Source: Tepidicaulis marinus (GTDB lineage: Bacteria; Pseudomonadota; Alphaproteobacteria; Parvibaculales; Parvibaculaceae). Taken from it: a stretch of 64,000 bases of DNA. Made by a program: the position numbers and the translations under genes. Of this stretch, positions 1-64,000 are shown piece after piece. The DNA lies in NCBI RefSeq assembly GCF_000739695.1, contig NZ_BBIO01000005.1:1-64000 (forward strand). Reading direction: 5' to 3'. The notes under the pieces were generated by a model, which was not told the DNA's origin, searched no databases, and worked only from the letters and a program-made list of their open reading frames with translations. Within the stretch, counting starts at the first letter, position 1, and each line of letters opens with the position of its first letter.

Positions 1-740
1 TTGCCTGCCGGCGGAAAGCGTGCCTTGGCTGATCGCGTATGGCCCGCCCGCCACGGTCTCCCCTGCCGTCCGGACAAGCGCGCCGGTGAAGATCGAGGCA
101 TCATCCCCGTTCGTCAGCCCGCTATGGGTGAAGGTGAGCGCGGGGTCCACCGCGCCATAGACTTTTGAAAGCGCATTCGCCATTACCGTCAGCGCTGCAG
201 GCGTGATGGTCAGGTTCGCGCCATTGAAGCTGATCGTATAATTGCTGCCGGCCGACAGCGTGCCTTGCGTGATCGCATAAGGCCCGCCTGCTACCGTTTC
301 GCCTGCGGCCCGCACAAGCGCGCCGGTGAAGACCGAAGCATCGTCCCCATTCGTCAGCCCGCTATGGGTAAAGGTGAGCGCCGGATCACGCTCCGCATAG
401 ACTTTGGAGACCGCATCCGCCGTCACGGTCAGCGCCGCCGGCGTGATGGTCAGATTGGCGCCGGTGAAGCTGATCGTGTAATTGCCCCCGGCGGAGAGCG
501 TGCCTTGGCTAATCGCGTAAGGCCCGCCCGCCACCGTCTCCCCTGCCGCGCGGGTCAGCGCGCCGGTAAAGAGCGAGCTGTTATCCCCGCCGACAAAGCC
601 GGAGAAATTGAAAGTGAAAGCCGGGTCCGCGTCACCGTAAGTTTTCGTCTGCGCATCCGCTGCCACGCTCAAACTCGCCGGTGTAATGGCAGCAGAGCTG
701 CTGGCCGTCGGCGAAAGCGTATAGTTCCCGGCATCGGTGC
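1..740 (-). repeat. 240-bp tandem repeats encoding MBG-type adhesin units
   Basis: The segment GTGCCTTG..ATCGC..GGCCCGCC recurs at 20, 260 and 500, an exact 240-bp (80-codon) period, and again near 998 after an intervening YDG-type unit. Copies differ mainly at third codon positions, so they are coding repeats. The array continues past the left edge. Such arrays change length by recombination, so the copy number in an assembly may be unreliable. Confidence 0.85.
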
Positions 741-3700
741 CTGAAAGCGCAAGGCCTGTCACGTTGACCGTCTTGCCTGCGCCCACATTGGCATCGGTAA
801 AGGCAAAAGTGCCGGAACCTGCCGCCGACACATCATCTCCGCCCACAATGCCGGTAAGGCCGAGGATCGTACCGGTCGCCGCGACGGTGGCATCGTAGAC
901 CTTATCGTTCGCGGCCAAATTCACGCTGAGTGCCCTCGGCGTGATCGTGAAATTCGCGCCCGTGAAATCGATGATGTAATTGCCGCCTGCCAAGAGCGTG
1001 CCTTGGCCAATCGCATAAGGCCCGCCCGCCACCGTCTCGCCCGCTGCCCGGACAAGGCCGCCGGTAAAGAGCGAGCTGTTATCCCCGCCGACGAAACCGG
1101 AGAAGTTGAAGGTCAGGCCGGGATCCGCATCGCCATAAGTCTTGGAGAGCGCATCGGCTGCAACCGTCAGCGTTGCCGGCGTAATCGTTGCCGTCGCCGC
1201 CACACCCGGCGCGAGGACATAATTATTGGAATCCGCACCGTTAAGCGCCAGGCCCGAAATCAGAATGTTCTTAGCGACGCCCGCATTGGGATCGGCAAAG
1301 GCAAAGCTGCCCGAAACCGTGACATCATCTCCGCCGATCACGCCCGTCACGACGCTGCCTGACACACGTGCCACCACCGTGCCGTCATAAACCTTGTCAT
1401 CCACCGTCACGGTCACCGTCAGCGTTGCCGGGTCGATGGTCAGCGTGCCGTTCTGCCAGATGATGTCGGCGCCGAGCGCATCGGAAAAGAGCCCGCGGAT
1501 TTCATAAGTGCCCGCATCCGTCACCCCGGCAAGATTGCCGCCCAGCGTGCCGGACAAGGCAGCCATCGGGTCGGAGATTGTCGCCGTGAAGCCGCTCGCT
1601 GCCTGCCCGTCATAGGTCTTGGTGATGTCGTTCACATCGATGGTGATGGGGGTGAGGAAGGAGCGCAGCACCGGGCGCGCTTCATCTTCGTAGATTCGCC
1701 AGGTCGTGCCCGTGCCGCCATCGCCGTCAATGTCCCAACCCGCATCGATATAGGTTTGCGGGTCCATCAGTTCGGCTGTCGTGTGGCCCGTCACCGGCGA
1801 TCCGCCGCCGACACCGTCAAGCCCGATACCGTTTGCCTGGCCAGATGTGTCCGTATCCCAGAAGGACCCGGTAAGCGGCGCGCCGCTGCCGCCGGGGGCA
1901 ACCCGGCCCGCATAACCGCCGACATTGGTGCTGCCCGTCACCGCGCCCGATGAATAGGTGTTGACGATGCGGGACTGCGCCGAGGCCGGGGCATAGCGCC
2001 CGGCAAAGCCGCCCACTTCGTCATTGCCGTTCACGGCGCCGGTTGCATAGGAATTCTCGATAATGCCCGACTGCAGCCCGACGAAGCCGCCGATGAGATC
2101 GTTCCCGCTTACGCTGCCCGTCGCAAAGGAAAGCGTGATCGTGCCATTCGTGCTGTTCGTGCCGGCAAAACCGCCCACTTCATCCGAAGCGCCGCCCGGC
2201 GTCACGTTCCCCGTCGCATAGGACCGCGTGATCGTGCCGCGGCTATTGACGCCGATGAAACCGCCGACCCCTTCGATGCCTGTGCCCGTTACCGTGCCGC
2301 TAGCAGAAGAATCGCTGACCGTGCCCAGAATATCGAGGACGTTCACGCCATCGAAGAACGAGAAGCCGTTCGAGCCGATCAATCCGCCAACGCTGCCGCT
2401 GATCGCATTGTTGACGCCCGTCACATTGACGGAAGAGCTGACATTGCGGATGACGCCGCCATTCTGCCCGACCAATGCACCCGTATCCGCGCCGCCCGTC
2501 ACCGAGCCGCCCGCCAGATGCACATTCTGAATGGTGGAGTTACGCGTGCGTCCGAAAAGACCGATATAGCCGTCCGTTTCCCCGCCGCGGCTGATGAAGA
2601 GACCCGAGATCGTGTTGTTGAGCCCTTCGAACGTACCCTGGAAATGATTGTTCCGGTCGCCGATGGGATCGAACCCCAGCCCGCCATTCAGCCCGGACGT
2701 GGAGGACGCATCGAGATCGCCCGCAAGCGCATAGCGCCCGGTAAGGCCGGAACCGATGGCCTGCAGATCGCTGACACTATGGATCAACGTATAGGCCTGC
2801 CCGTCAATGCTCAGGCTGGCGCTTGCCCCGGCAAGCGTCACGCTGCCATTCGTGCCGAAAGAATAATCCCCGCCGAAAGTCAGCGTCAGACCGCCCGAGG
2901 TGCCGGTCGAGGTGATATCCGAATTGATCTCGATATTGCGCACCGCATCGAGAATAAGAACCGTATCGGCACTCCAGGTAATATCGTCATTGATGAAGAT
3001 ATCACCATTGCCCGCGCTGGCGCCATTGTCGCTGTCGAGCGTCACGTTGGTGCTGGCAAGATTGGCGGACACCGTCGCCCCCGTAATATCCTCGCCGGTG
3101 GCCGCCACGGTCAGATCGTTCGGGTCGATGAGCCAGGTGCCGGTCGTGCCGTTTTCGGCAAGGGTCGAAACGCGTGTGCTCCCGGCAATGTCGATATCGC
3201 CGCCGGAGGTTTCTATGAAACCGCCCGAAGCCCCCGCGCCGCCTTCGGCTTTCAACGTGCCCGAAACGCGCATGCGCCCGCTTGCGACAAGCACGGCGTC
3301 ACCGCCGTCTTTGCCCGCGTTTGAGGCGGAAACATCGATGAGCCCCGAAACATCGATATCCGCGGCCTCAGCTGTTACCGTGCCGCCCGCACCGTCAAGA
3401 CCCCGCGCTTCCAGCGTGCCGGAAATGCCGATCTCATTCGACGCGGTCAGAAGAATGCGCCCGTCCCGCTCGGCGCTGCCCGTGGCGCGCACCAGCCCTT
3501 GCGTGTTCCCGGCAAGCGCATAGACATTGCCATGGGCGGCGGCAAGTTCCGCCTGCGCCGCGCTGACAGCGCCCTCATTCGTCACATCGCCGCTGGTGCT
3601 TGCGCCCTGAATGAAAAGCCGCTGCCCGCCGCCTTGCGTTTGCAGCAGCACCTCATCGCCCGCGCCGAGCGCCGCCACACCGTTTTCCGCCTCAACCGTT

Positions 3701-4251
3701 CCGGAATTCTGCACCGCCCGGCCGATCAGCACCACATCGCCAGCCTGCGAGACGATGCGGCCCGCATTGACGATGGAACCATGCGAGGAACCGGCAAAGC
3801 GCATCGCTCCGCCATCCAGAAAATCTTCATTGGCAATGTCGCGGGTCGAGGCAACGAAGCTGCCTCCCGTGACGATTTCCCCGCCGGGGCCGACTACAAT
3901 GCCGTTAGGATTGATGAGATAGGCCGAACCCGTCGCGGTCAAAAGCCCGTCGATCTGCGAGATGTCGCCGCCCGTCACGTGGTTCAGCGTGGCGCCGAGG
4001 CCGTTCTGGATCGCCACGCTATTGCCCGCGCCGATGGAAAAGCCGTCCCAATTGATGATCCCGGCGAGCGAGCTTTGCGTGATGGTGGCGCTGGCGCCGG
4101 AAAACTGGATATCCCCCTGCCCGGCAACGAACTGCCCGCCGCTCGGCAGCGCCTCGGCGCCCAGCGCCGGCATCGCATAGCCCTGCGCAATGATCGTTGC
4201 ACCCAACAGAGCCTTGCGGCTCGTCCCGAACACACGGTCCCCAGTAGCCAT
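1..4251 (-). CDS. Filamentous-haemagglutinin-type giant adhesin with GLUG and MBG/YDG repeats (5' part, runs off window)
   Basis: The frame is open for all 1417 codons from the ATG to the left edge, so the C-terminus is missing. AGGTGA sits 5 bases before the ATG. Residues about 30-150 form a TPS/haemagglutinin-activity domain, with the family signature NPNGI near residue 112 followed by GPGGEI. A long G/A/S/T-rich beta-helix-like stretch follows. Residues about 570-790 hold glycine-rich GLUG-type units (GGLIGSNG, GGFAGTNS, GGFVGLQS, GGYAGRVA). From about residue 860 there are MBG-type units (KTYGDADPAFTFNFSG, AGGNYTISFTGANLTITPAAL) with YDG-type units between them. TPS-domain adhesins are normally exported by a TpsB/FhaC Omp85 porin; none is in view, so secretion could depend on a gene past the left edge. 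A surface attachment or biofilm role is inferred from the family. The N-terminus is a poor classical signal peptide but has a hydrophobic GATIIAQGYAMPALGA stretch. Confidence 0.88.
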   Translation of the reverse strand, partial: MATGDRVFGTSRKALLGATIIAQGYAMPALGAEALPSGGQFVAGQGDIQFSGASATITQSSLAGIINWDGFSIGAGNSVAIQNGLGATLNHVTGGDISQIDGLLTATGSAYLINPNGIVVGPGGEIVTGGSFVASTRDIANEDFLDGGAMRFAGSSHGSIVNAGRIVSQAGDVVLIGRAVQNSGTVEAENGVAALGAGDEVLLQTQGGGQRLFIQGASTSGDVTNEGAVSAAQAELAAAHGNVYALAGNTQGLVRATGSAERDGRILLTASNEIGISGTLEARGLDGAGGTVTAEAADIDVSGLIDVSASNAGKDGGDAVLVASGRMRVSGTLKAEGGAGASGGFIETSGGDIDIAGSTRVSTLAENGTTGTWLIDPNDLTVAATGEDITGATVSANLASTNVTLDSDNGASAGNGDIFINDDITWSADTVLILDAVRNIEINSDITSTGTSGGLTLTFGGDYSFGTNGSVTLAGASASLSIDGQAYTLIHSVSDLQAIGSGLTGRYALAGDLDASSTSGLNGGLGFDPIGDRNNHFQGTFEGLNNTISGLFISRGGETDGYIGLFGRTRNSTIQNVHLAGGSVTGGADTGALVGQNGGVIRNVSSSVNVTGVNNAISGSVGGLIGSNGFSFFDGVNVLDILGTVSDSSASGTVTGTGIEGVGGFIGVNSRGTITRSYATGNVTPGGASDEVGGFAGTNSTNGTITLSFATGSVSGNDLIGGFVGLQSGIIENSYATGAVNGNDEVGGFAGRYAPASAQSRIVNTYSSGAVTGSTNVGGYAGRVAPGGSGAPLTGSFWDTDTSGQANGIGLDGVGGGSPVTGHTTAELMDPQTYIDAGWDIDGDGGTGTTWRIYEDEARPVLRSFLTPITIDVNDITKTYDGQAASGFTATISDPMAALSGTLGGNLAGVTDAGTYEIRGLFSDALGADIIWQNGTLTIDPATLTVTVTVDDKVYDGTVVARVSGSVVTGVIGGDDVTVSGSFAFADPNAGVAKNILISGLALNGADSNNYVLAPGVAATATITPATLTVAADALSKTYGDADPGLTFNFSGFVGGDNSSLFTGGLVRAAGETVAGGPYAIGQGTLLAGGNYIIDFTGANFTITPRALSVNLAANDKVYDATVAATGTILGLTGIVGGDDVSAAGSGTFAFTDANVGAGKTVNVTGLALSGTDAGNYTLSPTASSSAAITPASLSVAADAQTKTYGDADPAFTFNFSGFVGGDNSSLFTGALTRAAGETVAGGPYAISQGTLSAGGNYTISFTGANLTITPAALTVTADAVSKVYAERDPALTFTHSGLTNGDDASVFTGALVRAAGETVAGGPYAITQGTLSAGSNYTISFNGANLTITPAALTVMANALSKVYGAVDPALTFTHSGLTNGDDASIFTGALVRTAGETVAGGPYAISQGTLSAGRQ

Positions 4252-4570
4252 GCCGATCACCTTTCTACTCACTCATGAAACTGCTGTTCTAGGTGAAGCA
4301 AAAAAGGCGGGTGAAATCTAGGCAATTATTGATATAATATTAAAAAGTGATCGACTATTCACACTATTTATATACCGATTTACTTTTTTGAATAGAGATA
4401 TATTTAATGCACACAAATAAACGGACCCCATCTTAACACATAAGTAAGGATTTCACATTTCACCATAGCGTGAGTGAAATTTTGGCAGTTTTTCTGGGAT
4501 TTCCGTACCCCCACACCCTCATCAACCAATCGCCCCGCCAACCAGCCAGCCGGGAGGAAGCCGCCGCGTC
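4252..4570. promoter_or_regulatory. AT-rich divergent control region, adhesin/LysR, with repeated ATTTCAC words
   Basis: This stretch is far richer in A+T than its surroundings and holds no gene. The word ATTTCAC occurs as a head-to-tail pair at 4450-4463. Its complement GTGAAAT follows at 4474-4480, giving a dyad with 10 bases between the inner arms. A further GTGAAAT lies at 4311-4317, near the adhesin start. LysR proteins usually bind imperfect dyads between themselves and a divergent target, so this is a candidate operator cluster. The binding assignment is inference. Confidence 0.5.
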
Positions 4571-5524
4571 ATGAATATCCGGCAATTAGATCTCAATCTG
4601 CTTCTGGTTTTCGATGCCGTTTACAAGGAGCGCAGCATCAGCAAGGCGGCAGCGCGGCTCGACCTTTCCCAGCCCGCCGTCAGTAATGCGCTAAAGCGCC
4701 TGCGCCACTTCACCGGAGACAATCTCTTCTTCCGGGCCGGAAACGCCATGATGCCGACCCGCACGGCCAATGCGCTTGCGGTGCCGGTCGCCCACGCGCT
4801 CAGCACGGTCGAGGAAAGCTTTTCCTCGCTGCGCGCCTTCGACCCGGCGGCATCGACACGCCTTTTCAAACTCACCATCAACGATTTTCTGCGCGTGACG
4901 CTCGTTCCCCCGCTCACCAACTTTCTCGAGCGCGAGGCGCCCGGCATCAAAGTGGAATATCAGGCCCGGACCGGCACGGCCGCTGCTCATATCGACGCGC
5001 TCCGGCGCCGCCAGACGGAAATGAGCATGCTGCCCCGCTCGGCGGTCGAGGGGCTTGAGGAGATTTCCTATCTGCCGGTAACGACCGACGGGCTGCAGCT
5101 TGCGGTGCGGGCCGGCCACCCCCTGCTTGCCGGGCCCGTGACCAAAGAGGCGCTGGCCGGCGCGCGCTATGTCGCAACGAATAACGCGCCCTTCGTCCGC
5201 GCCATCGTCGACGGCGCCTTCAAGGCGGAGGGGATCGAGCGCAACATCACCTGCTTCGTGCCCGACACGACGACGATTCCCTCCATCGTCGAAATGACGG
5301 ACCTGATCGGCGTGATCGGCCAGAACAGCCTCGCCCGGTATCAGCGCGATCATGCGCTTGTCAAACTGCCCGCCCCCTTCACCTTCCCGCAAATCGAGGC
5401 AGGCTTCGTTTGGCTGCGCGAGGCGGATGAAGATCAAGGCCTGCAATGGCTGCGGGATAAAGCCGCCCGGATTCTCCAGACCGCGCTTGCCGTCCATCCG
5501 CAAGACACGGCACCAAAAGATTAG
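4571..5524 (+). CDS. LysR-family transcriptional regulator (NodD/SyrM-like subgroup)
   Basis: The 317-residue length is normal for LysR. Residues 1-62 are the winged helix-turn-helix: MNIRQLDLNLLLVFDAVYKE, then SISKAAARLDLSQPAVSNALKRLR. The Asn-Ile-Arg-Gln-Leu-Asp-Leu-Asn opening is typical of the subgroup that includes NodD and many aromatic-compound regulators. Residues about 90-300 are the periplasmic-binding-protein-like effector domain. GGAGG lies 13 bases before the ATG. It is transcribed away from the adhesin gene and is the obvious candidate regulator of it, since LysR proteins commonly control a divergent neighbour. The inducer cannot be read from sequence. The stop codon is about 20 bases from the 3' end of the convergent tRNA gene. 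Confidence 0.9.
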   Translation: MNIRQLDLNLLLVFDAVYKERSISKAAARLDLSQPAVSNALKRLRHFTGDNLFFRAGNAMMPTRTANALAVPVAHALSTVEESFSSLRAFDPAASTRLFKLTINDFLRVTLVPPLTNFLEREAPGIKVEYQARTGTAAAHIDALRRRQTEMSMLPRSAVEGLEEISYLPVTTDGLQLAVRAGHPLLAGPVTKEALAGARYVATNNAPFVRAIVDGAFKAEGIERNITCFVPDTTTIPSIVEMTDLIGVIGQNSLARYQRDHALVKLPAPFTFPQIEAGFVWLREADEDQGLQWLRDKAARILQTALAVHPQDTAPKD

Positions 5525-5543
5525 GGGGAAGCGGAACCGGAAG

Positions 5544-5630
5544 TGGTGGCCGCGGCCGGACTCGAACCGGCACTCGCAAAAAGCGAAGCAGATTTTAAGT
5601 CTGCTGTGTCTACCATTCCACCACGCGGCC
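5544..5630 (-). tRNA. tRNA-Leu (anticodon UAA), CCA encoded
   Basis: On the minus strand an 87-nt cloverleaf begins GGCCGCG and ends CGCGGCC-A-CCA, giving a 7-bp acceptor stem. The anticodon arm is CAGAC-TTAAAAT-CTG with anticodon TAA. A long variable arm (around CTTCGCTTTTTGCGAG) marks it as a class II tRNA, as expected for leucine. The T arm has GGTTCGAGTCC. The CCA is encoded in the DNA. Confidence 0.96.
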
Positions 5631-5747
5631 AGCGGGACCGGACGAAAGAAGCCCGGCAGGAAAGCCAAGGATAAGGCCCCAAAGAGACGCGGATTTCAAC
5701 ACGCTTGTCGGAATAGCTGCGCCCTTTCCAAGAGTTTTCCCCAAACA

Positions 5748-5775
5748 AAAACGGCGGCCCGAAGACCGCCGTTTT
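5748..5775 (-). terminator. Rho-independent terminator of the small secreted-protein gene
   Basis: The arms AAAACGGCGG and CCGCCGTTTT enclose an 8-base loop. Read on the minus strand the stem is followed by TTTTTG, 22 bases after the stop of the upstream small gene. Confidence 0.8.
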
Positions 5776-5796
5776 GAAACTTTCGTCAAGACAGGC

Positions 5797-6048
5797 TTAG
5801 TTGGCCATGCCCTGCCACACCGGCCAGCAATTGTTGCCGGCTTTGGCGGCGAGCTTCGCCTGCGCGTCTTTGGCGTTGGAGCCATCCGCAGCTTCGACGT
5901 AGTCGTCCTTGCCCGTGCACCAGACATAGAACTGATGCTTGCCGGCTTTCGACATGGCATCGAAGCTGGAGTCGAGCGCCATGGCGCCTGCGCTCATCAG
6001 CATCGTTGCTCCCGCAGCCATCCCAAGAATACCAAAAACTTTTTTCAT
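5797..6048 (-). CDS. Small secreted protein, two cysteines, unknown function
   Basis: This is an 83-residue protein. Residues 1-24 are a clear Sec signal peptide (MKKVFGILGMAAGATMLMSA, then GAMA), with likely cleavage after AMA. The mature part is about 59 residues and contains FYVWCTGKDDYVEAADGSNAKDAQAKLAAKAGNNCWPVWQ, whose two cysteines could form one disulphide in the periplasm. AGGAAG directly precedes the ATG, and the gene has its own terminator, so it is a single-gene unit. I do not recognise the family. The W-C and C-W pairs flanking a helix-forming lysine/alanine stretch suggest a compact disulphide-closed fold. No neighbour gives a functional clue. Confidence 0.75.
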   Translation of the reverse strand: MKKVFGILGMAAGATMLMSAGAMALDSSFDAMSKAGKHQFYVWCTGKDDYVEAADGSNAKDAQAKLAAKAGNNCWPVWQGMAN

Positions 6049-6329
6049 CTTCCTGATCTCCCTCCGGGTTTAAAACCCTTGTTACAGGCCAGTGCCTGTT
6101 TTCCCCCACATGGCTCTTTCTCACCCAGGAGCCAAATGCACCGGGCGGCGACTGACAAGCCTTTTTCATTCGGCAATTTAGTCGATCGTGGGGAAATTGT
6201 ATCCGATTCCATAAGAGATTCGACTGAATTCTTCGTAATGTTCGCGGGGATGTTGCAGAAAAGCGACGGAAAACCAAGCTTTTCCGCGGGGTTTGTGCCC
6301 CACCCTCGTCTCTGCCATCCCGCTTAAGG

Positions 6330-7112
6330 TTAAGAGGCCGCCCGCACGTCCCCCTCGATCGGCACCGCCCCCAGTTCCCGCATCAAGCCCCGCACCTCTT
6401 CTTGCGTGCGCACCAGCGCCGCCTCGTCAATGGACCTGATGACAATGCTGGTGCCGTAGCGCTTGCCGATGAAGAAGGGATAGGAGCCGATGCTGACATC
6501 GGGATGCGCGGCCTGCAGCGCGCCCAGCCCCTCCGCAAGCTGCCCCTCGCCCATCTCGCAGCTCACCGTGGCCGAGAGCATTTTGCGCCCGCCTTTCAGG
6601 CGCCCGGCAAGCCCGTCCATCATCACTTGTACGATCATGGGAATGCCCGCCATGACGAAGACATTCTCCATCTGAAAGCCCGGCGCCTTGCTCACCGGGT
6701 TGGGGATGAGCGAGGCCCCTTCCGGAATCCGCGCCATGCGCTTGCGCGCCTCGGTAAAGGGATTACCGGTTTCCTCATAATGCCTGGTGAGAATCGCCAT
6801 GGCTTCGGGGTGATGGCCGATGGGCACGCCGAAGGCCTTGGCCACACAGTCGGCAGTAATGTCGTCATGGGTCGGGCCGATGCCCCCGGTGGTGAAGACA
6901 TAGTCATAATTTGCCCGCACCTCGTTCAGCGTCTCGACGATCACCCGCTCCACATCCGGGATCATCCGCGCCTCGCGCACCTGGATGCCCATATCGCCGA
7001 GATAGCGGGCAATATAGGAAAGGTTGGCGTCCTTAGTGCGCCCGGACAAAAGCTCATCGCCGATCAACAAAACGCAGGCCGTCACCGGACCTTCCGCCGC
7101 GCCATTTCCCAT
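6330..7112 (-). CDS. CinA-type MoaB/Mog-domain protein (competence/damage-inducible protein A family)
   Basis: The 260-residue protein has the molybdopterin-binding MoaB/Mog fold: VLLIGDELLSGRTKDANLSYIA near the N-terminus, TTGGIGPTHDDIT near residue 80, then MENVFVMAGIPMIVQ. It matches the N-terminal half of CinA and lacks the C-terminal nicotinamide-nucleotide amidase domain, a form common in Alphaproteobacteria. I chose the ATG at 7112 because GGAGG lies 6 bases upstream of it; an in-frame TTG four codons earlier overlaps that ribosome-binding site and is unlikely. The exact substrate is uncertain; CinA N-domains in other bacteria act as pyrophosphatases on ADP-ribose or related nucleotides. 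It is divergent from sfsA. Confidence 0.87.
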   Translation of the reverse strand: MGNGAAEGPVTACVLLIGDELLSGRTKDANLSYIARYLGDMGIQVREARMIPDVERVIVETLNEVRANYDYVFTTGGIGPTHDDITADCVAKAFGVPIGHHPEAMAILTRHYEETGNPFTEARKRMARIPEGASLIPNPVSKAPGFQMENVFVMAGIPMIVQVMMDGLAGRLKGGRKMLSATVSCEMGEGQLAEGLGALQAAHPDVSIGSYPFFIGKRYGTSIVIRSIDEAALVRTQEEVRGLMRELGAVPIEGDVRAAS

Positions 7113-7268
7113 CAGGGCCTCCAAACTGCAAAACTTTCTCTAAGGATAATACGCCAGCGGGCGCAGGCAATGGCCGCCATGCCTGCGCCTGCGCAAGGGG
7201 TCCCGCGCGAATTGCAACGAAAGCCCTTCAGTTGCGGCTTTTCCCCGGACTGATTATGGTCCGCCCCC

Positions 7269-7967
7269 ATGAAATTCGACCCGCCCCTCCTCTCCGGCCG
7301 GCTAATCAAGCGCTATAAGCGCTTTTTAGCGGATATCCGCCTCGATAGCGGCGAGGAGATTACCGCCCATTGCGCCAATCCGGGCTCCATGATGGGCCTT
7401 GCGGGCGAGGGCATGCGGGTCTGGCTCTCGAAAAGCGGCAATCCGAAGCGAAAACTCGCCCATTCCTGGGAAATCGTGGAACCGGAGGCCGGCTGCCTCG
7501 TCGGTATCAACACGGCCCATCCCAACAGGATCGTGGAAGCCGCCATCTTGGCAGGCGAGGTGCCGGAACTGACGGGCTATGAAACGCTGCGCCGGGAGGT
7601 GAAATACGGCCAGAACAGCCGCATCGACCTTCTGCTGGAAGATCCCGGCAGGCCGCCCGCCTATGTCGAGGTGAAAAATGTCACCCTCGCCCGGGAGCCC
7701 GGAATCGCTGAATTTCCCGATGCCGTTACGGCCCGAGGGGCGAAACATATGGAAGAACTCGCCCGGCGGGCAGTTGCGGGCGAGCGGGCGGTTGTGTTCT
7801 TTCTTGTCCAGCGCAGCGATGCGGAACGGTTCCGCCTTGCCGCCGATATCGACCCGGCTTACGCAAAAGCCTTTGAGGCCGCTGTTAACGCCGGGGTCGA
7901 AGCCCTATGTTATAAATGTGTGATCACGCCGGAGGAAATCCGGCTCGACCGGAAGCTGACGCTATGA
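7269..7967 (+). CDS. sfsA: SfsA family DNA-binding/nuclease-like protein
   Basis: The 232-residue length fits SfsA. Family hallmarks are visible: the N-terminal OB-like part RLIKRYKRFLADI, the conserved AHCANPGSMMGL, and a PD-(D/E)XK-like core with RIDLLLED..AYVEVKNVTLA and FPDAVTARGAKHMEELA. SfsA was named for sugar-fermentation stimulation in E. coli; its fold suggests DNA binding or a nuclease, but the cellular role is unsettled. The stop codon overlaps the map start (ATGA), so the two genes are co-translated, with radC following 5 bases after map. Confidence 0.93.
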   Translation: MKFDPPLLSGRLIKRYKRFLADIRLDSGEEITAHCANPGSMMGLAGEGMRVWLSKSGNPKRKLAHSWEIVEPEAGCLVGINTAHPNRIVEAAILAGEVPELTGYETLRREVKYGQNSRIDLLLEDPGRPPAYVEVKNVTLAREPGIAEFPDAVTARGAKHMEELARRAVAGERAVVFFLVQRSDAERFRLAADIDPAYAKAFEAAVNAGVEALCYKCVITPEEIRLDRKLTL

Positions 7968-8800
7968 GCCTGACCGACCAAGACGAGGATTTCGAATTCG
8001 GGGATTACGACCCGATGGGCCGGAATATTAAAACCCATGGCGCGGAAGCCTTTGAGGGCATGCGCGCGGCGGGCCAGCTTTCGGCAAGCTGCCTCGACAT
8101 GCTGACCAAGGAAATCCGCCCCGGCATGACGACGAAGGCAATCGACGATCTCGTTTTCGAGTTCGGCATGGATCACGGCGCCCAGCCCGCCACACTCGGC
8201 TACAGAGGCTTCACCGCCTCCTGCTGCACCTCTATCAACCATGTCGTTTGTCACGGCATTCCCGGCGACCGGGTGATGCGCGAGGGCGATATCGTCAATG
8301 TCGACGTCACCTTCATCAAGGATGGCTGGCACGGCGACACGAACCGCATGTTCTTTGTCGGCCAGGTGCCGCGCAAGGCCGAGCGGCTGTGCGAGATTAC
8401 CTACGAAGCGATGATGCGCGGCATTGCCGAGGTCAAGCCCGGCGCAACGCTCGGCGATATCGGCGCGGCCATTCAGGAATATGCCGAAGGCGAGCGCTGC
8501 TCGGTGGTGCGCGAGTTTTGCGGCCACGGCCTCGGCCTCGTCTTCCACGACGCGCCCAATGTGCTGCATTACGGCCGGCGCGGCGAAGGCGCGGTGCTGA
8601 AGGAAGGCATGTTCTTCACCATCGAGCCGATGATCAATGCGGGCCGCCCGCATGTGAAAATGCTGAATGACGGCTGGACCGCCGTCACCCGCGACCGCTC
8701 CCTCTCCGCCCAGTTCGAACATTCGATCGGCGTGACAAAAGACGGCGCGGAAATTTTCACGAAATCCCCTGCCGGGCTCGACCGCCCGCCTTACGCCTAA
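7964..8800 (+). CDS. map: Type I methionine aminopeptidase
   Basis: The enzyme removes the initiator methionine from nascent proteins using two metal ions. All five metal ligands are present: Asp114 and Asp125 ([20 protein letters not shown]), His188 (FCGHGLG), Glu221 (TIEPMI) and Glu252 (QFEHSIGVT). The 278 residues include an acidic N-terminal extension of about 25 residues ([19 protein letters not shown]). The chosen ATG overlaps the sfsA stop in ATGA with AAGCTGA just upstream; longer in-frame starts lie inside sfsA and are unlikely. It forms an operon with sfsA and radC. Confidence 0.96.
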
Positions 8801-8805
8801 ACTCC

Positions 8806-9513
8806 GTGGCAGAGGCGGGGCAGCAGGATAAAGCCTCCGGCACGCCGCATCATGCCGGCCACCGCCAGCGCCTGCGCGAGCGGTTCAGAAAGGCAGGCGC
8901 CGAGGCGCTGGCCGACTACGAGCTCTTGGAGCTTGTGCTTTTCCGCGCCATCCCGCGGCGCGATGTCAAACCGCTCGCCAAGGGCCTGATCGCCAGGTTC
9001 GGCTCCTTCGCCGCGGCGATTGCCGCCGAGCCCGCCCGGCTTCTGGAAACCAAAGGCATCAGCGAGGCGGTCGTGACCGAATTCAAACTGGTGCAGGCGG
9101 CAGCCCTTCATCTTGCCCAGGCAAAGGTGATGAAACAGCCCGCCATTTCTTCCTGGTCGGCGCTTCTCGATTATTGCCGCGCCGCCATGGCATACGGGAC
9201 GACAGAGCAATTCCGCATTCTCTTTCTCGACCGCAAGAACATTCTGATTGCCGATGAGATTCAGCAAAAAGGAACGGTCGATCACACGCCCGTCTATCCG
9301 CGCGAAATCGTCAAACGCGCGCTGGAACTTTCCGCCTCCGCCATCATTCTCGTGCACAATCACCCAAGCGGCGATCCGACCCCCTCTCAGGCCGATACCG
9401 AGATGACGAAGAAGATCGTGGAAACGGCAAAACCGCTCGGCATCGCCGTGCACGACCATCTCGTCATCGGCAAGGACGGCCATGTGAGCTTTAAGTCACT
9501 CGGCCTGCTCTAA
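8806..9513 (+). CDS. radC: RadC family JAB-domain protein
   Basis: This 235-residue protein starts with GTG 5 bases after the map stop. An N-terminal helix-hairpin-helix-like part (about 20-90, [21 protein letters not shown]) precedes the JAB/MPN metalloprotease-like domain, whose signature [14 protein letters not shown] begins near residue 184. The name comes from an E. coli locus once linked to DNA repair, a link later questioned; the biochemical activity remains unknown. Co-transcription with map and sfsA is suggested by spacing only. Confidence 0.93.
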
Positions 9514-9602
9514 GAGTGCCGCCTGCCGCTTTCGGGAATTGACGCCGCGCCGCCCGCGGGTATTCTCAGGGCCGCCGGGTGAACCGGCGATCAGGAGACT
9601 TT

Positions 9603-9629
9603 ATGTCCAGCAAGGAAATTGTGCGCTAA
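9603..9629 (+). other. Nine-codon mini-ORF with ribosome-binding site and downstream dyads
   Basis: GGAG lies 9 bases before an ATG that encodes MSSKEIVR and then stops. It is followed by two inverted repeats: ACTGCCC/GGGCAGT (9629-9635 with 9656-9662) and CCGCAGGC/GCCTGCGG (9675-9682 with 9692-9699). It could be a leader peptide, a radC terminator region, or the stump of a HicA-type toxin gene, since many HicA proteins begin in a similar way. Evidence for any of these is thin. Confidence 0.3.
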
Positions 9630-9730
9630 CTGCCCCGCTCTTCTTGAGTGAGCCTGGGCAGTAATCAATCCGCCCCGCAGGCCGCGCGTGCGCCTGCGGC
9701 GCTCGTTGATGTGTAACTTGCTGGTTTCCA

Positions 9731-9988
9731 ATGAACATCTCGAAGAAAGAGCAGCGCGTACTTCACGCGCTGGCTCAAGGCGGGCGCATCGTCATTGAAC
9801 GCGATGGCCCCCGCAAACTCACCCGTGTCGATTGCATCACCCGCGACGGCTGGTTCCTGACGGACTGCACCGAACCGGTTTTCAAGAAGCTGAAACGCCG
9901 CCGCCTCATCCGCTCGCAAGGCGGCAAGCCCTATAGGATCACCCGCGAAGGGCTCGAGGCGGTGCGCGCGCAGCTCGACAACAGATGA
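9731..9988 (+). CDS. yjhX: YjhX family protein (putative toxin family, UPF0386)
   Basis: The 85-residue protein matches the E. coli YjhX pattern from memory: [20 protein letters not shown] at the start, [18 protein letters not shown] in the middle and the near-invariant ending VRAQLDNR. It looks like a small winged-helix fold. In E. coli YjhX has been described as a toxin paired with the acetyltransferase-like YjhQ. No YjhQ-like gene is adjacent here, so an orphan, possibly regulatory role is as likely. It has its own terminator and a structured 217-base leader after radC. Confidence 0.85.
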
Positions 9989-9992
9989 AAAG

Positions 9993-10018
9993 AAAGGGCG
10001 CCTCACCGGGCGCCCTTT
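9993..10018. terminator. Terminator hairpin between convergent yjhX and amidase genes
   Basis: The arms AAAGGGCGCC and GGCGCCCTTT close a 6-base loop directly after the yjhX stop. Both flanks are T- or A-rich, so it can serve both directions. Confidence 0.75.
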
Positions 10019-10044
10019 CCTATCCATTCTAGTTTTTACCGGGC

Positions 10045-11535
10045 TCAGGCATTCACCGCCGAGTAAGGCGCCCATTTGTCCATCCAGGGCTGGGCTTTTT
10101 CGAGCTCATAGGCAAGCTGCAGCAGCAGCCCTTCCTGGCCCTTGGCGGCGGCGAACTGGCTGCCGATGGGAAGCCCCGCCTCGTTCCAGCTCAAGGGCAC
10201 GGACATGGCCGGTGTGCCCGCCACATTGTGCTGCGGCGTGTAAGCGACGTAAGTCGTCGTGCGCTCATAAAGCGTATCGAAATCGACCGTCGGTGCCTGC
10301 TCGCCGAGTTTGGGCGGCGCGCTCGCCAGCGTCGGCGTCAGCCAGACATCATAGCCGGTGAAGAACTCGGCAATATCCGCTTCCACCTTGGCGAAATAGG
10401 CGAGCGCGTTTTTCATCGCATCCGCGTCCTTGGCATTGAAGAAATCGGCAAGGCCGAGCGTCCAGGGCTCGAGCAGTCCGGTTTCGGCGGCGGGCTTGCC
10501 CGTCTTTTCTTCCACCAGCGCTTTGAGCTGCGCCGGGCCGGAGGCCCAGGCCGTCAGGAAATGATCGATGAATTTCGGCCCGTCGATGGGCGGCGTCACA
10601 TCGACGATCTCATGGCCGAGCCCTTTGCAAAGCTCCGCCGTTTCCTCGATTGCTTTGCGCACATCGCCGTCCGGGTCGCTGCCGTCATAGCGCGCCATGC
10701 TGAAGGCGATCTTGAGGCGCTTCGTGCCCGCATCCGTCACATTGCCGGTCGGAGCAAAAGCGCCGCCCTCTTTCACTTCCGTCAGATCGAGCAGCGCCGC
10801 GCTGTCGCGCACCGAGCGCGAGATGACATGCTTCACGGAAATATCGCCCGGCATCGGGTCCTTGTTCTGCTCCAGCATGCGCCCGCGGCTGGGTTTGAGG
10901 CCGAAAAGCCCGCAGCAGGACGCGGGAATACGGATCGAGCCGCCCCCGTCGCTCGACTGCGCGAAGGGCACCATGCCCGCCGCCGTTGCCGCCGCCGAGC
11001 CGCCGGAAGAGCCGCCTGTCGAATGCTCGAGATCCCAGGGATTGCGGCAGGCACCGAGCAGCAAAGGCTCGGTCGTCGCCAGAAGGCCGAATTCCGGCGT
11101 GTTGGATTTGCCGAGCACGACAAGCCCCGTCTCCAGCGTCTTATCCGTGTAAGGCGACTGCCAATCGGACACATAATCGGCGAGCATTTTAGAGCCGGAG
11201 GTGCGGCGCCCCCCTTTCAGGTCGTTCAGGTCTTTGAGAAGATAAGGCACACCGGCGAAAGCCCCCTCGCCCGCGCCTGCCTTGGCTTCCTCACGGGCCG
11301 CCTCGAAGGTCTCGGTCACCACCGCGTTGACCTTGCCGTCCAGCCGCTCGATCCGCGCAATCGCGGCATCCACCAGTTCAAGCGGCGTCACTTCTTTCTT
11401 CTTCACCAGTGCCGCCTGGCCCAATGCGTCCAGCTTGACGAAGGGGTCGTTTGCCGCGCGCGCGGGCATATGGCGAAAACCGATGGCAAGGGCGCCGGCC
11501 GCAGCCGAGCCCTTCAAAAATTGACGGCGATCCAT
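10045..11535 (-). CDS. Tat-exported amidase (amidase-signature family)
   Basis: The 496-residue protein begins MDRRQFLKGSAAAGALAIGF, a twin-arginine signal with likely cleavage after ARA near residue 28, so the enzyme acts in the periplasm. The amidase-signature catalytic set is present: Lys101 (PYLLKDLNDL), a cis-Ser near 176 (STGGSSGGSAAATAAG) and the nucleophile Ser200 (SSDGGGSIRIPA). Such enzymes hydrolyse amide bonds of varied small substrates; this one cannot be assigned a substrate. The start was set by GGAGG about 5 bases before the ATG; a longer open frame upstream lacks support. The gene is not in an evident operon, and no transporter or downstream catabolic gene is beside it. Confidence 0.92.
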   Translation of the reverse strand: MDRRQFLKGSAAAGALAIGFRHMPARAANDPFVKLDALGQAALVKKKEVTPLELVDAAIARIERLDGKVNAVVTETFEAAREEAKAGAGEGAFAGVPYLLKDLNDLKGGRRTSGSKMLADYVSDWQSPYTDKTLETGLVVLGKSNTPEFGLLATTEPLLLGACRNPWDLEHSTGGSSGGSAAATAAGMVPFAQSSDGGGSIRIPASCCGLFGLKPSRGRMLEQNKDPMPGDISVKHVISRSVRDSAALLDLTEVKEGGAFAPTGNVTDAGTKRLKIAFSMARYDGSDPDGDVRKAIEETAELCKGLGHEIVDVTPPIDGPKFIDHFLTAWASGPAQLKALVEEKTGKPAAETGLLEPWTLGLADFFNAKDADAMKNALAYFAKVEADIAEFFTGYDVWLTPTLASAPPKLGEQAPTVDFDTLYERTTTYVAYTPQHNVAGTPAMSVPLSWNEAGLPIGSQFAAAKGQEGLLLQLAYELEKAQPWMDKWAPYSAVNA

Positions 11536-11797
11536 GTATTCCTCCCAGAATTCTGTCTTTTCCATCTCGGCCGATGGGTAGGAGGGCAGTATTGCGCCTC
11601 TTTTTGCCAAATAAAATGCAATATATCTGAAGGACCCGTTCAGATTATTCATCGATAGGCCCCTTTCCGGGCAGAATTGGTCCCCTGCCCGCCTGCCGGG
11701 GCAAGGTTCAACCGGGCCGGAGCGGGCCGGTTGAGCCTTGCCCCGCCATCTGCTAAAGCAACGGCCTCCACTCCACCTCATTAAAGGCGAATGCTCG

Positions 11798-13105
11798 ATG
11801 ATCCCGCGCTACTCCCGGCCGGAAATGGCCTCCATTTGGGACCCTGCCACGAAATTCCGTATCTGGTTCGAGATCGAGGCCCATGCCTGCGATGCGCTGG
11901 CGGAGCTCGGAGTGATTCCCAAAGAGGCGGCCAAAACCATCTGGGAGCGCGGCGGCAAGGCCGAGTTCGACGTGGCGCGGATCGACGAGATCGAGCGCGA
12001 GGTCAAACACGACGTCATCGCCTTCCTGACGCACCTGTCCGAATTCGTCGGCGAGGACAGCCGCTTCGTCCACCAGGGCATGACCTCCTCGGACGTGCTC
12101 GACACCTGCCTCAACGTGCAGCTCACCCGCGCCGCCGACCTTCTGCTCAAAGACCTCGACGCCCTGCTCGCCGCGATCAAGAAGCGCGCCTTCGAGCATA
12201 AAGACACGATCACCATCGGCCGCAGCCACGGCATCCATGCCGAGCCCACCACATTCGGCCTCAAAATGGCGCAGGCCTATGTGGAGTTCGAGCGCTGCAA
12301 GGAGCGTATGCTCGCCGCGCGCAAGGAAATAGCGACCTGCGCCATTTCCGGCGCCGTCGGCACCTTCGCCAATATCGACCCGCAGGTCGAAGAGCATGTG
12401 GCAAAAGCCATGGGGCTCGAGCCGGAACCCGTTTCGACCCAGGTTATCCCGCGCGACCGTCACGCCATGTTCTTTGCAACGCTGGGCGTCATCGCCAGCT
12501 GCATCGAGCGGCTGGCGACGGAAGTGCGCCATCTGCAGCGCACGGAAGTGCTGGAAGCGGAAGAATATTTCTCCGAGGGCCAGAAGGGTTCCTCGGCCAT
12601 GCCGCATAAGCGCAACCCGGTCCTGACCGAAAACCTGACCGGTCTTGCCCGCCTCGTGCGCGGCATGGCGCTGCCGGCCATGGAGAACGTCGCGCTCTGG
12701 CATGAGCGCGATATTTCGCACTCCTCCGTTGAACGGATGATCGGCCCAGACGCAACTGTCACGCTCGACTTCGCGCTCGTGCGCCTCACCGGCGTCATCG
12801 AGAACCTGCTCGTCTATCCTGAGCGCATGCAGGAAAACATGGACAAGCTCGGCGGCCTCGTCTTCTCTCAGCGCGTGCTTCTGGCGCTCACGCAGAAAGG
12901 CGCAAGCCGCGAGGACGCCTACCGCTTCGTGCAGCGCAATGCGATGCCCGTCTGGCGCGGCGAAGGCAATTTCCTCGAGCTTTTGAAAGCCGACAAAGAG
13001 GTTTCCGCGAAACTCTCGGACGCCGAACTCGATGAGCTTTTCGACATCGGCTACCACACGAAACATGTGGATACGATTTTCAAGCGCGTCTTCGGCAAGG
13101 CATAA
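11798..13105 (+). CDS. purB: Adenylosuccinate lyase
   Basis: The 435-residue enzyme performs two purine steps, cleaving SAICAR to AICAR and adenylosuccinate to AMP, each releasing fumarate. The superfamily signature SSAMPHKRNP (about 265-274) carries the mobile catalytic loop, and SRFVHQGMTSSDVLDT and IGRSHGIHAEPTTFG supply the other active-site regions. AAAGGCGA precedes the ATG. It stands apart from the purC-purSQL cluster 5.8 kb downstream, as is common in Alphaproteobacteria. Confidence 0.97.
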   Translation: MIPRYSRPEMASIWDPATKFRIWFEIEAHACDALAELGVIPKEAAKTIWERGGKAEFDVARIDEIEREVKHDVIAFLTHLSEFVGEDSRFVHQGMTSSDVLDTCLNVQLTRAADLLLKDLDALLAAIKKRAFEHKDTITIGRSHGIHAEPTTFGLKMAQAYVEFERCKERMLAARKEIATCAISGAVGTFANIDPQVEEHVAKAMGLEPEPVSTQVIPRDRHAMFFATLGVIASCIERLATEVRHLQRTEVLEAEEYFSEGQKGSSAMPHKRNPVLTENLTGLARLVRGMALPAMENVALWHERDISHSSVERMIGPDATVTLDFALVRLTGVIENLLVYPERMQENMDKLGGLVFSQRVLLALTQKGASREDAYRFVQRNAMPVWRGEGNFLELLKADKEVSAKLSDAELDELFDIGYHTKHVDTIFKRVFGKA

Positions 13106-13113
13106 CTTTTTTT

Positions 13114-13142
13114 GTCGTCCCGGGACTTGTTCCCGGGATGAC
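13114..13142. repeat. Short copy of the dispersed CCCGGG palindrome
   Basis: GTCGTCCCGGGACTTG followed by TTCCCGGGATGAC forms a near-perfect inverted repeat just after purB. It matches the end sequences of the longer elements at 23601 and 23775, so it is a shortened member of the same family. It may also act as the purB terminator. Confidence 0.65.
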
Positions 13143-13239
13143 CGAAGAGCGGTGCGGCGATGCGCAAAGCCGCCGACACATGCCACACAGCTGACACCTA
13201 AACATGTATAGTCCCCGGCAAAACAACCGGAGGACAGAC

Positions 13240-13956
13240 ATGCGCACCGCTTTCGACGGCTCCATCCGCCGCCGCATCCATTTTTTCCGCCACGGCGATG
13301 TTTCCTATGTGGACAAAGAGGGTAACCGTGTGCCGGACAGCCGCGCCGTGCCGCTGACCGATTGGGGCCGCGAGCAGGCCGCGCTGATGTGCGACTATGT
13401 AAAAGAGCTTTCCTTCGATAAAGCCGTCTGTTCCGGCCTGCCGCGCACGGTGGAAACCGCCGAAGGTATTTTGAAGGACCGCGGCCTCAAGATCGAGGTG
13501 ATGAGCGAGTTCGAGGAAATCCGCTCCGACCCCGACCGTTACAAGAACCTGAAAAGCCTGCACGATGTCGCTTACGCCTTCGAAGGCGCGCATCTTCCGG
13601 GCGCCCGCTACGGCGAGGGCGAAACCTTTCTGGAATTCGAGGCCCGCGTCGTTACCGGCATGATGCATCTTGTCGCCGACAAAAGCTGGCAGAACCTCGC
13701 CCTTGTCGCCCATGGCGGCGTCAACCGCGCCATTCTGGGCTGGGCGAGCGGCGCCAGCCTCGGCGCCTTCCACGCTTTCGATCAGAACACCTGCTGCCTG
13801 AATATCGTCGATGTGGACACGCACCCCGATACCGGCGAAATCCGCCGCATGACCGTGCGCGGCATGAACATCACGCCTTACGATCCGGTCAAAAAGAACG
13901 TCGACAAACTGGCGCTCGAAATGATCGCCGAACGCATGCGTGCGAAATACGGGTGA
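13240..13956 (+). CDS. Histidine phosphatase superfamily protein
   Basis: The 238-residue protein has the phosphoglycerate-mutase-like catalytic set: FFRHGDV near residue 16 (the phosphohistidine RHG), CSGLPRTVETAEGI, EFEEIR, and the second histidine in LVAHGGVNRAILG. GGAGG lies 5 bases before the chosen ATG. The substrate is unknown; related enzymes act on sugar phosphates, nucleotides or phosphoproteins. It converges with the DUF4336 gene, the two stops lying 3 bases apart with no terminator between. Confidence 0.88.
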   Translation: MRTAFDGSIRRRIHFFRHGDVSYVDKEGNRVPDSRAVPLTDWGREQAALMCDYVKELSFDKAVCSGLPRTVETAEGILKDRGLKIEVMSEFEEIRSDPDRYKNLKSLHDVAYAFEGAHLPGARYGEGETFLEFEARVVTGMMHLVADKSWQNLALVAHGGVNRAILGWASGASLGAFHAFDQNTCCLNIVDVDTHPDTGEIRRMTVRGMNITPYDPVKKNVDKLALEMIAERMRAKYG

Positions 13957-13959
13957 GGC

Positions 13960-14718
13960 TCAAGCGGGCTTGATCCCCGCCCAGCGGAAGGAGCGGCGCA
14001 GGAAGGAAAGCGCGCCGTTCTCAATGCACGCCCCGTGGGCGAGGATGATTTTCTCCGGCTGCCAGGACAGTATCTTTTCGACCTTAGCGCGCAGATGGGC
14101 CTTTCTGCCGAAAAACGTCGCGCGCAGATCGCGCGGCGCGGCGCCATTGGGCGCCATGATGCCGGTGAGGCGCAAAAGAAGATGCGTCCAGAACCCGTGC
14201 ACTTTTTCCGGCTCGAAATTCTCGATAAGGTCCGTGACGATCAGCGTGCGCGAGGCGGCATGAAAGAACACCGCTTCGCTGAGCACATGCCCCTCGACGA
14301 CACAGAACGCGATCTCCCCCGCCCAGGGCGTGTCCGCGCCGTTCGTCAATTCGTGATCGAAACGCACGCCCTTCTCCGGCCATGAGCGCTCTTCGACACG
14401 CGGCGCGGCAAAGCTTTGCGCATCCGGGTAAGCCGCCATCCACTCCCCGATCCACCAATAATGGATCTTGTTCGGGGCAACGAGATAAGCAACCTCGCCC
14501 AGCGCATCGACTTGCGCTTTCAGCTTATCGGTCAGCGGCACGGGCGAATGCAGCCAGAGCTTACCGTCTTTCAGGCGCACGATGGTCATGCGCGTCGGAT
14601 AAGGCACGGTCACGATGCCCGCCTTGAAATCGATCAGCGGACCATCGGCAAGCCATATGTCCGGCCCGAAGGGTTTCAGTTCATAAAGCGGCTCATACGC
14701 ATCGATCTGCCAGGCCAT
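13960..14718 (-). CDS. DUF4336 family protein (metallo-beta-lactamase-like fold)
   Basis: The 252-residue protein has a DUF4336 pattern: LWLHSPVPLTDKLKAQVDALG, YLVAPNKIHYWWIGEW and VFFHAASRTLIVTDLIENF, resembling a metallo-beta-lactamase core with degenerate metal ligands. Many members have unknown function. The stop of the upstream PQQ dehydrogenase is only 6 bases from this start, so the two are probably one transcript and may share regulation by the TetR repressor. No signal peptide is seen, so it is cytoplasmic. Confidence 0.78.
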   Translation of the reverse strand: MAWQIDAYEPLYELKPFGPDIWLADGPLIDFKAGIVTVPYPTRMTIVRLKDGKLWLHSPVPLTDKLKAQVDALGEVAYLVAPNKIHYWWIGEWMAAYPDAQSFAAPRVEERSWPEKGVRFDHELTNGADTPWAGEIAFCVVEGHVLSEAVFFHAASRTLIVTDLIENFEPEKVHGFWTHLLLRLTGIMAPNGAAPRDLRATFFGRKAHLRAKVEKILSWQPEKIILAHGACIENGALSFLRRSFRWAGIKPA

Positions 14719-14724
14719 ATCTCC

Positions 14725-16719
14725 TCACTGCGGATTTTCCTCCGGCAGTGCAAAACCTATCACATAATCGCCAAGCGTCGTGGTGGAGCGCGAATGGCCG
14801 CCCGCCGCGATCACCACATATTGCCGCCCTTCCCACTCATAAGACATGGGCGTTGCCTGCCCGCCCGCCGGCAAGCGCCCCTTCCAAAGCTCCTCACCCG
14901 TTTTCGCATTAAAGGCGCGCAGGTAATTGTCCATCGCCGCGCCGATGAAAAGAAGGCCCGACTTCATGACGAGCGGCCCGCCAAAACTCGGTGTACCGAG
15001 TTTCAAGGGGATCGGCACGGGCGCCAAATCTTCCACCGTGCCGAGCGTTGCTTCCCAGGCGATGCTGCCATCGGAAAGGTCCACCGCGTGCAGCACGCCG
15101 AAAGGCGGCGCGTTGCAGGGAAGCGAAAGCGGCGAGAAAACGAGATCGCGCTTCATGCCCCAGGCCGTGCCGGTCTGCGGGCTGATCTCTTTGCCGGGCT
15201 CCGCCGCCTTTGCCGCCGCAAAATCTTGCCGCCGGATGAGTTTGACCATATGCAGCGCGCGGTTCGTGTTCACATACATGAGCTGACTTTCCGGATCGAA
15301 CGCCATGCCGCCCCAATTCGCACCGCCGCCTGTGAAGGGGAACAGCAAAGTGCCCTCCTCGCTCGGCGGCGTGAACAGCCCTTCGGAGCGGTATTTCGCG
15401 ATCTCCCGCGAACAGGCCCATCTGTCGAGCGGGGTGAGGCCCCAGGCTTCGTCCGGCGTGATCGTCGTCGGCACGAGTGGCGGCGGGGCAAGCGGGAAAG
15501 GCTGTGTCGGCGACAATTGTTCGCCCGCCACCGCCCCTTGCGGCACGGGCCGTTCCTCCACCCCGAAAATCGGCTCACCCGTCTCCCGGTCGAGCACGAA
15601 GACAAGCCCCGTCTTTGCCACTTGCACGACCGCATCGCGCGGGCCTTCCGGGCGCTTCAGCGTCACAAGGCTCGGCTGCGCGGGCAAATCGTAATCCCAA
15701 ACATCGTGATGCACGGTCTGGAAATGCCAGCGCACCTTTCCGCTCTCCGCCTCGAGCGCCACAACGGAATTGGCATAGCGGTTATCTCCCGGCCGCTCGC
15801 CGCCGAAAAAATCCGGGCTCGGCGAGGAAGTCGGCAAAAAGACAAGGCCCCGCCTTTCATCCACCGACATGGGCGCCCAGACATTGGCATGGCCGGTGCG
15901 CGCGGCCCGCGCGTCCCAGCTTCCTTCCTGCTCCGCTGCCCCCCGCGCCACGGGATCGAAGTTCCAGAGCGCCTCGCCGCTGCGCGCATCGAAGGCGCGC
16001 ACCGTGCCCTTCGGCGCATCGGCGCGGTTATTGTCGCCGATCGACGAGCCGGTAATGAGAACGCCGCGCGCCACAATAGGCGGCGAGGTGATTTGAAACT
16101 CGCCGGGATAGGCAAGCGCCATGCCCGGCGCGATCCGCACTTCACCTCCAGCCCCGAAATCCGCGCAAGGCAGACCGCTTCTCGCATCGAGCGCAATGAG
16201 CCGGGCATCGTTCGTGCCCATGAAAATGCGCGCCGCGCAGGCCTCGCCCCTGGCCGCCGCCTCGTCCTTCCAATAGGTCACGCCCCGGCAGACGAATTGA
16301 TTGGCCGGCTGATAATCGGTTTCGATCTGGGGGTCGAAGCGCCACTTTTCTTCCCCCGTGCCCGGATCGAGCGCCACCACCTCGTTGAAAGGCGTGCAAA
16401 AGATAAGCGAACCTTCGGCGAGAATGGGCGTGCCTTCAAAGGCGCTGTTCTTAATCGCCTCGGGCCGCGTGTTCATATCGCCGGTCGAATAACGCCAGGC
16501 GATTTCCAGATCGTCCACATTTTCAGGCGTGATCTGCGCCGCGCTGACATAGCGCTGGCCGCCCGCATCCCCGCCATAATGGCCCCAGCCGCTTTCGGCC
16601 CCCGCTGGCCCGCCGCCCGCGAGCATCACGCCAACAAACGCAGCGAAAACCGCCAATCCCGCAGCCCGGTTTCCTGTGCCCCAGCTTCTCATCTTCCCGC
16701 CCATGCGCCGACCGGTCAT
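14725..16719 (-). CDS. PQQ-dependent dehydrogenase (quinoprotein, beta-propeller)
   Basis: The 664-residue protein has a Sec-type signal peptide (GLAVFAAFVGVMLAGGGPAG) and a full eight-bladed quinoprotein propeller. It opens HYGGDAGGQRYVSAAQITPENVDDLEIAWRYSTGD, typical of the glucose/quinate dehydrogenase branch, and repeats GEEKWRFDP, GEALWNFDP, GKVRWHFQT, GEELWKGRLP. Unlike membrane glucose dehydrogenase it lacks the N-terminal bundle of membrane helices, and it has no cytochrome c domain, so electrons must pass to a separate partner. I chose the ATG preceded by GGAGATGGCT; two ATGs further upstream overlap the operator. The substrate is probably an alcohol or aldose but unproven. No pqq biosynthesis genes are in the window. 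Confidence 0.9.
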   Translation of the reverse strand: MTGRRMGGKMRSWGTGNRAAGLAVFAAFVGVMLAGGGPAGAESGWGHYGGDAGGQRYVSAAQITPENVDDLEIAWRYSTGDMNTRPEAIKNSAFEGTPILAEGSLIFCTPFNEVVALDPGTGEEKWRFDPQIETDYQPANQFVCRGVTYWKDEAAARGEACAARIFMGTNDARLIALDARSGLPCADFGAGGEVRIAPGMALAYPGEFQITSPPIVARGVLITGSSIGDNNRADAPKGTVRAFDARSGEALWNFDPVARGAAEQEGSWDARAARTGHANVWAPMSVDERRGLVFLPTSSPSPDFFGGERPGDNRYANSVVALEAESGKVRWHFQTVHHDVWDYDLPAQPSLVTLKRPEGPRDAVVQVAKTGLVFVLDRETGEPIFGVEERPVPQGAVAGEQLSPTQPFPLAPPPLVPTTITPDEAWGLTPLDRWACSREIAKYRSEGLFTPPSEEGTLLFPFTGGGANWGGMAFDPESQLMYVNTNRALHMVKLIRRQDFAAAKAAEPGKEISPQTGTAWGMKRDLVFSPLSLPCNAPPFGVLHAVDLSDGSIAWEATLGTVEDLAPVPIPLKLGTPSFGGPLVMKSGLLFIGAAMDNYLRAFNAKTGEELWKGRLPAGGQATPMSYEWEGRQYVVIAAGGHSRSTTTLGDYVIGFALPEENPQ

Positions 16720-16733
16720 AGCCATCTCCATAA

Positions 16734-16750
16734 ATGAATGATTCATTCAT
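16734..16750. promoter_or_regulatory. 17-bp palindromic operator between the PQQ dehydrogenase and tetR
   Basis: ATGAATGATTCATTCAT has 8-base arms around a single central T and lies just upstream of the PQQ dehydrogenase ribosome-binding site. This length and odd-centre layout are typical of TetR/AcrR sites. Confidence 0.75.
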
Positions 16751-16778
16751 ATACTCACATCTACGCTCTCCCGGTCAA
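16749..16778 (-). promoter_or_regulatory. Probable sigma-70 promoter of the PQQ dehydrogenase
   Basis: On the minus strand TTGACC (16778-16773) and GTATAT (16754-16749) are separated by 18 bases. The -10 element touches the palindromic operator, so a bound repressor would block RNA polymerase. Confidence 0.55.
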
Positions 16779-16827
16779 GTCTGATATATCGGCCTAGAGC
16801 AACAACACACCTCACCTGGCGGGGCCC

Positions 16828-17511
16828 ATGCGCAAAAAATCACCGGACCGGCTGGAGGCCATTGTCGAAGCCGCCCTCACCTGCTTCTCCCAAGCCGGCT
16901 ATGCCCGCACGCAAATGGCCGATGTGGCCCGCGCCGCCCATGTCTCCGCCGGCACGCTTTACCTTTATGCAGCGAGCAAGGAGGCCCTTCTTCATCTCGC
17001 GGTGCTGAAAGCCGCCGGCGAGCCGCTGGAAGGGCTGGAGCTGCCCTTTGCGACGGAAGGGCTCGACGCGGTCAATGCCACGATCCGCGGCATTGCGGGG
17101 GAAGAAGGGCTCTGGCCGGAGCTCGGCAAAGCGCTGGAAAGCGGCAAGGCCCCTTCCCGCGCCGGGCTTCAGGCCATCGGCGCCGAGCTTTACGACCTCC
17201 TCGTCCCCGTCCGCCGCGCCGTCTGGCTGCTCGATAAGCTGGTGCTCGACATTCCTGAGATCGACCAGACTTACGCTGACGTGATGCGCGGGCGGTATAT
17301 TGCGGATCTTTCGGCCTTGATCGCCCGCCTGCCCGGCGCCGCCTCGCCCATGGAACAGCGGCTGAAGGCGCGCATGGCCATCGAAATCATTTCCTGGGCC
17401 GCCATGCATCGGCGCAAGGAAAGCGAGCGGCACAGTTTCGCGCCGCTCAGTGAGGAAGATATCCGCCGCGCGGCAACCGCCGCCTTCGCTGCCTCTTTTT
17501 TAAGCGCTTGA
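16828..17511 (+). CDS. TetR/AcrR family repressor
   Basis: The 227-residue protein has the TetR DNA-binding domain at residues 8-55: RLEAIVEAALTCFSQAGY, TQMADVARAAHVSAGTLYLY and ASKEALL. The remaining helical part is the ligand-binding and dimer region and is not family-specific. It is divergent from the PQQ dehydrogenase with a 17-bp palindrome between them, so it most likely represses that gene and the DUF4336 gene. The inducer is presumably the dehydrogenase substrate or a toxic relative of it (inference). Confidence 0.92.
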   Translation: MRKKSPDRLEAIVEAALTCFSQAGYARTQMADVARAAHVSAGTLYLYAASKEALLHLAVLKAAGEPLEGLELPFATEGLDAVNATIRGIAGEEGLWPELGKALESGKAPSRAGLQAIGAELYDLLVPVRRAVWLLDKLVLDIPEIDQTYADVMRGRYIADLSALIARLPGAASPMEQRLKARMAIEIISWAAMHRRKESERHSFAPLSEEDIRRAATAAFAASFLSA

Positions 17512-17694
17512 GGCGGCGTTACTCTTCCAGCGAACAGGCCAGCCTGCCTGTCCAAAATTCCCATATCGCAACGCTTTTTTGCAGCTTGAGCGTGCAGAAA
17601 CCCGCGCGCCATTTACCCGCAGTAAAGGCGCGATCCTGTTTAATGAAAGGGAGATAGCGCCCGCACCGCGCCGGCGCCTTGGGGAGATGACATC

Positions 17695-18264
17695 GTGGCC
17701 CGGCCCGCATTGTTCGGCATCAAGAGGGACAAGTTCTCCCTCGACACGATCCGCCTATATACGCAAGTCCAGGTGTTGGAACACCCGGAGCACCAAGACG
17801 CCTGCTACCTGCTGGAAGCATGGCAAAAGCTGCGCGATGAAGACCGCCTCCTTCACGCCAAGGACTTGCCGTCCAAGGCTTTCGCCGCGCTTTTGCCCCG
17901 CCTTTACCTTCTCGAACCGGCCAACGAAGCGGCAACCGATTGGCGCTTCCGCCTGGTCGGCACCGACATCGCCAACGCGTTTCCCGCCGACCCGACAGGC
18001 CGGTCGATCAGCGAGCTTTACGCGCCGGATAAAGTCCTCTCCAACGCCGCCGTCTACCGTGATGTGCTGCGGTTCATGCGCCCCGTCTTCACCAAGGGCC
18101 AGGTCGAAGGGCTCGACCGGGACTACAAGATCATGGAGTTCATCCATCTGCCGGTCGCCATTGGCGAGAGAGATGACAAGGTGCTGCTCGGCGGCGTCTT
18201 CGAGCATGGCTATGGCCGCTTGCCGCCGCTTCCGCTCAAGAAAAAAGAGCCGCCCGCTTCCTGA
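17695..18264 (+). CDS. PAS-domain protein (PAS_5/DUF1488-region type)
   Basis: The 189-residue protein begins with GTG after GGGGAGA. Its centre has the alphaproteobacterial PAS_5-type pattern: LLEAWQKLRDEDRLLHAKDLPSKAFAALLPRLYLLE, then DWRFRLVGTDIANAF..DPTGRSISELY, and a C-terminal strand EFIHLPVAIGERDDKVLLGGVFEH. The family is small, cytosolic and found in many copies per genome in Alphaproteobacteria; its ligand and partners are unknown. No output domain is fused to it, so it probably signals by protein contact. Confidence 0.75.
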   Translation: MARPALFGIKRDKFSLDTIRLYTQVQVLEHPEHQDACYLLEAWQKLRDEDRLLHAKDLPSKAFAALLPRLYLLEPANEAATDWRFRLVGTDIANAFPADPTGRSISELYAPDKVLSNAAVYRDVLRFMRPVFTKGQVEGLDRDYKIMEFIHLPVAIGERDDKVLLGGVFEHGYGRLPPLPLKKKEPPAS

Positions 18265-18321
18265 ACAGCGAACGGCCCCGCTTCAATATACCGCAGGCTG
18301 AAAAGCCCCGCGTGACGCTCT

Positions 18322-18645
18322 TTAAGCTTCTTTTTCGATCTGTTCGGCGGCGGCGACCAGCAATTCGGCCATCTGGCGGCGAATCTGATGGTCCGACTGA
18401 TCGACACCGGCCGCATCGAAATCGCCGCGCACCTTGCGGAAGACATCCTCTTCGCCCGCCTCTTCCAGATCCGCTTTCACGACCTCGGCGGCATAGGCTT
18501 CCGCCTCCGCGCCCGTCTTGCCGAGCAGGCTCGCGGCCCACAAACCAAGGGCCTTGTTGCGCCGGGCCTGGGCTTTGAAGCGCAGCTCCGCGTCATGCGC
18601 GAATTTGTTTTCGTAAGCTTTCTCGCGATCGCTGAAGCTCGACAT
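18322..18645 (-). CDS. F1-ATPase inhibitor zeta subunit (DUF1476)
   Basis: The 107-residue protein fits the zeta family of Alphaproteobacteria: SSFSDREKAYENKFAHDAELRFKAQARRNKALGLWAA, then FRKVRGDFDAAGVDQSDHQIRRQM. In Paracoccus zeta binds the F1 part of ATP synthase through its N-terminal segment and blocks ATP hydrolysis. AAGGAGA lies about 7 bases before the selected ATG; the frame is open for another 82 codons upstream, but those codons lie in the purC upstream region and lack coding character. It is divergent from purC, a common arrangement that I recall in this class. Confidence 0.88.
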   Translation of the reverse strand: MSSFSDREKAYENKFAHDAELRFKAQARRNKALGLWAASLLGKTGAEAEAYAAEVVKADLEEAGEEDVFRKVRGDFDAAGVDQSDHQIRRQMAELLVAAAEQIEKEA

Positions 18646-18895
18646 ATCGGGGTCTCCTTGGGAACAACTTTGACACAAATCTGCAAATCGGCGCTCTTGG
18701 GCGGCCTCTCCGGGCAGATTAGCGTCAACCGGTTGATTTTCATATATATTTTGAGTGACAAGAGGGTCGTTGTGCAAGCCGGGGTCTTCGGGTACTTTCC
18801 GAGCCATTGAACGGGGCGGAATCGACGGCTGACCCGCCCCCGCCTTCCGGCATCCGCCGCCGTCGGACGGGTGCAAGTTGATTGGAATCACACAT

Positions 18896-19663
18896 ATGAA
18901 CCGCCGCAGACGGGTTTATGAGGGAAAGGCCAAGGTGCTTTATGAAGGCCCGGAGCCTGGCACCCTCATCCAGCATTTCAAGGATGACACCACTGCCTTC
19001 GACAACACCAAGCACGAGTTGATCGACGGCAAGGGCGTTCTGAACAACCGGATCTCGGAATATATTTTCACCCGGCTGAACGATATCGGCGTGCCGACCC
19101 ATTTCATCCGCTCGCTCAACATGCGCGAGCAGCTGGTGCGTGAGGTCGAGATCATTCCGATCGAGGTCGTGGTGCGCAACGTCGCTGCCGGCTCCATTGC
19201 CAAGCGCCTGGGCATCGAGGAAGGCACGCCCCTTCCCCGCTCGATCATCGAGTTCTATTACAAGGCCGACGAGCTGCACGATCCCATGGTCTCCGAAGAG
19301 CACATCACCGCCTTCGGCTGGGCGACGCCTCAGGAGATCGACGACATCATGGCGCTGGCGCTCAGGATCAACGATTTCCTGACCGGCCTTTTCCTCGGCG
19401 TCGGCATCCGGCTTGTCGATTTCAAAGTCGAGTTCGGCCGTCTTTATGAAGGCGACATGATGCGCATCGTGCTCGCCGACGAAATCAGCCCCGACAGCTG
19501 CCGCCTCTGGGACATCGCGACCCAGGACAAGCTGGACAAGGACCGGTTCCGCCGCGACCTCGGCGGCCTTGTCGAGGCTTATCAGGAAGTGGCCCGCCGC
19601 CTCGGTATTCTCTTCGAGAACGATCCGAAAAAGCGCTCCGGCCCCACGCTGGTCAAATCGTAA
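18896..19663 (+). CDS. purC: SAICAR synthetase
   Basis: The 255-residue enzyme joins aspartate to CAIR with ATP in purine synthesis. It opens [36 protein letters not shown], the standard alphaproteobacterial start, and carries [10 protein letters not shown] and [34 protein letters not shown]. The ATG was chosen from this conservation; an in-frame TTG six codons earlier is weaker. It heads the purC-purS-purQ-purL-bolA-grx cluster, with a strong hairpin between purC and purS. Confidence 0.97.
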
Positions 19664-19667
19664 AAGC

Positions 19668-19698
19668 ACCGGCCTCTTCCCCGACAGAAGAGGCCGGT
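19668..19698 (+). terminator. Hairpin between purC and purS
   Basis: The 12-base arms ACCGGCCTCTTC and GAAGAGGCCGGT enclose a 7-base loop, 4 bases after the purC stop. Only a short T run follows, so it may reduce rather than end transcription into purSQL, or stabilise the purC mRNA end. Confidence 0.65.
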
Positions 19699-19753
19699 CC
19701 GTTTCCGCCCATCCGGCCCTCCCGGCCCGCGAAGACCCCTAGAAGGCTCGTTC

Positions 19754-19996
19754 ATGAAGGCTCGTATAATTGTTACGTTGAAAAACGGCGTTCTCGACCC
19801 CCAAGGCAAAGCCATCGAACATGCGCTCGGCCAGCTCGGCTTCGGCGGCATCGGCGATGTGCGCCAGGGCAAATATTTCGAGGTCACTTTGAGCGAACAG
19901 GACCCGGCCAAAGCCCGCGCCCAGCTCGAAGACGCCTGCAAGAAACTCTTCGCCAATACCGTCATCGAAAACTACGCGATCGAGCTCGACGTATGA
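19754..19996 (+). CDS. purS: Phosphoribosylformylglycinamidine synthase subunit PurS
   Basis: This 80-residue protein is the small bridging subunit of FGAM synthase. It opens [25 protein letters not shown] and has [13 protein letters not shown], typical of PurS. PurS links the glutaminase PurQ to the synthase PurL. The ATG overlaps nothing upstream; its stop overlaps the purQ start in ATGA, showing translational coupling. Confidence 0.96.
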
Positions 19997-20661
19997 AATC
20001 CGCCGTTATCGTTTATCCCGGCATCAACCGCGAACGCGACCTCGCACGCGCGCTGGAACTGGTGACCGGCACCGCCCCTTACATGGTCTGGCATGACGAT
20101 GCCGAAATTCCGGATGTCGATCTCATCGCCGTGCCGGGCGGCTTTTCCTATGGCGACTATCTGCGCTGCGGCGCCATCGCCGGGCAGGCCCGCATCACGG
20201 CCGATCTGAAAAAGAAAGCCGCGAAGGGCGTGCGCGTCTTCGGTGTCTGCAACGGGTTTCAGATTCTCACCGAAATCGGCCTCCTGCCGGGCGCGCTCCT
20301 GCGCAATGCGCATCTGAAATTCGTCTGCAAGGAAGTGAAGCTGGAAGTGGTGAACAGCCGCACCGCCTTCACGAACGCCTATGCCCAAGGCCAGATCATC
20401 CGCTGCCCCGTCGCCCATCACGACGGCAATTATTTCGCCGATGAAGGCACGATCCGCAAACTGGAGGACGAGCACCGCGTCGTCTTCCGCTATGCGCAAG
20501 GCACGAACCCCAATGGCTCCATCAACGACATTGCTGGCATTATAAATGAAAAAGGCAATGTGCTCGGCATGATGCCGCATCCGGAAAATCTGGTGGAACC
20601 CCTTCATGGCGGCCTCGACGGCCGCGGCATTTTTGAAAGCCTGTTGGAGACTGTTGCGTGA
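19993..20661 (+). CDS. purQ: FGAM synthase glutaminase subunit PurQ
   Basis: The 222-residue class I glutamine amidotransferase supplies ammonia to PurL. The nucleophilic cysteine is in [11 protein letters not shown], and the His/Glu pair is in [27 protein letters not shown] forms the oxyanion region. It overlaps purS (ATGA) and purL (GTGA), so the three subunits are made in a coupled way. Confidence 0.97.
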
Positions 20662-22874
20662 TCCCCAACGAGATCGAAATCACCCCCGAGCTGGTTGCCG
20701 AACACGGGCTGAAGCCCGATGAGTATCAGCGTATCCTCGACCTCATCGGCCGCACCCCGACGCTCACCGAGCTCGGCATCTTCTCGGCCATGTGGAACGA
20801 GCACTGCTCCTATAAATCCTCGAAGAAATGGCTGCGCACTTTGCCGACCAAAGGCCCGCGCGTCCTTCAAGGTCCCGGCGAAAATGCCGGCGTCGTCGAT
20901 ATCGGCGACGGGGAAGCGGTGGTCTTTAAAATGGAAAGCCATAACCACCCCTCTTACATCGAGCCCTATCAGGGCGCGGCGACGGGGGTCGGCGGCATCC
21001 TGCGCGATGTCTTCACCATGGGCGCGCGGCCCATCGCGGCTATGAACGCGCTGCGCTTCGGCGCGCCCACCCATGAGCGCACCCGCCATATCGTTTCCGG
21101 CGTCGTTGCCGGGATCGGCGGCTATGGCAATTCCTTCGGCGTGCCGACCGTGGGCGGCGAGGTGAATTTCGACCCGAGCTACAATGGCAACTGCCTCGTC
21201 AACGCCTTTGCCGCTGGCCTTGCCGACACAGATAAGATTTTCCTTTCCGAGGCCAAGGGCGTCGGTATGCCCATCGTTTATCTCGGCTCCAAGACGGGCC
21301 GCGACGGCATTCACGGGGCAACCATGGCCTCTGCCGAGTTCGACGATGACTCGGAAGAAAAACGCCCCACCGTTCAGATCGGCGATCCGTTCGGTGAAAA
21401 ACTGCTGCTGGAAGCCTGCCTCGAGCTGATGGCGACGGGCGCCGTCATCGCCATTCAGGACATGGGCGCGGCAGGCCTGACCTGTTCGGCCGTCGAAATG
21501 GGCGCGAAGGGCAATCTCGGCGTCGAGCTTGACCTCGACAAAGTGCCCTGCCGCGAAGAAGGCATGACCGCCTATGAGATGATGCTGTCGGAAAGCCAGG
21601 AGCGCATGCTCATGGTGCTGCATCCGGAAAAGCAGGCCGAGGCCGAAGCCGTCTTCCGTAAATGGGATCTCGATTTCGCCGTGGTCGGCAAGACGACGGA
21701 CGATCTGCGCTTCCGCATCTTCCGCCATGGCGAGCTGATGGGCGATTTGCCGATCAAGGAACTGGGCGATGAAGCGCCCGAATATGACCGCCCCTGGGTG
21801 GAGACGAAACCGCCCGCCCCGCTCGATCCTGAAAGCGTGCCCGCGCCGAACGATCTTGGCGCGGTCTTGCTGAAGCTTTTGGGCTCGCCCGACATGTGCT
21901 CGCGCCGCTGGGTCTGGGAACAGTATGACCATCTGGTGCAGGGCAACACCGTGGTACGTCCGGGCTCGGACGCCGCCGTCGTGCGCGTCAAGGACTCCAA
22001 CAAGGGCCTTGCCTTCTCGCTCGATGTGACGCCGCGCTATTGCACCGCCGATCCCGTCCAAGGCGGCAAGCAAGCGGTTGCCGAATGCTGGCGCAACATC
22101 ACCGCCTCGGGCGCCGAGCCTTTGGCCGTCACCGACAATCTCAATTTCGGCAATCCGGAAAAGCCGGAGATCATGGGCCAGTTCGTCGGCTGCATCAAAG
22201 GCATTGGCGAGGCTTGCGAAGCGCTCGCCTTCCCCGTCGTCTCCGGCAATGTCTCGCTTTATAACGAAACGAACGGCCAGGCGATCATGCCTACGCCCGC
22301 CATCGGCGGCGTCGGCCTCATCCCCGATCTCGGCAAAACCGCCACCACCGCTTTCAAGGGTGAAGGCGAGGCCATCTATGTGATCGGCGAAACGCTCGGC
22401 CATCTCGGCCAGTCCGTCTATCTGCGCGATATCGAAGGCCGCCGCGAGGGCCCAGCCCCGCATGTCGACCTCGGCGCGGAAAAACGCCACGGCGATTTCG
22501 TCCGCTCCCTCATCCGCTCGGCCCGCGTTACCGCAGTCCATGACGTCTCAGACGGCGGCCTCCTTATCGCCCTCGCCGAAATGGCGATGGCAGGCGGCAT
22601 CGGCGCTGAGCTTGAGGCGGAAACGGACCTGCCGCTCCATGCCTGGGGTTTCGGGGAAGATCAGGCCCGCTATGTCATCACGATTGCGCAGGCCGGCGCC
22701 GGCGATCTTGAAAAAGACGCGGAAAAAGCGGGCATTCCGCTGACCCGTCTCGGGCGCACAGGCGGTCGTGAATTGACACTGAACGGGCAGATCACCATAT
22801 CATTGGATAAGTTGGCCCAGGCCCATGAGGGCTGGTTCCCGGCCTATATGGCCGCTCCCGATACCAACGCCTAA
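20658..22874 (+). CDS. purL: FGAM synthase large subunit PurL (short type)
   Basis: At 738 residues this is the small PurL that needs PurS and PurQ, rather than the approximately 1300-residue fused enzyme. It begins with GTG preceded by GGAGA within purQ. Recognisable parts are [55 protein letters not shown] and [16 protein letters not shown], the repeated ATP/FGAR-binding elements of the family. Confidence 0.97.
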
Positions 22875-22904
22875 GCAAGGCAGGCCCGGCAAAGGAGACG
22901 ACAC

Positions 22905-23141
22905 ATGGCCATGAGCGCCAAGGAAATCGAAACGCTGATCAAGGACGCCCTGCCGGACGCGACGGTGGAGATTCAGGATTTGGCGGGTGACGGCGATCAT
23001 TATGCCGCCGTGGTCGTGTCCAAGGAATTCGAAGGCAAAAGCCGGGTTCAGCAGCATCAGATGGTTTACAAGGCCCTGCGCGGCCAGATGGGCGGCGCCC
23101 TGCACGCGCTGGCCCTGCAAACCTCTGCCCCCAATGCATGA
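22905..23141 (+). CDS. bolA: BolA family protein
   Basis: The 78-residue protein has the BolA core: IETLIKDALPDATVEIQDLAGDGDHYAAVVVSKEFEGKSRVQQHQMVYKAL. BolA proteins bind monothiol glutaredoxins through a shared [2Fe-2S] cluster and take part in iron-sulphur delivery and iron sensing. The partner glutaredoxin gene follows 39 bases later. GGAGA precedes the ATG; a second ATG two codons on is an alternative. Confidence 0.93.
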   Translation: MAMSAKEIETLIKDALPDATVEIQDLAGDGDHYAAVVVSKEFEGKSRVQQHQMVYKALRGQMGGALHALALQTSAPNA

Positions 23142-23180
23142 AATTGGCGCATAAATCTCAGAGTTGAAAAGGACCCCGAC

Positions 23181-23525
23181 ATGAGCGAGCCCGAAGTTTT
23201 CAGCGCAATCCGCTCCGACATCGAAAACAACGACGTCGTGCTTTTCATGAAAGGCACGCCCGTCTTCCCGCAATGCGGCTTCTCCAACACGGTGGTACAG
23301 GTACTCACTTATCTGGGCGTGCCCTTCAAGGGCGTGAACGTGCTGGAAACGGACGAGCTGCGCCACGGCATCAAGGAATTCTCGGACTGGCCGACCATTC
23401 CCCAGCTCTATGTGAAAGGCGAATTCGTGGGCGGCTGCGACATCATCCGCGAAATGTTCGAAAACGGCGAGCTGCGCGAATACCTCGCCGCCAAAGGCAT
23501 CGAAGCGGAACCGGCGCAGCAGTAA
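23181..23525 (+). CDS. grxD: Monothiol glutaredoxin, Grx4/GrxD type
   Basis: The 114-residue protein carries the CGFS active site in [18 protein letters not shown], plus [19 protein letters not shown] for glutathione binding. CGFS glutaredoxins coordinate a [2Fe-2S] cluster with glutathione and pass it to apoproteins or to BolA. Its position next to bolA supports a joint role. A strong terminator follows. Confidence 0.96.
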
Positions 23526-23545
23526 GCACCGCCGGCTTAAAACAC

Positions 23546-23568
23546 AAAGGGGCCTTCAAGGCCCCTTT
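23546..23568 (+). terminator. Rho-independent terminator of the purSQL-bolA-grx transcript
   Basis: The inverted repeat AAAGGGGCCTT-C-AAGGCCCCTTT is followed by TTTCTTTT, 20 bases after the glutaredoxin stop. Confidence 0.88.
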
Positions 23569-23600
23569 TCTTTTGTGCAGCTTTCCCCCGCACCGTAGCT

Positions 23601-23685
23601 GTCACCCCGGGCTTGTCCCGGGGTCCATGCAGCGTTGCGGCAGGCGGAGAGGCCGTGTGGGCCCCGGCTCGGGGGCCGGGGTGAC
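23601..23685. repeat. 85-bp dispersed palindromic repeat, copy 1
   Basis: It begins GTCACCCCGGGCTTG and ends CCGGGGTGAC, so the two ends are inverted copies of each other, with internal inverted GGGGTCC/GGCCCC segments. It resembles the intergenic REP/MITE-like palindromes common in Alphaproteobacteria. It encodes nothing. Confidence 0.8.
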
Positions 23686-23774
23686 GAGTGGGTGCAGGGG
23701 CGCTGTGCGTCCCAAACACGAAGACACACCTCCTCGCATCGCAGGGACGTACTTCCTTAGACACATATGAGGCC

Positions 23775-23861
23775 GTCACCCCGGGCTTGACCCGGGGTCC
23801 ATGCAGCCTCCGCATCCGGCACCCCTGCCCCATGGATGCTCAGGTCAAGCCCGAGCATGAC
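23775..23861. repeat. 87-bp dispersed palindromic repeat, copy 2
   Basis: The first 33 bases match copy 1 almost exactly, through the shared CCGGGGTCCATGCAGC. The right end GGTCAAGCCCGAGCATGAC is an inverted match to its left end. The two copies lie in the same orientation 174 bp apart in the gap between the glutaredoxin gene and rpsD, which holds no gene. Confidence 0.8.
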
Positions 23862-23875
23862 GAGCAGAAAACAAA

Positions 23876-23903
23876 AAAGCCGCGGAGCGAACCCCGCGGC
23901 TTT
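23876..23903 (-). terminator. Rho-independent terminator of rpsD
   Basis: AAAGCCGCGG and CCGCGGCTTT form a 10-bp stem with an 8-base loop. Read on the minus strand it ends in a T run (TTTTTTGTTTT), 23 bases after the rpsD stop. Confidence 0.85.
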
Positions 23904-23926
23904 TCCAATTTGCACTCGCGCGAAAC

Positions 23927-24544
23927 TTAGCGCGAATAAAATTCGATGATGAGGTTCGGTTCCATCTGCACCGGATAGGGCACATCGGCAAGCGCGGGCA
24001 CGCGCACGAAGCTTGCCTTCATCTTGGAATGATCGACCTCGATATAATCGGGCATATCGCGCTCTGCGCTCTGGCTGGCTTCCAGCACGATCGGGTGCTG
24101 GCGCATACGCTCGCGCACTTCGATGACATCGCCCACACGCACCCGGTAGCTCGGGATCGTGACGCGCTTGCCGTTCACGAGCACATGGCCGTGGCTGATA
24201 AACTGGCGCGCGGAGAACACGGTCGGCACGAATTTGGCGCGGTAGATCACCGCGTCGAGGCGGCGCTCCAAAAGACCGATGAAGTTCTCACCGGCATCGC
24301 CCTTCATGCGCGTGGCTTCGTGATAGGTGCGCTTGAATTGTTTCTCGGTGATGTTGCCGTAATAGCCTTTCAGCTTCTGCTTGGCGCGCAGCTGAATACC
24401 GAAATCCGACAGCTTGCCTTTGCGGCGCTGGCCATGCTGGCCGGGGCCGTATTCACGGCGGTTGACCGGGCTTTTCGGGCGGCCCCAGATGTTTTCGCCC
24501 ATACGCCGGTCGAGTTTATACTTCGAAGTGATGCGCTTGCTCAT
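23927..24544 (-). CDS. rpsD: Small-subunit ribosomal protein S4 (uS4)
   Basis: The 205-residue protein binds 16S rRNA early in assembly. It opens [26 protein letters not shown], with the S4 RNA-binding domain in the second half ([37 protein letters not shown]) and the usual ending NLIIEFYSR. The ATG has AAGGAAAC upstream; longer in-frame starts reach into non-coding sequence. As in many Alphaproteobacteria it is a lone gene, outside the main ribosomal operons. Confidence 0.98.
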
Positions 24545-24759
24545 CGCAGTTTCCTTGTCATGTCTTGTGTCAGGAAACGCGCCCTCCTCTGCCCTGCTTG
24601 AGGGCCGACAGGGAGACGGTGCCAAGGCGCCTGGCTCTCCCGCGGGTGCGTAAATGTCCTGCGGGCCCGGCTGCAAAAGCCAGACCCGCAAGGACGGGCT
24701 GGGTTTACACCGCCCTTCTTTCCAAGTCAATTGCCCAAGTCAATTGCTCAGAAGGGCGC

Positions 24760-25572
24760 TTAATCCCCGGATTTCTTCACGCCCAGCTCTTCGCGCGCGC
24801 GCCGGTAGGCATGTTTGGTGAGCGCGGAGATGATCCCCCGGAAGGTGCGCACCTCTTGCTCGGTCATGGCCGCTCTCTGGAATAGATTCCTAATATTGCG
24901 GATCATGGCCGGGCGCTTTTCTTCCGGGCGCAGGAAGCCCGTGTCATCGAGCTCTTCTTCCAGATGGGTGAAAAGCCCCAAAAGCTCGCTCTTGGTGGCT
25001 GGGCGCGTATCGGCCATGGGCAGTTCTTCGTCCGGCGTCTCATCCCCCGCCCGGTTCCACTCATAGGCCATGAGCAGCACCGCCTGGGCGAGATTGAGCG
25101 AGGAAAAGGCCGGATTGAGCGGCACCGTCACCACCGCATCGGCCAGCGCCAGATCGTCATTCGTCAACCCCGTGCGCTCCGGCCCGAAGAGAAAGCCGGG
25201 ATTGCCCCCCGCTTTCAAATGCGCGCGCATGCGCCTCACCGCCTCTTCCGGCGTATAGACGGGTTTGACCATGTCGCGCGGGCGCGCCGTCGTCGCCAGC
25301 ACGAAATCGAGATCGCCCACCGCTTCTTCAGTGGTCGTCACCACTTTTGCATTGTCCAAAAGCGAATCGGCGCCCGATGCCGCCTTCCAGGCGCGCGGGT
25401 TCGGCCAGCCATCGCGCGGCGCCACAAGGCGCAGGTCCGTCAGGGCGAAATTCAGCATGGCGCGGGCCGCCGCGCCGATATTGTCGCCGAGCTGCGGCAC
25501 CACCAGCACCATGGCCGGCCCCTTGGGCAGGTTTTTCGCAGCGTCTGCCTTGCGTTTATCCGTTCCGGCCAT
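24760..25572 (-). CDS. trmJ: tRNA 2'-O-methyltransferase TrmJ-type (SPOUT family)
   Basis: The 270-residue protein has the three SPOUT knot motifs: VVPQLGDNIGAAARAMLNFALTDLRLV, GFLFGPERTGLTNDDLALADAVVTVPLNP, and FSSLNLAQAVLLMAYEWNRA. TrmJ methylates the ribose at tRNA position 32. The C-terminal part (from about 185) is the helical extension used for dimerisation and tRNA contact. The specific position modified is inferred from family length and motif spacing. It lies upstream of rpsD on the same strand but 215 bases away. Confidence 0.88.
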   Translation of the reverse strand: MAGTDKRKADAAKNLPKGPAMVLVVPQLGDNIGAAARAMLNFALTDLRLVAPRDGWPNPRAWKAASGADSLLDNAKVVTTTEEAVGDLDFVLATTARPRDMVKPVYTPEEAVRRMRAHLKAGGNPGFLFGPERTGLTNDDLALADAVVTVPLNPAFSSLNLAQAVLLMAYEWNRAGDETPDEELPMADTRPATKSELLGLFTHLEEELDDTGFLRPEEKRPAMIRNIRNLFQRAAMTEQEVRTFRGIISALTKHAYRRAREELGVKKSGD

Positions 25573-25825
25573 GCGCCCTTAAAATTCCCGTCACAATTTT
25601 CGGTTTGCCTGGCGCCCGCCCGCCCCGCCTGAAGCGGAAAAGGGGCGGAAAACGAAGCCAGCGCCGCTGCTTAAGCGATCCGCGATCTTTTATCAATCAC
25701 CGCCGGATGCTATAGGTTCTGGCGGCTTATATAAGACACGAATCCCGCCTGCGGCCCCCCGGCCGTCCCACCCCAAAGAGGCCAGCGGCCCGCCATGGTC
25801 CGCTCAATAAACGAGGTACGTATCG

Positions 25826-27046
25826 ATGTCCAAGATCAAGGTCGAGAATCCGGTTGTCGAGCTCGACGGCGACGAGATGACGCGGATCATCTGGGCGCTC
25901 ATCAAAGAGAAGCTCATTCTTCCCTATCTGGACATCAAGCTGGATTATTACGATCTGGGCATCGAGCACCGCGATGCGACCGACGATCAGGTGACCGTCG
26001 ATGCGGCGAACGCCATCAAGAAGCATGGCGTCGGCGTCAAATGCGCGACCATCACCCCCGATGAGACGCGCGTGGAAGAATTCGGCCTCAAGAAAATGTG
26101 GCGCTCGCCGAACGGCACCATCCGTAACATTCTCGGCGGCACGGTTTTCCGTGAGCCGATCATCTGCCGCAACATCCCCCGCCTCGTGCCGGGCTGGACG
26201 GAGCCGATCATCATCGGCCGCCACGCGTTCGGCGACCAATACCGCGCCACCGACTTCCGCGTACCGGGCAAGGGCAAGCTGACGGTGAAATGGGAATCGG
26301 AAGACGGCAAGGAAACCATCGAGGAAGAGATTTACGACTTCCCGGGCTCGGGCGTTGCCATGGGCATGTATAACCTCGATGACTCCATCCGCGACTTTGC
26401 CCGCGCCTGCATGAAATACGGCATGGACCGCGGCTATTCGATCTATCTTTCGACGAAGAACACGATCCTGAAAGCCTATGACGGGCGCTTCAAAGACCTC
26501 TTCCAGGAAGTGTACGAGAACGAATTCAAATCCCAGCTCGACGCCAAGAAGCTGACCTATGAACACCGCCTGATCGACGACATGGTGGCCTCCGCCATGA
26601 AATGGAGCGGCGGCTATGTCTGGGCGTGCAAGAACTATGACGGTGACGTGCAGTCCGACTCCGTCGCGCAAGGCTTCGGCTCGCTCGGCCTCATGACCTC
26701 CGTGCTGATGACGCCGGACGGCAACACGATCGAGGCGGAAGCGGCCCATGGCACCGTCACCCGCCATTACCGCGCCCACCAGCGCGGCGAGGAAACCTCG
26801 ACCAACTCCATCGCCTCCATCTTCGCCTGGACACGCGGCCTCTCCTACCGCGCCAAGCAGGACGGCAACGGCGATCTGGCCGAATTCGCCGAAAAGCTCG
26901 AACAAGTCTGTGTCCGCACGGTTGAAAGCGGTTACATGACGAAAGACCTTGCCCTGCTCGTTGGCGCAGAGCAGAAATGGCTCACCACGGAAGGGTTCCT
27001 CGACAAAGTCGAGGAAAACCTGAAAAAGGCGATGGGAAAAGCCTGA
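25826..27046 (+). CDS. icd: NADP-dependent isocitrate dehydrogenase (eukaryote-like dimeric type)
   Basis: The 406-residue enzyme converts isocitrate to 2-oxoglutarate in the TCA cycle. It opens [31 protein letters not shown] and carries [19 protein letters not shown] for isocitrate binding, [28 protein letters not shown] for metal binding and [12 protein letters not shown] with the NADP-specifying residues. This is the type II enzyme common in Alphaproteobacteria, unlike E. coli Icd. It has its own terminator. Confidence 0.97.
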
Positions 27047-27080
27047 TACGGCCCGGCACCGCCGAGATACGGGATGCAAT

Positions 27081-27101
27081 AGGGGAGCCATGCGCTCCCC
27101 T
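27081..27101 (+). terminator. Rho-independent terminator of icd
   Basis: AGGGGAGC and GCTCCCCT enclose a 5-base loop and are followed by TTTGTTTT. It also sits at the 3' end of the convergent channel gene. Confidence 0.85.
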
Positions 27102-27106
27102 TTGTT

Positions 27107-28339
27107 TTAGGTCTCTCTTTCTTTTTCCGCCGCTATTTCTTCGGCCATTTCATCGCTGTCATCGAAGGCATGCTGGCGTGCGCGCGCGGCCTCGCGGATA
27201 TTCTCGAAGGCCTTTTCATGGCGGCTGACAAAGCGGTGAAAATCGGCCCGCGATAGTTTGAGTACATGGCAGCGGGTCAGCGCCTCCACCGACGCCGAGC
27301 GCTTGCGCTCATCGATGAGCGCCATCTGGCCGAAGAAATCGCCCTCCTCCAGATCCACCACACCGCCGGGCAGATAAGCCCGCGCCTGCCCGACAACGAT
27401 GAAATACATCCCGTCCGCGTCTTCTCCGCGCTGGGTAATCAGCGTGCCGGCGGGAATGATCTGCGATTGCAGGAGTTTGAGAAGATCGCCGACGGCGTAA
27501 GGCTCGAGCCCCTGAAAAAGCGGCACCCGCGCCACCATATCCCAGTTCACCACGAAATCGCGCCGGTGAATTTCCTGGGCAAAGCCGCTGGAGACGATGG
27601 CGATCGGCACCGCGAACATGCAAAGACCGAGCAGCATGACAACGCCGCCGACCAGCTTGCCGAGCAGCGTGACCGGCACCGCATCGCCGTAGCCGACGGT
27701 GGTCAGCGTTGCAATCGCCCACCACATGGCATCGGGCACGGAGCCGAAATGCGCCGGCTGCACTTCTCCCTCGATCCAGTACATTGCCGTCGCCGAGGTC
27801 ATGAGAAGCCCGGCCATGATGATAAGCGCGCCCATAATGGCCCGGCTTTCGGCCGCCAGCACCCGGCCGAATGTGGCAAGGGCCGGCGAAAACCGCACCA
27901 GCTTGAGAAAGCGCAAGAGACGGAAGAGCCGGAGCACCCGCAAATCGATGAAGAAGAGGAACGACAGATAGAAGGGCGCGATCACCGCAAGATCGATCAG
28001 CATCGGCCAGGTCAGCGCCCAGCGCGCCCGCGCCTTTAGCGGGCTGAGATGCCGCACGCTCGGATGGTCCACCGCCACCCAGAGCCGGGCAAAATATTCC
28101 AGCGTAAAAATCGCGATGGAGAAAATCTCGAAGCGGAAAAACGCCGCGCCGTAACGCGCATCGACCTCCGGCACGGTCTGCAGCGCGAAGGCTGCGACAT
28201 TCGCCAGAATGAGGCCGACCATAAAAATATCGAAGATAATGCTCGGCAGATCACCGGTCTTGCCCGCCTCCAGCACCACATAGAGGCGGCGGCGCAGCCC
28301 ATGGGCGCCGGACGCGTTATGCGGGCCTTCAGGCGGCAC
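27107..28339 (-). CDS. Voltage-sensor potassium channel with C-terminal cyclic-nucleotide-binding domain
   Basis: The 410-residue protein has six membrane segments (about 33-260). S4 carries regularly spaced arginines and a lysine ([18 protein letters not shown], about 133-150), and the selectivity filter is TLTTVGYGD (212-219). A cyclic-nucleotide-binding domain follows (about 275-385). This is the MlotiK1-like layout. In the phosphate-binding cassette the usual Gly-Glu is Gly-Gln here (FFGQMAL, 335-341), while the phosphate-binding arginine (Arg347) is kept. The start is uncertain: I chose a GTG overlapping the alaS stop by 11 bases because no ATG exists before the first membrane helix; GTG codons at 28279 and 28276 are alternatives. 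Confidence 0.87.
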
Positions 28340-31004
28340 CGGCAAGGGAGCTGACCATGGCGCGGATCGCGCCGAGCGCCGCTTCTGCTTTCGCCCCGTC
28401 GGGACCGCCGGCCTGGGCCATGTCGGGCCGGCCGCCGCCGCCTTTGCCGCCCACGGCTTCCGCCCCCGCCCGCACAAGCTCCACTGCGCTATAGCGGTCC
28501 GTCAAATCGCCCGTCACGCCGACGGCAAGGCCCGCTTTGCCTTCTTCCGTGGCCGTGACGAAGGCGACGATGCCGGTGCCGATCTGTTTTTTCGCCTCGT
28601 CGATCATGCCGCGCAGGTCCTTCGGATTGACCCCGTCGAGCTTGCGCGCAATGAGTTTGATACCGCCGAGGTCTTCGGCTGCCTGCCCAGAAGAAGACGA
28701 ACCGCCGCCGCCCAGCGCGAGCTTGCGCTTGGCATCGGCGAGTTCCTTTTCAAGACGTTTGCGTTCCTCGACCAGCGAGAGAACGCGGGCCGGGACTTCA
28801 TCCGGCGTCACCCGCAAGGCCGCCGCCGCATCGCGGGCAATCTCTTCCTGATGCACGAGATAGCGCCGCGCGCCCTCGCCCGTCAGCGCTTCGATGCGCC
28901 GCACGCCCGAACCCACGGCGCCCTCGGAGATAATTTTGAACAGCGCGATGTCGCCGAGGCGGCGCACATGCGTGCCGCCGCACAGTTCCACCGAATAAGG
29001 CCGCTTGCCCTCTTCATCGGGCGCGCCCATGGCAAGAACGCGCACTTCATCGCCGTATTTTTCCCCGAAAAGCGCAAGCGCCCCTGCCTCGATCGCGGCG
29101 TCCGGCGTCATCAGGCGAGTGGAAACATCCGTATTGCGGCGGATCTGATCATTGACGATCTCTTCCACCTTCGCGATTTCCTCCGCGCTCATCGGCTTGG
29201 GATGGGCAAAGTCGAAACGCAGCCGCTCGGGCGAAACGAGAGAGCCCTTTTGCGCCACATGTTCACCGAGCACCCGGCGCAGCGCCTCATGCACAAGGTG
29301 GGTCGCGGAATGATTGGCGCGCGTTGCCGTGCGCCGGGCCTGGTTCACCTGCAACTCGGCAATATCGCCGCTCTTCAGGCTGCCGCGTTTCAGCGTACCG
29401 AGATGGACGATGAGATCGCCGACTTTTTTCTGCGTGTCGCGCACGTCGAATTCGGCGCCGGCGCCGGTAAAGATCACGCCGGTATCGCCGACCTGGCCGC
29501 CGCTTTCCCCGTAAAAAGGCGTTTGGTTGAGAATGACCGCGCCTTCATCGCCCGCTTGAAGAGCGTCCACCCGCGCGCCGTCCTTGACGAGCGCCACGAT
29601 TTTGCCTTCCGCCGTTTCATTCTCATAGCCAAGGAACTCGCTTGCGCCCGCTTCATCGCGCAGCTCGAACCAGAGCGTTTCGGTTGCCTGTTCGCCCGAT
29701 CCCGCCCAGGCCTTGCGCGCCTCGGCCTTCTGGCGGGCCATGGCTTCATTGAACCCCTCCACATCCACATCCATGCCCCGGCCGCGCAGCGCATCCTGGG
29801 TCAGATCGAGCGGAAAGCCATAGGTGTCGTAAAGCCGGAAGGCGACATCGCCGGGCAGCGTGCCTGTGCCTTGACGCTGTTCGACCTCCTCATCCAGCAG
29901 CTTGAGGCCGCGGGCCAGCGTTTCACGGAAGCGGGTTTCTTCCAGTTTGAGCGTTTCGGTAATCAGCGCCTGCGCGCGCGTCAATTCCGGATAGGCCGCG
30001 CCCATCTGCTGGACAAGCGCGGGCACCAGTTTCCACATCATCGGGTCACTTGCCCCCAAAAGCTGGGCATGGCGCATGGCGCGGCGCATGATCCGGCGCA
30101 GCACATAGCCGCGCCCTTCATTCGACGGCAGCACCCCGTCGGCGATGAGGAAAGAAGACGAGCGCAAATGGTCCGCGATGACACGGTGGCTGACGCCATG
30201 GGCCCCGCGCGGCTCGGTGTTTGAGGCATGAGCCGAGGCCTCGATCAGTGCACGGAAGAGGTCGGTTTCATAATTATCATGCGTGCCCTGCAGCACCGCG
30301 CTGATCCGCTCCAGCCCCATGCCTGTGTCGATAGAGGGCTTGGGCAGCTCCACCCGGTTGTCGGGGGCGAGCTGGTCGAACTGCATGAAGACGAGGTTCC
30401 AGATCTCGATGAACCGGTCGCCGTCTTCATCCGGACTGCCGGGAGGGCCGCCCGGAATATGCTCCCCGTGATCGTAGAAGATCTCCGAGCAAGGCCCGCA
30501 AGGGCCCGTCTCGCCCATGGACCAGAAATTGTCCGAGGTGGGAATGCGGATGATCTTGCTGTCGGAAAAGCCCGCGATCTTTTTCCACAGTTCGAAGGCT
30601 TCATCGTCCTCGGAATAGACGGTGGCGAGCAGCTTGTCCTTCGGCAAGCCGAATTCCTTCGTGATCAGGTTCCAGGCAAATTCGATCGCCTCGGCCTTGA
30701 AATAATCGCCGAAGGAGAAATTGCCCAGCATCTCGAAGAAGGTGTGATGGCGCGCCGTATAGCCCACATTGTCGAGATCGTTGTGCTTGCCGCCCGCGCG
30801 CACGCATTTTTGCGAGGAAGCCGCGCGCACGTAAGGGCGCTTTTCCGCGCCGGTAAAAACGTTCTTGAAGGGCACCATGCCCGCATTGGTGAAAAGCAGC
30901 GTGGGATCGTTCGAGGGAACGAGCGAGGCCGATTGCACGGTCTCATGGCCGTGCTGGCCGAAATAATCGAGAAACGTCGCGCGAATATCGTTCAGGCCGC
31001 TCAT
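28329..31004 (-). CDS. alaS: Alanyl-tRNA synthetase
   Basis: The 891-residue enzyme charges tRNA-Ala. The class II catalytic core opens [21 protein letters not shown] with [13 protein letters not shown] and [30 protein letters not shown]. The editing domain has [16 protein letters not shown] with its zinc-type histidines and [14 protein letters not shown] with the Cys and His. The C-terminal part ends in a glycine-rich DHHA1 domain ([16 protein letters not shown]). The ATG has GAGTGA upstream; an in-frame GTG three codons earlier is possible. Its stop overlaps the channel gene. Confidence 0.97.
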
Positions 31005-31322
31005 AAAATTCACTCAAAAGATCAAGGTTTGTGGGCAGTTACCGGCAATAGCATGAGCCTAGCTTTTACTAGGCAAGCCCTACCCTGTCCAGCGGCGCCG
31101 GAGGCCTCTATCGCCCGCCCGCTTACCATTTAGAACGCTCCATCCGGCCGCCAAACGGGGGCCCATGCGAGAGAGTGCGAGAGAGAAGGCAAGAAAGAGG
31201 GCAAGCCTCGGGAAGACGAGCCCCGGAATCAAGAAGCGGCGCCGGGGACCGGCGCCGCTTCAACGCCTCAGGAGGCGTCACAGGAACTTTGAGCCTTTAA
31301 AAGAGGCGGCAGAGAAGGCGGA
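31005..31322. other. Gap between recA and alaS with purine-rich tract
   Basis: No gene is supported here. Bases about 31164-31230 are almost all purine and include the direct repeat TGCGAGAGAG twice in a row. The recA terminator lies at the recA-proximal end and the alaS promoter presumably near 31020-31060. Confidence 0.6.
31233..31261 (-). terminator. Terminator hairpin of recA
   Basis: The 13-base arms GAAGCGGCGCCGG and CCGGCGCCGCTTC lie 62 bases past the recA stop. On the minus strand the stem is followed by TTGATTCC, a weak T run. Confidence 0.65.
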
Positions 31323-32432
<1,110 letters not shown>

Positions 32433-32551
32433 CTTCGGCACCCCTTATTTCACAGGGGCCGGAGCCCCGCAATGGAAGTAAATGTACATATTTTGTTCTC
32501 ATTGACAAGCGGTGAGATAAGTAGCTGTTTTAAAACGATAAATAAGAACGT

Positions 32552-32566
32552 GTTCGCAGAGCGTTC
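32552..32566 (-). promoter_or_regulatory. LexA/SOS box of recA (alphaproteobacterial type)
   Basis: GTTC-GCAGAGC-GTTC is an exact match to the GTTC-N7-GTTC direct-repeat SOS box of Alphaproteobacteria. It lies between recA and the divergent membrane-protein gene, about 120 bases before the recA start. Confidence 0.85.
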
Positions 32567-32799
32567 TCGAAAAATGGACCCCATTGGAACCGGAGCGAAG
32601 GCGACTCGCCGCCCGCCTCTGGCCAGCCTGCGCGCGGTGCAAGATTCGCCGCTCTCCTGCAGCCTATGAGCGTGCCCGCCGCACCCGTCAGATATGAAAT
32701 CCTGACGCCAGATTTGCCGCGCCTTTGCCGTTGCAGGCAAGCCCTAAGCAGGGCACCTAAAGCGCCGGGGATGATCACGCCAATCCGGGGGACCTGCCC

Positions 32800-33582
32800 A
32801 TGGCCGCCACCAGCCTTCCGCTTTCTTCCTTGCCGCTGCTGCTTCTGGCGCTGTTCGGCACGATCACCTTTATGGGCGCGCGGGCCTGGCGCGCAGGGAC
32901 GCTTAGCCAAGGCGAAGCTGCGCTCCTTTTCGGGCTCTTTGCCGCCGGCGCGCTTTGGACCTGGGCTGCCGCCGAACTTGCCCTTTCCAGCACGGCGCAA
33001 AGCGCGGGCTTCCTCTTCTGGCTGCCCGGCCTCTGGCTGCCCTATACGATCATTTTTATCCTGCAGCCTTTGCGGCTGACCGCTTTCGGCCGCCAGGGAC
33101 TTTACAAACTGATGGATCAGATCTCCCCCGCCGTCATCGTCGCGCTGGAAGGCTTGCGCATTCTCGGCCTCGGCACCTTGCTCAAAACGTTTCAGGGCAC
33201 CTTCCCCGTTCATTTCGAAGTGCTGACGGGCATCCCCGATCTTCTTTTCGGCGTTTCCGCCCTCGCCGTCCTCTGGCTCATCGCGCGCGGGCGGATCACC
33301 TGGCGCGGGCTGATGCGCTGGCATCTTGCCGGGCTCTTCATTCTGGCACCCGCCGGGCTTTTCATTCAGCTCGGCCTGCCCGGCCCCTTGCAGCTTTTCT
33401 CCAGCCCGCCGACCAGCCTGGCGCTTTTCGAATTCCCGATGATCCTCGCGCCCGCCTCCGCCGTGCCGCTATTCGCTTTCATCAATGCGTGGTCGGTGCT
33501 CTGGCTGCGCCGGCGCAGGCCGGAAAACCTGCTCGCCCCTTATGCGCGCAGCGCCCCGGCAGAAGCTAGAGCAGAGGCATAG
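32800..33582 (+). CDS. Integral membrane protein of unknown function
   Basis: The 260-residue protein has about seven hydrophobic helices (near residues 8-27, 41-62, 69-88, 105-125, 148-163, 176-195, 208-234) and a basic C-terminus (RRRRPENLLAPY). I do not recognise the family. It is divergent from recA with the SOS box between them, so DNA-damage control of this gene is possible, but the box lies about 235 bases upstream of its start. GGGGACC precedes the ATG. It converges with cckA. Confidence 0.7.
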   Translation: MAATSLPLSSLPLLLLALFGTITFMGARAWRAGTLSQGEAALLFGLFAAGALWTWAAAELALSSTAQSAGFLFWLPGLWLPYTIIFILQPLRLTAFGRQGLYKLMDQISPAVIVALEGLRILGLGTLLKTFQGTFPVHFEVLTGIPDLLFGVSALAVLWLIARGRITWRGLMRWHLAGLFILAPAGLFIQLGLPGPLQLFSSPPTSLALFEFPMILAPASAVPLFAFINAWSVLWLRRRRPENLLAPYARSAPAEARAEA

Positions 33583-33595
33583 TTTGGCGCCCGCG

Positions 33596-36187
33596 CTAGG
33601 CCTCGTCGATCGCCTCTTTCACGGCGGCGGCAAGCTGCTTCAGCGAGAAGGGTTTGGGCAGGAAGCGGAAATCTTCAGTGGGATCAAGGCTCTTGGCAAA
33701 GGCATCTTCGGCATAGCCGGAGACGAAAATGATTTTCGTTGCCTTGCCCCGTTGGCGCAGTTCTTTGAGCATGGTCGGCCCATCCATGTTGGGCATCACC
33801 ACGTCGGAGACGATAAGGTCGATCTTGCCTTCATGATTGTCGACGATTTCAAGCGCCGCCTCGCCGCTTTCCGCTTCCAGCACCTCATAGCCGCGCGTGG
33901 TCAGCGCGCGCACGGCAAAGGTGCGCACCGCATCCTCATCTTCCACGAGCAAAATAGTGCCCTTGCCGGTCAGATCGCGCGTATCGACGGGCGCGGCTTC
34001 CTCGGCCTTGGCGGCTTTTTCCTTCTCGGTCTCATAATAGCGCGGCAGATAGATGCGGAACGTCGTGCCCTTGCCCAAGGTTGAGTACGGGAAGATATAA
34101 CCGCCCGTCTGCTTGACGATGCCATAGACCGTCGACAGCCCGAGCCCGGTGCCCTTATGCACATCCTTGGTGGTGAAGAAGGGTTCGAAGATTTTCGCCA
34201 GATGTTCCTTGGCAATGCCGGTCCCGGTATCGGCCACTTCGATCAGAATATATTCGCCGGGCGGCATCACCGAATGATCGAGCGCGCGCGAATCTGCCTC
34301 CGAGACATTGGCGGTGCGGATCGTCAGCCGCCCGCCTTCGGGCATCGCATCGCGCGCATTGACCGACAGATTGACGATTACCTGTTCCAGCTGGCTCTGG
34401 TCGACTTTGACAAGGCCGAGATCGCGCCCATGCACGATTTTCAGGTCTACCGTCTCGCCCAGCAGCCGGTCCAGCAGATTGTGCAATTCGGCCAGTTCGT
34501 CCGTCAGATTCAGCACTTTCGGGCGCAGCGTCTGGCGGCGGGAGAAAGCCAGAAGCTGGCGCGTCAAATTCGCCGCGCGGTTGGCGTTCTGCTTGATCTG
34601 CATGACATCGGCAAAGGAGGGATCGCCGGCCTTGTGGCGCGCGAGCAAAAGATCGCAAAAGCCGATAATGGCGGTAAGCAGATTGTTGAAATCATGGGCG
34701 ACGCCGCCGGCCAGTTGCCCCACCGCCTGCATTTTCTGGGACTGGGCGAATTGCAGTTCCAGCGTTTTGCGCTCGGTGGAATCGACGATGTAAAGGGCAA
34801 GCTGCGCCTGTTCATCCCCCTCAACACCCGCAGGCCCGTCCGCCCGCCCCGCGCGGCTGTCGAGCCGGCTCGTATAGATCTGCACGATGCGGTCGTTTTG
34901 CCCGGCCAGATGCGCCTCGAAAGAGACGATGCCGTCGCCTTTCAGCCCGCGCGCGAGCGCATCCCGGAAACCGTCCCGGTCTTCGGGCGCCAGAAATTCG
35001 GTGAATTTGCCCGCCTTGTTAACCGGCATGTCCACAAGGCCTGTAAAGGCCGCATTCGCCGCTTCCACCCGTCCCTTGCCGTTCAGCATGACAACGCCGA
35101 CGGGCGCATGCTGGAAGAAGCGGGAAAAGCGCATCTCCGCCTCGCGCAGGCTGGCTTCCATCTCATCGCCCGGCGAGCGGTCGAGCACCAGCGAGCGGGA
35201 GGCGAGCGGCGCCCCGGCGCTGTCATATTCATATGTCTGGATGATCCGGCTGGGCAGCGGGCCATGGGCCCCTTTCAGATCGAGATTGACCACCTGAAGG
35301 TCCATCCCTTCTTCACGCAGCGGCGGGGAAAGCGCAGCCACATCGCCCAGCGCCAGATCCTGCACGCTCATGCCCCGCGCCGTGATCTGCTCCGGCTCGA
35401 GCCCGAGACTGGCCGCAAGATGCTTGTTCACATAAGCGATCTTGCCGTCCGCCCCGGCAGAGAAAAAGCCGAAAGGCGCCGCATCCAGATAGGAAAGGTA
35501 GCGTGTGCGTTCCTCGCGCGCGTCTTTCGCCGCGGCCCGCTCGCCCGTCAAATCCTTGATATGCCAAAGCGCGGCATCGCGCCCAAAACTGCCTTGCCCG
35601 TCCAGCGGCCGCACCGACACCAGCGCCGTGACCGTGCGGGCCGCGCCGGCGGCAGGCTGGAACGTCAGCTCCGCCTCGTCTGCAAGGCCGAGCCGGGCCG
35701 CCTGGGCAAGCTGATAGAGCGCCTCCTCCACCCCCTCCTGGCCCGACAGCAGCCGGTCGAAGGGCACTGCCCGGCCCTTATCGTCAAGGCCGAGCGCCCG
35801 GTAGGCTTCATTGGCAAAGAGCACCGTGCCGCCCGCCGAGGTGATCAGGCAGGGATCGGGCAAGGCCTCCAGCGCCGGTGCTGCAAAGCCTTTGACCATG
35901 CGCGAAAGAGAGCCGCGCGCGCCGGCGCTGCTTCCCCGGGCCGCCAGGCCGAAAAAGGCCAGCGCCACGGCCGAGCAAATCCCGGCCAAAAGGAAATAGG
36001 CAACCGGGCCGATGGCGGAAAAATCGACAAGGGAAAAGGCCAGGAGCGCCACGGCGATGATCGCGCCCAGCCAGCTGATACGCGGCAGAAGGCCGCCGCG
36101 CGGCGCGGCAAACGCCGCCGCCTCGGTGTGGGCGTGCGGGCCCGGGCCATCTGCCCGGCCATCTATAGGAGCATCCAGTTGGCTCAT
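33596..36187 (-). CDS. cckA: Hybrid sensor histidine kinase CckA
   Basis: The 863-residue protein has two membrane helices (about 38-55 and 61-82), several PAS-type sensor domains (about 110-475), a HisKA-type domain with phospho-His498 in GGVAHDFNNLLTAIIGFCDLL, an ATP-binding domain (NLSVNARDAMPEGG, DTGTGIAKEHLAKIFEPFFTTK, GTGLGLSTVYGI) and a C-terminal receiver domain with Asp795 (LIVSDVVMPNMDG). In Caulobacter CckA passes phosphate through ChpT to the cell-cycle regulator CtrA, which drives early flagellar genes. Its position next to flhB, with CtrA-type boxes in the nearby operons, fits that role. No chpT or ctrA is in the window. No clear ribosome-binding site precedes the ATG. Confidence 0.94.
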   Translation of the reverse strand: MSQLDAPIDGRADGPGPHAHTEAAAFAAPRGGLLPRISWLGAIIAVALLAFSLVDFSAIGPVAYFLLAGICSAVALAFFGLAARGSSAGARGSLSRMVKGFAAPALEALPDPCLITSAGGTVLFANEAYRALGLDDKGRAVPFDRLLSGQEGVEEALYQLAQAARLGLADEAELTFQPAAGAARTVTALVSVRPLDGQGSFGRDAALWHIKDLTGERAAAKDAREERTRYLSYLDAAPFGFFSAGADGKIAYVNKHLAASLGLEPEQITARGMSVQDLALGDVAALSPPLREEGMDLQVVNLDLKGAHGPLPSRIIQTYEYDSAGAPLASRSLVLDRSPGDEMEASLREAEMRFSRFFQHAPVGVVMLNGKGRVEAANAAFTGLVDMPVNKAGKFTEFLAPEDRDGFRDALARGLKGDGIVSFEAHLAGQNDRIVQIYTSRLDSRAGRADGPAGVEGDEQAQLALYIVDSTERKTLELQFAQSQKMQAVGQLAGGVAHDFNNLLTAIIGFCDLLLARHKAGDPSFADVMQIKQNANRAANLTRQLLAFSRRQTLRPKVLNLTDELAELHNLLDRLLGETVDLKIVHGRDLGLVKVDQSQLEQVIVNLSVNARDAMPEGGRLTIRTANVSEADSRALDHSVMPPGEYILIEVADTGTGIAKEHLAKIFEPFFTTKDVHKGTGLGLSTVYGIVKQTGGYIFPYSTLGKGTTFRIYLPRYYETEKEKAAKAEEAAPVDTRDLTGKGTILLVEDEDAVRTFAVRALTTRGYEVLEAESGEAALEIVDNHEGKIDLIVSDVVMPNMDGPTMLKELRQRGKATKIIFVSGYAEDAFAKSLDPTEDFRFLPKPFSLKQLAAAVKEAIDEA

Positions 36188-36257
36188 GCGCTCAATTCGA
36201 CCCGCGATCGGCTCTCGTGTCCAGGGCCGGACTTAAACGCCGGCGGAGCCTTGCGAA

Positions 36258-37343
36258 TCAGGTCCGGCGCGTCCGCCAGGACATTTTAGCCTTAAGACGC
36301 ATGACGTAGCCAATAACCTCTGCCACGGCGCGGTAATGTTCCGGCGGGATTTCCTCGTCGATCTCGACCGTGGCGTGGAGCGCGCGGGCGAGCGGCGGGT
36401 TGACCACAACGGGAATTTCATGCGCCTCGGCGATTTCACGGATTTTCAGCGCCACCGCGTCGATCCCCTTGGCCAGCACCAGCGGCGCGGCCATGCCCTG
36501 CTCGTATTTCAGCGCAATGGCATAGTGGGTCGGGTTGGCGATCACGACCGAAGCCTCCGGCACGGCGGCCATCATGCGTTTGCGCCCGCGCTCCATGCGC
36601 AGCTGGCGCAGCTTCGCCTTGACGGTCGGATCCCCTTCCATCTGCTTATATTCGTCTTTGATCTCCTGGATGCTCATGCGCTGCTTCTTCATCCATTGGA
36701 AGCGCTCGTAAAGATAATCCAGTCCGGCAAGAACGCCGAGCACCGCCAGGACGCCGATGGAAACGCGGATCGTCAGCATCTGCACCAGCGGCAGAATCTC
36801 GCTGACTTCATAAGTCACCATGACCGCCAGCCGGTCCCGCTCGGGCCAGAGAATGACGAACGTCACCACGCCGACGATACAAATCTTGACGATGCCCTTT
36901 GTGAAATTGACGAGGCTGGTGAGCGAGAACAATCTTTTGAAGCCTTGCAGCGGCGAGATTTTGTTCAGCTTCGGCTTCATTTTCTCGGTTGTGAAGATCG
37001 GCTTGTGCTGCAGCACATTGCCCGCCAGCGCGCCCGCCATCAAAACCGCCATGGGCAGCGCGAGAGAGAGCAGCACCGCCGTGCCGATATCCATCCAGAG
37101 CATACGCAAATGCTGCGCGTCCATCGGGATATCGTGGGGCGAGGCGATGAAGACTTCGAAGAAATGCGACAATTTCGCCGCCATGCCCGGCGACAGGAAC
37201 CCCGCCGTAATGCAGGCGCCCAGCATCACGAACCAGGTATTGACCTCCTGGCTCTTGGCCACGTCGCCCTTTTTATGGGCGTCTTCCAGCTTCTTGCTGG
37301 TTGGCTCTTCTGTTTTTTCTGTATCGTCCGATTGGTCGGCCAT
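36258..37343 (-). CDS. flhB: Flagellar export switch protein FlhB
   Basis: The 361-residue membrane protein of the flagellar type III export gate has four membrane helices in the first 215 residues and the self-cleaving NPTH site (270-273) in its cytoplasmic domain, which switches export from hook to filament proteins. It opens MADQSDDTEKTEEPTSKKLEDAHKKGDVAKSQEV, typical of the family. It is the last gene of the flgB-flgC-fliE-fliQ-fliR-flhB run. Confidence 0.97.
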   Translation of the reverse strand: MADQSDDTEKTEEPTSKKLEDAHKKGDVAKSQEVNTWFVMLGACITAGFLSPGMAAKLSHFFEVFIASPHDIPMDAQHLRMLWMDIGTAVLLSLALPMAVLMAGALAGNVLQHKPIFTTEKMKPKLNKISPLQGFKRLFSLTSLVNFTKGIVKICIVGVVTFVILWPERDRLAVMVTYEVSEILPLVQMLTIRVSIGVLAVLGVLAGLDYLYERFQWMKKQRMSIQEIKDEYKQMEGDPTVKAKLRQLRMERGRKRMMAAVPEASVVIANPTHYAIALKYEQGMAAPLVLAKGIDAVALKIREIAEAHEIPVVVNPPLARALHATVEIDEEIPPEHYRAVAEVIGYVMRLKAKMSWRTRRT

Positions 37344-37367
37344 GCCTCACCTTTCACTATTCAGCCG

Positions 37368-38126
37368 TCAGGCGAGAAACTGGCTCAAGGTCGCCTCGAA
37401 ATAACCGAGGAACCACGACATCATGACGCCGAGCAACACCATCAAAAGCAAGAAGCCGAGGAAGATGTTGGCCGGCAGCGCGATAAAGAAGACCTGCAAT
37501 TGCGGCATGAGGCGGGACAAAATCCCCAGCCCCATATAAAAGACCAGGCCGAAGACGAGGAACGGTGCGGAAAGCTGCACGCCGAGTTTGAACGATCCGG
37601 CGATGACGCCCGTTACCGCCTGCAGAAAGTCGCCGACCGGCAGCGGCGCGCCCGGCTTGAAAAGCGCATAACTGTCATTCATTACCGCGATCAAAAGGTA
37701 ATGGAGATCGGTGGCGAAAATCATCGTCACCGCGACGACCGACATGAAAGAGCCCACAAGCGCGCTCTGAATGCCCTGTGTCGGGTCCACGTTCTGCGCG
37801 AAGGCAAGGCCCGTCTGAAAGGCGATGATCGTGCCGGCGATTTGCAGCGCCGTCATGAGCAGGCGCGCGGTGCCGCCGATCATCAATCCGATGAGAAATT
37901 CCGACACGATCGCGCCTGCCAGAAGGCCCGGCGTTGCCGGCAAGGTGCCGTAATTGTCCTGCACCAGCGGCATCAGGATCGCTGTCAGCGTCACGGCGAA
38001 GGTCAGGCGGATGCGCCCCGGCACCGAAATTTCGCCAAGCGCCGGCATCAGCATGATCATCGTGCCGATCCGGCAGAAGATCATGAGGAAAACGAAAACC
38101 GTATCTGGCGCGGCGGTAATGTTCAC
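37368..38126 (-). CDS. fliR: Flagellar export gate protein FliR
   Basis: The 252-residue polytopic protein of the FliPQR core channel begins with GTG. RIGTMIMLMPALGEISVPGRIRL and SEFLIGLMIGGTARLLMTALQIAGTIIAFQTGLAFA are FliR hallmarks. The FliR stop lies 24 bases before FlhB, and the gene follows FliQ in the standard order. Confidence 0.96.
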   Translation of the reverse strand: MNITAAPDTVFVFLMIFCRIGTMIMLMPALGEISVPGRIRLTFAVTLTAILMPLVQDNYGTLPATPGLLAGAIVSEFLIGLMIGGTARLLMTALQIAGTIIAFQTGLAFAQNVDPTQGIQSALVGSFMSVVAVTMIFATDLHYLLIAVMNDSYALFKPGAPLPVGDFLQAVTGVIAGSFKLGVQLSAPFLVFGLVFYMGLGILSRLMPQLQVFFIALPANIFLGFLLLMVLLGVMMSWFLGYFEATLSQFLA

Positions 38127-38158
38127 GCGGGAAGTTCCTGCCTGCTCACAAGCCGCCC

Positions 38159-38422
38159 TCAGCCGGCGACGATTTTATCGGCGATATACGTCATGTAGGT
38201 GCCCATGGCCTGGCCCATGAAGGGCAGGAAAACAAGCATGAAGAGAAAGATCGCAAGGATCTTCGGCACGAAGACCAGCGTCATTTCCTGAATTTGCGTC
38301 AGCGCCTGCACCAGCGCGATCGCAAGGCCGACCGCCAGCGCGACCAGCATCAGCGGCCCGGATACTTTCAGCAGTACGTAAATCCCTTCGCGGGCGACAT
38401 CGAGAATTTCAGCGCCGGTCAT
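38159..38422 (-). CDS. fliQ: Flagellar export gate protein FliQ
   Basis: The 87-residue protein has two membrane helices. MTGAEILDVAREGIYVLLKVSGPLML and ALTQIQEMTLVFVPKILAIF are the usual FliQ pattern. GGGGGAA lies about 8 bases before the chosen ATG; a longer open frame gives a length abnormal for FliQ. Confidence 0.96.
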   Translation of the reverse strand: MTGAEILDVAREGIYVLLKVSGPLMLVALAVGLAIALVQALTQIQEMTLVFVPKILAIFLFMLVFLPFMGQAMGTYMTYIADKIVAG

Positions 38423-38501
38423 TCGGCCATTTCCCCCTGCAAGCTGCCCGCTCCCCCGAGCGCGCATTTCAACAGCATGATTAAAGTTGCTTGCGCGCCG
38501 C

Positions 38502-38822
38502 CTAGATCGGCATGCGCATGATTTCCTGATAGGCGGTGATCACCTTGTCGCGCACGGCGACGACGGTCTGCACCGTGGCTTCGGCTTCGGAAACGGCGGT
38601 GACGAGATCGACCATGTCGCCCTGTTTGGCGACGGCGCTCACAGCCTGGGTTTCGCTGGCCTTGCCCGCTTCGACAACGCCGCCGAGCGCCTGGCCGACG
38701 AGATCGCCGAAACTTTGCCCGCCGAATTCCTTCGGTCCCTCGCTCTTGTCCGCGCCGCCCGATGCAACCGATTTGACCGCATTGGCATAAGCGTTGAGCG
38801 CAACGGATGCTGGAACTGTCAT
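38502..38822 (-). CDS. fliE: Flagellar basal-body protein FliE
   Basis: The 106-residue protein joins the MS ring and export gate to the rod. Its C-terminal half QGDMVDLVTAVSEAEATVQTVVAVRDKVITAYQEIMRMPI is the FliE signature; the N-terminal half is alanine/glycine-rich. It sits between flgC and fliQ. Confidence 0.95.
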   Translation of the reverse strand: MTVPASVALNAYANAVKSVASGGADKSEGPKEFGGQSFGDLVGQALGGVVEAGKASETQAVSAVAKQGDMVDLVTAVSEAEATVQTVVAVRDKVITAYQEIMRMPI

Positions 38823-38836
38823 CTTCTAGCCCTTTC

Positions 38837-39247
38837 CTAACGGCGCAGCAGATCGATGGTGCTGGTCACCATGCGCCGGGTCGCCTGAATGACGTTCAGG
38901 TTCGCCTCGTAGCTGCGCTGTGCCTCGCGCATATCCATCGCCTCGACGAGCCCGTTGACATTCGGGGTTTTCACATAACCCTCTTCATTGGCGGCCGGGT
39001 GGCCGGGCATGTATTTCAGCGCAAACGGCGACTGATCGAGCTTCGGCCGCTCCACCTGCACTTTTTTCACACCAAGCTCGCGGTCGAGCTCATTGGAAAA
39101 ACTCACCACCTTGCGCCGGTAGGGGTCCGCGCCGGGCGTCGTGCCGGTGGAATCGGCATTGGCGATATTTTCGGCAATCACCCGCATGCGCCCGCTTTGT
39201 GCGCGCAGGCCCGATGCCGCAACCATCATGGCTTTAACGAAATCCAT
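38837..39247 (-). CDS. flgC: Flagellar proximal rod protein FlgC
   Basis: The 136-residue rod protein begins MDFVKAMMVAASGLRAQSGRMRVIAENIANADSTGTTPG and ends with the conserved EAMDMREAQRSYEANLNVIQATRRMVTSTIDLLR, the paired terminal helices of rod and hook proteins. It is exported by the flagellar system without a cleaved signal. Confidence 0.97.
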   Translation of the reverse strand: MDFVKAMMVAASGLRAQSGRMRVIAENIANADSTGTTPGADPYRRKVVSFSNELDRELGVKKVQVERPKLDQSPFALKYMPGHPAANEEGYVKTPNVNGLVEAMDMREAQRSYEANLNVIQATRRMVTSTIDLLRR

Positions 39248-39261
39248 CTTCTTTCTCCCAA

Positions 39262-39666
39262 TCAGCTGCGCGGCCCGAGAGCCGTGCGCAGGAGCCCGAG
39301 GCTCTTGGAGTAAAGCCCCGTCACCATTTGATAATCGGTCTGGGTCTCGGCGACCTTGATCATCTGTTCTTCGAGCACGACGGAATTGCCCGCCGGCGTG
39401 GTTTCGGAATCGGGGCGCTCTTCGACTTTCGCCGCGCGGCCCGCGCCGCCGCCCGGCCCGATATGCATGGCATTCGTGCGAACGGGTTTGAGGACGGGCC
39501 CATGCTCGTTCAGCACAGCGCCGAAATCCTGCTCTTTCAAATCGCGCGCGGCATAGCCGGGCGTGTCGGCGTTTGCGACGTTCTGAGACAGCACGCGCTG
39601 GCGCTCCGTCAGCCAGTGCATACGGTCTTTGATCATGCCAAATAGGGGAATGTCACCTAAGGCCAT
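39262..39666 (-). CDS. flgB: Flagellar proximal rod protein FlgB
   Basis: The 134-residue rod protein begins MALGDIPLFGMIKDRMHWLTERQRVLSQNVANADTPGYAARD, the FlgB signature. GAGA precedes the ATG; an upstream extension has no family match. It is the first gene of the minus-strand export/rod run, and a CtrA-type box lies 173 bases upstream. Confidence 0.96.
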   Translation of the reverse strand: MALGDIPLFGMIKDRMHWLTERQRVLSQNVANADTPGYAARDLKEQDFGAVLNEHGPVLKPVRTNAMHIGPGGGAGRAAKVEERPDSETTPAGNSVVLEEQMIKVAETQTDYQMVTGLYSKSLGLLRTALGPRS

Positions 39667-39838
39667 TGCGATCTCGCGTTTCAACGTTGCAGAGCAGCTC
39701 TCCTTCCTTGGAGCGCGCCTCCGGCACATCGTCACGCCACACAATCCTTGGGCGGCAGGTCAATCTTTCCTACCTCGGGGCTAAAATTTCCTTAACAAAA
39801 CCGCCAACTAGGAAATTCTGTCCCAGTAAGGCACCCCC

Positions 39839-39853
39839 TTAACGCGTTTTTAA
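39839..39853. promoter_or_regulatory. CtrA-type box between flgB and fliO
   Basis: TTAA-CGCGTTT-TTAA is an exact match to the TTAA-N7-TTAA box, followed by a further TTAA at 39856. It lies between two divergent flagellar operons and could serve either; it is closer to fliO. Confidence 0.7.
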
Positions 39854-39931
39854 GCTTAACAGCGGAAATATCTGCCTAGTGACCTGCACGCGGAAAGATC
39901 CGCAAAACAGCATCGCGGCATTGAGGGGCAA

Positions 39932-40357
39932 ATGGACCTGGCAGAATACACACGTTTTTTGGGAGCCCTGCTTCTCGTGCTGGCCATGATCGGCGCCTGC
40001 GCCTGGCTGGCGCGGCGTTTCGGGCTGATGCAGAACGGGCTGCCCGGCGCATCGGCAAGCCGCCTTGCCGTCGTCGAGAAACTCACGCTCGATCCCAAGC
40101 ACAAACTTCTGCTCATCCGCCGCGACGGTAAGGAACATCTGATCGTGGTCGGTGAAACGACGACGCTCATCGAAGCCGGGCTCGATGCGCCCGTCCCTGC
40201 TGAAACGGGGACGGAGGCAGAAGCGGCCAATGTCGCGTCTTTTCCGGGCGCCGCCCCCTCCGCCGCCTCTGCCGCAAGTGGAGCGGTTCAACCAAAAATG
40301 ACCGCGCCCGAGTTTCTTCTCAAAGGGATCGCCTATCTCAAGGAGCGCCGTTCGTGA
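39932..40357 (+). CDS. fliO: FliO-type flagellar export protein
   Basis: The 141-residue protein has one N-terminal membrane helix (about 9-28, FLGALLLVLAMIGACAWLAR) and a small cytoplasmic beta domain, SRLAVVEKLTLDPKHKLLLIRRDGKEHLIVVGETTTLIE, the FliO pattern. FliO helps assemble FliP. Its stop overlaps the fliP start (GTGA). FliO proteins diverge quickly, so the call relies partly on position. Confidence 0.85.
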   Translation: MDLAEYTRFLGALLLVLAMIGACAWLARRFGLMQNGLPGASASRLAVVEKLTLDPKHKLLLIRRDGKEHLIVVGETTTLIEAGLDAPVPAETGTEAEAANVASFPGAAPSAASAASGAVQPKMTAPEFLLKGIAYLKERRS

Positions 40358-41106
40358 CGCAGATTTTCAAATTGGCCCGGCCCGCTCTTTTCGCCGCTGC
40401 CGCCCTTGCGGTTCTCAGCCTCGCCTCGCCTGCCTTCGCGCAGAGCGTGAGCATCGATTTTGCGGAAGGTTACGGACTGACCGAGCGGGTGGTACAGCTC
40501 ATCGCGCTGATCACCATTCTCACGCTCGCGCCCTCCATCCTCATCATGGTCACATCGTTCGTGCGCATCGTGGTGGTGCTTTCCTTGTTGCGCACCGCCA
40601 TGGGCGTTCAGCAAAGCCCGCCCAATGCCGTGATGATTTCGCTTGCGCTGTTTCTGACCGCTTTCGTCATGGCGCCGGTTTTCGAACAGGCATATGAAAC
40701 CGGCATCGAGCCGCTGATGAACGAGCAGATTGAAATCGGCGAAGCCTTCGACAAAGCCTCGCGCCCCTTTCACACCTTCATGATGAGCCAGGTGCGCGAC
40801 AAGGATCTGGGTCTTTTCGTCAACCTCGCCAAAATCGAAGAACCGGAATCCCCCGAAGCCGTGCCACTGCGCGTGCTCGTGCCCGCCTTCCTGATCAGCG
40901 AGTTGCGCCGCGCCTTCGAAATCGGCTTCCTGGTCTTCGTGCCCTTCATCGTTATCGACATGGTCGTCGCCTCGGTGCTGATGTCCATGGGCATGATGAT
41001 GCTGCCGCCGATCATCATTTCTCTTCCCTTCAAGCTCATCTTCTTCGTCTTGGTGGACGGATGGAACTTGATCACAGGCTCCCTGGTGAAGAGCTTCGGC
41101 ATCTAG
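40354..41106 (+). CDS. fliP: Flagellar export gate protein FliP
   Basis: The 250-residue protein has a cleavable signal peptide (LFAAAALAVLSLASPAFA) and the FliP core: LTLAPSILIMVTSFVRIVVVLSLLRTAMGVQQSPPNAVMISLALFLT, VLVPAFLISELRRAFEIGFLVFVPFIVIDMVVASVLMSMGMMMLPP. It begins with GTG overlapping the fliO stop. FliP, FliQ and FliR form the export channel; the latter two are encoded in the divergent operon. Confidence 0.97.
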   Translation: MTQIFKLARPALFAAAALAVLSLASPAFAQSVSIDFAEGYGLTERVVQLIALITILTLAPSILIMVTSFVRIVVVLSLLRTAMGVQQSPPNAVMISLALFLTAFVMAPVFEQAYETGIEPLMNEQIEIGEAFDKASRPFHTFMMSQVRDKDLGLFVNLAKIEEPESPEAVPLRVLVPAFLISELRRAFEIGFLVFVPFIVIDMVVASVLMSMGMMMLPPIIISLPFKLIFFVLVDGWNLITGSLVKSFGI

Positions 41107-41136
41107 GCCGCAAGCGCTCTTCCTCCCAACTGAAAA

Positions 41137-41160
41137 CCCCCGCGCTTTAAGGCGCGGGGG
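41137..41160 (+). terminator. Rho-independent terminator of fliOP
   Basis: CCCCCGCGC and GCGCGGGGG close a 6-base loop and are followed by ATTTTTT, 30 bases after the fliP stop. It also faces the 3' end of the convergent giant gene. Confidence 0.92.
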
Positions 41161-41203
41161 ATTTTTTACATAAACCGGTTTCGGCGGAAAACTTCCGGCA
41201 AGA

Positions 41204-44200
41204 TCAATTGATAGCGGTCGCCGATTGCGCTTCCAGCTCCTTGCCAAGCGTCGAGACGAATTCGTCCAGCGTATCGGCCCCGGCAAATTCCTTTGCAAGG
41301 CGGCGGAATTCCTCGCCCTGCCGCTCGATCGGTTCGGAGAGGATGGCGAATTTGCCCGCATCGGATCCCGCGCGCATCTGCTCGCCGAATTTCTCCCGCA
41401 GCCGCCCGAGCCCTGCCGGGTCGTCCGCCAGCGAATAGGCAATCGCCGCGCGCATGATCATCCGGCGCACTTTCGGCGGAAACTCACGCTCATTGAGCCA
41501 GGCATTGCCGAGCGCGGATTCCACCTGACGGCCCGTCTCTTCCCAGCGCTGAGCGGACCAGAGCACATCCGCCTTCATCCACTGGGCTTCTTCGGTATCC
41601 ATCTCGGACAGAAGATCGAGCGCATGGTCATAAAGATTGAGTTCGGAAAGGGCCCGCGCTTCCAACAGCCGGCGCTTATCCGCCAGATTGTCCGGCAGCA
41701 GCGATTGACGGGTGGAGCGCAGCGCTTCCAGTGCCTTTTCCGGTTTGTGATCCATCAGCCGCACCAGCGCAAGCCGCGTTGCCACTTGCGCCCGCGCGAT
41801 GCCGCGCAGCCGGTGATCCACCTGATGCTGCAAAAGTTCGGCGGCCTGATCGAGCAGGTCCACATCGACGAGCTTGTCCGACAATTGCCGGATCATGGCA
41901 TCGCCCCGCTGACCGATCGGCGTCAGCTCGCGGAAATCGTAATAAAGGGACAGCGCCTCGACCGGGTCCATTTCATCGGCGCCCCCGCCCAGGAAAAGAT
42001 CGGAGAACGTATCCGTCATCGTCGTGGCGATACGCCGAGCCTGATCGGTCTCGGGAAAATTCGTCACCGCCGTCTGCATGACGCGCAGCCCGTCTTCCAC
42101 TTCCCCCATGGCGACATGCATTTCCCCAAGCCGCGCCATGACCGACAGCTCCAGATCGTCGCCCCGCCACATGAAACCGATCGCCTGCAGCTCCTGCATG
42201 AACGCAGCATCGGCCAACAGGCCCATCTTGTGTTTCATCTTGGCTTTCGCAAACCGGGCACGCGCGGCCACCGGGCGGGGCGCGCGTTTTTCAAGCCGCT
42301 CCAGCGTTTCCAGCGCTTCATCGGCTTTGCCCGCCGCTTCCAGCATCAAGCCGCGCACAAGCTGGGCTTCGGCGAGCCAGATATTGTTTTCCGTCTCTTC
42401 GGGAATTTCGTTCAGGTTATACGCGACGGAGGCAAGATCGCCTGCCGCAAGCTCCGCCTCGGCGGCCTTGACGCGGAACATCGCCTGGAAATCGGGCTCG
42501 TACTCGGTAAACGCCCTGCCTGCCCGGTCGAACTCGTCACGCGCCTCGCGCATATTGCCAAGCTCGGCCTGCGCCGTGCCCCGCCATAGAGCGGCATGAG
42601 GGTCCTGTGCCAATCCTTTACCCGACAGATCGCTCAGCGCTTCGTCGAAGCGGTGCATCATGATGTGCCCCACCCCGCGCAGCGCCAGATAAGCCGGTTC
42701 GAGCGCCACATCCGAACTCAGTTTTTCCGCCAGGCGCAGCACCGCAATCGCCTCCGCGCCGAGCTGATAGGCGAGCAGGAAGCGGGCGTAATCGAGCTGG
42801 TCGTCCAAATTATCGGCGGGCGCATTGGCAAGCTTGTCCAGATAAAACTGCCGCCGCTCGGCATAATTGGCGCCCGGCGCCTCCCGCCAGCGCTGAAAAT
42901 CCATCTTGCCGGGCTGCACCGGCTCTTCAACCGCAACGGCCGCCGTCTCCGGGTCCGCATATTCCTCCACATCGCCCGAGGAAAGCGTCAGCCCCGCCCC
43001 GCGCGAGACGATCACCTCATCCTTGATCGCGCGGACGTAAAGATCGTCGGAGAGCGAGACGAAAGCGAGGCCCTGCGCGGTCGCAAGCGCCGCGAATTCC
43101 ACAAAATTGCGCGGTGCCACCATGCCTTGCGGCGGTCCCTCCGCCGTCACGATCGCCAGAACGTCCTTGACGTTGGGATCGCGCACCCAGTGCACCTTGC
43201 CGCGCCCGTTCAAATCCAGGCTGACCTTGGCCTCCCCGTTCGCACTCCAGCCCCGGAAGAGCGAAACCGGCCGCACGGGTTCGACGATCGTATCGCCCAT
43301 AGTGAAGACCCAATTATTGCCCTTCTCGCTGGCCGCCAGCAAAACCCGCTGCGGCGGCTGAAACTGCACGATGGTCGCATCTTCCATCGCCACGAGTTCG
43401 GCCGGGCCGAGCACCTTGCTCATCCCGGCGGTAAGCGCGGAGAAATCCAGTTCCCGTTTGGCATCGAAGACCAGCCAGATGCGCCCGTCCCGCTGAAACG
43501 CCGCCGCGCCGGTCCGCTCGGGCCAAGGAAAGATCAGGCGCACGCTCTCGCCCACAAGCTCCGCCGCCACATTGAGCGGGCCGTCATGATCGGCCGGAAC
43601 CAACGCGCCCGGCTGCACTGCGGCCGGCTGCACTGCGGCCGGCTGCACTGCGGCGGGTCCGGCCTTCTCGCTGCCTGGGCCCGCCTCGGGGGGCCCATCC
43701 GTTGCCGCCATTTTTTCCCCGGCCGGTTCCGCTTCCCTCTTGCCTGCTTCCGGCTCGGCGGCTTCCGGCTCGGCGGGCACAGCTGTGCCCGATGCGATTT
43801 GCCGCGGCTTTGCGGCGGGCTGAGGAGCATCCGCTTTTTGCGTATCGGGTTTTTGCGTATCGGACGTCTTCGTGCCCGCATCTTGCTTCGCGCTCTTGGC
43901 CGGTGCCGAAGGTGCCGCCTCGGGCTTGGCCGCCGTGTCCGTCTCCTCACTCTTGCTCTTGGGCGGCGGCGCGGGCGCTTTGACAAGCGGCGGCGCCCCG
44001 CGCCCCGGTGCGACGATATCGATCACGACATTCAGGTCTTCGCGGAAATCGCGCACCGTCACACCCGGCACCGTGTCGATCGCGACACTGAGGCGGCCAT
44101 TATTGCTGGCAGCCGAGGCGCCCACCAGAAAGGCCGGCGGGTCGACGCGCAGCCGGGCGAGCGGCAATTCCGCGTCCCGGTCGAAGATGACGGTCACGCG

Positions 44201-44845
44201 TCCGTCCCGGGCCGAAATATTATAAAGCACCGGCTGTCCCCAATCGAAGACGAGCCGGGTGAAAGTTTCATGCTCGCCCACCCGCAAAGTCACGCCGGGT
44301 TTGGGTTCGGCGATATTGAGTTCCGCTTCCCCTTCTTTCTCGGCGACGGCCTGCACCACGGCGCTGCGCTCTTCTTCCAGCCGCGCCAGCACATCGTCAG
44401 GCAGGCCGGGCGGTGCGCCCTTCCAGTTCGGCGGCAGCAGGTCCACATAAATCTCGTGGCCCGCCTCATGGGTATTGATGCGGAAATCGGCTTTCAGCGC
44501 CAGGCGCAGCGTCCGGTTGCCGGGGTCCGTGCGGATAAGCGCCACATAGCGGGGCATCTGCGCGGCAAGCTCGCTCAAATCCGCCTCGAAAGGTGTCTCG
44601 AAACTGACGACCAGCACATTCGCCGAGGTCAGGGCTTCGAACTTGGGGGCGCTTTGCATGCGCAAGGGATCGTCATGGCGCGGCCAGGCAAAGATCAGCC
44701 GTCCATATCCATCTTCCTCATCGCCGGTGACGGTAATGGGCGTCGCCGCAAAGGCCGGCGCGGCAAAGGCAAGCGGCAGCGCAAGCATGGCGAGCAGGGC
44801 GCAAAGCGCCGCGCCGATCCGCCATCTATCGTAGCGCATGCTCAC
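41204..44845 (-). CDS. Giant periplasmic protein with three repeated beta domains and a long TPR-like tail (motor-associated?)
   Basis: The 1213-residue protein has a signal peptide (ALCALLAMLALPLAFAAPAFAA). Three divergent copies of a beta domain start around a shared motif: RLIFAWP (near 49-55), RLVFDWG (near 197-203) and RLIFPWP (near 436-442). Between copies two and three lies a Pro/Ala/Lys-rich linker of about 140 residues with a triple AAVQP repeat. From about 665 to the end the protein is helical, with TPR-like units (ARFLLAYQLGAEAIAVLRLAEKL, GRAFTEYEPDFQAMFRVKAAEAEL, EALETLERLEKRAP). The GTG start, overlapping the upstream stop as GTGA, has GGAGG 7 bases before it. The gene is translationally coupled to two MotB-like genes, so a role in anchoring or tuning the flagellar stator is inferred. 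I do not know a named family. Confidence 0.8.
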   Translation of the reverse strand: MSMRYDRWRIGAALCALLAMLALPLAFAAPAFAATPITVTGDEEDGYGRLIFAWPRHDDPLRMQSAPKFEALTSANVLVVSFETPFEADLSELAAQMPRYVALIRTDPGNRTLRLALKADFRINTHEAGHEIYVDLLPPNWKGAPPGLPDDVLARLEEERSAVVQAVAEKEGEAELNIAEPKPGVTLRVGEHETFTRLVFDWGQPVLYNISARDGRVTVIFDRDAELPLARLRVDPPAFLVGASAASNNGRLSVAIDTVPGVTVRDFREDLNVVIDIVAPGRGAPPLVKAPAPPPKSKSEETDTAAKPEAAPSAPAKSAKQDAGTKTSDTQKPDTQKADAPQPAAKPRQIASGTAVPAEPEAAEPEAGKREAEPAGEKMAATDGPPEAGPGSEKAGPAAVQPAAVQPAAVQPGALVPADHDGPLNVAAELVGESVRLIFPWPERTGAAAFQRDGRIWLVFDAKRELDFSALTAGMSKVLGPAELVAMEDATIVQFQPPQRVLLAASEKGNNWVFTMGDTIVEPVRPVSLFRGWSANGEAKVSLDLNGRGKVHWVRDPNVKDVLAIVTAEGPPQGMVAPRNFVEFAALATAQGLAFVSLSDDLYVRAIKDEVIVSRGAGLTLSSGDVEEYADPETAAVAVEEPVQPGKMDFQRWREAPGANYAERRQFYLDKLANAPADNLDDQLDYARFLLAYQLGAEAIAVLRLAEKLSSDVALEPAYLALRGVGHIMMHRFDEALSDLSGKGLAQDPHAALWRGTAQAELGNMREARDEFDRAGRAFTEYEPDFQAMFRVKAAEAELAAGDLASVAYNLNEIPEETENNIWLAEAQLVRGLMLEAAGKADEALETLERLEKRAPRPVAARARFAKAKMKHKMGLLADAAFMQELQAIGFMWRGDDLELSVMARLGEMHVAMGEVEDGLRVMQTAVTNFPETDQARRIATTMTDTFSDLFLGGGADEMDPVEALSLYYDFRELTPIGQRGDAMIRQLSDKLVDVDLLDQAAELLQHQVDHRLRGIARAQVATRLALVRLMDHKPEKALEALRSTRQSLLPDNLADKRRLLEARALSELNLYDHALDLLSEMDTEEAQWMKADVLWSAQRWEETGRQVESALGNAWLNEREFPPKVRRMIMRAAIAYSLADDPAGLGRLREKFGEQMRAGSDAGKFAILSEPIERQGEEFRRLAKEFAGADTLDEFVSTLGKELEAQSATAIN
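43611..43655 (-). repeat. Three tandem 15-bp repeats in the giant gene linker
   Basis: GGCTGCACTGCGGCC is repeated three times head to tail (last base differs in copy three), encoding AAVQP units in the linker. The near-identical codons point to recent slippage or recombination, so the linker length may vary among strains. Confidence 0.9.
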
Positions 44846-45549
44846 CAATTGGCCTCCTTTTCGCCCGCAATCACGATGGCAATACCCGAGCCCGCATCGC
44901 TCGCCACCTCGGCGGACAAATCAATCGTGCCAGTATAGCCCCCTTCGCGCAAACGGTCGCGCAGAATGGCCGCCCGGTCGAATGCAAGCTGCCAGGCGCC
45001 CGTATCCGCGCCCAAAGCGGACATCGCCCCGGCTGGCACCGTGACGCGGATCTGCAGCGGATTGGAAGCATACTGAAGAACCGCCGCCAGCCGGTGCAGA
45101 AAATCCTCACCCTCGATCGTAAGCGTGCGCGTGCCGGCGGGGATAAGTCTGTCCGCGCGCATCAGCAAAATTAGCGGCTGCCCCGCCCCGCCAGCGGCCT
45201 GGCGCGCCAGCGCCGTCTGATCGCGCGAGGACGTGACACCGCCCGTCTCCAGCACCGCGGCAAGATAACCGGTCTCAAGACGCCCGCGTGCGCCTTTCAG
45301 CGGCGCGGCGAGCCCCGCGCTGCCTTGGGGCGCGCGCCCCGTCACCGCGCCGCTTGCCGCCGGTTCTCCGCGGAAAGCGGCACCGAGCGACATCCAGGCC
45401 GTGCCGCTGGGCGCGGAGGCGGCATAAATCAGCACGAAAAAGGTCAGCATCAGCCCCATAAGGTCCGTGAAGGTAATCAGCCAAAGCGGCGTTTCAGCCG
45501 CGCCCTGTTCCTGACCGCCAAAGAAAGCCCGGAGAATGCCCGTCGTCAT
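44842..45549 (-). CDS. MotB-like stator protein with membrane aspartate
   Basis: The 235-residue protein has one membrane helix, PLWLITFTDLMGLMLTFFVLIYAAS (about 21-45), closely resembling the MotB helix including the Asp (in TFTDLM) that carries protons or sodium. The periplasmic part has a degenerate OmpA/MotB peptidoglycan-binding domain: the family's ELS-x-x-RA-like segment is visible as AWQLAFDRAAILRDRL, but the conserved Gly-His-Thr-Asp is absent. It overlaps both neighbours (ATGA upstream, GTGA downstream). MotA is not in the window. Confidence 0.8.
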   Translation of the reverse strand: MTTGILRAFFGGQEQGAAETPLWLITFTDLMGLMLTFFVLIYAASAPSGTAWMSLGAAFRGEPAASGAVTGRAPQGSAGLAAPLKGARGRLETGYLAAVLETGGVTSSRDQTALARQAAGGAGQPLILLMRADRLIPAGTRTLTIEGEDFLHRLAAVLQYASNPLQIRVTVPAGAMSALGADTGAWQLAFDRAAILRDRLREGGYTGTIDLSAEVASDAGSGIAIVIAGEKEANW

Positions 45550-46262
45550 GGCCGCCCTCCCCGCCCGCGCGGCTGCTCGGCAAAGAACTCGAAGAGCACG
45601 TCCCCGCCGCTCAAGGCCGATACATCGGCAATAAGCGCGCCCGGAGACGCGCCGCGGCTTTCCAGCGCCCTGGCAAAGGCCATCGCCCGGCGCTCGTCCA
45701 GGCGCCCCTCAGGCGCGGCCGGCACGACGATCCGCAGCCGGTGCCGCAATGCCGTCTCCCCGCGCCGCACGAGCATCGCGGCAAGCGTGTCGAGCAACCC
45801 GTCCTGCTCCGGGCGCAGCGCCCCTACGCCTTCGGCGAAAAAAGCCGCCGCAGGCAGGCGCAGCCGCAAAAAGCCGCCATCGCCCGAAAGGCCCGCGCCC
45901 AGTCCCGCCGCCCCGAGCCGGGCCCGCAGATCCTCGGCAAAAGCCGCCGAGACCGGCCTGTAGGCAGGCGCCCCCGGCAAAGCCTCGCGCACCATGGCGC
46001 GGCTGGCATCCGGCGCGCTTTGCCCGGCCGTGCCCTTGAACGCGGCCTGCACGCTGCCGATCACCGGCCCGCCTTTGGCCACGTCCTGTGAGGCCTGGCT
46101 GTTGAGATAGGCGAACATGGCAAGGAGAAGCAGAAAAACGGAAAGCAGCGTCCAAAGCGCGCTGAGAGAGCCGTCATTGACTTCGAGCGGCAGATCGCCC
46201 AATGCGCCGCGCGCAATGCCGTTGCGGCGTGCCGGCACAAGATGCGCTGAGCGCTCGCTCAT
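45546..46262 (-). CDS. Second MotB-like membrane protein, lacking the membrane aspartate
   Basis: The 238-residue protein has one membrane helix, LSALWTLLSVFLLLLAMFAYLNSQA (about 36-60), matching MotB in place and topology but without the ion-carrying aspartate. Its periplasmic part looks like a degenerate OmpA-type fold (FFAEGVGALRPEQDGLLDTLAAML, DERRAMAFARALESRGASPGAL). The ATG was chosen because a G-rich stretch precedes it; the frame is open further upstream without coding character. Overlap with the next gene suggests the two proteins are made together, perhaps as a heterodimer. Confidence 0.75.
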   Translation of the reverse strand: MSERSAHLVPARRNGIARGALGDLPLEVNDGSLSALWTLLSVFLLLLAMFAYLNSQASQDVAKGGPVIGSVQAAFKGTAGQSAPDASRAMVREALPGAPAYRPVSAAFAEDLRARLGAAGLGAGLSGDGGFLRLRLPAAAFFAEGVGALRPEQDGLLDTLAAMLVRRGETALRHRLRIVVPAAPEGRLDERRAMAFARALESRGASPGALIADVSALSGGDVLFEFFAEQPRGRGGRP

Positions 46263-46404
46263 AACTGGGCCCCCCGATACGCCATTCTGGCTTGCTCCGC
46301 TGCAGGTTCTTGCACGCGCCGTACTGCGCGCCCTGTGGCGGCACAATTTCCGGCCGTCCGTCTCCGGAGAGGAAAACGGACAGGATCAGATTAACGAATG
46401 ACGG

Positions 46405-46419
46405 TTAAGTGCCCCTTAA
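46405..46419 (-). promoter_or_regulatory. CtrA-type box upstream of the MotB-like operon
   Basis: TTAA-GTGCCCC-TTAA matches TTAA-N7-TTAA exactly, with another TTAA at 46391. It lies about 143 bases before the first gene of the operon and just past the motE stop. Confidence 0.65.
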
Positions 46420-46493
46420 GGCAGGCCGGTGCGAAACGGGAAAATCGCGAAGCGCGGCGCGCCGGTCCCAGCCGGAAAAGCGCCGGAAATCCC

Positions 46494-47312
46494 TCAATTT
46501 TCCACGCTTTTTGCGTCCTTGTCTTCCATCTGCGCTTTCATGGCCGGCGCGGTTTTTTCGAACTGCGCCGCCATTTCCTGCAATTCGGCGGGCAAGGGCT
46601 TGGGCAAGGCGATTTCCACGGTCAATTCCTGCGCGGTGACCGGGTCCATTTCGGCCATGATCGCGGCCATTTTACGCTCGTTCATCATATTGGCGAGCTG
46701 CAAAAGCACGTCCATATCCAGCCGCTCGAAAATCCGGGCGGCGTCTTTCGGCTTCATGGCCGAATACATTTTCACAAGGCCCTCGACGCGCATTTTCGTC
46801 TCGTCGTCTTTCTTGCCGAAATGCGCGGCGATCTTTTCTTCCACCGCTTCAAGCTCTTTGAACCGGTCACCGACGCGCTTTTCCGCCGCACTGATCAGGC
46901 GTTCGCGCATATCGAGCTCGCGGGCGCGCGCTTCCAGTTCCTTCCGCCGCTCGGAAAGGTTCTTGAGGACCTGCAATTTCGACGGTGTGAACTCGCCCCC
47001 CGCATTCAAGGGCATACCGTCCGCCCCTTTCACCACGACCCCGTCCGCCATTTCGCCAGTCATCATTTCGCCGGCCATTGTTTCGCCGGCCGCCATCTCG
47101 CCCGTTTTGGCAGCGGCGCTCTCTTCCATGGCCGGTTCCATGCTTTCACCGCCCGCTGCCGCGTCTTTCTCCATTGCCCCGCCTTCTTCCGCATAAGCAA
47201 GGGCAAAGCCGGTCACGGCGTCGAGCCCGTTGCCGAACCCCACGACCTTCAACCCCAAAAGCAGGGCGGCACTCAACATCAAGACAGGAAGCAAACGCAG
47301 GCGGCTGCTCAT
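46494..47312 (-). CDS. motE: MotE family protein
   Basis: The 272-residue protein has an N-terminal signal/anchor (LLPVLMLSAALLLGLKVVGF), then a low-complexity stretch of Met/Glu/Ala repeats (about 45-95, with EMAAGETMAGEMMTGEMADG), a coiled coil (KNLSERRKELEARARELDMRERLISAAEKRV) and a C-terminal MgtE_N-like domain (YSAMKPKDAARIFERLDMDVLLQLANMMNERKMAAIMAEMDP). In rhizobia MotE is a periplasmic chaperone for MotC and needed for motility. Here it follows fliL-fliM-DUF6468. Confidence 0.85.
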   Translation of the reverse strand: MSSRLRLLPVLMLSAALLLGLKVVGFGNGLDAVTGFALAYAEEGGAMEKDAAAGGESMEPAMEESAAAKTGEMAAGETMAGEMMTGEMADGVVVKGADGMPLNAGGEFTPSKLQVLKNLSERRKELEARARELDMRERLISAAEKRVGDRFKELEAVEEKIAAHFGKKDDETKMRVEGLVKMYSAMKPKDAARIFERLDMDVLLQLANMMNERKMAAIMAEMDPVTAQELTVEIALPKPLPAELQEMAAQFEKTAPAMKAQMEDKDAKSVEN

Positions 47313-47333
47313 GATCGGGTTCCTTCCATCCGC

Positions 47334-47834
47334 CTAGCGCGCGCGGCGCAGAGCTTCCAGGAGTTTGTTTTGCAGGGCGGGCGAGGCGGCTTGTTCCTCG
47401 CGCGCGGGCACCGTGCGGTTTACCCGCAAGCTCGCGGGCAATTGGCGCGAATGGGTGCGGGCGGCGACCTGAGCTTCCAGGCGTTCGGCCAGGTTGTTGC
47501 CGCTTTCCACCATCAAGGAAAGCTCGTCGGCAAGCGCCTTGGCTTTGGAATTGCCGGCCTCGATCTTACCGGTCACTTCATCGCCCACTTCCCGGGCGCG
47601 TTTCACGCGCTCGTCCAAATGATCGGCTGCCGTGCGCGAGGTATCGTGCAACTGGCCGACGGAGCGCTGCGCCAGATCGGTCGCCTTGTGCAAGGCGTCG
47701 ATCAGCTCGCGCATCCCGTCCTGCCCCGAGCGCAAGGCCCGCAGCTTGCGGTCCAGCACATAGCAGTAACAAATCGTGGCGACCAGAAGGACAGCCAGCA
47801 AACCTTCGAGAATGAGACCTGTGGGTATCGTCAT
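47334..47834 (-). CDS. DUF6468 membrane-anchored coiled-coil protein
   Basis: The 166-residue protein has one N-terminal membrane helix (GLILEGLLAVLLVATICYCYVLDRKLRALRSG) and a long heptad-rich region (about 35-125). This corresponds to DUF6468, a family I recall mainly from alphaproteobacterial flagellar clusters between fliM and motE. Its start overlaps the fliM stop by one base (TGATG), so the two are coupled. Function unknown; a link to FliM/C-ring or stator assembly is inferred from position. Confidence 0.78.
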   Translation of the reverse strand: MTIPTGLILEGLLAVLLVATICYCYVLDRKLRALRSGQDGMRELIDALHKATDLAQRSVGQLHDTSRTAADHLDERVKRAREVGDEVTGKIEAGNSKAKALADELSLMVESGNNLAERLEAQVAARTHSRQLPASLRVNRTVPAREEQAASPALQNKLLEALRRAR

Positions 47835-49027
47835 CAGACCGTCGCCCCTTCATTATTTAAAAGTCTGTTCTTGATCGATTGCTTGATGCCTTGATCGAGA
47901 CAGACCGCCACGTGATTGCCCATGCGCCCCATCCGGCCCGCCATCAGCGGAATGCCACCGCAGCGCATGCCGATCTGGTCTTGCGGGCCGTTGTTGAACA
48001 TGACCGTTTGGCCGACTTCCAGATTCATCACCTCGCGCAGCATCATCGGCTGCTCGTCGAGCACCGCGTCGATCTGCACTTTCGTGGACCAAAGCTCGGT
48101 CGCAAGGTGGCCTTCCCAAATGGAGTCGCGGCCGAACTTTTCCCCCATGAACATCTGCAAGAGCAGTTCGCGAATGGGCTCCAGCGTCGCGTAAGGCAGC
48201 AGCATTTCCAGCCGCCCGCCGCGGTCTTCCATATCGATGCGCAGCTTGACCAGGATCGCCGCATTGGCCGGGCGCGCAATGGCGGCAAAACGCGGGTTCG
48301 TTTCCATCCGGTCGAGCTCGAAATGCACCGGCGACAGCGGCTCGAAGGCGGTCTTGGCATCGGCGAGCACCACTTCGATCATCCGCTCCACGAGGGAAAG
48401 CTCGATGGTCGTATAAGGGCGCCCCTCGATCCGCATCGCCGCCGTGCCGCGCCGCCCGCCGAGCAGCACGTCCACGATCGAATAGATCAGATTGGAATCG
48501 ACCGTGAAGAGGCCGTAATTGTCCCATTCCTCCGCCCGGAACACCGACAGGATCGCGGGGAGCGGAATGGAGTTCAGATAATCGCCGAAACGGATGGAAG
48601 AGATATTGTCGAGGCTGACTTCCACATTGTCGGACGTAAAATTACGCAGGCTCGTCGTCATCAGCCGGACAAGGCGGTCGAAAACGATTTCCAGCATCGG
48701 CAGGCGTTCATAAGACACCAGCGCCGAGTTGATGATGGCGCGGATACCGCTGCGCTCGGCCGCATCGTTCTCGTCGATCTCGAAGCCCAGAAGGCTGTCG
48801 ATCTCGTCCTGATTGAGCACGCGTTCGGCAGCGCCCGCTTTGACCATGGGCGTGTCGCCGGCAGAAGCGGCGGCAGGCGCGGCATCTTCAGCGCCCTCCC
48901 CATCGTCTTCTTCCGCCATCGCAGCCCATTCGGCGGCCATCGCCTCTTCATCGACGTCGTCGCCGCCTGCAGCTTCCGCTTCCCAGGCAGCGGCCAGCTC
49001 TTCCTGATCCAGATCTTCGTCAGCCAT
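47834..49027 (-). CDS. fliM: Flagellar motor switch protein FliM
   Basis: The 397-residue C-ring protein has the CheY-binding motif LNQDEIDSLL at 71-80 instead of near the N-terminus. It is preceded by an acidic Ala/Glu/Trp-rich extension containing two similar units, LAAAWEAEAAGGDDVDEEA and MAAEWAAMAEEDDGEGAEDA. The middle domain (SIRFGDYLNSIPLPAI, LLGGRRG) and C-terminal SpoA domain (LNLEVGQTVMFNN..GQ-type) are normal. FliG and FliN are not in the window. Confidence 0.96.
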   Translation of the reverse strand: MADEDLDQEELAAAWEAEAAGGDDVDEEAMAAEWAAMAEEDDGEGAEDAAPAAASAGDTPMVKAGAAERVLNQDEIDSLLGFEIDENDAAERSGIRAIINSALVSYERLPMLEIVFDRLVRLMTTSLRNFTSDNVEVSLDNISSIRFGDYLNSIPLPAILSVFRAEEWDNYGLFTVDSNLIYSIVDVLLGGRRGTAAMRIEGRPYTTIELSLVERMIEVVLADAKTAFEPLSPVHFELDRMETNPRFAAIARPANAAILVKLRIDMEDRGGRLEMLLPYATLEPIRELLLQMFMGEKFGRDSIWEGHLATELWSTKVQIDAVLDEQPMMLREVMNLEVGQTVMFNNGPQDQIGMRCGGIPLMAGRMGRMGNHVAVCLDQGIKQSIKNRLLNNEGATV

Positions 49028-49042
49028 TCGCCAAATCCACCC

Positions 49043-49564
49043 TTACTGAACGATCACTTCACGGAACAGAACATCGGTCACCTTGACCGGACGCGCGGCG
49101 AGATTGACCCGCCGCAAAAGTTCCTGACGCAGCAGGAACATGCCCGCAGAACCTTGAAAATCTTCCGGGCGCAATTCGCGCAGATAGACCTGAAAGCCGT
49201 CCACCACGCGCGGCATCACCATTTCCAGATGCTCCATACCGTCTTCATTCGCCAGTTCCAGCGAGACGCGCAGTTTGAGATAGCGTGTCGGCCCGCCGCT
49301 CGGCGAGGAAAGGTTCACGAGAAATTCGGGCAAATCGTAGAAGACGGGCTCGCCCTCTTCGATCAGCGAAACTTCCACCTCTCCTTCCGCGCCGCCCGAA
49401 GCGCTGCCGCCGGAAAGAAAAAAAGCATATGCGCCGTAGCCAAGCCCCCCGACGGCCAGCAGCGGCAGAATGATGTAAAGCACGAGAAACTTGCCGCTCA
49501 GCTTCTTGCGGGCAGGTTCGCCTTCGCCCTCGGCAGTTTCCGTATCCAGATCGATGTCGCTCAT
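49043..49564 (-). CDS. fliL: Flagellar basal-body-associated protein FliL
   Basis: The 173-residue protein has a single membrane helix (FLVLYIILPLLAVGGLGYGAYAFFL, about 27-51) and the FliL periplasmic domain: FYDLPEFLVNLSSPSGGPTRYLKLRVSLEL, LREL. FliL rings surround stator units and improve their function. It heads the minus-strand fliL-fliM-DUF6468-motE operon and is divergent from flgF. Confidence 0.94.
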   Translation of the reverse strand: MSDIDLDTETAEGEGEPARKKLSGKFLVLYIILPLLAVGGLGYGAYAFFLSGGSASGGAEGEVEVSLIEEGEPVFYDLPEFLVNLSSPSGGPTRYLKLRVSLELANEDGMEHLEMVMPRVVDGFQVYLRELRPEDFQGSAGMFLLRQELLRRVNLAARPVKVTDVLFREVIVQ

Positions 49565-49657
49565 AACATCTTCTTCCTATGTGCGATCTTCAGCGCCCGT
49601 TTCCCGGCCGGACCTTCCCCGCGGGTCTGAAACTTTCTGAATTCTGACCGTCTTTGG

Positions 49658-49672
49658 TTAATGAAGTCTTTT
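49658..49672 (-). promoter_or_regulatory. Partial CtrA-type box upstream of fliL
   Basis: TTAA-TGAAGTC-TTTT keeps one perfect half of the TTAA-N7-TTAA box, about 95 bases before the fliL start. In Caulobacter fliLM is a CtrA target, which makes the half-site worth noting. Confidence 0.35.
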
Positions 49673-49675
49673 GTT

Positions 49676-49690
49676 CGGCAAATCTTGCCG
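49676..49690. promoter_or_regulatory. FlbD-type enhancer dyad (CGGCAA-N3-TTGCCG)
   Basis: CGGCAA-ATC-TTGCCG is a perfect 6+3+6 dyad about 75-90 bases upstream of the flgF sigma-54 promoter, with another TTGCCGG half-site near 49715. The placement suits an NtrC-type activator such as FlbD; the match to the Caulobacter ftr element is from memory. Confidence 0.6.
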
Positions 49691-49765
49691 GGTCGAGTTT
49701 TCCGTGCGCCGGTCCTTGCCGGGTGGTGTTATTCTTATGCCGTTGATTTTCAACGAAAATTTCTT

Positions 49766-49781
49766 TGGCACGCCCTCTGCA
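49766..49781 (+). promoter_or_regulatory. Sigma-54 promoter of flgF operon
   Basis: TGGCACGCCCTCTGCA has the GG and GC dinucleotides with exactly 10 bases between them, matching the -24/-12 consensus. Transcription would start near 49792, about 45 bases before flgF. Confidence 0.85.
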
Positions 49782-49836
49782 AATGATCCGGCGAAGCAGA
49801 CCGCGGACCTGTCCGCAGAATGCATTGGGTGTGAAA

Positions 49837-50571
49837 ATGGAAAACGCATTACTGATCGGCTTGACCCGTCAGATGACCCTGAAAAGGGAAATGGCGCTTG
49901 TCGCCAACAATCTGGCGAACATGAACACGACCGGCTTCAAAGCCGAGCAACCGCTATTTGAGGAATACCTCATGCCGGTTGCCCGCGATGACTCGCCGAA
50001 CAAACGCCTTTCCTTCGTGCTCGACCGGGGCGTTCAGCGCAATCTGGCCGATGGCGGCCTGAAAACCACGGACAACCCGATGGATTTCGCCATTTCCGGC
50101 GACGGGTTCTTCAAGGTTCAGACGCCCGAAGGCATCCGCTACACGCGGAACGGCCATTTTCAGCTCGACGGCACGGGCCGCCTGGTAACCGATAACGGCC
50201 ACCCGCTGCTGGCGGAAGGCGATGCGCCCGTTTTCTTTTCCACCGAGGAAACCGAAATCGAAGTGGCCGCCGACGGCACCATTTCCACCGAACTTGGCGA
50301 GCGCGGAAAAATCACCGTCGTTGCCTTCGACAATCCCCGCGACATGAAGAAGACGGGGAACAATATGTTCGAAACCGACCAGCCGGAAATCGAAGCGGAA
50401 GGCACGCGCATCATTCAAGGCGCGCTTGAAAGCTCCAACGTCCAGGCAATCGAGGAAATGACGCGCATGATCGATGTCCTGCGCTCTTACACCTCCGCCT
50501 CCAAACTCGTCGAACAAGCAGATGAAATGAAACGCCGTGCCATCCAGGAATTGGGCGGTCGCAACAATTAA
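49837..50571 (+). CDS. flgF: Flagellar proximal rod protein FlgF
   Basis: The 244-residue rod protein begins MENALLIGLTRQMTLKREMALVANNLANMNTTGFKAEQ and ends with the paired helix ESSNVQAIEEMTRMIDVLRSYTSASKLVEQ. Central DFAISGDGFFKVQTPEGIRYTRNGHFQLD is typical. The ATG matches the family; a GTG two codons upstream is also possible. It heads flgF-flgG-flgA-flgH. Confidence 0.96.
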   Translation: MENALLIGLTRQMTLKREMALVANNLANMNTTGFKAEQPLFEEYLMPVARDDSPNKRLSFVLDRGVQRNLADGGLKTTDNPMDFAISGDGFFKVQTPEGIRYTRNGHFQLDGTGRLVTDNGHPLLAEGDAPVFFSTEETEIEVAADGTISTELGERGKITVVAFDNPRDMKKTGNNMFETDQPEIEAEGTRIIQGALESSNVQAIEEMTRMIDVLRSYTSASKLVEQADEMKRRAIQELGGRNN

Positions 50572-50614
50572 CGGGCGCGCCCGGAACGGATTGAACGGAT
50601 AGAAAGGTCAAGCC

Positions 50615-51400
50615 ATGCAATCTCTCAGCATCGCAGCCACAGGCATGATGGCCCAGCAGCTCAATGTCGAGGTCATCTCGAACAACATCGCCAATATGAG
50701 CACCTCCGGCTTCAAGCGCCAGCGCGCGGAGTTTCAGGATCTGCTTTATCAGAACCTGCGCCGTGTCGGCTCTGCCTCCTCGGATGCAGGCACCGTCGTC
50801 CCCGCGGGCGTTCAAGTCGGCCTCGGTGTGAAAACCGGTTCGGTTTACCGTATCACCACGCAGGGCAATCTCGACAACACCGAAGCCCCGCTCGATATCG
50901 CGATCCAGGGCCGCGGCTATTTCCGGGTGGATTTGCCCAACGGTGAAACGGCTTACACCCGCGCGGGTAACTTCTCGCGCGACCCGAACGGCCAGATCGT
51001 CACTTCCGACGGTTATGTCGTTCAGCCCGGTATCACCATTCCCGAAGACGCGATCGACATCACGATCAACGCGCAGGGCCAGGTGCAGGCCACGCTGCAG
51101 GGCGAGACGGACCCCGTGATCGTCGGCCAGTTCGACCTTGCCACTTTCGCCAACGCTCCGGGCCTCGATCCCATCGGCGACAATTATTTCGTGGAAACCG
51201 CCGCGTCCGGCGCCCCCAATATCGGCGCGCCCGGCGATCAGGGCTACGGCACCTTGCTGCAGAAATTCCTCGAAACCTCGAACGTCAACGCGGTGAGCGA
51301 AATCAGCTCTCTCATTACCGCCCAGCGCGCTTATGAGATGAACGCCAAAGTCATCACCGCTTCGGATGAAATGATGTCCGTCACCTCCAACCTTCGCTAA
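50615..51400 (+). CDS. flgG: Flagellar distal rod protein FlgG
   Basis: The 261-residue protein forms the distal rod. It begins MQSLSIAATGMMAQQLNVEVISNNIANMSTSGFKRQRAEFQDLLYQ and has PLDIAIQGRGYFRVDLPNGETAYTRAGNFSRDPNGQIV, with the terminal helix ETSNVNAVSEISSLITAQRAYEMNAKVI. It is highly conserved, so this call is firm. AGAAAGG precedes the ATG. Confidence 0.98.
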   Translation: MQSLSIAATGMMAQQLNVEVISNNIANMSTSGFKRQRAEFQDLLYQNLRRVGSASSDAGTVVPAGVQVGLGVKTGSVYRITTQGNLDNTEAPLDIAIQGRGYFRVDLPNGETAYTRAGNFSRDPNGQIVTSDGYVVQPGITIPEDAIDITINAQGQVQATLQGETDPVIVGQFDLATFANAPGLDPIGDNYFVETAASGAPNIGAPGDQGYGTLLQKFLETSNVNAVSEISSLITAQRAYEMNAKVITASDEMMSVTSNLR

Positions 51401-51429
51401 CGCTTAACCCCGGCGCGAGGAGACACACG

Positions 51430-52428
51430 ATGAAAACGACCGTGAAAAAATCAGCACTCGGGAAAATCGCGGCCCTCGGCCTGACGGGTTTTCTCGCCTT
51501 CACGCTGCCCGCCTCGGACGCCGACGCCGCGCGGCTGAAGTCGGACGTCATCGTCTCGGGAAGCGAAATCACGCTGGGCGATATTTTTGACGAGGCGGGC
51601 GCCGCCAGCGGTGTCGTCATCGCCGAAAGCCCCGTGCCGGGCCTGACCGACACGCTCTCCGTTTCGCGGATCAGCGCGGCGGCGCGGCGCAACGGCCTCG
51701 ATTGGCGCAACCGCGACGGGCTGACCCATATCTCCGTCAAACGCACCGGCCTGCCCGTCGGCACCGAAGAAGTGCGCGATGTGCTGGCTCAGGCACTCGC
51801 CTCCCGCTTCCCGGCCATCTCCGGCTCGGGCGTGCTGGAAGTGGAAATCGCGCCGGGCAGCGCGCCGATCCTGGTGGCGGAAGGCGAAATACCGAGCGTC
51901 TCCGTCGACCGCTACAGTGTCGATACGGGCAGCGGCCGTTTCGTCGCCCTGCTGCGCGCGCCCGCAAACGACCCCGCTGCCCCGGTGCGCCGGGTAATGG
52001 GCCGGGCCTATCCGGCCCTCGATGTGCCGGTGCTCACCAATCAGAAATCCGGCGGCGAGCTTATCCGCGCCTCCGACATCGAATGGATGCGCGTGCCGCT
52101 GACGCGGCTCGGGCAAAACATGATCACGGATATGAACAAGCTCGTGGGCATGACGCCGCGCAACGGCATCCGCCCCGGCCGTCCGATCCGCGCCTCGGAT
52201 GTGGAAACGCCCGTCGTCGTGGAGAAAAGCTCGCTCGTCAACGTCACGTTCAAAAGCGGTGCCATGGTGCTGAGCACCCGCGGCACGGCGCTGAACGCGG
52301 GCGCTGTCGGCGACACGATCGGCATCTTGAACGACCGCTCGCGGCGCACCATTCAGGCCGTCGTCACCGGGCCCGGCCAAGCGGTGGTCGGCTCGAACGA
52401 TCCCGTCCGCCTCGTATCGGCGCAGTAA
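51430..52428 (+). CDS. flgA: Flagellar P-ring assembly chaperone FlgA
   Basis: The 332-residue periplasmic protein has a signal peptide (IAALGLTGFLAFTLPASDADA) and the C-terminal SAF/FlgA region: VPVLTNQKSGGELIRASDIEWMRVPL, LVGMTPRNGIRPGRPIRASDVETPVVVEKSSLVNVTFKSGAMVLSTRGTALNAGAVGDTIGILN. It helps build the P ring from FlgI. It is longer than E. coli FlgA, with an extra N-terminal domain as usual in Alphaproteobacteria. Confidence 0.94.
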   Translation: MKTTVKKSALGKIAALGLTGFLAFTLPASDADAARLKSDVIVSGSEITLGDIFDEAGAASGVVIAESPVPGLTDTLSVSRISAAARRNGLDWRNRDGLTHISVKRTGLPVGTEEVRDVLAQALASRFPAISGSGVLEVEIAPGSAPILVAEGEIPSVSVDRYSVDTGSGRFVALLRAPANDPAAPVRRVMGRAYPALDVPVLTNQKSGGELIRASDIEWMRVPLTRLGQNMITDMNKLVGMTPRNGIRPGRPIRASDVETPVVVEKSSLVNVTFKSGAMVLSTRGTALNAGAVGDTIGILNDRSRRTIQAVVTGPGQAVVGSNDPVRLVSAQ

Positions 52429-52495
52429 ACGCGTGTTTCCAGGAATTCGCCATCAAGGCGCCGCCGACCCGGCGCCCGGCAAAGGAGCCAAAGCC

Positions 52496-53266
52496 ATGTT
52501 CCATCCCTCCGCCTCCCTCGCCGCGCGCCTGCGCACCGGCCTTGCCGTCGCATTGATGGGCGCCAGCCTGGCCGCCTGCAGCGCCGCCGACCGTCTGGCC
52601 AATGTCGGCAAACCGCCGCCGCTGAACCCGATCGAGAACCCCGCCTCGCAGCCCGGCTATAAACCCGTGACGATGCCCATGCCGGCGCCCGAACAGGTGG
52701 TCTATCAGCCCAATTCGCTGTGGCGTTCCGGCTCGCGGGCCTTCTTCAAGGATCAGCGCGCCTCGCGTGTCGGCGACATTCTGACGGTCAATATCGACAT
52801 CACCGACCGCGCGCGGGTCAATAACAGCACGACGCGCACGCGCTCCAATTCCGAAGACGCCAATGTGGGCGCGCTTCTGGGCTATGAATCCGCGCTCGGG
52901 AAAATTCTCCCCGAAGCCGTGGACCCCGACAATCTGGCCGAGTTCGGCAGCGACAGTTCGAGCCAGGGCACCGGCACGGTGAACCGGCGTGAAGAAGTGA
53001 CGCTCACCGTTGCCGCCGTCGTCTCGCAGGTGCTGCCCAACGGCAACCTCGTGATCGAGGGGCGCCAGGAAGTCCGGGTCAATTTCGAAGTACGTGAACT
53101 GCTCATCGCGGGCGTCGTCCGCCCCGAGGATATTTCCGCCACCAACACGATCCAGCACACCCAGATCGCAGAGGCGCGGGTTTCCTACGGCGGGCGCGGC
53201 CAGCTGACCGATGTGCAGCAGCCCCGCTACGGCCAGCAGGTTTACGACATCATCATGCCGTTCTGA
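52496..53266 (+). CDS. flgH: Flagellar L-ring lipoprotein FlgH
   Basis: The 256-residue outer-membrane lipoprotein has a lipobox in GASLAACSA. The FlgH core includes SLWRSGSRAFFKDQRASRVGDILTVNIDITDRARVNNSTTR and NGNLVIEGRQEVRVNFEVRELLIAGVVRPEDISATNTI. AAGGAG lies about 9 bases before the ATG. It is the last gene of the flgFGAH run. Confidence 0.97.
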   Translation: MFHPSASLAARLRTGLAVALMGASLAACSAADRLANVGKPPPLNPIENPASQPGYKPVTMPMPAPEQVVYQPNSLWRSGSRAFFKDQRASRVGDILTVNIDITDRARVNNSTTRTRSNSEDANVGALLGYESALGKILPEAVDPDNLAEFGSDSSSQGTGTVNRREEVTLTVAAVVSQVLPNGNLVIEGRQEVRVNFEVRELLIAGVVRPEDISATNTIQHTQIAEARVSYGGRGQLTDVQQPRYGQQVYDIIMPF

Positions 53267-53351
53267 TCCGTCAGAACCCGTTTCAAAGGGAGGACCGCCT
53301 CACGAAACACGACACCCATTTTTACACACCACACACCACACACCCAAAGAA

Positions 53352-53377
53352 AAACGCGGCTCACCTGAGCCGCGTTT
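53352..53377. terminator. Bidirectional terminator between flgH and dksA
   Basis: AAACGCGGCTCA and TGAGCCGCGTTT form a 12-bp stem with a 2-base centre, flanked by A-rich and T-containing sequence. It lies between two convergent genes. Confidence 0.82.
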
Positions 53378-53423
53378 CCTCTTTCGGGCAAGGCGTTCAA
53401 AGCCTTGCCGAATGCCTTCACAC

Positions 53424-53840
53424 TTAATCGTCGCGATAGACCTTCTCGCGCTTCTCGTGGCGCTCCTGCGCCTCGATCGACAAGGTGGCGATGGGCCGCG
53501 CATCCAGCCTCTTCAGGCTGATCGGTTCTCCCGTCTCCTCGCAATAGCCGTAAGTGCCTTCCTCGATCCGGCGCAGCGCGGAATCGATTTTGGAAATCAG
53601 TTTGCGCTGCCTGTCACGGGTGCGCAGCTCAAGCGCGCGCTCCGTTTCACTCGACGCGCGGTCGGCGATATCGGGATGATGACCGGAATCGTCCTGCAAA
53701 TGCTGCAAGGTTTCCTTGTTTTCGCGCAGAATGTCGTCCTTCCAAGCGAGCAACTTTTGCCGGAAATACTCCTGTTGACGCTTGTTCATGAACGGTTCGT
53801 CATCAGACGGTACATACCCTTTTGGTAACCGAACGCTCAT
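53424..53840 (-). CDS. dksA: DksA-family RNA polymerase regulator without a zinc finger
   Basis: The 138-residue protein has the DksA coiled coil with acidic tip residues (LQDDSGHHPDIADRASSETERALELRTRDRQRKLISKIDSALRRIEEGTYGYC). DksA binds the secondary channel of RNA polymerase and, with ppGpp, adjusts rRNA and amino-acid promoters. Of the four zinc cysteines only Cys100 remains; the other places hold Thr103, Ser121 and Ala124. Zinc-free DksA forms are known in other bacteria and can be redox-insensitive. It is convergent with flgH. Confidence 0.93.
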   Translation of the reverse strand: MSVRLPKGYVPSDDEPFMNKRQQEYFRQKLLAWKDDILRENKETLQHLQDDSGHHPDIADRASSETERALELRTRDRQRKLISKIDSALRRIEEGTYGYCEETGEPISLKRLDARPIATLSIEAQERHEKREKVYRDD

Positions 53841-54003
53841 GAGCCCTGCTCTCTCCTTCTCGACGCGATCTCCCCCCGCGTAAAAGCGGCTGGAGTATAG
53901 GTAGAGCCCCGACGATTCTCAATATCGGGACGAAATGCTGGTTTACGTACGGGCCAGCCGGGCTTCTTTAGCCATAATCCCGTGACATGTCGGTGAAAAA
54001 TGG

Positions 54004-54027
54004 CCCTTAAGCAAGAAATTTTAAGGG
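54004..54027 (-). terminator. AT-rich inverted repeat downstream of fliX
   Basis: CCCTTAA and TTAAGGG are separated by 10 bases (AT-rich), right at the fliX 3' end. It may end transcription weakly; its TTAA words are 10 bases apart and so do not make a CtrA box. Confidence 0.4.
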
Positions 54028-54028
54028 G

Positions 54029-54451
54029 TTAGCGCCCGAATTTTGCCAGCTCCACCCGGGCGCGCAGTTCGATATGGTCCAAAACCTCGCAAAGCTGCGG
54101 GTCGGCGACCTGATCGCGCTGGCGCTCCACAATGCTCAAAAGCCGGGTGAGTTTGGGACCGGGCACCTGGCCGCTGAGAAGACCGAGCTTGATCTCATCG
54201 AGAATATCGAGGATTTCCTCGCCCCGTGCGACGGCGCGGCGCTTACCGCCTTTAAAATCGCCCACCGTATCGGCGCCCTGCACGGCCAGCAGCGCATCGA
54301 GCGCCGCCAGAGGACCGCTGCCGGCGGCCGCCCGGGCCGGGGCCGCATCGCTGGCGCCCGAGGGTTGAAAGACAGCGCCGGAGGCGGAAGATTTTCCTGC
54401 CCGCGGCGCGCTGCCGCTCGTGCCGATCTGTGTTCTGCTGCCCACTTTCAT
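54029..54451 (-). CDS. fliX: Flagellar assembly regulator FliX
   Basis: The 140-residue protein has a disordered Ala/Ser/Gly-rich N-terminal half and the FliX C-terminal region: DTVGDFKGGKRRAVARGEEILDILDEIKLGLLSGQVPGPKLTRLLSIVERQR, LDHIELRARVELAKF. In Caulobacter FliX is a switch that couples early basal-body assembly to FlbD and so to sigma-54 flagellar genes. Divergence from flgI is the Caulobacter order. A CtrA-type box lies 110 bases upstream. Confidence 0.93.
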   Translation of the reverse strand: MKVGSRTQIGTSGSAPRAGKSSASGAVFQPSGASDAAPARAAAGSGPLAALDALLAVQGADTVGDFKGGKRRAVARGEEILDILDEIKLGLLSGQVPGPKLTRLLSIVERQRDQVADPQLCEVLDHIELRARVELAKFGR

Positions 54452-54560
54452 GATCTAGCCCTGCTACCCGAACCTTGTTTCCACCCCGGCGGATGCCGGC
54501 TAACTGCCTGCCGGAAAAGCGCAATTCCGGCCATGTTCGGGGAATCCTGCGCCAGAGCAT

Positions 54561-54575
54561 TTAACATGACGTTAA
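54561..54575 (-). promoter_or_regulatory. CtrA-type box upstream of fliX
   Basis: TTAA-CATGACG-TTAA matches TTAA-N7-TTAA exactly, with a further TTAA 3 bases on. fliX is a CtrA-controlled gene in Caulobacter. Confidence 0.72.
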
Positions 54576-54621
54576 GGTTAAATGGCGCCAGGCAAATTTT
54601 ACCGCCCAGGCCCGGCGTTTC

Positions 54622-54668
54622 TTGCCCTGCGGGCAAATTAAGGCCGTCCGGACATTGCCTCACGGCAA
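54622..54668. promoter_or_regulatory. Pair of TTGCC/GGCAA dyads upstream of flgI
   Basis: TTGCCC-TGC-GGGCAA (54622-54636) and TTGCC-TCAC-GGCAA (54655-54668) lie 53-100 bases before the flgI sigma-54 promoter. They use the same half-site word as the flgF dyad but in the opposite arm order. Confidence 0.5.
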
Positions 54669-54720
54669 GAAAGAATAAGAAAAAACAATAAGTTATGGAA
54701 ATACATCACCGCAAACGACT

Positions 54721-54735
54721 TGGCACGCATTTCGC
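54721..54735 (+). promoter_or_regulatory. Sigma-54 promoter of flgI operon
   Basis: TGGCACGCATTTCGC has GG and GC exactly 10 bases apart. Transcription would start near 54747, which favours the ATG at 54777 over the one at 54756. Confidence 0.82.
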
Positions 54736-54776
54736 TTCCCTTCAGACAGAAATTCATGCGCGGAGTGCAGCAACCG

Positions 54777-55919
54777 ATGAAAAGCCACGCTCGACAATTC
54801 AGCCACCGCCTGTTCGGCGCCCTTCTGGCCGGTCTGGTTCTGGCCGCGGGCCTTTTTCCCGCGCCCGCCCAAGCCACCTCCCGGATCAAGGACATTGCCG
54901 ATGTCGAGGGTATCCGCGACAACTTGCTGGTGGGCTACGGCCTCGTCGTCGGCCTCGACGGCACGGGCGACACGCTGCGCAACACCTCTTTCACGCTGCA
55001 GAGCTTGACCGCCATGCTGGAACGGCTCGGCGTCAACACGCGCGGCACGGACCTGCAAACGGAAAACGTCGCCGCCGTCATGGTGACGGCCAACCTGCCC
55101 CCCTTCGCCCCGCAAGGCACCCGCATCGACGTCACCGTCAGCGCGTTGGGCGATGCGGAAAGCTTGCAAGGCGGCACGTTGCTGGTCACCCCGCTCATGG
55201 GCGCGGACGGCGAGGTTTATGCCGTGGCCCAGGGTTCGCTGGCCGTCGGCGGTTTCAGCGCGCAAGGGGAAGCGGCGTCCATCACGCGCGGTGTGCCCAC
55301 CAATGGCCGCATCGCCAATGGCGCCATCGTCGAGCGGGAAATCGAATTCGAGCTGGCAACCCTCGGCCGGCTTCGCCTGGCACTGCGCAATCCGGACATC
55401 ACCACCTCGAACCGCATCGCCACCGCCATCAACACCTATCTGGGCGCACCGGCCGCTGAAGCGCAGAACCCGACCTCCGTCGAACTGCGCATGCCGGCAG
55501 GTTTTCAAGGTTCGATCATCGACCTTCTGACCGAAATCGAGCAGCTGCGCGTGCAGCCGGACATGCCCGCCCGCGTCGTCATCGACGAGTCTTCGGGCGT
55601 CATCGTCATGGGCCAGGACGTGCGGGTAAGCACGGTGGCCATTGCGCAAGGCAATCTGACGATCCGCGTTACCGAGACGCCGCAGGTCAGCCAGCCCAAT
55701 CCCTTTGCCGAACAAGGCGACACGGTGGTCGTGCCCCGCACGGAAGTGGAAGTGGACGAGGGCGCGGAGCGGCAATTGGCACTGGTCGGCGGCTCCGTCT
55801 CGCTGCAGGAACTGGTGAACGGCCTCAACGCGCTTGGCATCGGGCCGCGCGACATGATCACCATCTTGCAGTCGATCAAGACCGCGGGCGCTCTTCAAGC
55901 CGAAATCGAGGTGATGTAA
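54777..55919 (+). CDS. flgI: Flagellar P-ring protein FlgI
   Basis: The 380-residue P-ring protein has a signal peptide (LFGALLAGLVLAAGLFPAPAQA) and begins its mature part ATSRIKDIADVEGIRDNLLVGYGLVVGLDGTGD. Conserved segments include NVAAVMVTANLPPFAPQGTRIDVTVSALGDAESLQGGTLL and the ending LQSIKTAGALQAEIEVM. I chose the ATG with GGAG 11 bases upstream that gives a standard signal peptide. It overlaps flgJ by one base (TAATG). Confidence 0.96.
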   Translation: MKSHARQFSHRLFGALLAGLVLAAGLFPAPAQATSRIKDIADVEGIRDNLLVGYGLVVGLDGTGDTLRNTSFTLQSLTAMLERLGVNTRGTDLQTENVAAVMVTANLPPFAPQGTRIDVTVSALGDAESLQGGTLLVTPLMGADGEVYAVAQGSLAVGGFSAQGEAASITRGVPTNGRIANGAIVEREIEFELATLGRLRLALRNPDITTSNRIATAINTYLGAPAAEAQNPTSVELRMPAGFQGSIIDLLTEIEQLRVQPDMPARVVIDESSGVIVMGQDVRVSTVAIAQGNLTIRVTETPQVSQPNPFAEQGDTVVVPRTEVEVDEGAERQLALVGGSVSLQELVNGLNALGIGPRDMITILQSIKTAGALQAEIEVM

Positions 55920-56230
55920 TGGAACTCTCCGGCGCCTTTTCCGCACAGCTCGCCGCACAAAGCCATGAGCCTTCCTCCTTGCGCACCCGCAACGCGGAGA
56001 AAGCCCGCGAAGTGGCGCAGGATTTCGAGGCGCATGTCATTTCCGCCTTTGCCGAAAGCATGTTCGCTGAAATTCCGACCGATGGCCCCTTTGGCGGCGG
56101 CCACGGCGAGAGTGTGTTCCGCTCCTTGCTCATTCAGGAATATGGCAAGGAAATGAGTCAATCGGGCGGTATCGGTATCGCCGATAATGTCTTCAAGGAA
56201 ATTCTCAAATTGCAGGAGGCATCGCAATGA
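55919..56230 (+). CDS. flgJ: Rod-binding protein, FlgJ N-terminal type
   Basis: The 103-residue protein matches only the N-terminal rod-scaffold domain of FlgJ: REVAQDFEAHVISAFAESMFAEI, GESVFRSLLIQEYGKEMSQSGGIGIADNVFKEIL. The muramidase domain of enterobacterial FlgJ is absent, as usual in Alphaproteobacteria, so another enzyme must open the peptidoglycan. It is coupled to flgI and overlaps the next gene (ATGA). Confidence 0.93.
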   Translation: MELSGAFSAQLAAQSHEPSSLRTRNAEKAREVAQDFEAHVISAFAESMFAEIPTDGPFGGGHGESVFRSLLIQEYGKEMSQSGGIGIADNVFKEILKLQEASQ

Positions 56231-56703
56231 CCGCTGCACGCAAATCCAACTACACCGCCATCGAAGCGGCCCCGCCCCGCGAGCGCGTGGAGCGGCTGAT
56301 CTCCGTTACGGACCATCTGATGCGGATCGTGGAACAGGAAAGCACGTTCCTGCGCAACAAAGAACCCTACCGGATCGAGGAAGTGCATGAAGAAAAACTG
56401 CGCCTGACCTCCGATTACGCCATGGATATCGGCCTTCTGAACAAGACGCCGCATATCCTCGATCAGGCGCCTGCCGAGACCGTTTCCCGGCTCAAAAACA
56501 ACATGAAACAGCTTTCAGAAAAGCTGACGGAAAACGAAAAGCTGCTCGGCGCGCTGAAAGACGCCTCCGAGAATCTGATCAAGAATATCGCCCGCATCGC
56601 CGCGCGCGAAAGACGCCCCGCTGCCGGCTATGGCAATTCCGGCCAGATACCGGATCTGCCGAAGACGGCTCCTTCGGCTCTCTCGCTCGACAGGCAGATT
56701 TAA
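56227..56703 (+). CDS. FlgN/FlbY-like flagellar protein
   Basis: The 158-residue, almost wholly helical protein has long heptad-rich stretches: RVERLISVTDHLMRIVEQESTFLRNKEPYRIEEVHEEKLRLTSDYAMDI, then RLKNNMKQLSEKLTENEKLLGALKDASENLIKNI. This is the FlgN-type chaperone pattern; in Caulobacter the gene in this place is flbY. FlgN chaperones carry hook-filament junction proteins to the export gate. Its role here is inferred from fold and position. Confidence 0.75.
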   Translation: MTAARKSNYTAIEAAPPRERVERLISVTDHLMRIVEQESTFLRNKEPYRIEEVHEEKLRLTSDYAMDIGLLNKTPHILDQAPAETVSRLKNNMKQLSEKLTENEKLLGALKDASENLIKNIARIAARERRPAAGYGNSGQIPDLPKTAPSALSLDRQI

Positions 56704-56767
56704 CGAGCTCCACTCGCGCAAGGGATTTGCTGGGTCCGTACAGTTTTCCACAAAAGGTTAAAATGCT

Positions 56768-56782
56768 TTAACCCGGCGTTAA
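56768..56782 (+). promoter_or_regulatory. CtrA-type box upstream of flaG
   Basis: TTAA-CCCGGCG-TTAA matches TTAA-N7-TTAA exactly, with an additional TTAA at 56758, about 80-95 bases before flaG. Confidence 0.65.
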
Positions 56783-56843
56783 AGCTTGCCGCCTATGCTG
56801 CTGTCCTAGGGGATGTTTGTGTTCAACCTTAAGGGGGGAGAGC

Positions 56844-56909
56844 ATGAAACGGTGGCTTAGATGGATAGCATCGCCCCATTGCCAGGAACGCAGTCTCTTG
56901 CAGCGCTAG
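56844..56909 (+). other. 21-codon ORF overlapping the flaG start in another frame
   Basis: The strongest ribosome-binding site in this leader, AAGGGGGGAGAGC, precedes an ATG at 56844, not the flaG ATG at 56861. This ATG opens MKRWLRWIASPHCQ and stops after 21 codons, 49 bases into flaG. The peptide is basic and Trp/Arg-rich. It may be a regulatory overlapping ORF that tunes flaG translation, or an accident. Confidence 0.35.
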
Positions 56910-57226
56910 CTGCAGGGGATAAGCCCGCGCGCACGGCCGAAGCCCAAAGCGTAACCCCGCGCCCGGTCGAGCGGTCCCGCCCCGCAAACGCCGCTCAAAA
57001 CGGCCAGGAAGGCGATGAAGCCGCCATCCGCGCAACCATTGCCGAATTCTTTGCCGAAAACCGCGAAATCCATGTCGAAGTGGACGACCCCTCGGGCCGC
57101 GTCATCTTTCAGTCGCTGGACAAGGAAACCGGTGAGGTGAAAAACCAGGTGCCGAGCGAAGATATCGTCAAGCTCGTCACGCAGTTGCGCAACCCGCGCG
57201 GGCTCATCGTCGACGCCAAAGCCTGA
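56861..57226 (+). CDS. flaG: FlaG family flagellar protein
   Basis: The 121-residue protein has a disordered N-terminal half and the FlaG domain at about 70-118: REIHVEVDDPSGRVIFQSLDKETGEVKNQVPSEDIVKLVTQLRNPRGLIVD. FlaG proteins influence filament length in several bacteria. GGTGG lies 6 bases before the ATG; a stronger site upstream belongs to an overlapping short ORF. It is followed by the glycosyltransferase pair. Confidence 0.85.
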   Translation: MDSIAPLPGTQSLAALAAGDKPARTAEAQSVTPRPVERSRPANAAQNGQEGDEAAIRATIAEFFAENREIHVEVDDPSGRVIFQSLDKETGEVKNQVPSEDIVKLVTQLRNPRGLIVDAKA

Positions 57227-57285
57227 CCGCCCCTCCCCCCGCGTTCCTTCTGCGCCGCCTGAAATCCGCGCGCCTTTTCTTCTCC

Positions 57286-57300
57286 TTAACGGATCACTAA
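57286..57300 (+). promoter_or_regulatory. Near-match CtrA box upstream of the glycosyltransferase pair
   Basis: TTAA-CGGATCA-CTAA has one mismatch to TTAA-N7-TTAA, with a further TTAA 3 bases on, 76-90 bases before the start codon. Confidence 0.45.
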
Positions 57301-57375
57301 CCTTAATTTGGGACGAATAGAGTCCTCAAGGTCAGATCTGACGGGCGCCCGCGCCCGCAAGGAGCCCCAGGCATT

Positions 57376-59433
57376 ATGACGCACACGCCTTCAGCGCCCG
57401 CTCTGCAGGAAAATACCGAGATTGCGAGCCGCTTCGAGCGCGCCATGCGGCTGCACCAGAAAGGCCGGCTCGACGAAGCCGAACGCCGCTATGCCCGTAT
57501 CCTTGAAACCGATCCGAACCATGCCGATACGCTGCACCTCCTGGGCGTTCTGAAAAGTCAGCGCGGCCAGCGCGAAGAAGCCGAAACATTGGTGCGCAAG
57601 GCCATCGCGATCGATCCGACGCACCCGATCTATCATCTGAATTTGGGCGGCATTCACATCGACGGCCAAAAATATCTCGGCGCCTTGGATGCATTCGACG
57701 CCGTCATTGCCCTTGATGACCGGATTGCCAAAGCACACACGTTGAAGGGGCACGCCCTGCTTCAACTGGAACGGATCGAGGAGGCAGAGAAACAGCTCAA
57801 TCACGCGTTGACGATTGAAGGGGTGGATGGTGTTACCGTTTACGGTGACCTCTTTGAGGTCAACATAAAGCAGGAAGATGCGACCGCTCTGCGCGAAACC
57901 ATTGCCCAGGCATTGGAGCAATATCCGAACAACGCAAATCTCCAATATCGCGCAGCAAACGCGCTGCGCGCGTTCGAGTTTCACGAAGATTCGCTTCCCT
58001 ACTATGAACGGGCAACCGAAATCGACCCTTCCCTGATCGGCGCTTACTGCAACCAAGCCCTGTCTTTGTCAGGCCTGAAGCGGCGCGATGAGGCGAGGAA
58101 ACTCCTGAAACAAGCTCTGCGCCGGCGGGGAGACATCCCGGAACTCTACCTTGCCCTTTCGATGATTGCGCATGATGACGGAGAGTTACAGGAATCCGTC
58201 GACTGGGCCGAAAAGTCGCTGGAAGTGTCCCCTGAATTCGCCTTTGGATACAGTGCCATCGCCCGGGCCCTGGGCACCAACGGCATGTACCAGGACGCGA
58301 TCGCCGCTTACAAGAAAGCGCTTGAACTCGACCCGACGATGTTCTCGGCACTCCAGAACCTGGGCAGCACACTCTATTCGATCGGCTTTCCCGAAGAAGC
58401 GATCACTTATTACGCCAAATCCCTTGAGCAAAACCCGAAGAACGACATCGCTTATTGGAACCTGTCCCTCGCCTTCTTATCGACGGGCCGGCTGGATGAT
58501 GGCTGGGGGCTCTACAGCTACGGCTTCACCAGCAAGCAGCGCAAACCCTACCGCCCCTTCCCCGGCCTGCTGTGGGACGGTTCTTCACTCGAAGACAAGA
58601 CCATCATGCTGTGGCGCGAACAGGGGATTGGCGACGACCTGCGCTACGCCTCTGTCTATGGGGAGATCATCGCCAAGGCGAAGAAAGTTATTATCGAAAC
58701 CGATCCGCGTTTCGTGCCGCTCTACCAGCGCACCTGGCCGGAGGCAACCGTCCGCCCGGAAACGGGAACGAGCACCGGCCTCGGCAACATGGAAGAGGTG
58801 GATTTCGACGTGACGGCGCCGGCCGCCTTGGCCGCCTCTTATCTCCGCCCCACACTCGAAGACTTCCCGCCGCATCAAGGATATCTCGTCCCCGACCCTG
58901 CCAGGCGGAAAGTTTTCAGAGAATGGCTGGAGTCGCTTGGCCCCGGCCTTGCGCTTGGTTTTGCCTGGCGGTCCCGTCACAGAAACGCTACACGCGATCA
59001 TTTCTACACAGAGCTTGAAGATTGGCTTGATCTGTTCAAAACACCGGGCATCAAGATCATCAATCTGCAATACGATAACGCGGCACCAGACCTTGAGGCT
59101 TTCGAAAAGCGTCACGACATTAAAATTCACCAATTCCCCGACCTCGATCTCTTCTCCGACCTCGAAGGCGCCGCCGCTCTCACCAGAGAACTTGATCTTG
59201 TCGTGACTGCCGGGACGTCGGTCGGCGATATGGCCGGCGCACTCGGCATTCCGGTTTTTACTTACAGTTTCGCCAAACATTTTGCCAAACTCGGGACCGA
59301 TTATGTGCCCTGGTTTCCCTCCATGGACATCACGGATTTCTACCCAGGGATCACCCCCAAAGAGGAATACGTTTGCGAAGTATCCGAGAAATGCAAACGC
59401 CTGATCGACGAGATGCAAAGGACAGCGTCATGA
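57376..59433 (+). CDS. TPR-glycosyltransferase, FlmG-like flagellin-modifying enzyme (copy 1)
   Basis: The 685-residue protein has about ten TPR units in residues 15-390 (RFERAMRLHQKGRLDEAERRYARIL, AIAAYKKALELDPTMFSALQNLGSTLYSIGFPEEAITYYAKSLEQNP) and a C-terminal GT-B-like half (about 400-680). The latter has LWREQGIGDDLRYASVY, GLALGFAWRSRHRNATRDHFYTELEDWLDLF and LVVTAGTSVGDMAGALGIPVFTY. The layout is that of Caulobacter FlmG, whose TPR part binds flagellins and whose catalytic part attaches a nonulosonic acid. Placement just before two flagellin genes supports the role. The sugar is unknown, and no sugar-synthesis genes are in the window. It overlaps the next gene (ATGA). Confidence 0.85.
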   Translation: MTHTPSAPALQENTEIASRFERAMRLHQKGRLDEAERRYARILETDPNHADTLHLLGVLKSQRGQREEAETLVRKAIAIDPTHPIYHLNLGGIHIDGQKYLGALDAFDAVIALDDRIAKAHTLKGHALLQLERIEEAEKQLNHALTIEGVDGVTVYGDLFEVNIKQEDATALRETIAQALEQYPNNANLQYRAANALRAFEFHEDSLPYYERATEIDPSLIGAYCNQALSLSGLKRRDEARKLLKQALRRRGDIPELYLALSMIAHDDGELQESVDWAEKSLEVSPEFAFGYSAIARALGTNGMYQDAIAAYKKALELDPTMFSALQNLGSTLYSIGFPEEAITYYAKSLEQNPKNDIAYWNLSLAFLSTGRLDDGWGLYSYGFTSKQRKPYRPFPGLLWDGSSLEDKTIMLWREQGIGDDLRYASVYGEIIAKAKKVIIETDPRFVPLYQRTWPEATVRPETGTSTGLGNMEEVDFDVTAPAALAASYLRPTLEDFPPHQGYLVPDPARRKVFREWLESLGPGLALGFAWRSRHRNATRDHFYTELEDWLDLFKTPGIKIINLQYDNAAPDLEAFEKRHDIKIHQFPDLDLFSDLEGAAALTRELDLVVTAGTSVGDMAGALGIPVFTYSFAKHFAKLGTDYVPWFPSMDITDFYPGITPKEEYVCEVSEKCKRLIDEMQRTAS

Positions 59434-61247
59434 ATGGGAAAAATCATGTTTTGGCGGAGCCCGCCGCTGCCATAGGCACCGATCAGGTCATTCAAAGCGG
59501 ATTGCAGTTCCACCAGCAAGGCGCGTTCGATAAAGCCGCGCGCCTCTACGAAAAAGTGTTGAAGAAAGAGCCCGGCAATTTGGCCGCGCTCAACTTCCTT
59601 GCCGATGCGAGACTGCGGGAAGGCAAACCGGCACGCGCCGTTCAGACCGCGCAAAAAGCTCTGAAACTCAAAGGGGATATGCCCGGCACGCTCTTCATTC
59701 TCGGCAATGCACTGAGTGCCATGGGCCGTCACGCCGAGGCAGCTCGCCAACTTGAAGAAGCCATTCGGCTAAAACCCGATTATGCCGATGCCTATCTCTC
59801 GCTCGGCAATGCGTACCGGGAACTGGGTGAAGGCGGAAAATCGCTCGCCGCTTATGAAAAGCTAAGCGATCTGAGCCCCGACTTCGCCGAAGCCCGCTTC
59901 AACCTCGCCAATGCCTACCGGCGGGAGGGACTACTGGAAGAGGCGGCGGACGAATATGCCGAAACACTCCGGCTTGATCCTCGTATGGCTGTCGCTCACA
60001 GCAATCTTGCCGGCACGCTCTCCAAACTCAACCGACCAGAAGCAGCGCTTGATCACGCGCAAAAAGCCCTCGCGCTCGATCCCGTCCTGAGCACGGCTTA
60101 CGTCAATGCCGGCAATGCGCTCAAGACACTCGGCGATCTGACAGCAGCGGAAGCTCAGTACAGGCACGCCCTGGAACATGCCGATGAGGACGCAAGCACC
60201 CATGGCCTGCTCGCAACGAGCCTCCAAGGTCAAGGCCGTTTCGAAGAAGCCTTTGCCGAATATGCACACGCCCGGAAACTCGATCCGCGTTCCGATCTCA
60301 TTCTGGGGGATTTAAGCACAGCGCAGCTCGCCGCAGGCCACCTCGGCGAAGGATGGGACAACCACGAAGCCCGCTTCAAAGCCGGCACGAATATCGGCAA
60401 CCGGGATTTTCCGGGTGTGCCCCGCTGGAACGGGGAACCTCTCGACGGTAAGACGATCCTTGTCTGGAAAGAACAGGGGATCGGTGACGACATCCGCTAT
60501 ATTTCCTGTCTGCCCGATCTTCTGGCCGCCAAACCTGAAAATGCAACCTGCCGGGTGGAAACCGATCCCCGTCTCATCAAGCTCTACGCGCGCAGCTTTC
60601 CCGGCGCCATTATCGAAGGCATCGGGGCGAACGATGCAGCAGAAGACATCGATTATCAGATCCCCATGGGGTCCCTTGCCCGTCTTTACCGGCGCTCGCT
60701 CGATGCTTTTCCGGCAACACCGGGATATCTGGTCCCGGACCCGGAGCGCAGGCAAGAACTGCGTGCTTGGGTCGACGGGCTTGGCGAGGGCCTGAAAGTC
60801 GGCTTCGCCTGGCGAAGCGGCAACATGGGTGAGGGTCGCTCGGTCCACTACACGCAAATCGAAGACTGGGCAGAACTGCTGGCTCTGAAAGGGATCGAAC
60901 TCGTCAATCTGCAGTATGGGGCTGTCGAGAGCGAGTTGAAACGGGCCGAGGAGAAGACCGGCCGCGTCATTCATCAAGCCGAGCTCGATCTCTTCAACGA
61001 TCTGGACGGTGCGGCGGCCCTGACCGCCTCGCTTGACCTTGTTATCAGCGCGGGCACTTCCGTCGCCGATATGGCCGGCGCGGTCGGCACGCCCACTTTC
61101 ATTTATGCCCCTGCCTTCCACCCCATGATGCTGGGAACCGATCACCTGCCCTGGTATCCCGCCATGCAGGCCTTCGCGCGTAAATGGAACGAGCCCATGG
61201 CGCAGGTTGTGGAAAAGATCACGGCGGCCCTTACCGCCCGGCTCTAA
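59430..61247 (+). CDS. TPR-glycosyltransferase, FlmG-like flagellin-modifying enzyme (copy 2)
   Basis: The 605-residue paralogue of the preceding gene has about eight TPR units (residues 20-300: AAYEKLSDLSPDFAEARFNLANAYRREGLLEEAADEYAETLRLDP) and the same C-terminal half: VWKEQGIGDDIRYISCL, GLKVGFAWRSGNMGEGRSVHYTQIEDWAELL, NLQYGAVESELKRAEEKTG, LVISAGTSVADMAGAVGTPTFIY. The catalytic-half motifs align one to one with copy 1, while the TPR part is shorter and different, as expected if each binds a different flagellin or partner. The ATG overlaps the copy 1 stop. A longer frame upstream is open but lies inside copy 1. Confidence 0.85.
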   Translation: MNGKNHVLAEPAAAIGTDQVIQSGLQFHQQGAFDKAARLYEKVLKKEPGNLAALNFLADARLREGKPARAVQTAQKALKLKGDMPGTLFILGNALSAMGRHAEAARQLEEAIRLKPDYADAYLSLGNAYRELGEGGKSLAAYEKLSDLSPDFAEARFNLANAYRREGLLEEAADEYAETLRLDPRMAVAHSNLAGTLSKLNRPEAALDHAQKALALDPVLSTAYVNAGNALKTLGDLTAAEAQYRHALEHADEDASTHGLLATSLQGQGRFEEAFAEYAHARKLDPRSDLILGDLSTAQLAAGHLGEGWDNHEARFKAGTNIGNRDFPGVPRWNGEPLDGKTILVWKEQGIGDDIRYISCLPDLLAAKPENATCRVETDPRLIKLYARSFPGAIIEGIGANDAAEDIDYQIPMGSLARLYRRSLDAFPATPGYLVPDPERRQELRAWVDGLGEGLKVGFAWRSGNMGEGRSVHYTQIEDWAELLALKGIELVNLQYGAVESELKRAEEKTGRVIHQAELDLFNDLDGAAALTASLDLVISAGTSVADMAGAVGTPTFIYAPAFHPMMLGTDHLPWYPAMQAFARKWNEPMAQVVEKITAALTARL

Positions 61248-61296
61248 GTCCTTGTTTTTTCACGGCCGTCTTACTGGGCGTAATTTTCCGGTAAGG

Positions 61297-61323
61297 CGGC
61301 AAAAACTGCCCGCAAACGGCAAG
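61297..61323 (+). promoter_or_regulatory. GGCAA/TGCC enhancer-like words upstream of flagellin
   Basis: CGGCAAAAACTGCCCG (61297-61312) is an imperfect dyad, followed by a further CGGCAAG (61317-61323), 65-90 bases upstream of the sigma-54 promoter. The half-sites match those at flgF and flgI. Confidence 0.5.
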
Positions 61324-61386
61324 TTTTCCCTACCTCCCCCATTCCAAAATACACATAAAACATTGATATGAAACAGTTTTTCAGTG

Positions 61387-61402
61387 TGGCCCGCCCTTTG
61401 CT
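61387..61402 (+). promoter_or_regulatory. Sigma-54 promoter of the first flagellin transcript
   Basis: TGGCCCGCCCTTTGCT has GG and GC exactly 10 bases apart. Transcription would start near 61413, 35 bases before the small ORF and about 192 bases before the flagellin ATG. Confidence 0.83.
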
Positions 61403-61447
61403 CCTACCTCTTCGACCATTGCCGGTTGTCGGCACGAGGAGATCGAT

Positions 61448-61612
61448 ATGAGCGATCAACGGATCTTTTTTACGGAAGACAAGACGAGTGTGAATAAGTT
61501 CGCGTTCCGTAAAGACGCCGTTTACCCAGAATTAATCATTAATTCCGAGTATATGGCTCGTGCCGCAGTGAAACAGACCGGCTTAAACCCGGAGGGTAGC
61601 AACAATGGCTGA
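61448..61612 (+). CDS. 54-codon small ORF coupled to flagellin, unknown
   Basis: It has a strong ribosome-binding site (GAGGAGATCGAT-ATG) 35 bases after the predicted sigma-54 transcription start, so it would be the first ORF on the transcript. The 54-residue product starts MSDQRIFFTEDKTSVNKF and ends GLNPEGSNNG. Its TGA overlaps the flagellin start region by 8 bases, and the flagellin ribosome-binding site lies inside it, which suggests translational coupling. Against it: two TTA codons, rare in this genome, and no family match that I know. It may act as a leader controlling flagellin translation rather than as a functional protein. Confidence 0.5.
   Translation: MSDQRIFFTEDKTSVNKFAFRKDAVYPELIINSEYMARAAVKQTGLNPEGSNNG
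61529..61545. promoter_or_regulatory. Perfect 17-bp palindrome in the flagellin leader
   Basis: GAATTAAT-C-ATTAATTC is a perfect dyad with a single central base, about 117 bases after the predicted start of transcription and 60 bases before the flagellin ATG, in the middle of the small ORF. The symmetry constrains the coding sequence, so it may have a role of its own as a protein-binding site or RNA hairpin. Confidence 0.6.
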
Positions 61613-62735
61613 AGTGGTTCTATCGGGTGCAATCCGCTCGAACCTTTTGAGTATCCAGAACACGGCGAGATTGCTGGACGACACCCAGCTGCGCCTGTCC
61701 ACGGGTCTCAAGGTAAATAGCGCGGTCGACGATCCGACTGCATTTTTCCAGGCACGCTCGCTCAACACGCGCGCCGGTGACCTGAACCGGCTGGTGGACT
61801 CGCTCCAGCAGTCGATCAACACGATTCAGACGGCCGATGAAGGCATCACCTCGCTGCAGAAGCTGGTGGAAAGCGCCAAGGCACTTGCCAACCGCGCGCT
61901 GGAAACGCCCATCGTCGCCTCTTCTTCCGAAGGCCCGCGCCAGGTTGTAACCGATCCGAGCGTTGCCGCCACAGCCTTCAACACCGCGATTGCCAGCACC
62001 GACGTGCTCACCGTGCAGGTCGGCGGCGGCTCGGTCCGCTCCGTCACCGTGGGCAGCAAGACCGTCGGCGAGCTTGTCAGCGCCATTAACGGTCTTACCG
62101 GGGTTTCGGCTGAAATTACCAACGAGCGCTCGCTCAAGATCGAGGGCGATAGCGGCCGTGCGCTGGTTATCTCCAGCTCGACCGGTTCAGTCGCGCAGGA
62201 TCTCGGCCTTGCCGGCTCGTTCACGAACGGCACGAACCGCGACAAATTCGAGTCGGACTATAATGAGCTCCGCCTCCAGATCGATCAGCTGGCCGGTGAC
62301 GCGAATTACCAGGGCGTCAACCTGCTGCGCGGCGACGATCTGACCATCAATTTCAACGAAAGCCAGACCAGCCAGATCACCATCCGCGGCGTGGACTTCA
62401 CCGTGGACGGCGACCTGAGACTGCCGGAAATCACCGCCCGTTCTTGGGAAAACGAGGTGAACCTGCGCAACACGGTCCGCGATCTCGATGCGGCAAGCCG
62501 CACTTTGCGCACCCAGGCCTCCACCTTCGGCTCAAACCTGGGCGTGGTGGAGATCCGTCAGGGCTTTACCGACCAGCTCATCAACACGCTGGAAGGCGGC
62601 GCGGCAGATCTGACTCTGGCCGATACGAACGAGGAAGGCGCCAATCTGCTTGCCTTGCAGACCCGCCAGCAGCTCGGTTCGGTGGCGCTCTCCATCGCCT
62701 CGCAGTCCGAACAAAGCGTGCTGTCGCTCTTCTAG
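61605..62735 (+). CDS. Flagellin (copy 1)
   Basis: The 376-residue flagellin has the conserved N-terminal D0/D1 (LSGAIRSNLLSIQNTARLLDDTQLRLSTGLKVNSAVDDPTAFFQARSLNTRAGDL) and C-terminal D1/D0 (NTVRDLDAASRTLRTQASTFGSNLGVVEIRQGFTDQLINTLEGGAADLTLADTNEEGANLLALQTRQQLGSVALSIASQSEQSVLSLF). The middle part (about 120-290) is shared with copy 2, including SFTNGTNRDKFESDYNELRLQIDQLAGDANYQGVNLLRGDDL. The many exposed Ser/Thr in the middle are possible glycosylation sites for the enzymes encoded upstream (inference). GGAGG lies 10 bases before the ATG. Confidence 0.96.
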   Translation: MAEVVLSGAIRSNLLSIQNTARLLDDTQLRLSTGLKVNSAVDDPTAFFQARSLNTRAGDLNRLVDSLQQSINTIQTADEGITSLQKLVESAKALANRALETPIVASSSEGPRQVVTDPSVAATAFNTAIASTDVLTVQVGGGSVRSVTVGSKTVGELVSAINGLTGVSAEITNERSLKIEGDSGRALVISSSTGSVAQDLGLAGSFTNGTNRDKFESDYNELRLQIDQLAGDANYQGVNLLRGDDLTINFNESQTSQITIRGVDFTVDGDLRLPEITARSWENEVNLRNTVRDLDAASRTLRTQASTFGSNLGVVEIRQGFTDQLINTLEGGAADLTLADTNEEGANLLALQTRQQLGSVALSIASQSEQSVLSLF

Positions 62736-62774
62736 CAGAGCTTTCTGCGGCAGTTCATTGTTGCCTTTTACTTC

Positions 62775-62794
62775 AGCGGAGCTTCGGCTCCGCT
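62775..62794 (+). terminator. Rho-independent terminator of flagellin copy 1
   Basis: AGCGGAGC-TTCG-GCTCCGCT is an 8-bp stem with a UUCG tetraloop, followed by a run of T. This is the strongest terminator in the window; it ends the first flagellin transcript, so copy 2 must have its own promoter. Confidence 0.96.
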
Positions 62795-62908
62795 TTTTTT
62801 TGCAATTTTTTCAGCGGATTTCCGCCGAATTTTCAGAAAAATTGAGACGCATAAAATTTTTCCGGGCCCGTTTACCGGCCATTAAACGCTCTTTGCCATG
62901 ATCACATC

Positions 62909-62941
62909 GAACTCAGAAAGAGTTCCGGTTCAGGAAGAACC
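62909..62941 (+). promoter_or_regulatory. Two tandem hairpins in the leader of flagellin copy 2
   Basis: GAACTC-AGAAA-GAGTTC (62909-62925) and GGTTC-AGGAA-GAACC (62927-62941) lie back to back, 33-65 bases before the ATG. In Caulobacter the regulator FlbT binds a flagellin mRNA leader; a similar role here is possible but unproven. Confidence 0.5.
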
Positions 62942-62973
62942 AACTGCTAATCCTAGGAAAGGGATGCTAAAAT

Positions 62974-64000
62974 ATGTCTGGTATTACTCTCTCGAGCGCT
63001 GTTCGTGACAACCTTCTGTCTCTCCAGAACACCGCTAAACTCACCGCTGACACTCAGAGCAAGCTTTCTACGGGTCTGAAGGTCCGGAGCGCTGTCGATA
63101 ACCCGACCTCGTTCTTCACCTCGCAGAGCCTGAACGCGCGTGCAGGCGACCTGAACGCCCTGCTCGACAACACCGGCCTTGCCGTTCAGACGCTGCAGGC
63201 GGCTGACGAAGGTCTTTCCGCTCTGACGAACCTGGTGCAGCAGGCCCGTGCTACGGCCACGCAGGCCCTGAACACGCAGATTTCCGCCACGACGGCCCAG
63301 ACGGCTAATCTGGGTGCTTCCGCTGCTGCGACGGCAAACGTCGTCTCCGCCGGTGTCGGCGTTGCTGCCAACAACACCATCACCGTTACGACCACGGGCG
63401 GTAACGGCACGACCTTCTCTGTCACGACCTCGGCTGCCGCTGGCCGTGACTTCAACGAATTCGCCTCTGCCATTAACGGCGGCACGGGCATTTCGGCAAG
63501 CTTCGCCGATGGCGTTCTGTCGATTTCCGGTGACGGCGGCCGCACGGTCACGATTTCCGGTACCGCTGCTACGGCTCTGGGTATTGCAGGCACCTTCACG
63601 AACGGCACGAACCGTGACCAGTTCGCGACGGACTTCAACAACCTGCGTACGCAGATCGACCAGTTGGCCGGTGACGCAAGCTTCAACGGCGTTAACCTGC
63701 TCGACGGCGACAACCTGACGGTGACGTTCAACGAAACCGGCACGTCCACCCTGGAAATCTCCGGTGTGACCTACGACTCCGCCGGCCTCGGGATTTCTGC
63801 ACAGGACGGTAGCACGTTCGCCACCGACTCGGGCGTTCAGTCCGCTCTGACGAGCCTGAACGGCGCGCTCACCTCGCTCCGCTCGCAGGCATCCACCTTC
63901 GGTAACAACCTTGCCGTTGTGGAAAACCGTCAGGACTTCACGAACAACCTGATCAACACGCTGGAAAGCGGTGCCGCCGGCCTGACGCTGGCTGACACCA
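62974..64000 (+). CDS. Flagellin (copy 2), truncated by window end
   Basis: 342 codons are present and the frame is open to the edge; by comparison with copy 1 about 40 C-terminal residues are missing. It begins MSGITLSSAVRDNLLSLQNTAKLTADTQSKLSTGLKVRSAVDNPTSFFTSQSLNARAGDLNALL and has the same middle segment FTNGTNRDQFATDFNNLRTQIDQLAGDASFNGVNLLDGDNL. Codon choice favours GCT, CGT, GGT and CTG, unlike copy 1, pointing to very high expression, so this is probably the major filament protein. GGAAAGGG precedes the ATG. I see no sigma-54 -24/-12 pair with correct spacing upstream. Confidence 0.95.
   Translation, partial: MSGITLSSAVRDNLLSLQNTAKLTADTQSKLSTGLKVRSAVDNPTSFFTSQSLNARAGDLNALLDNTGLAVQTLQAADEGLSALTNLVQQARATATQALNTQISATTAQTANLGASAAATANVVSAGVGVAANNTITVTTTGGNGTTFSVTTSAAAGRDFNEFASAINGGTGISASFADGVLSISGDGGRTVTISGTAATALGIAGTFTNGTNRDQFATDFNNLRTQIDQLAGDASFNGVNLLDGDNLTVTFNETGTSTLEISGVTYDSAGLGISAQDGSTFATDSGVQSALTSLNGALTSLRSQASTFGNNLAVVENRQDFTNNLINTLESGAAGLTLADT

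Follow-up and report, generated by a model that had tools for sequence, protein, structure and literature searches.

Unequal MotB paralogues and an orphan MotA as a probable second flagellar stator in Alphaproteobacteria

What is the role of a flagellar operon encoding two MotB-like proteins, of which one possesses the membrane aspartate and the other does not, together with a giant exported protein? Such an arrangement is found in the window, i.e. the whole stretch of 64,000 nucleotides analysed here from contig NZ_BBIO01000005.1 of Tepidicaulis marinus. An earlier note, made from the sequence alone, proposed either a heterodimeric MotB or a stator anchored through the giant protein instead of directly to the wall. 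The genes are designated B1, B2 and BIG below and their coordinates are collected in Table 1.

Table 1. Features of the B1-B2-BIG unit and of its flagellar surroundings (window coordinates).
Feature	Position	Strand	Description
BIG	41204-44845	minus	1213 aa counted from GTG
B2	44842-45549	minus	MotB paralogue, membrane Asp present; OmpA-like domain, GHTD lost in the window's family
B1	45546-46261	minus	ATG start; MotB paralogue, Ser replacing the membrane Asp
B1 parts			one TM helix, plug region and OmpA-like periplasmic domain, peptidoglycan motif absent
CtrA-type box	46405-46419		TTAA-N7-TTAA, palindromic; inside the 232-base motE-B1 gap
MotE-like protein	46494-47312	minus	FlgY/FlbB/MotE group, E-ring candidate; MgtE_N, collar_FlbB, synteny
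DUF6468 protein	47334-47834	minus	PF20072, E 2.1e-19
FliM	47834-49027	minus	TIGR01397, 315.5 bits
FliL-like gene	49043-49564	minus	cluster head; name from position

The three genes overlap in the order B1, B2, BIG, with an ATGA junction between the first two and a GTGA junction between the last two. The anatomy outlined in the earlier note was borne out in each of these respects. The coordinates agree with the two overlaps. The membrane aspartate is contained in the B2 segment TFTDLMGLMLTFFV and is absent from the B1 segment LLSVFLLLLAMFA. The Gly-His-Thr-Asp motif is absent from both window proteins, a loss which, for B2, is specific to the window's family. The sequence and the AlphaFold2 model both describe the 1213-residue product as an exported protein with three RL[IV]F-x-W beta domains and a TPR tail. 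When compared to Pfam, window B2 matched MotB_plug (E 1.1e-9) and window B1 gave no relevant match, the MotB_plug cut-off not being reached.

The unit lies at the end of a cluster ordered fliL, fliM, DUF6468 gene, MotE-like gene, B1, B2 and BIG, which is convergent with fliO-fliP. Orthologues of the FliL-like gene are kept in every related cluster covering that position. The MotE-like protein resembles MotE, FlgY and FlbB in its MgtE_N similarity and in its conserved synteny, although its Pfam score falls just short of the cut-off (24.5 bits against 25.9); it obtains 27.2 bits with collar_FlbB, and its location next to B1 is conserved in relatives. The CtrA-type box announced in the earlier note is present ahead of the unit. 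Four TTAA-N7-TTAA boxes are observed within the window for 0.09 expected (39839, 46405, 54561 and 56768), all of them in the flagellar half. CtrA control of flagellar regions is known in Alphaproteobacteria, and the boxes would fit a region of this kind.

The relationship of B1 and B2 to MotB was established with profiles. A profile of 33 B2 relatives retrieved MotB, PomB and OmpA-domain structures, the best being MotB (E 3.7e-35), and a profile of 31 B1 relatives retrieved PomB/MotB chains of the PDB (best E 5.7e-16); with both profiles the MotB/PomB matches span the TM helix, the plug and the OmpA domain. Comparison of the two profiles with each other aligned 175 columns, most of the B1 length. 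MotB_plug is matched by 33 of 33 B2 members and its cut-off is passed by several B1 relatives. In the AlphaFold2 model (mean pLDDT 77.5), B1 begins with a long helix and contains an OmpA-like domain, most of which exceeds 90 and whose fold matches MotB/OmpA domains. The profiles thus make B1 and B2 true MotB paralogues, with further backing for B1 from its predicted fold, and the objection foreseen in the earlier note, that the pair might be unrelated to MotB, falls away. An assignment to the Zorya defence proteins was rejected, the match of B1 to ZorB being weak (E 0.008) and the context flagellar.

The ion-site column separates the two paralogues. Aspartate occupies it in all 37 B2 proteins, and the 36 B1 proteins carry serine (24), glycine (6), alanine (5) or, in a single case, aspartate. 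B1 is accordingly a MotB paralogue without being a complete MotB, the ion-binding aspartate being one of the features of the latter. The sole B1 retaining the membrane aspartate (L066:7801-8559, genome G078) is a possible intermediate; judging from its sequence, it may be the remnant expected of a duplication followed by loss. The peptidoglycan-binding GH-x motif is found in none of the 36 B1 proteins and in none of the 10 B2 proteins of the window's family. It is retained in 21 of the 27 B2 proteins outside this family, and its loss from B2 is therefore specific to the latter.

The gene order recurs widely. The order seen in the window is shared by each of the nine loci of its family that have a B2 match, one of them (L034, on a 7.6-kb contig) having a downstream BIG gene that is not intact, and by most of 20 class-wide loci from other families. 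The conservation across Alphaproteobacteria suggested as a check in the earlier note is therefore real, and the recurrence indicates that the B1-B2-BIG arrangement is not due to chance. Two further genes often lie between motE and B1 in the loci of other families; in many families (L059, L062, L065, L070 and others) this insert consists of one receiver-like gene (128 aa) and a second gene of some 210 aa, which are CheY/CheZ-like by size and order. B1 and B2 co-occur in every locus and their genes overlap by 4 bases in 22 of 37, which suggests coupled and roughly equal translation. The genes motE and BIG are also found without B1/B2 (G017, G024, G013, G022 (another genus, same family), G043, G053, G052), so that B1-B2 appears as a separable pair and MotE-BIG as the constant core. 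In genome G075, a B1-B2 pair (L077:7377-8713) is located beside a DUF4139 protein, flagellar genes and BIG being absent from the 18 kb around it.

The constant core fits a known type of scaffold. Published work places MotE in the E-ring, within the FlgY/FlbB group, and treats MotC, MotK and CC_2058 as partners resembling PflA (PMC13023049, PMC11870540, PMC10954123). The N-terminus of BIG is signal-peptide-like as judged by eye. In its AlphaFold2 model (mean pLDDT 81.6, mature numbering), AMIN-like domains are located at the RL[IV]F-x-W motifs (about 1-110, 150-245 and 391-487), with a disordered stretch at 246-390, a further beta domain at 495-585 and TPR helices at 617-1175. Among 28 relatives, Pfam detected an AMIN-like domain in 8 and an AMIN domain in 3. 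A Foldseek search of 350,542 PDB chains gave as best match 9hmf_K (E 3.4e-10; next 5e-8), a 773-aa chain of the Campylobacter jejuni motor scaffold which we infer to be PflA, this length fitting the mature protein. The TM-score is low (0.18/0.25), as may be expected for a long flexible superhelix, yet the match of this predicted model is uncertain; the 50 rows listed by VIA-align for BIG are other TPR proteins.

BIG adjoins motE in the relatives devoid of B1/B2, and B1 and B2 intervene where they are present. Proximity to MotE, a published E-ring protein, together with the anatomy described above, indicates that BIG is probably a spoke of the PflA/MotK/CC_2058 type. PflA of Campylobacter, MotK of the Cereibacter Fla2 system, MotC of Sinorhizobium and CC_2058 of Caulobacter are likewise exported and TPR-rich, possess an AMIN-like beta domain where described and are functionally or genetically linked to MotE/FlgY (PMC13023049, PMC10954123). 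BIG differs from them by its three AMIN-like domains and further beta domain, and by the separation of its gene from motE by B1-B2, no such pair being described with MotK, MotC or CC_2058 in the papers cited here. The proposal of a new motor design anchored through the giant partner rather than the wall lost ground: BIG fits a known spoke class, it persists without B1/B2, and most B2 relatives retain the wall-binding motif.

The remaining stator genes of the genome had then to be taken into account. A canonical motA-motB pair with an intact OmpA motif is present on contig C45 (L039) of the T. marinus genome, the very finding named in the earlier note as adverse to its proposal, and contig C39 (L040, L107), which bears a second flagellar cluster, encodes one more MotA and MotB. 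B1/B2 as the sole stator of the genome was rejected in view of the genes on these two contigs, and the genome seems to have genes for two flagellar systems. Among 34 genomes with a B2 match, a MotB-plug match outside the B1/B2 locus was found in 30 and a match to MotA_N (PF20560), a model that does not pick up the MotA2 protein described below, in 32; B1/B2 are therefore usually additional, and the motor may not depend on them for power. G121 and G115 (97% and 95% complete) carry MotA2, B1 and B2 but gave no match to a canonical MotA or MotB; in each, a divergent MotA/ExbB-like gene adjoins one for a TM or OmpA-domain protein (L091 and L092, respectively).

A candidate A subunit is encoded outside the B1/B2 operon, on another contig. 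MotA2 (263 aa; contig C28, L147:8646-9437) lies between fliN and flbD in the operon fliF-fliG-fliH-fliN-motA2-flbD-flhA, and its identification overturned the initial possibility that B1/B2 had no A subunit of their own. Of nine other B1/B2-positive genomes examined, eight have it in this slot; the exception, G107, is 78% complete. In G052, which possesses MotE-BIG and is devoid of B1/B2, the fliN-flbD gap measures about 40 bases and contains no MotA2; this absence concerns one B1/B2-negative genome and the fliN-flbD slot, the fliF operons of G013, G009, G043, G053 and G017 lying beyond the stretches covered and outside the count. Nor is the Caulobacter operon, fliF-fliG-flbE-fliN-flbD, known to contain MotA2. 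The protein is of the PomA/MotP type (best PDB match PomA, E 3.4e-43) and scores 64.8 bits with TIGR03818, the model of canonical alphaproteobacterial MotA, against 375.9 for the canonical MotA itself. It was separated from canonical MotA in the tree (100/99), in which the root and the exact deeper branch order are unsettled.

A similar asymmetry was observed among families of another class within the phylum (L121-L145; f129, f148), where operons of the order motA-motB(Glu/Gln)-motB(Asp)-fliL-fliM are found. The operon MotA of this class is closer to MotA2 (151-212 bits) than canonical MotA is (32-46 bits). As in B1-B2, the Asp-less subunit comes first, and the second MotB has aspartate; the residue of the first is Glu in 9 and Gln in 2 of 11 sequences, in contrast to the small residue of B1, and its description as Asp-less without a carboxylate was dismissed on these counts. 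In the sequences examined, GHTD is retained by both tandem MotBs and, unlike the B1-B2 locus, no BIG is located nearby within the stretches covered. In G156, the B1 profile matches the two tandem MotBs and nothing else. The AU test accepted both the grouping of B1 with the first tandem MotB (p 0.72) and that of B1 with B2 (p 0.78), so that the two pairs may or may not share one ancient origin. Elsewhere in the phylum (L137, L139), tandem motB genes both encode the aspartate.

Taken with the pairing of B1 and B2 in every locus, their usual translational coupling and an orphan MotA2 in another flagellar operon provide strong comparative support for a heterodimeric MotB. On balance, we favour the view that MotA2, B1 and B2 together form a stator; the chances that its B subunits are a B1-B2 heterodimer in particular are about even. 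Somewhat above even, too, are the odds of the fuller reading, in which MotA2 supplies the A subunit and B1 and B2 the B subunits of a second flagellar stator, with BIG as spoke and MotE as E-ring partner. The proposed mechanism can be summarized as follows. MotA2 would form the ring of a 5:2-type channel around a B1-B2 heterodimer acting as axle, and ions would pass through a single aspartate per stator, that of B2, rather than two. MotE in the E-ring and its partner BIG, a PflA/MotK-type spoke in the periplasm, would contact this assembly and jointly position the stators around the motor, with anchoring through BIG. The heterodimeric MotB of the earlier note therefore keeps its paired paralogues and gains an orphan MotA2 encoded elsewhere, heterodimerisation itself being what we infer from them. 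Compared to the MotA5MotB2/PomA5PomB2 stators, B2 is alike in its single TM helix, membrane aspartate, plug and OmpA-like domain, and MotA2 is PomA/MotP-like; the system differs by its two unequal B genes, one of them Asp-less, by an A gene that lies far away in another flagellar operon and by the absence of the peptidoglycan motif from all B1 and from B2 of the window's family.

B1 could also be dispensable for conduction. A stator made of MotA2 and a B2 homodimer, with B1 as a non-conducting MotB relative in a regulatory, diluting or anchoring role towards it, for instance within the MotE-BIG scaffold, would account for a B1 that lacks the ion site and never carries the peptidoglycan motif, for its many long branches, and for the fact that across families B2 alone has all the features of a working MotB. 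We consider this unlikely, since B1 never occurs without B2, nor B2 without B1, and their translation is mostly coupled, which suggests 1:1 use, and B1 has retained its TM helix and plug region. Less probable still is that neither subunit conducts, both being former stator subunits that serve as a membrane-anchored scaffold for canonical MotA-MotB, like Campylobacter PflB. The fact that motE (E-ring) and BIG (spoke) flank them, the canonical MotA-MotB of most B1/B2 genomes and the loss of the peptidoglycan motif in the window's family are in line with such a role, but an aspartate invariant in 37 diverse B2 proteins is unexpected without ion conduction, a matching orphan MotA2 exists, and BIG and MotE persist without B1/B2. 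That canonical MotA, available in most B1/B2 genomes, serves B1/B2 while MotA2 has another partner is very improbable, as canonical MotA already has a MotB as its neighbour, no further orphan B protein that could pair with MotA2 came to light, and in the other class a MotA close to MotA2 directly precedes the B pair.

No description of a B1/B2-like pair or of the fliN-motA-flbD order was found in the open-access literature, and the word undescribed is therefore provisional. The claim that this may be the least described system of the window stands in that literature for B1, B2 and MotA2, and has to be withdrawn for the MotE-BIG part, which is already published; the scaffold half is thus known, and the asymmetric, split-locus stator half looks new. 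More tentatively, many alphaproteobacterial families may possess an asymmetric one-Asp stator beside the canonical one; as the wall-binding motif is absent from both B subunits in the window's family, this stator would there be held by the MotE-BIG spoke and not by the wall.

Models of the 5:2 stator assume identical B subunits with an ion-binding aspartate on each. A natural one-Asp dimer, if real, would offer a direct test of whether both sites are needed and whether the number of ions per turn can halve: if a normal stator alternates between its two aspartates, one with a single aspartate is predicted to let through about half as many ions in each turn. A second, lopsided flagellar stator is probably present in many Alphaproteobacteria and would fill a gap in what is known of their motor, namely dedicated stator genes located, in many lineages, beside the published MotE-MotK/CC_2058 scaffold.
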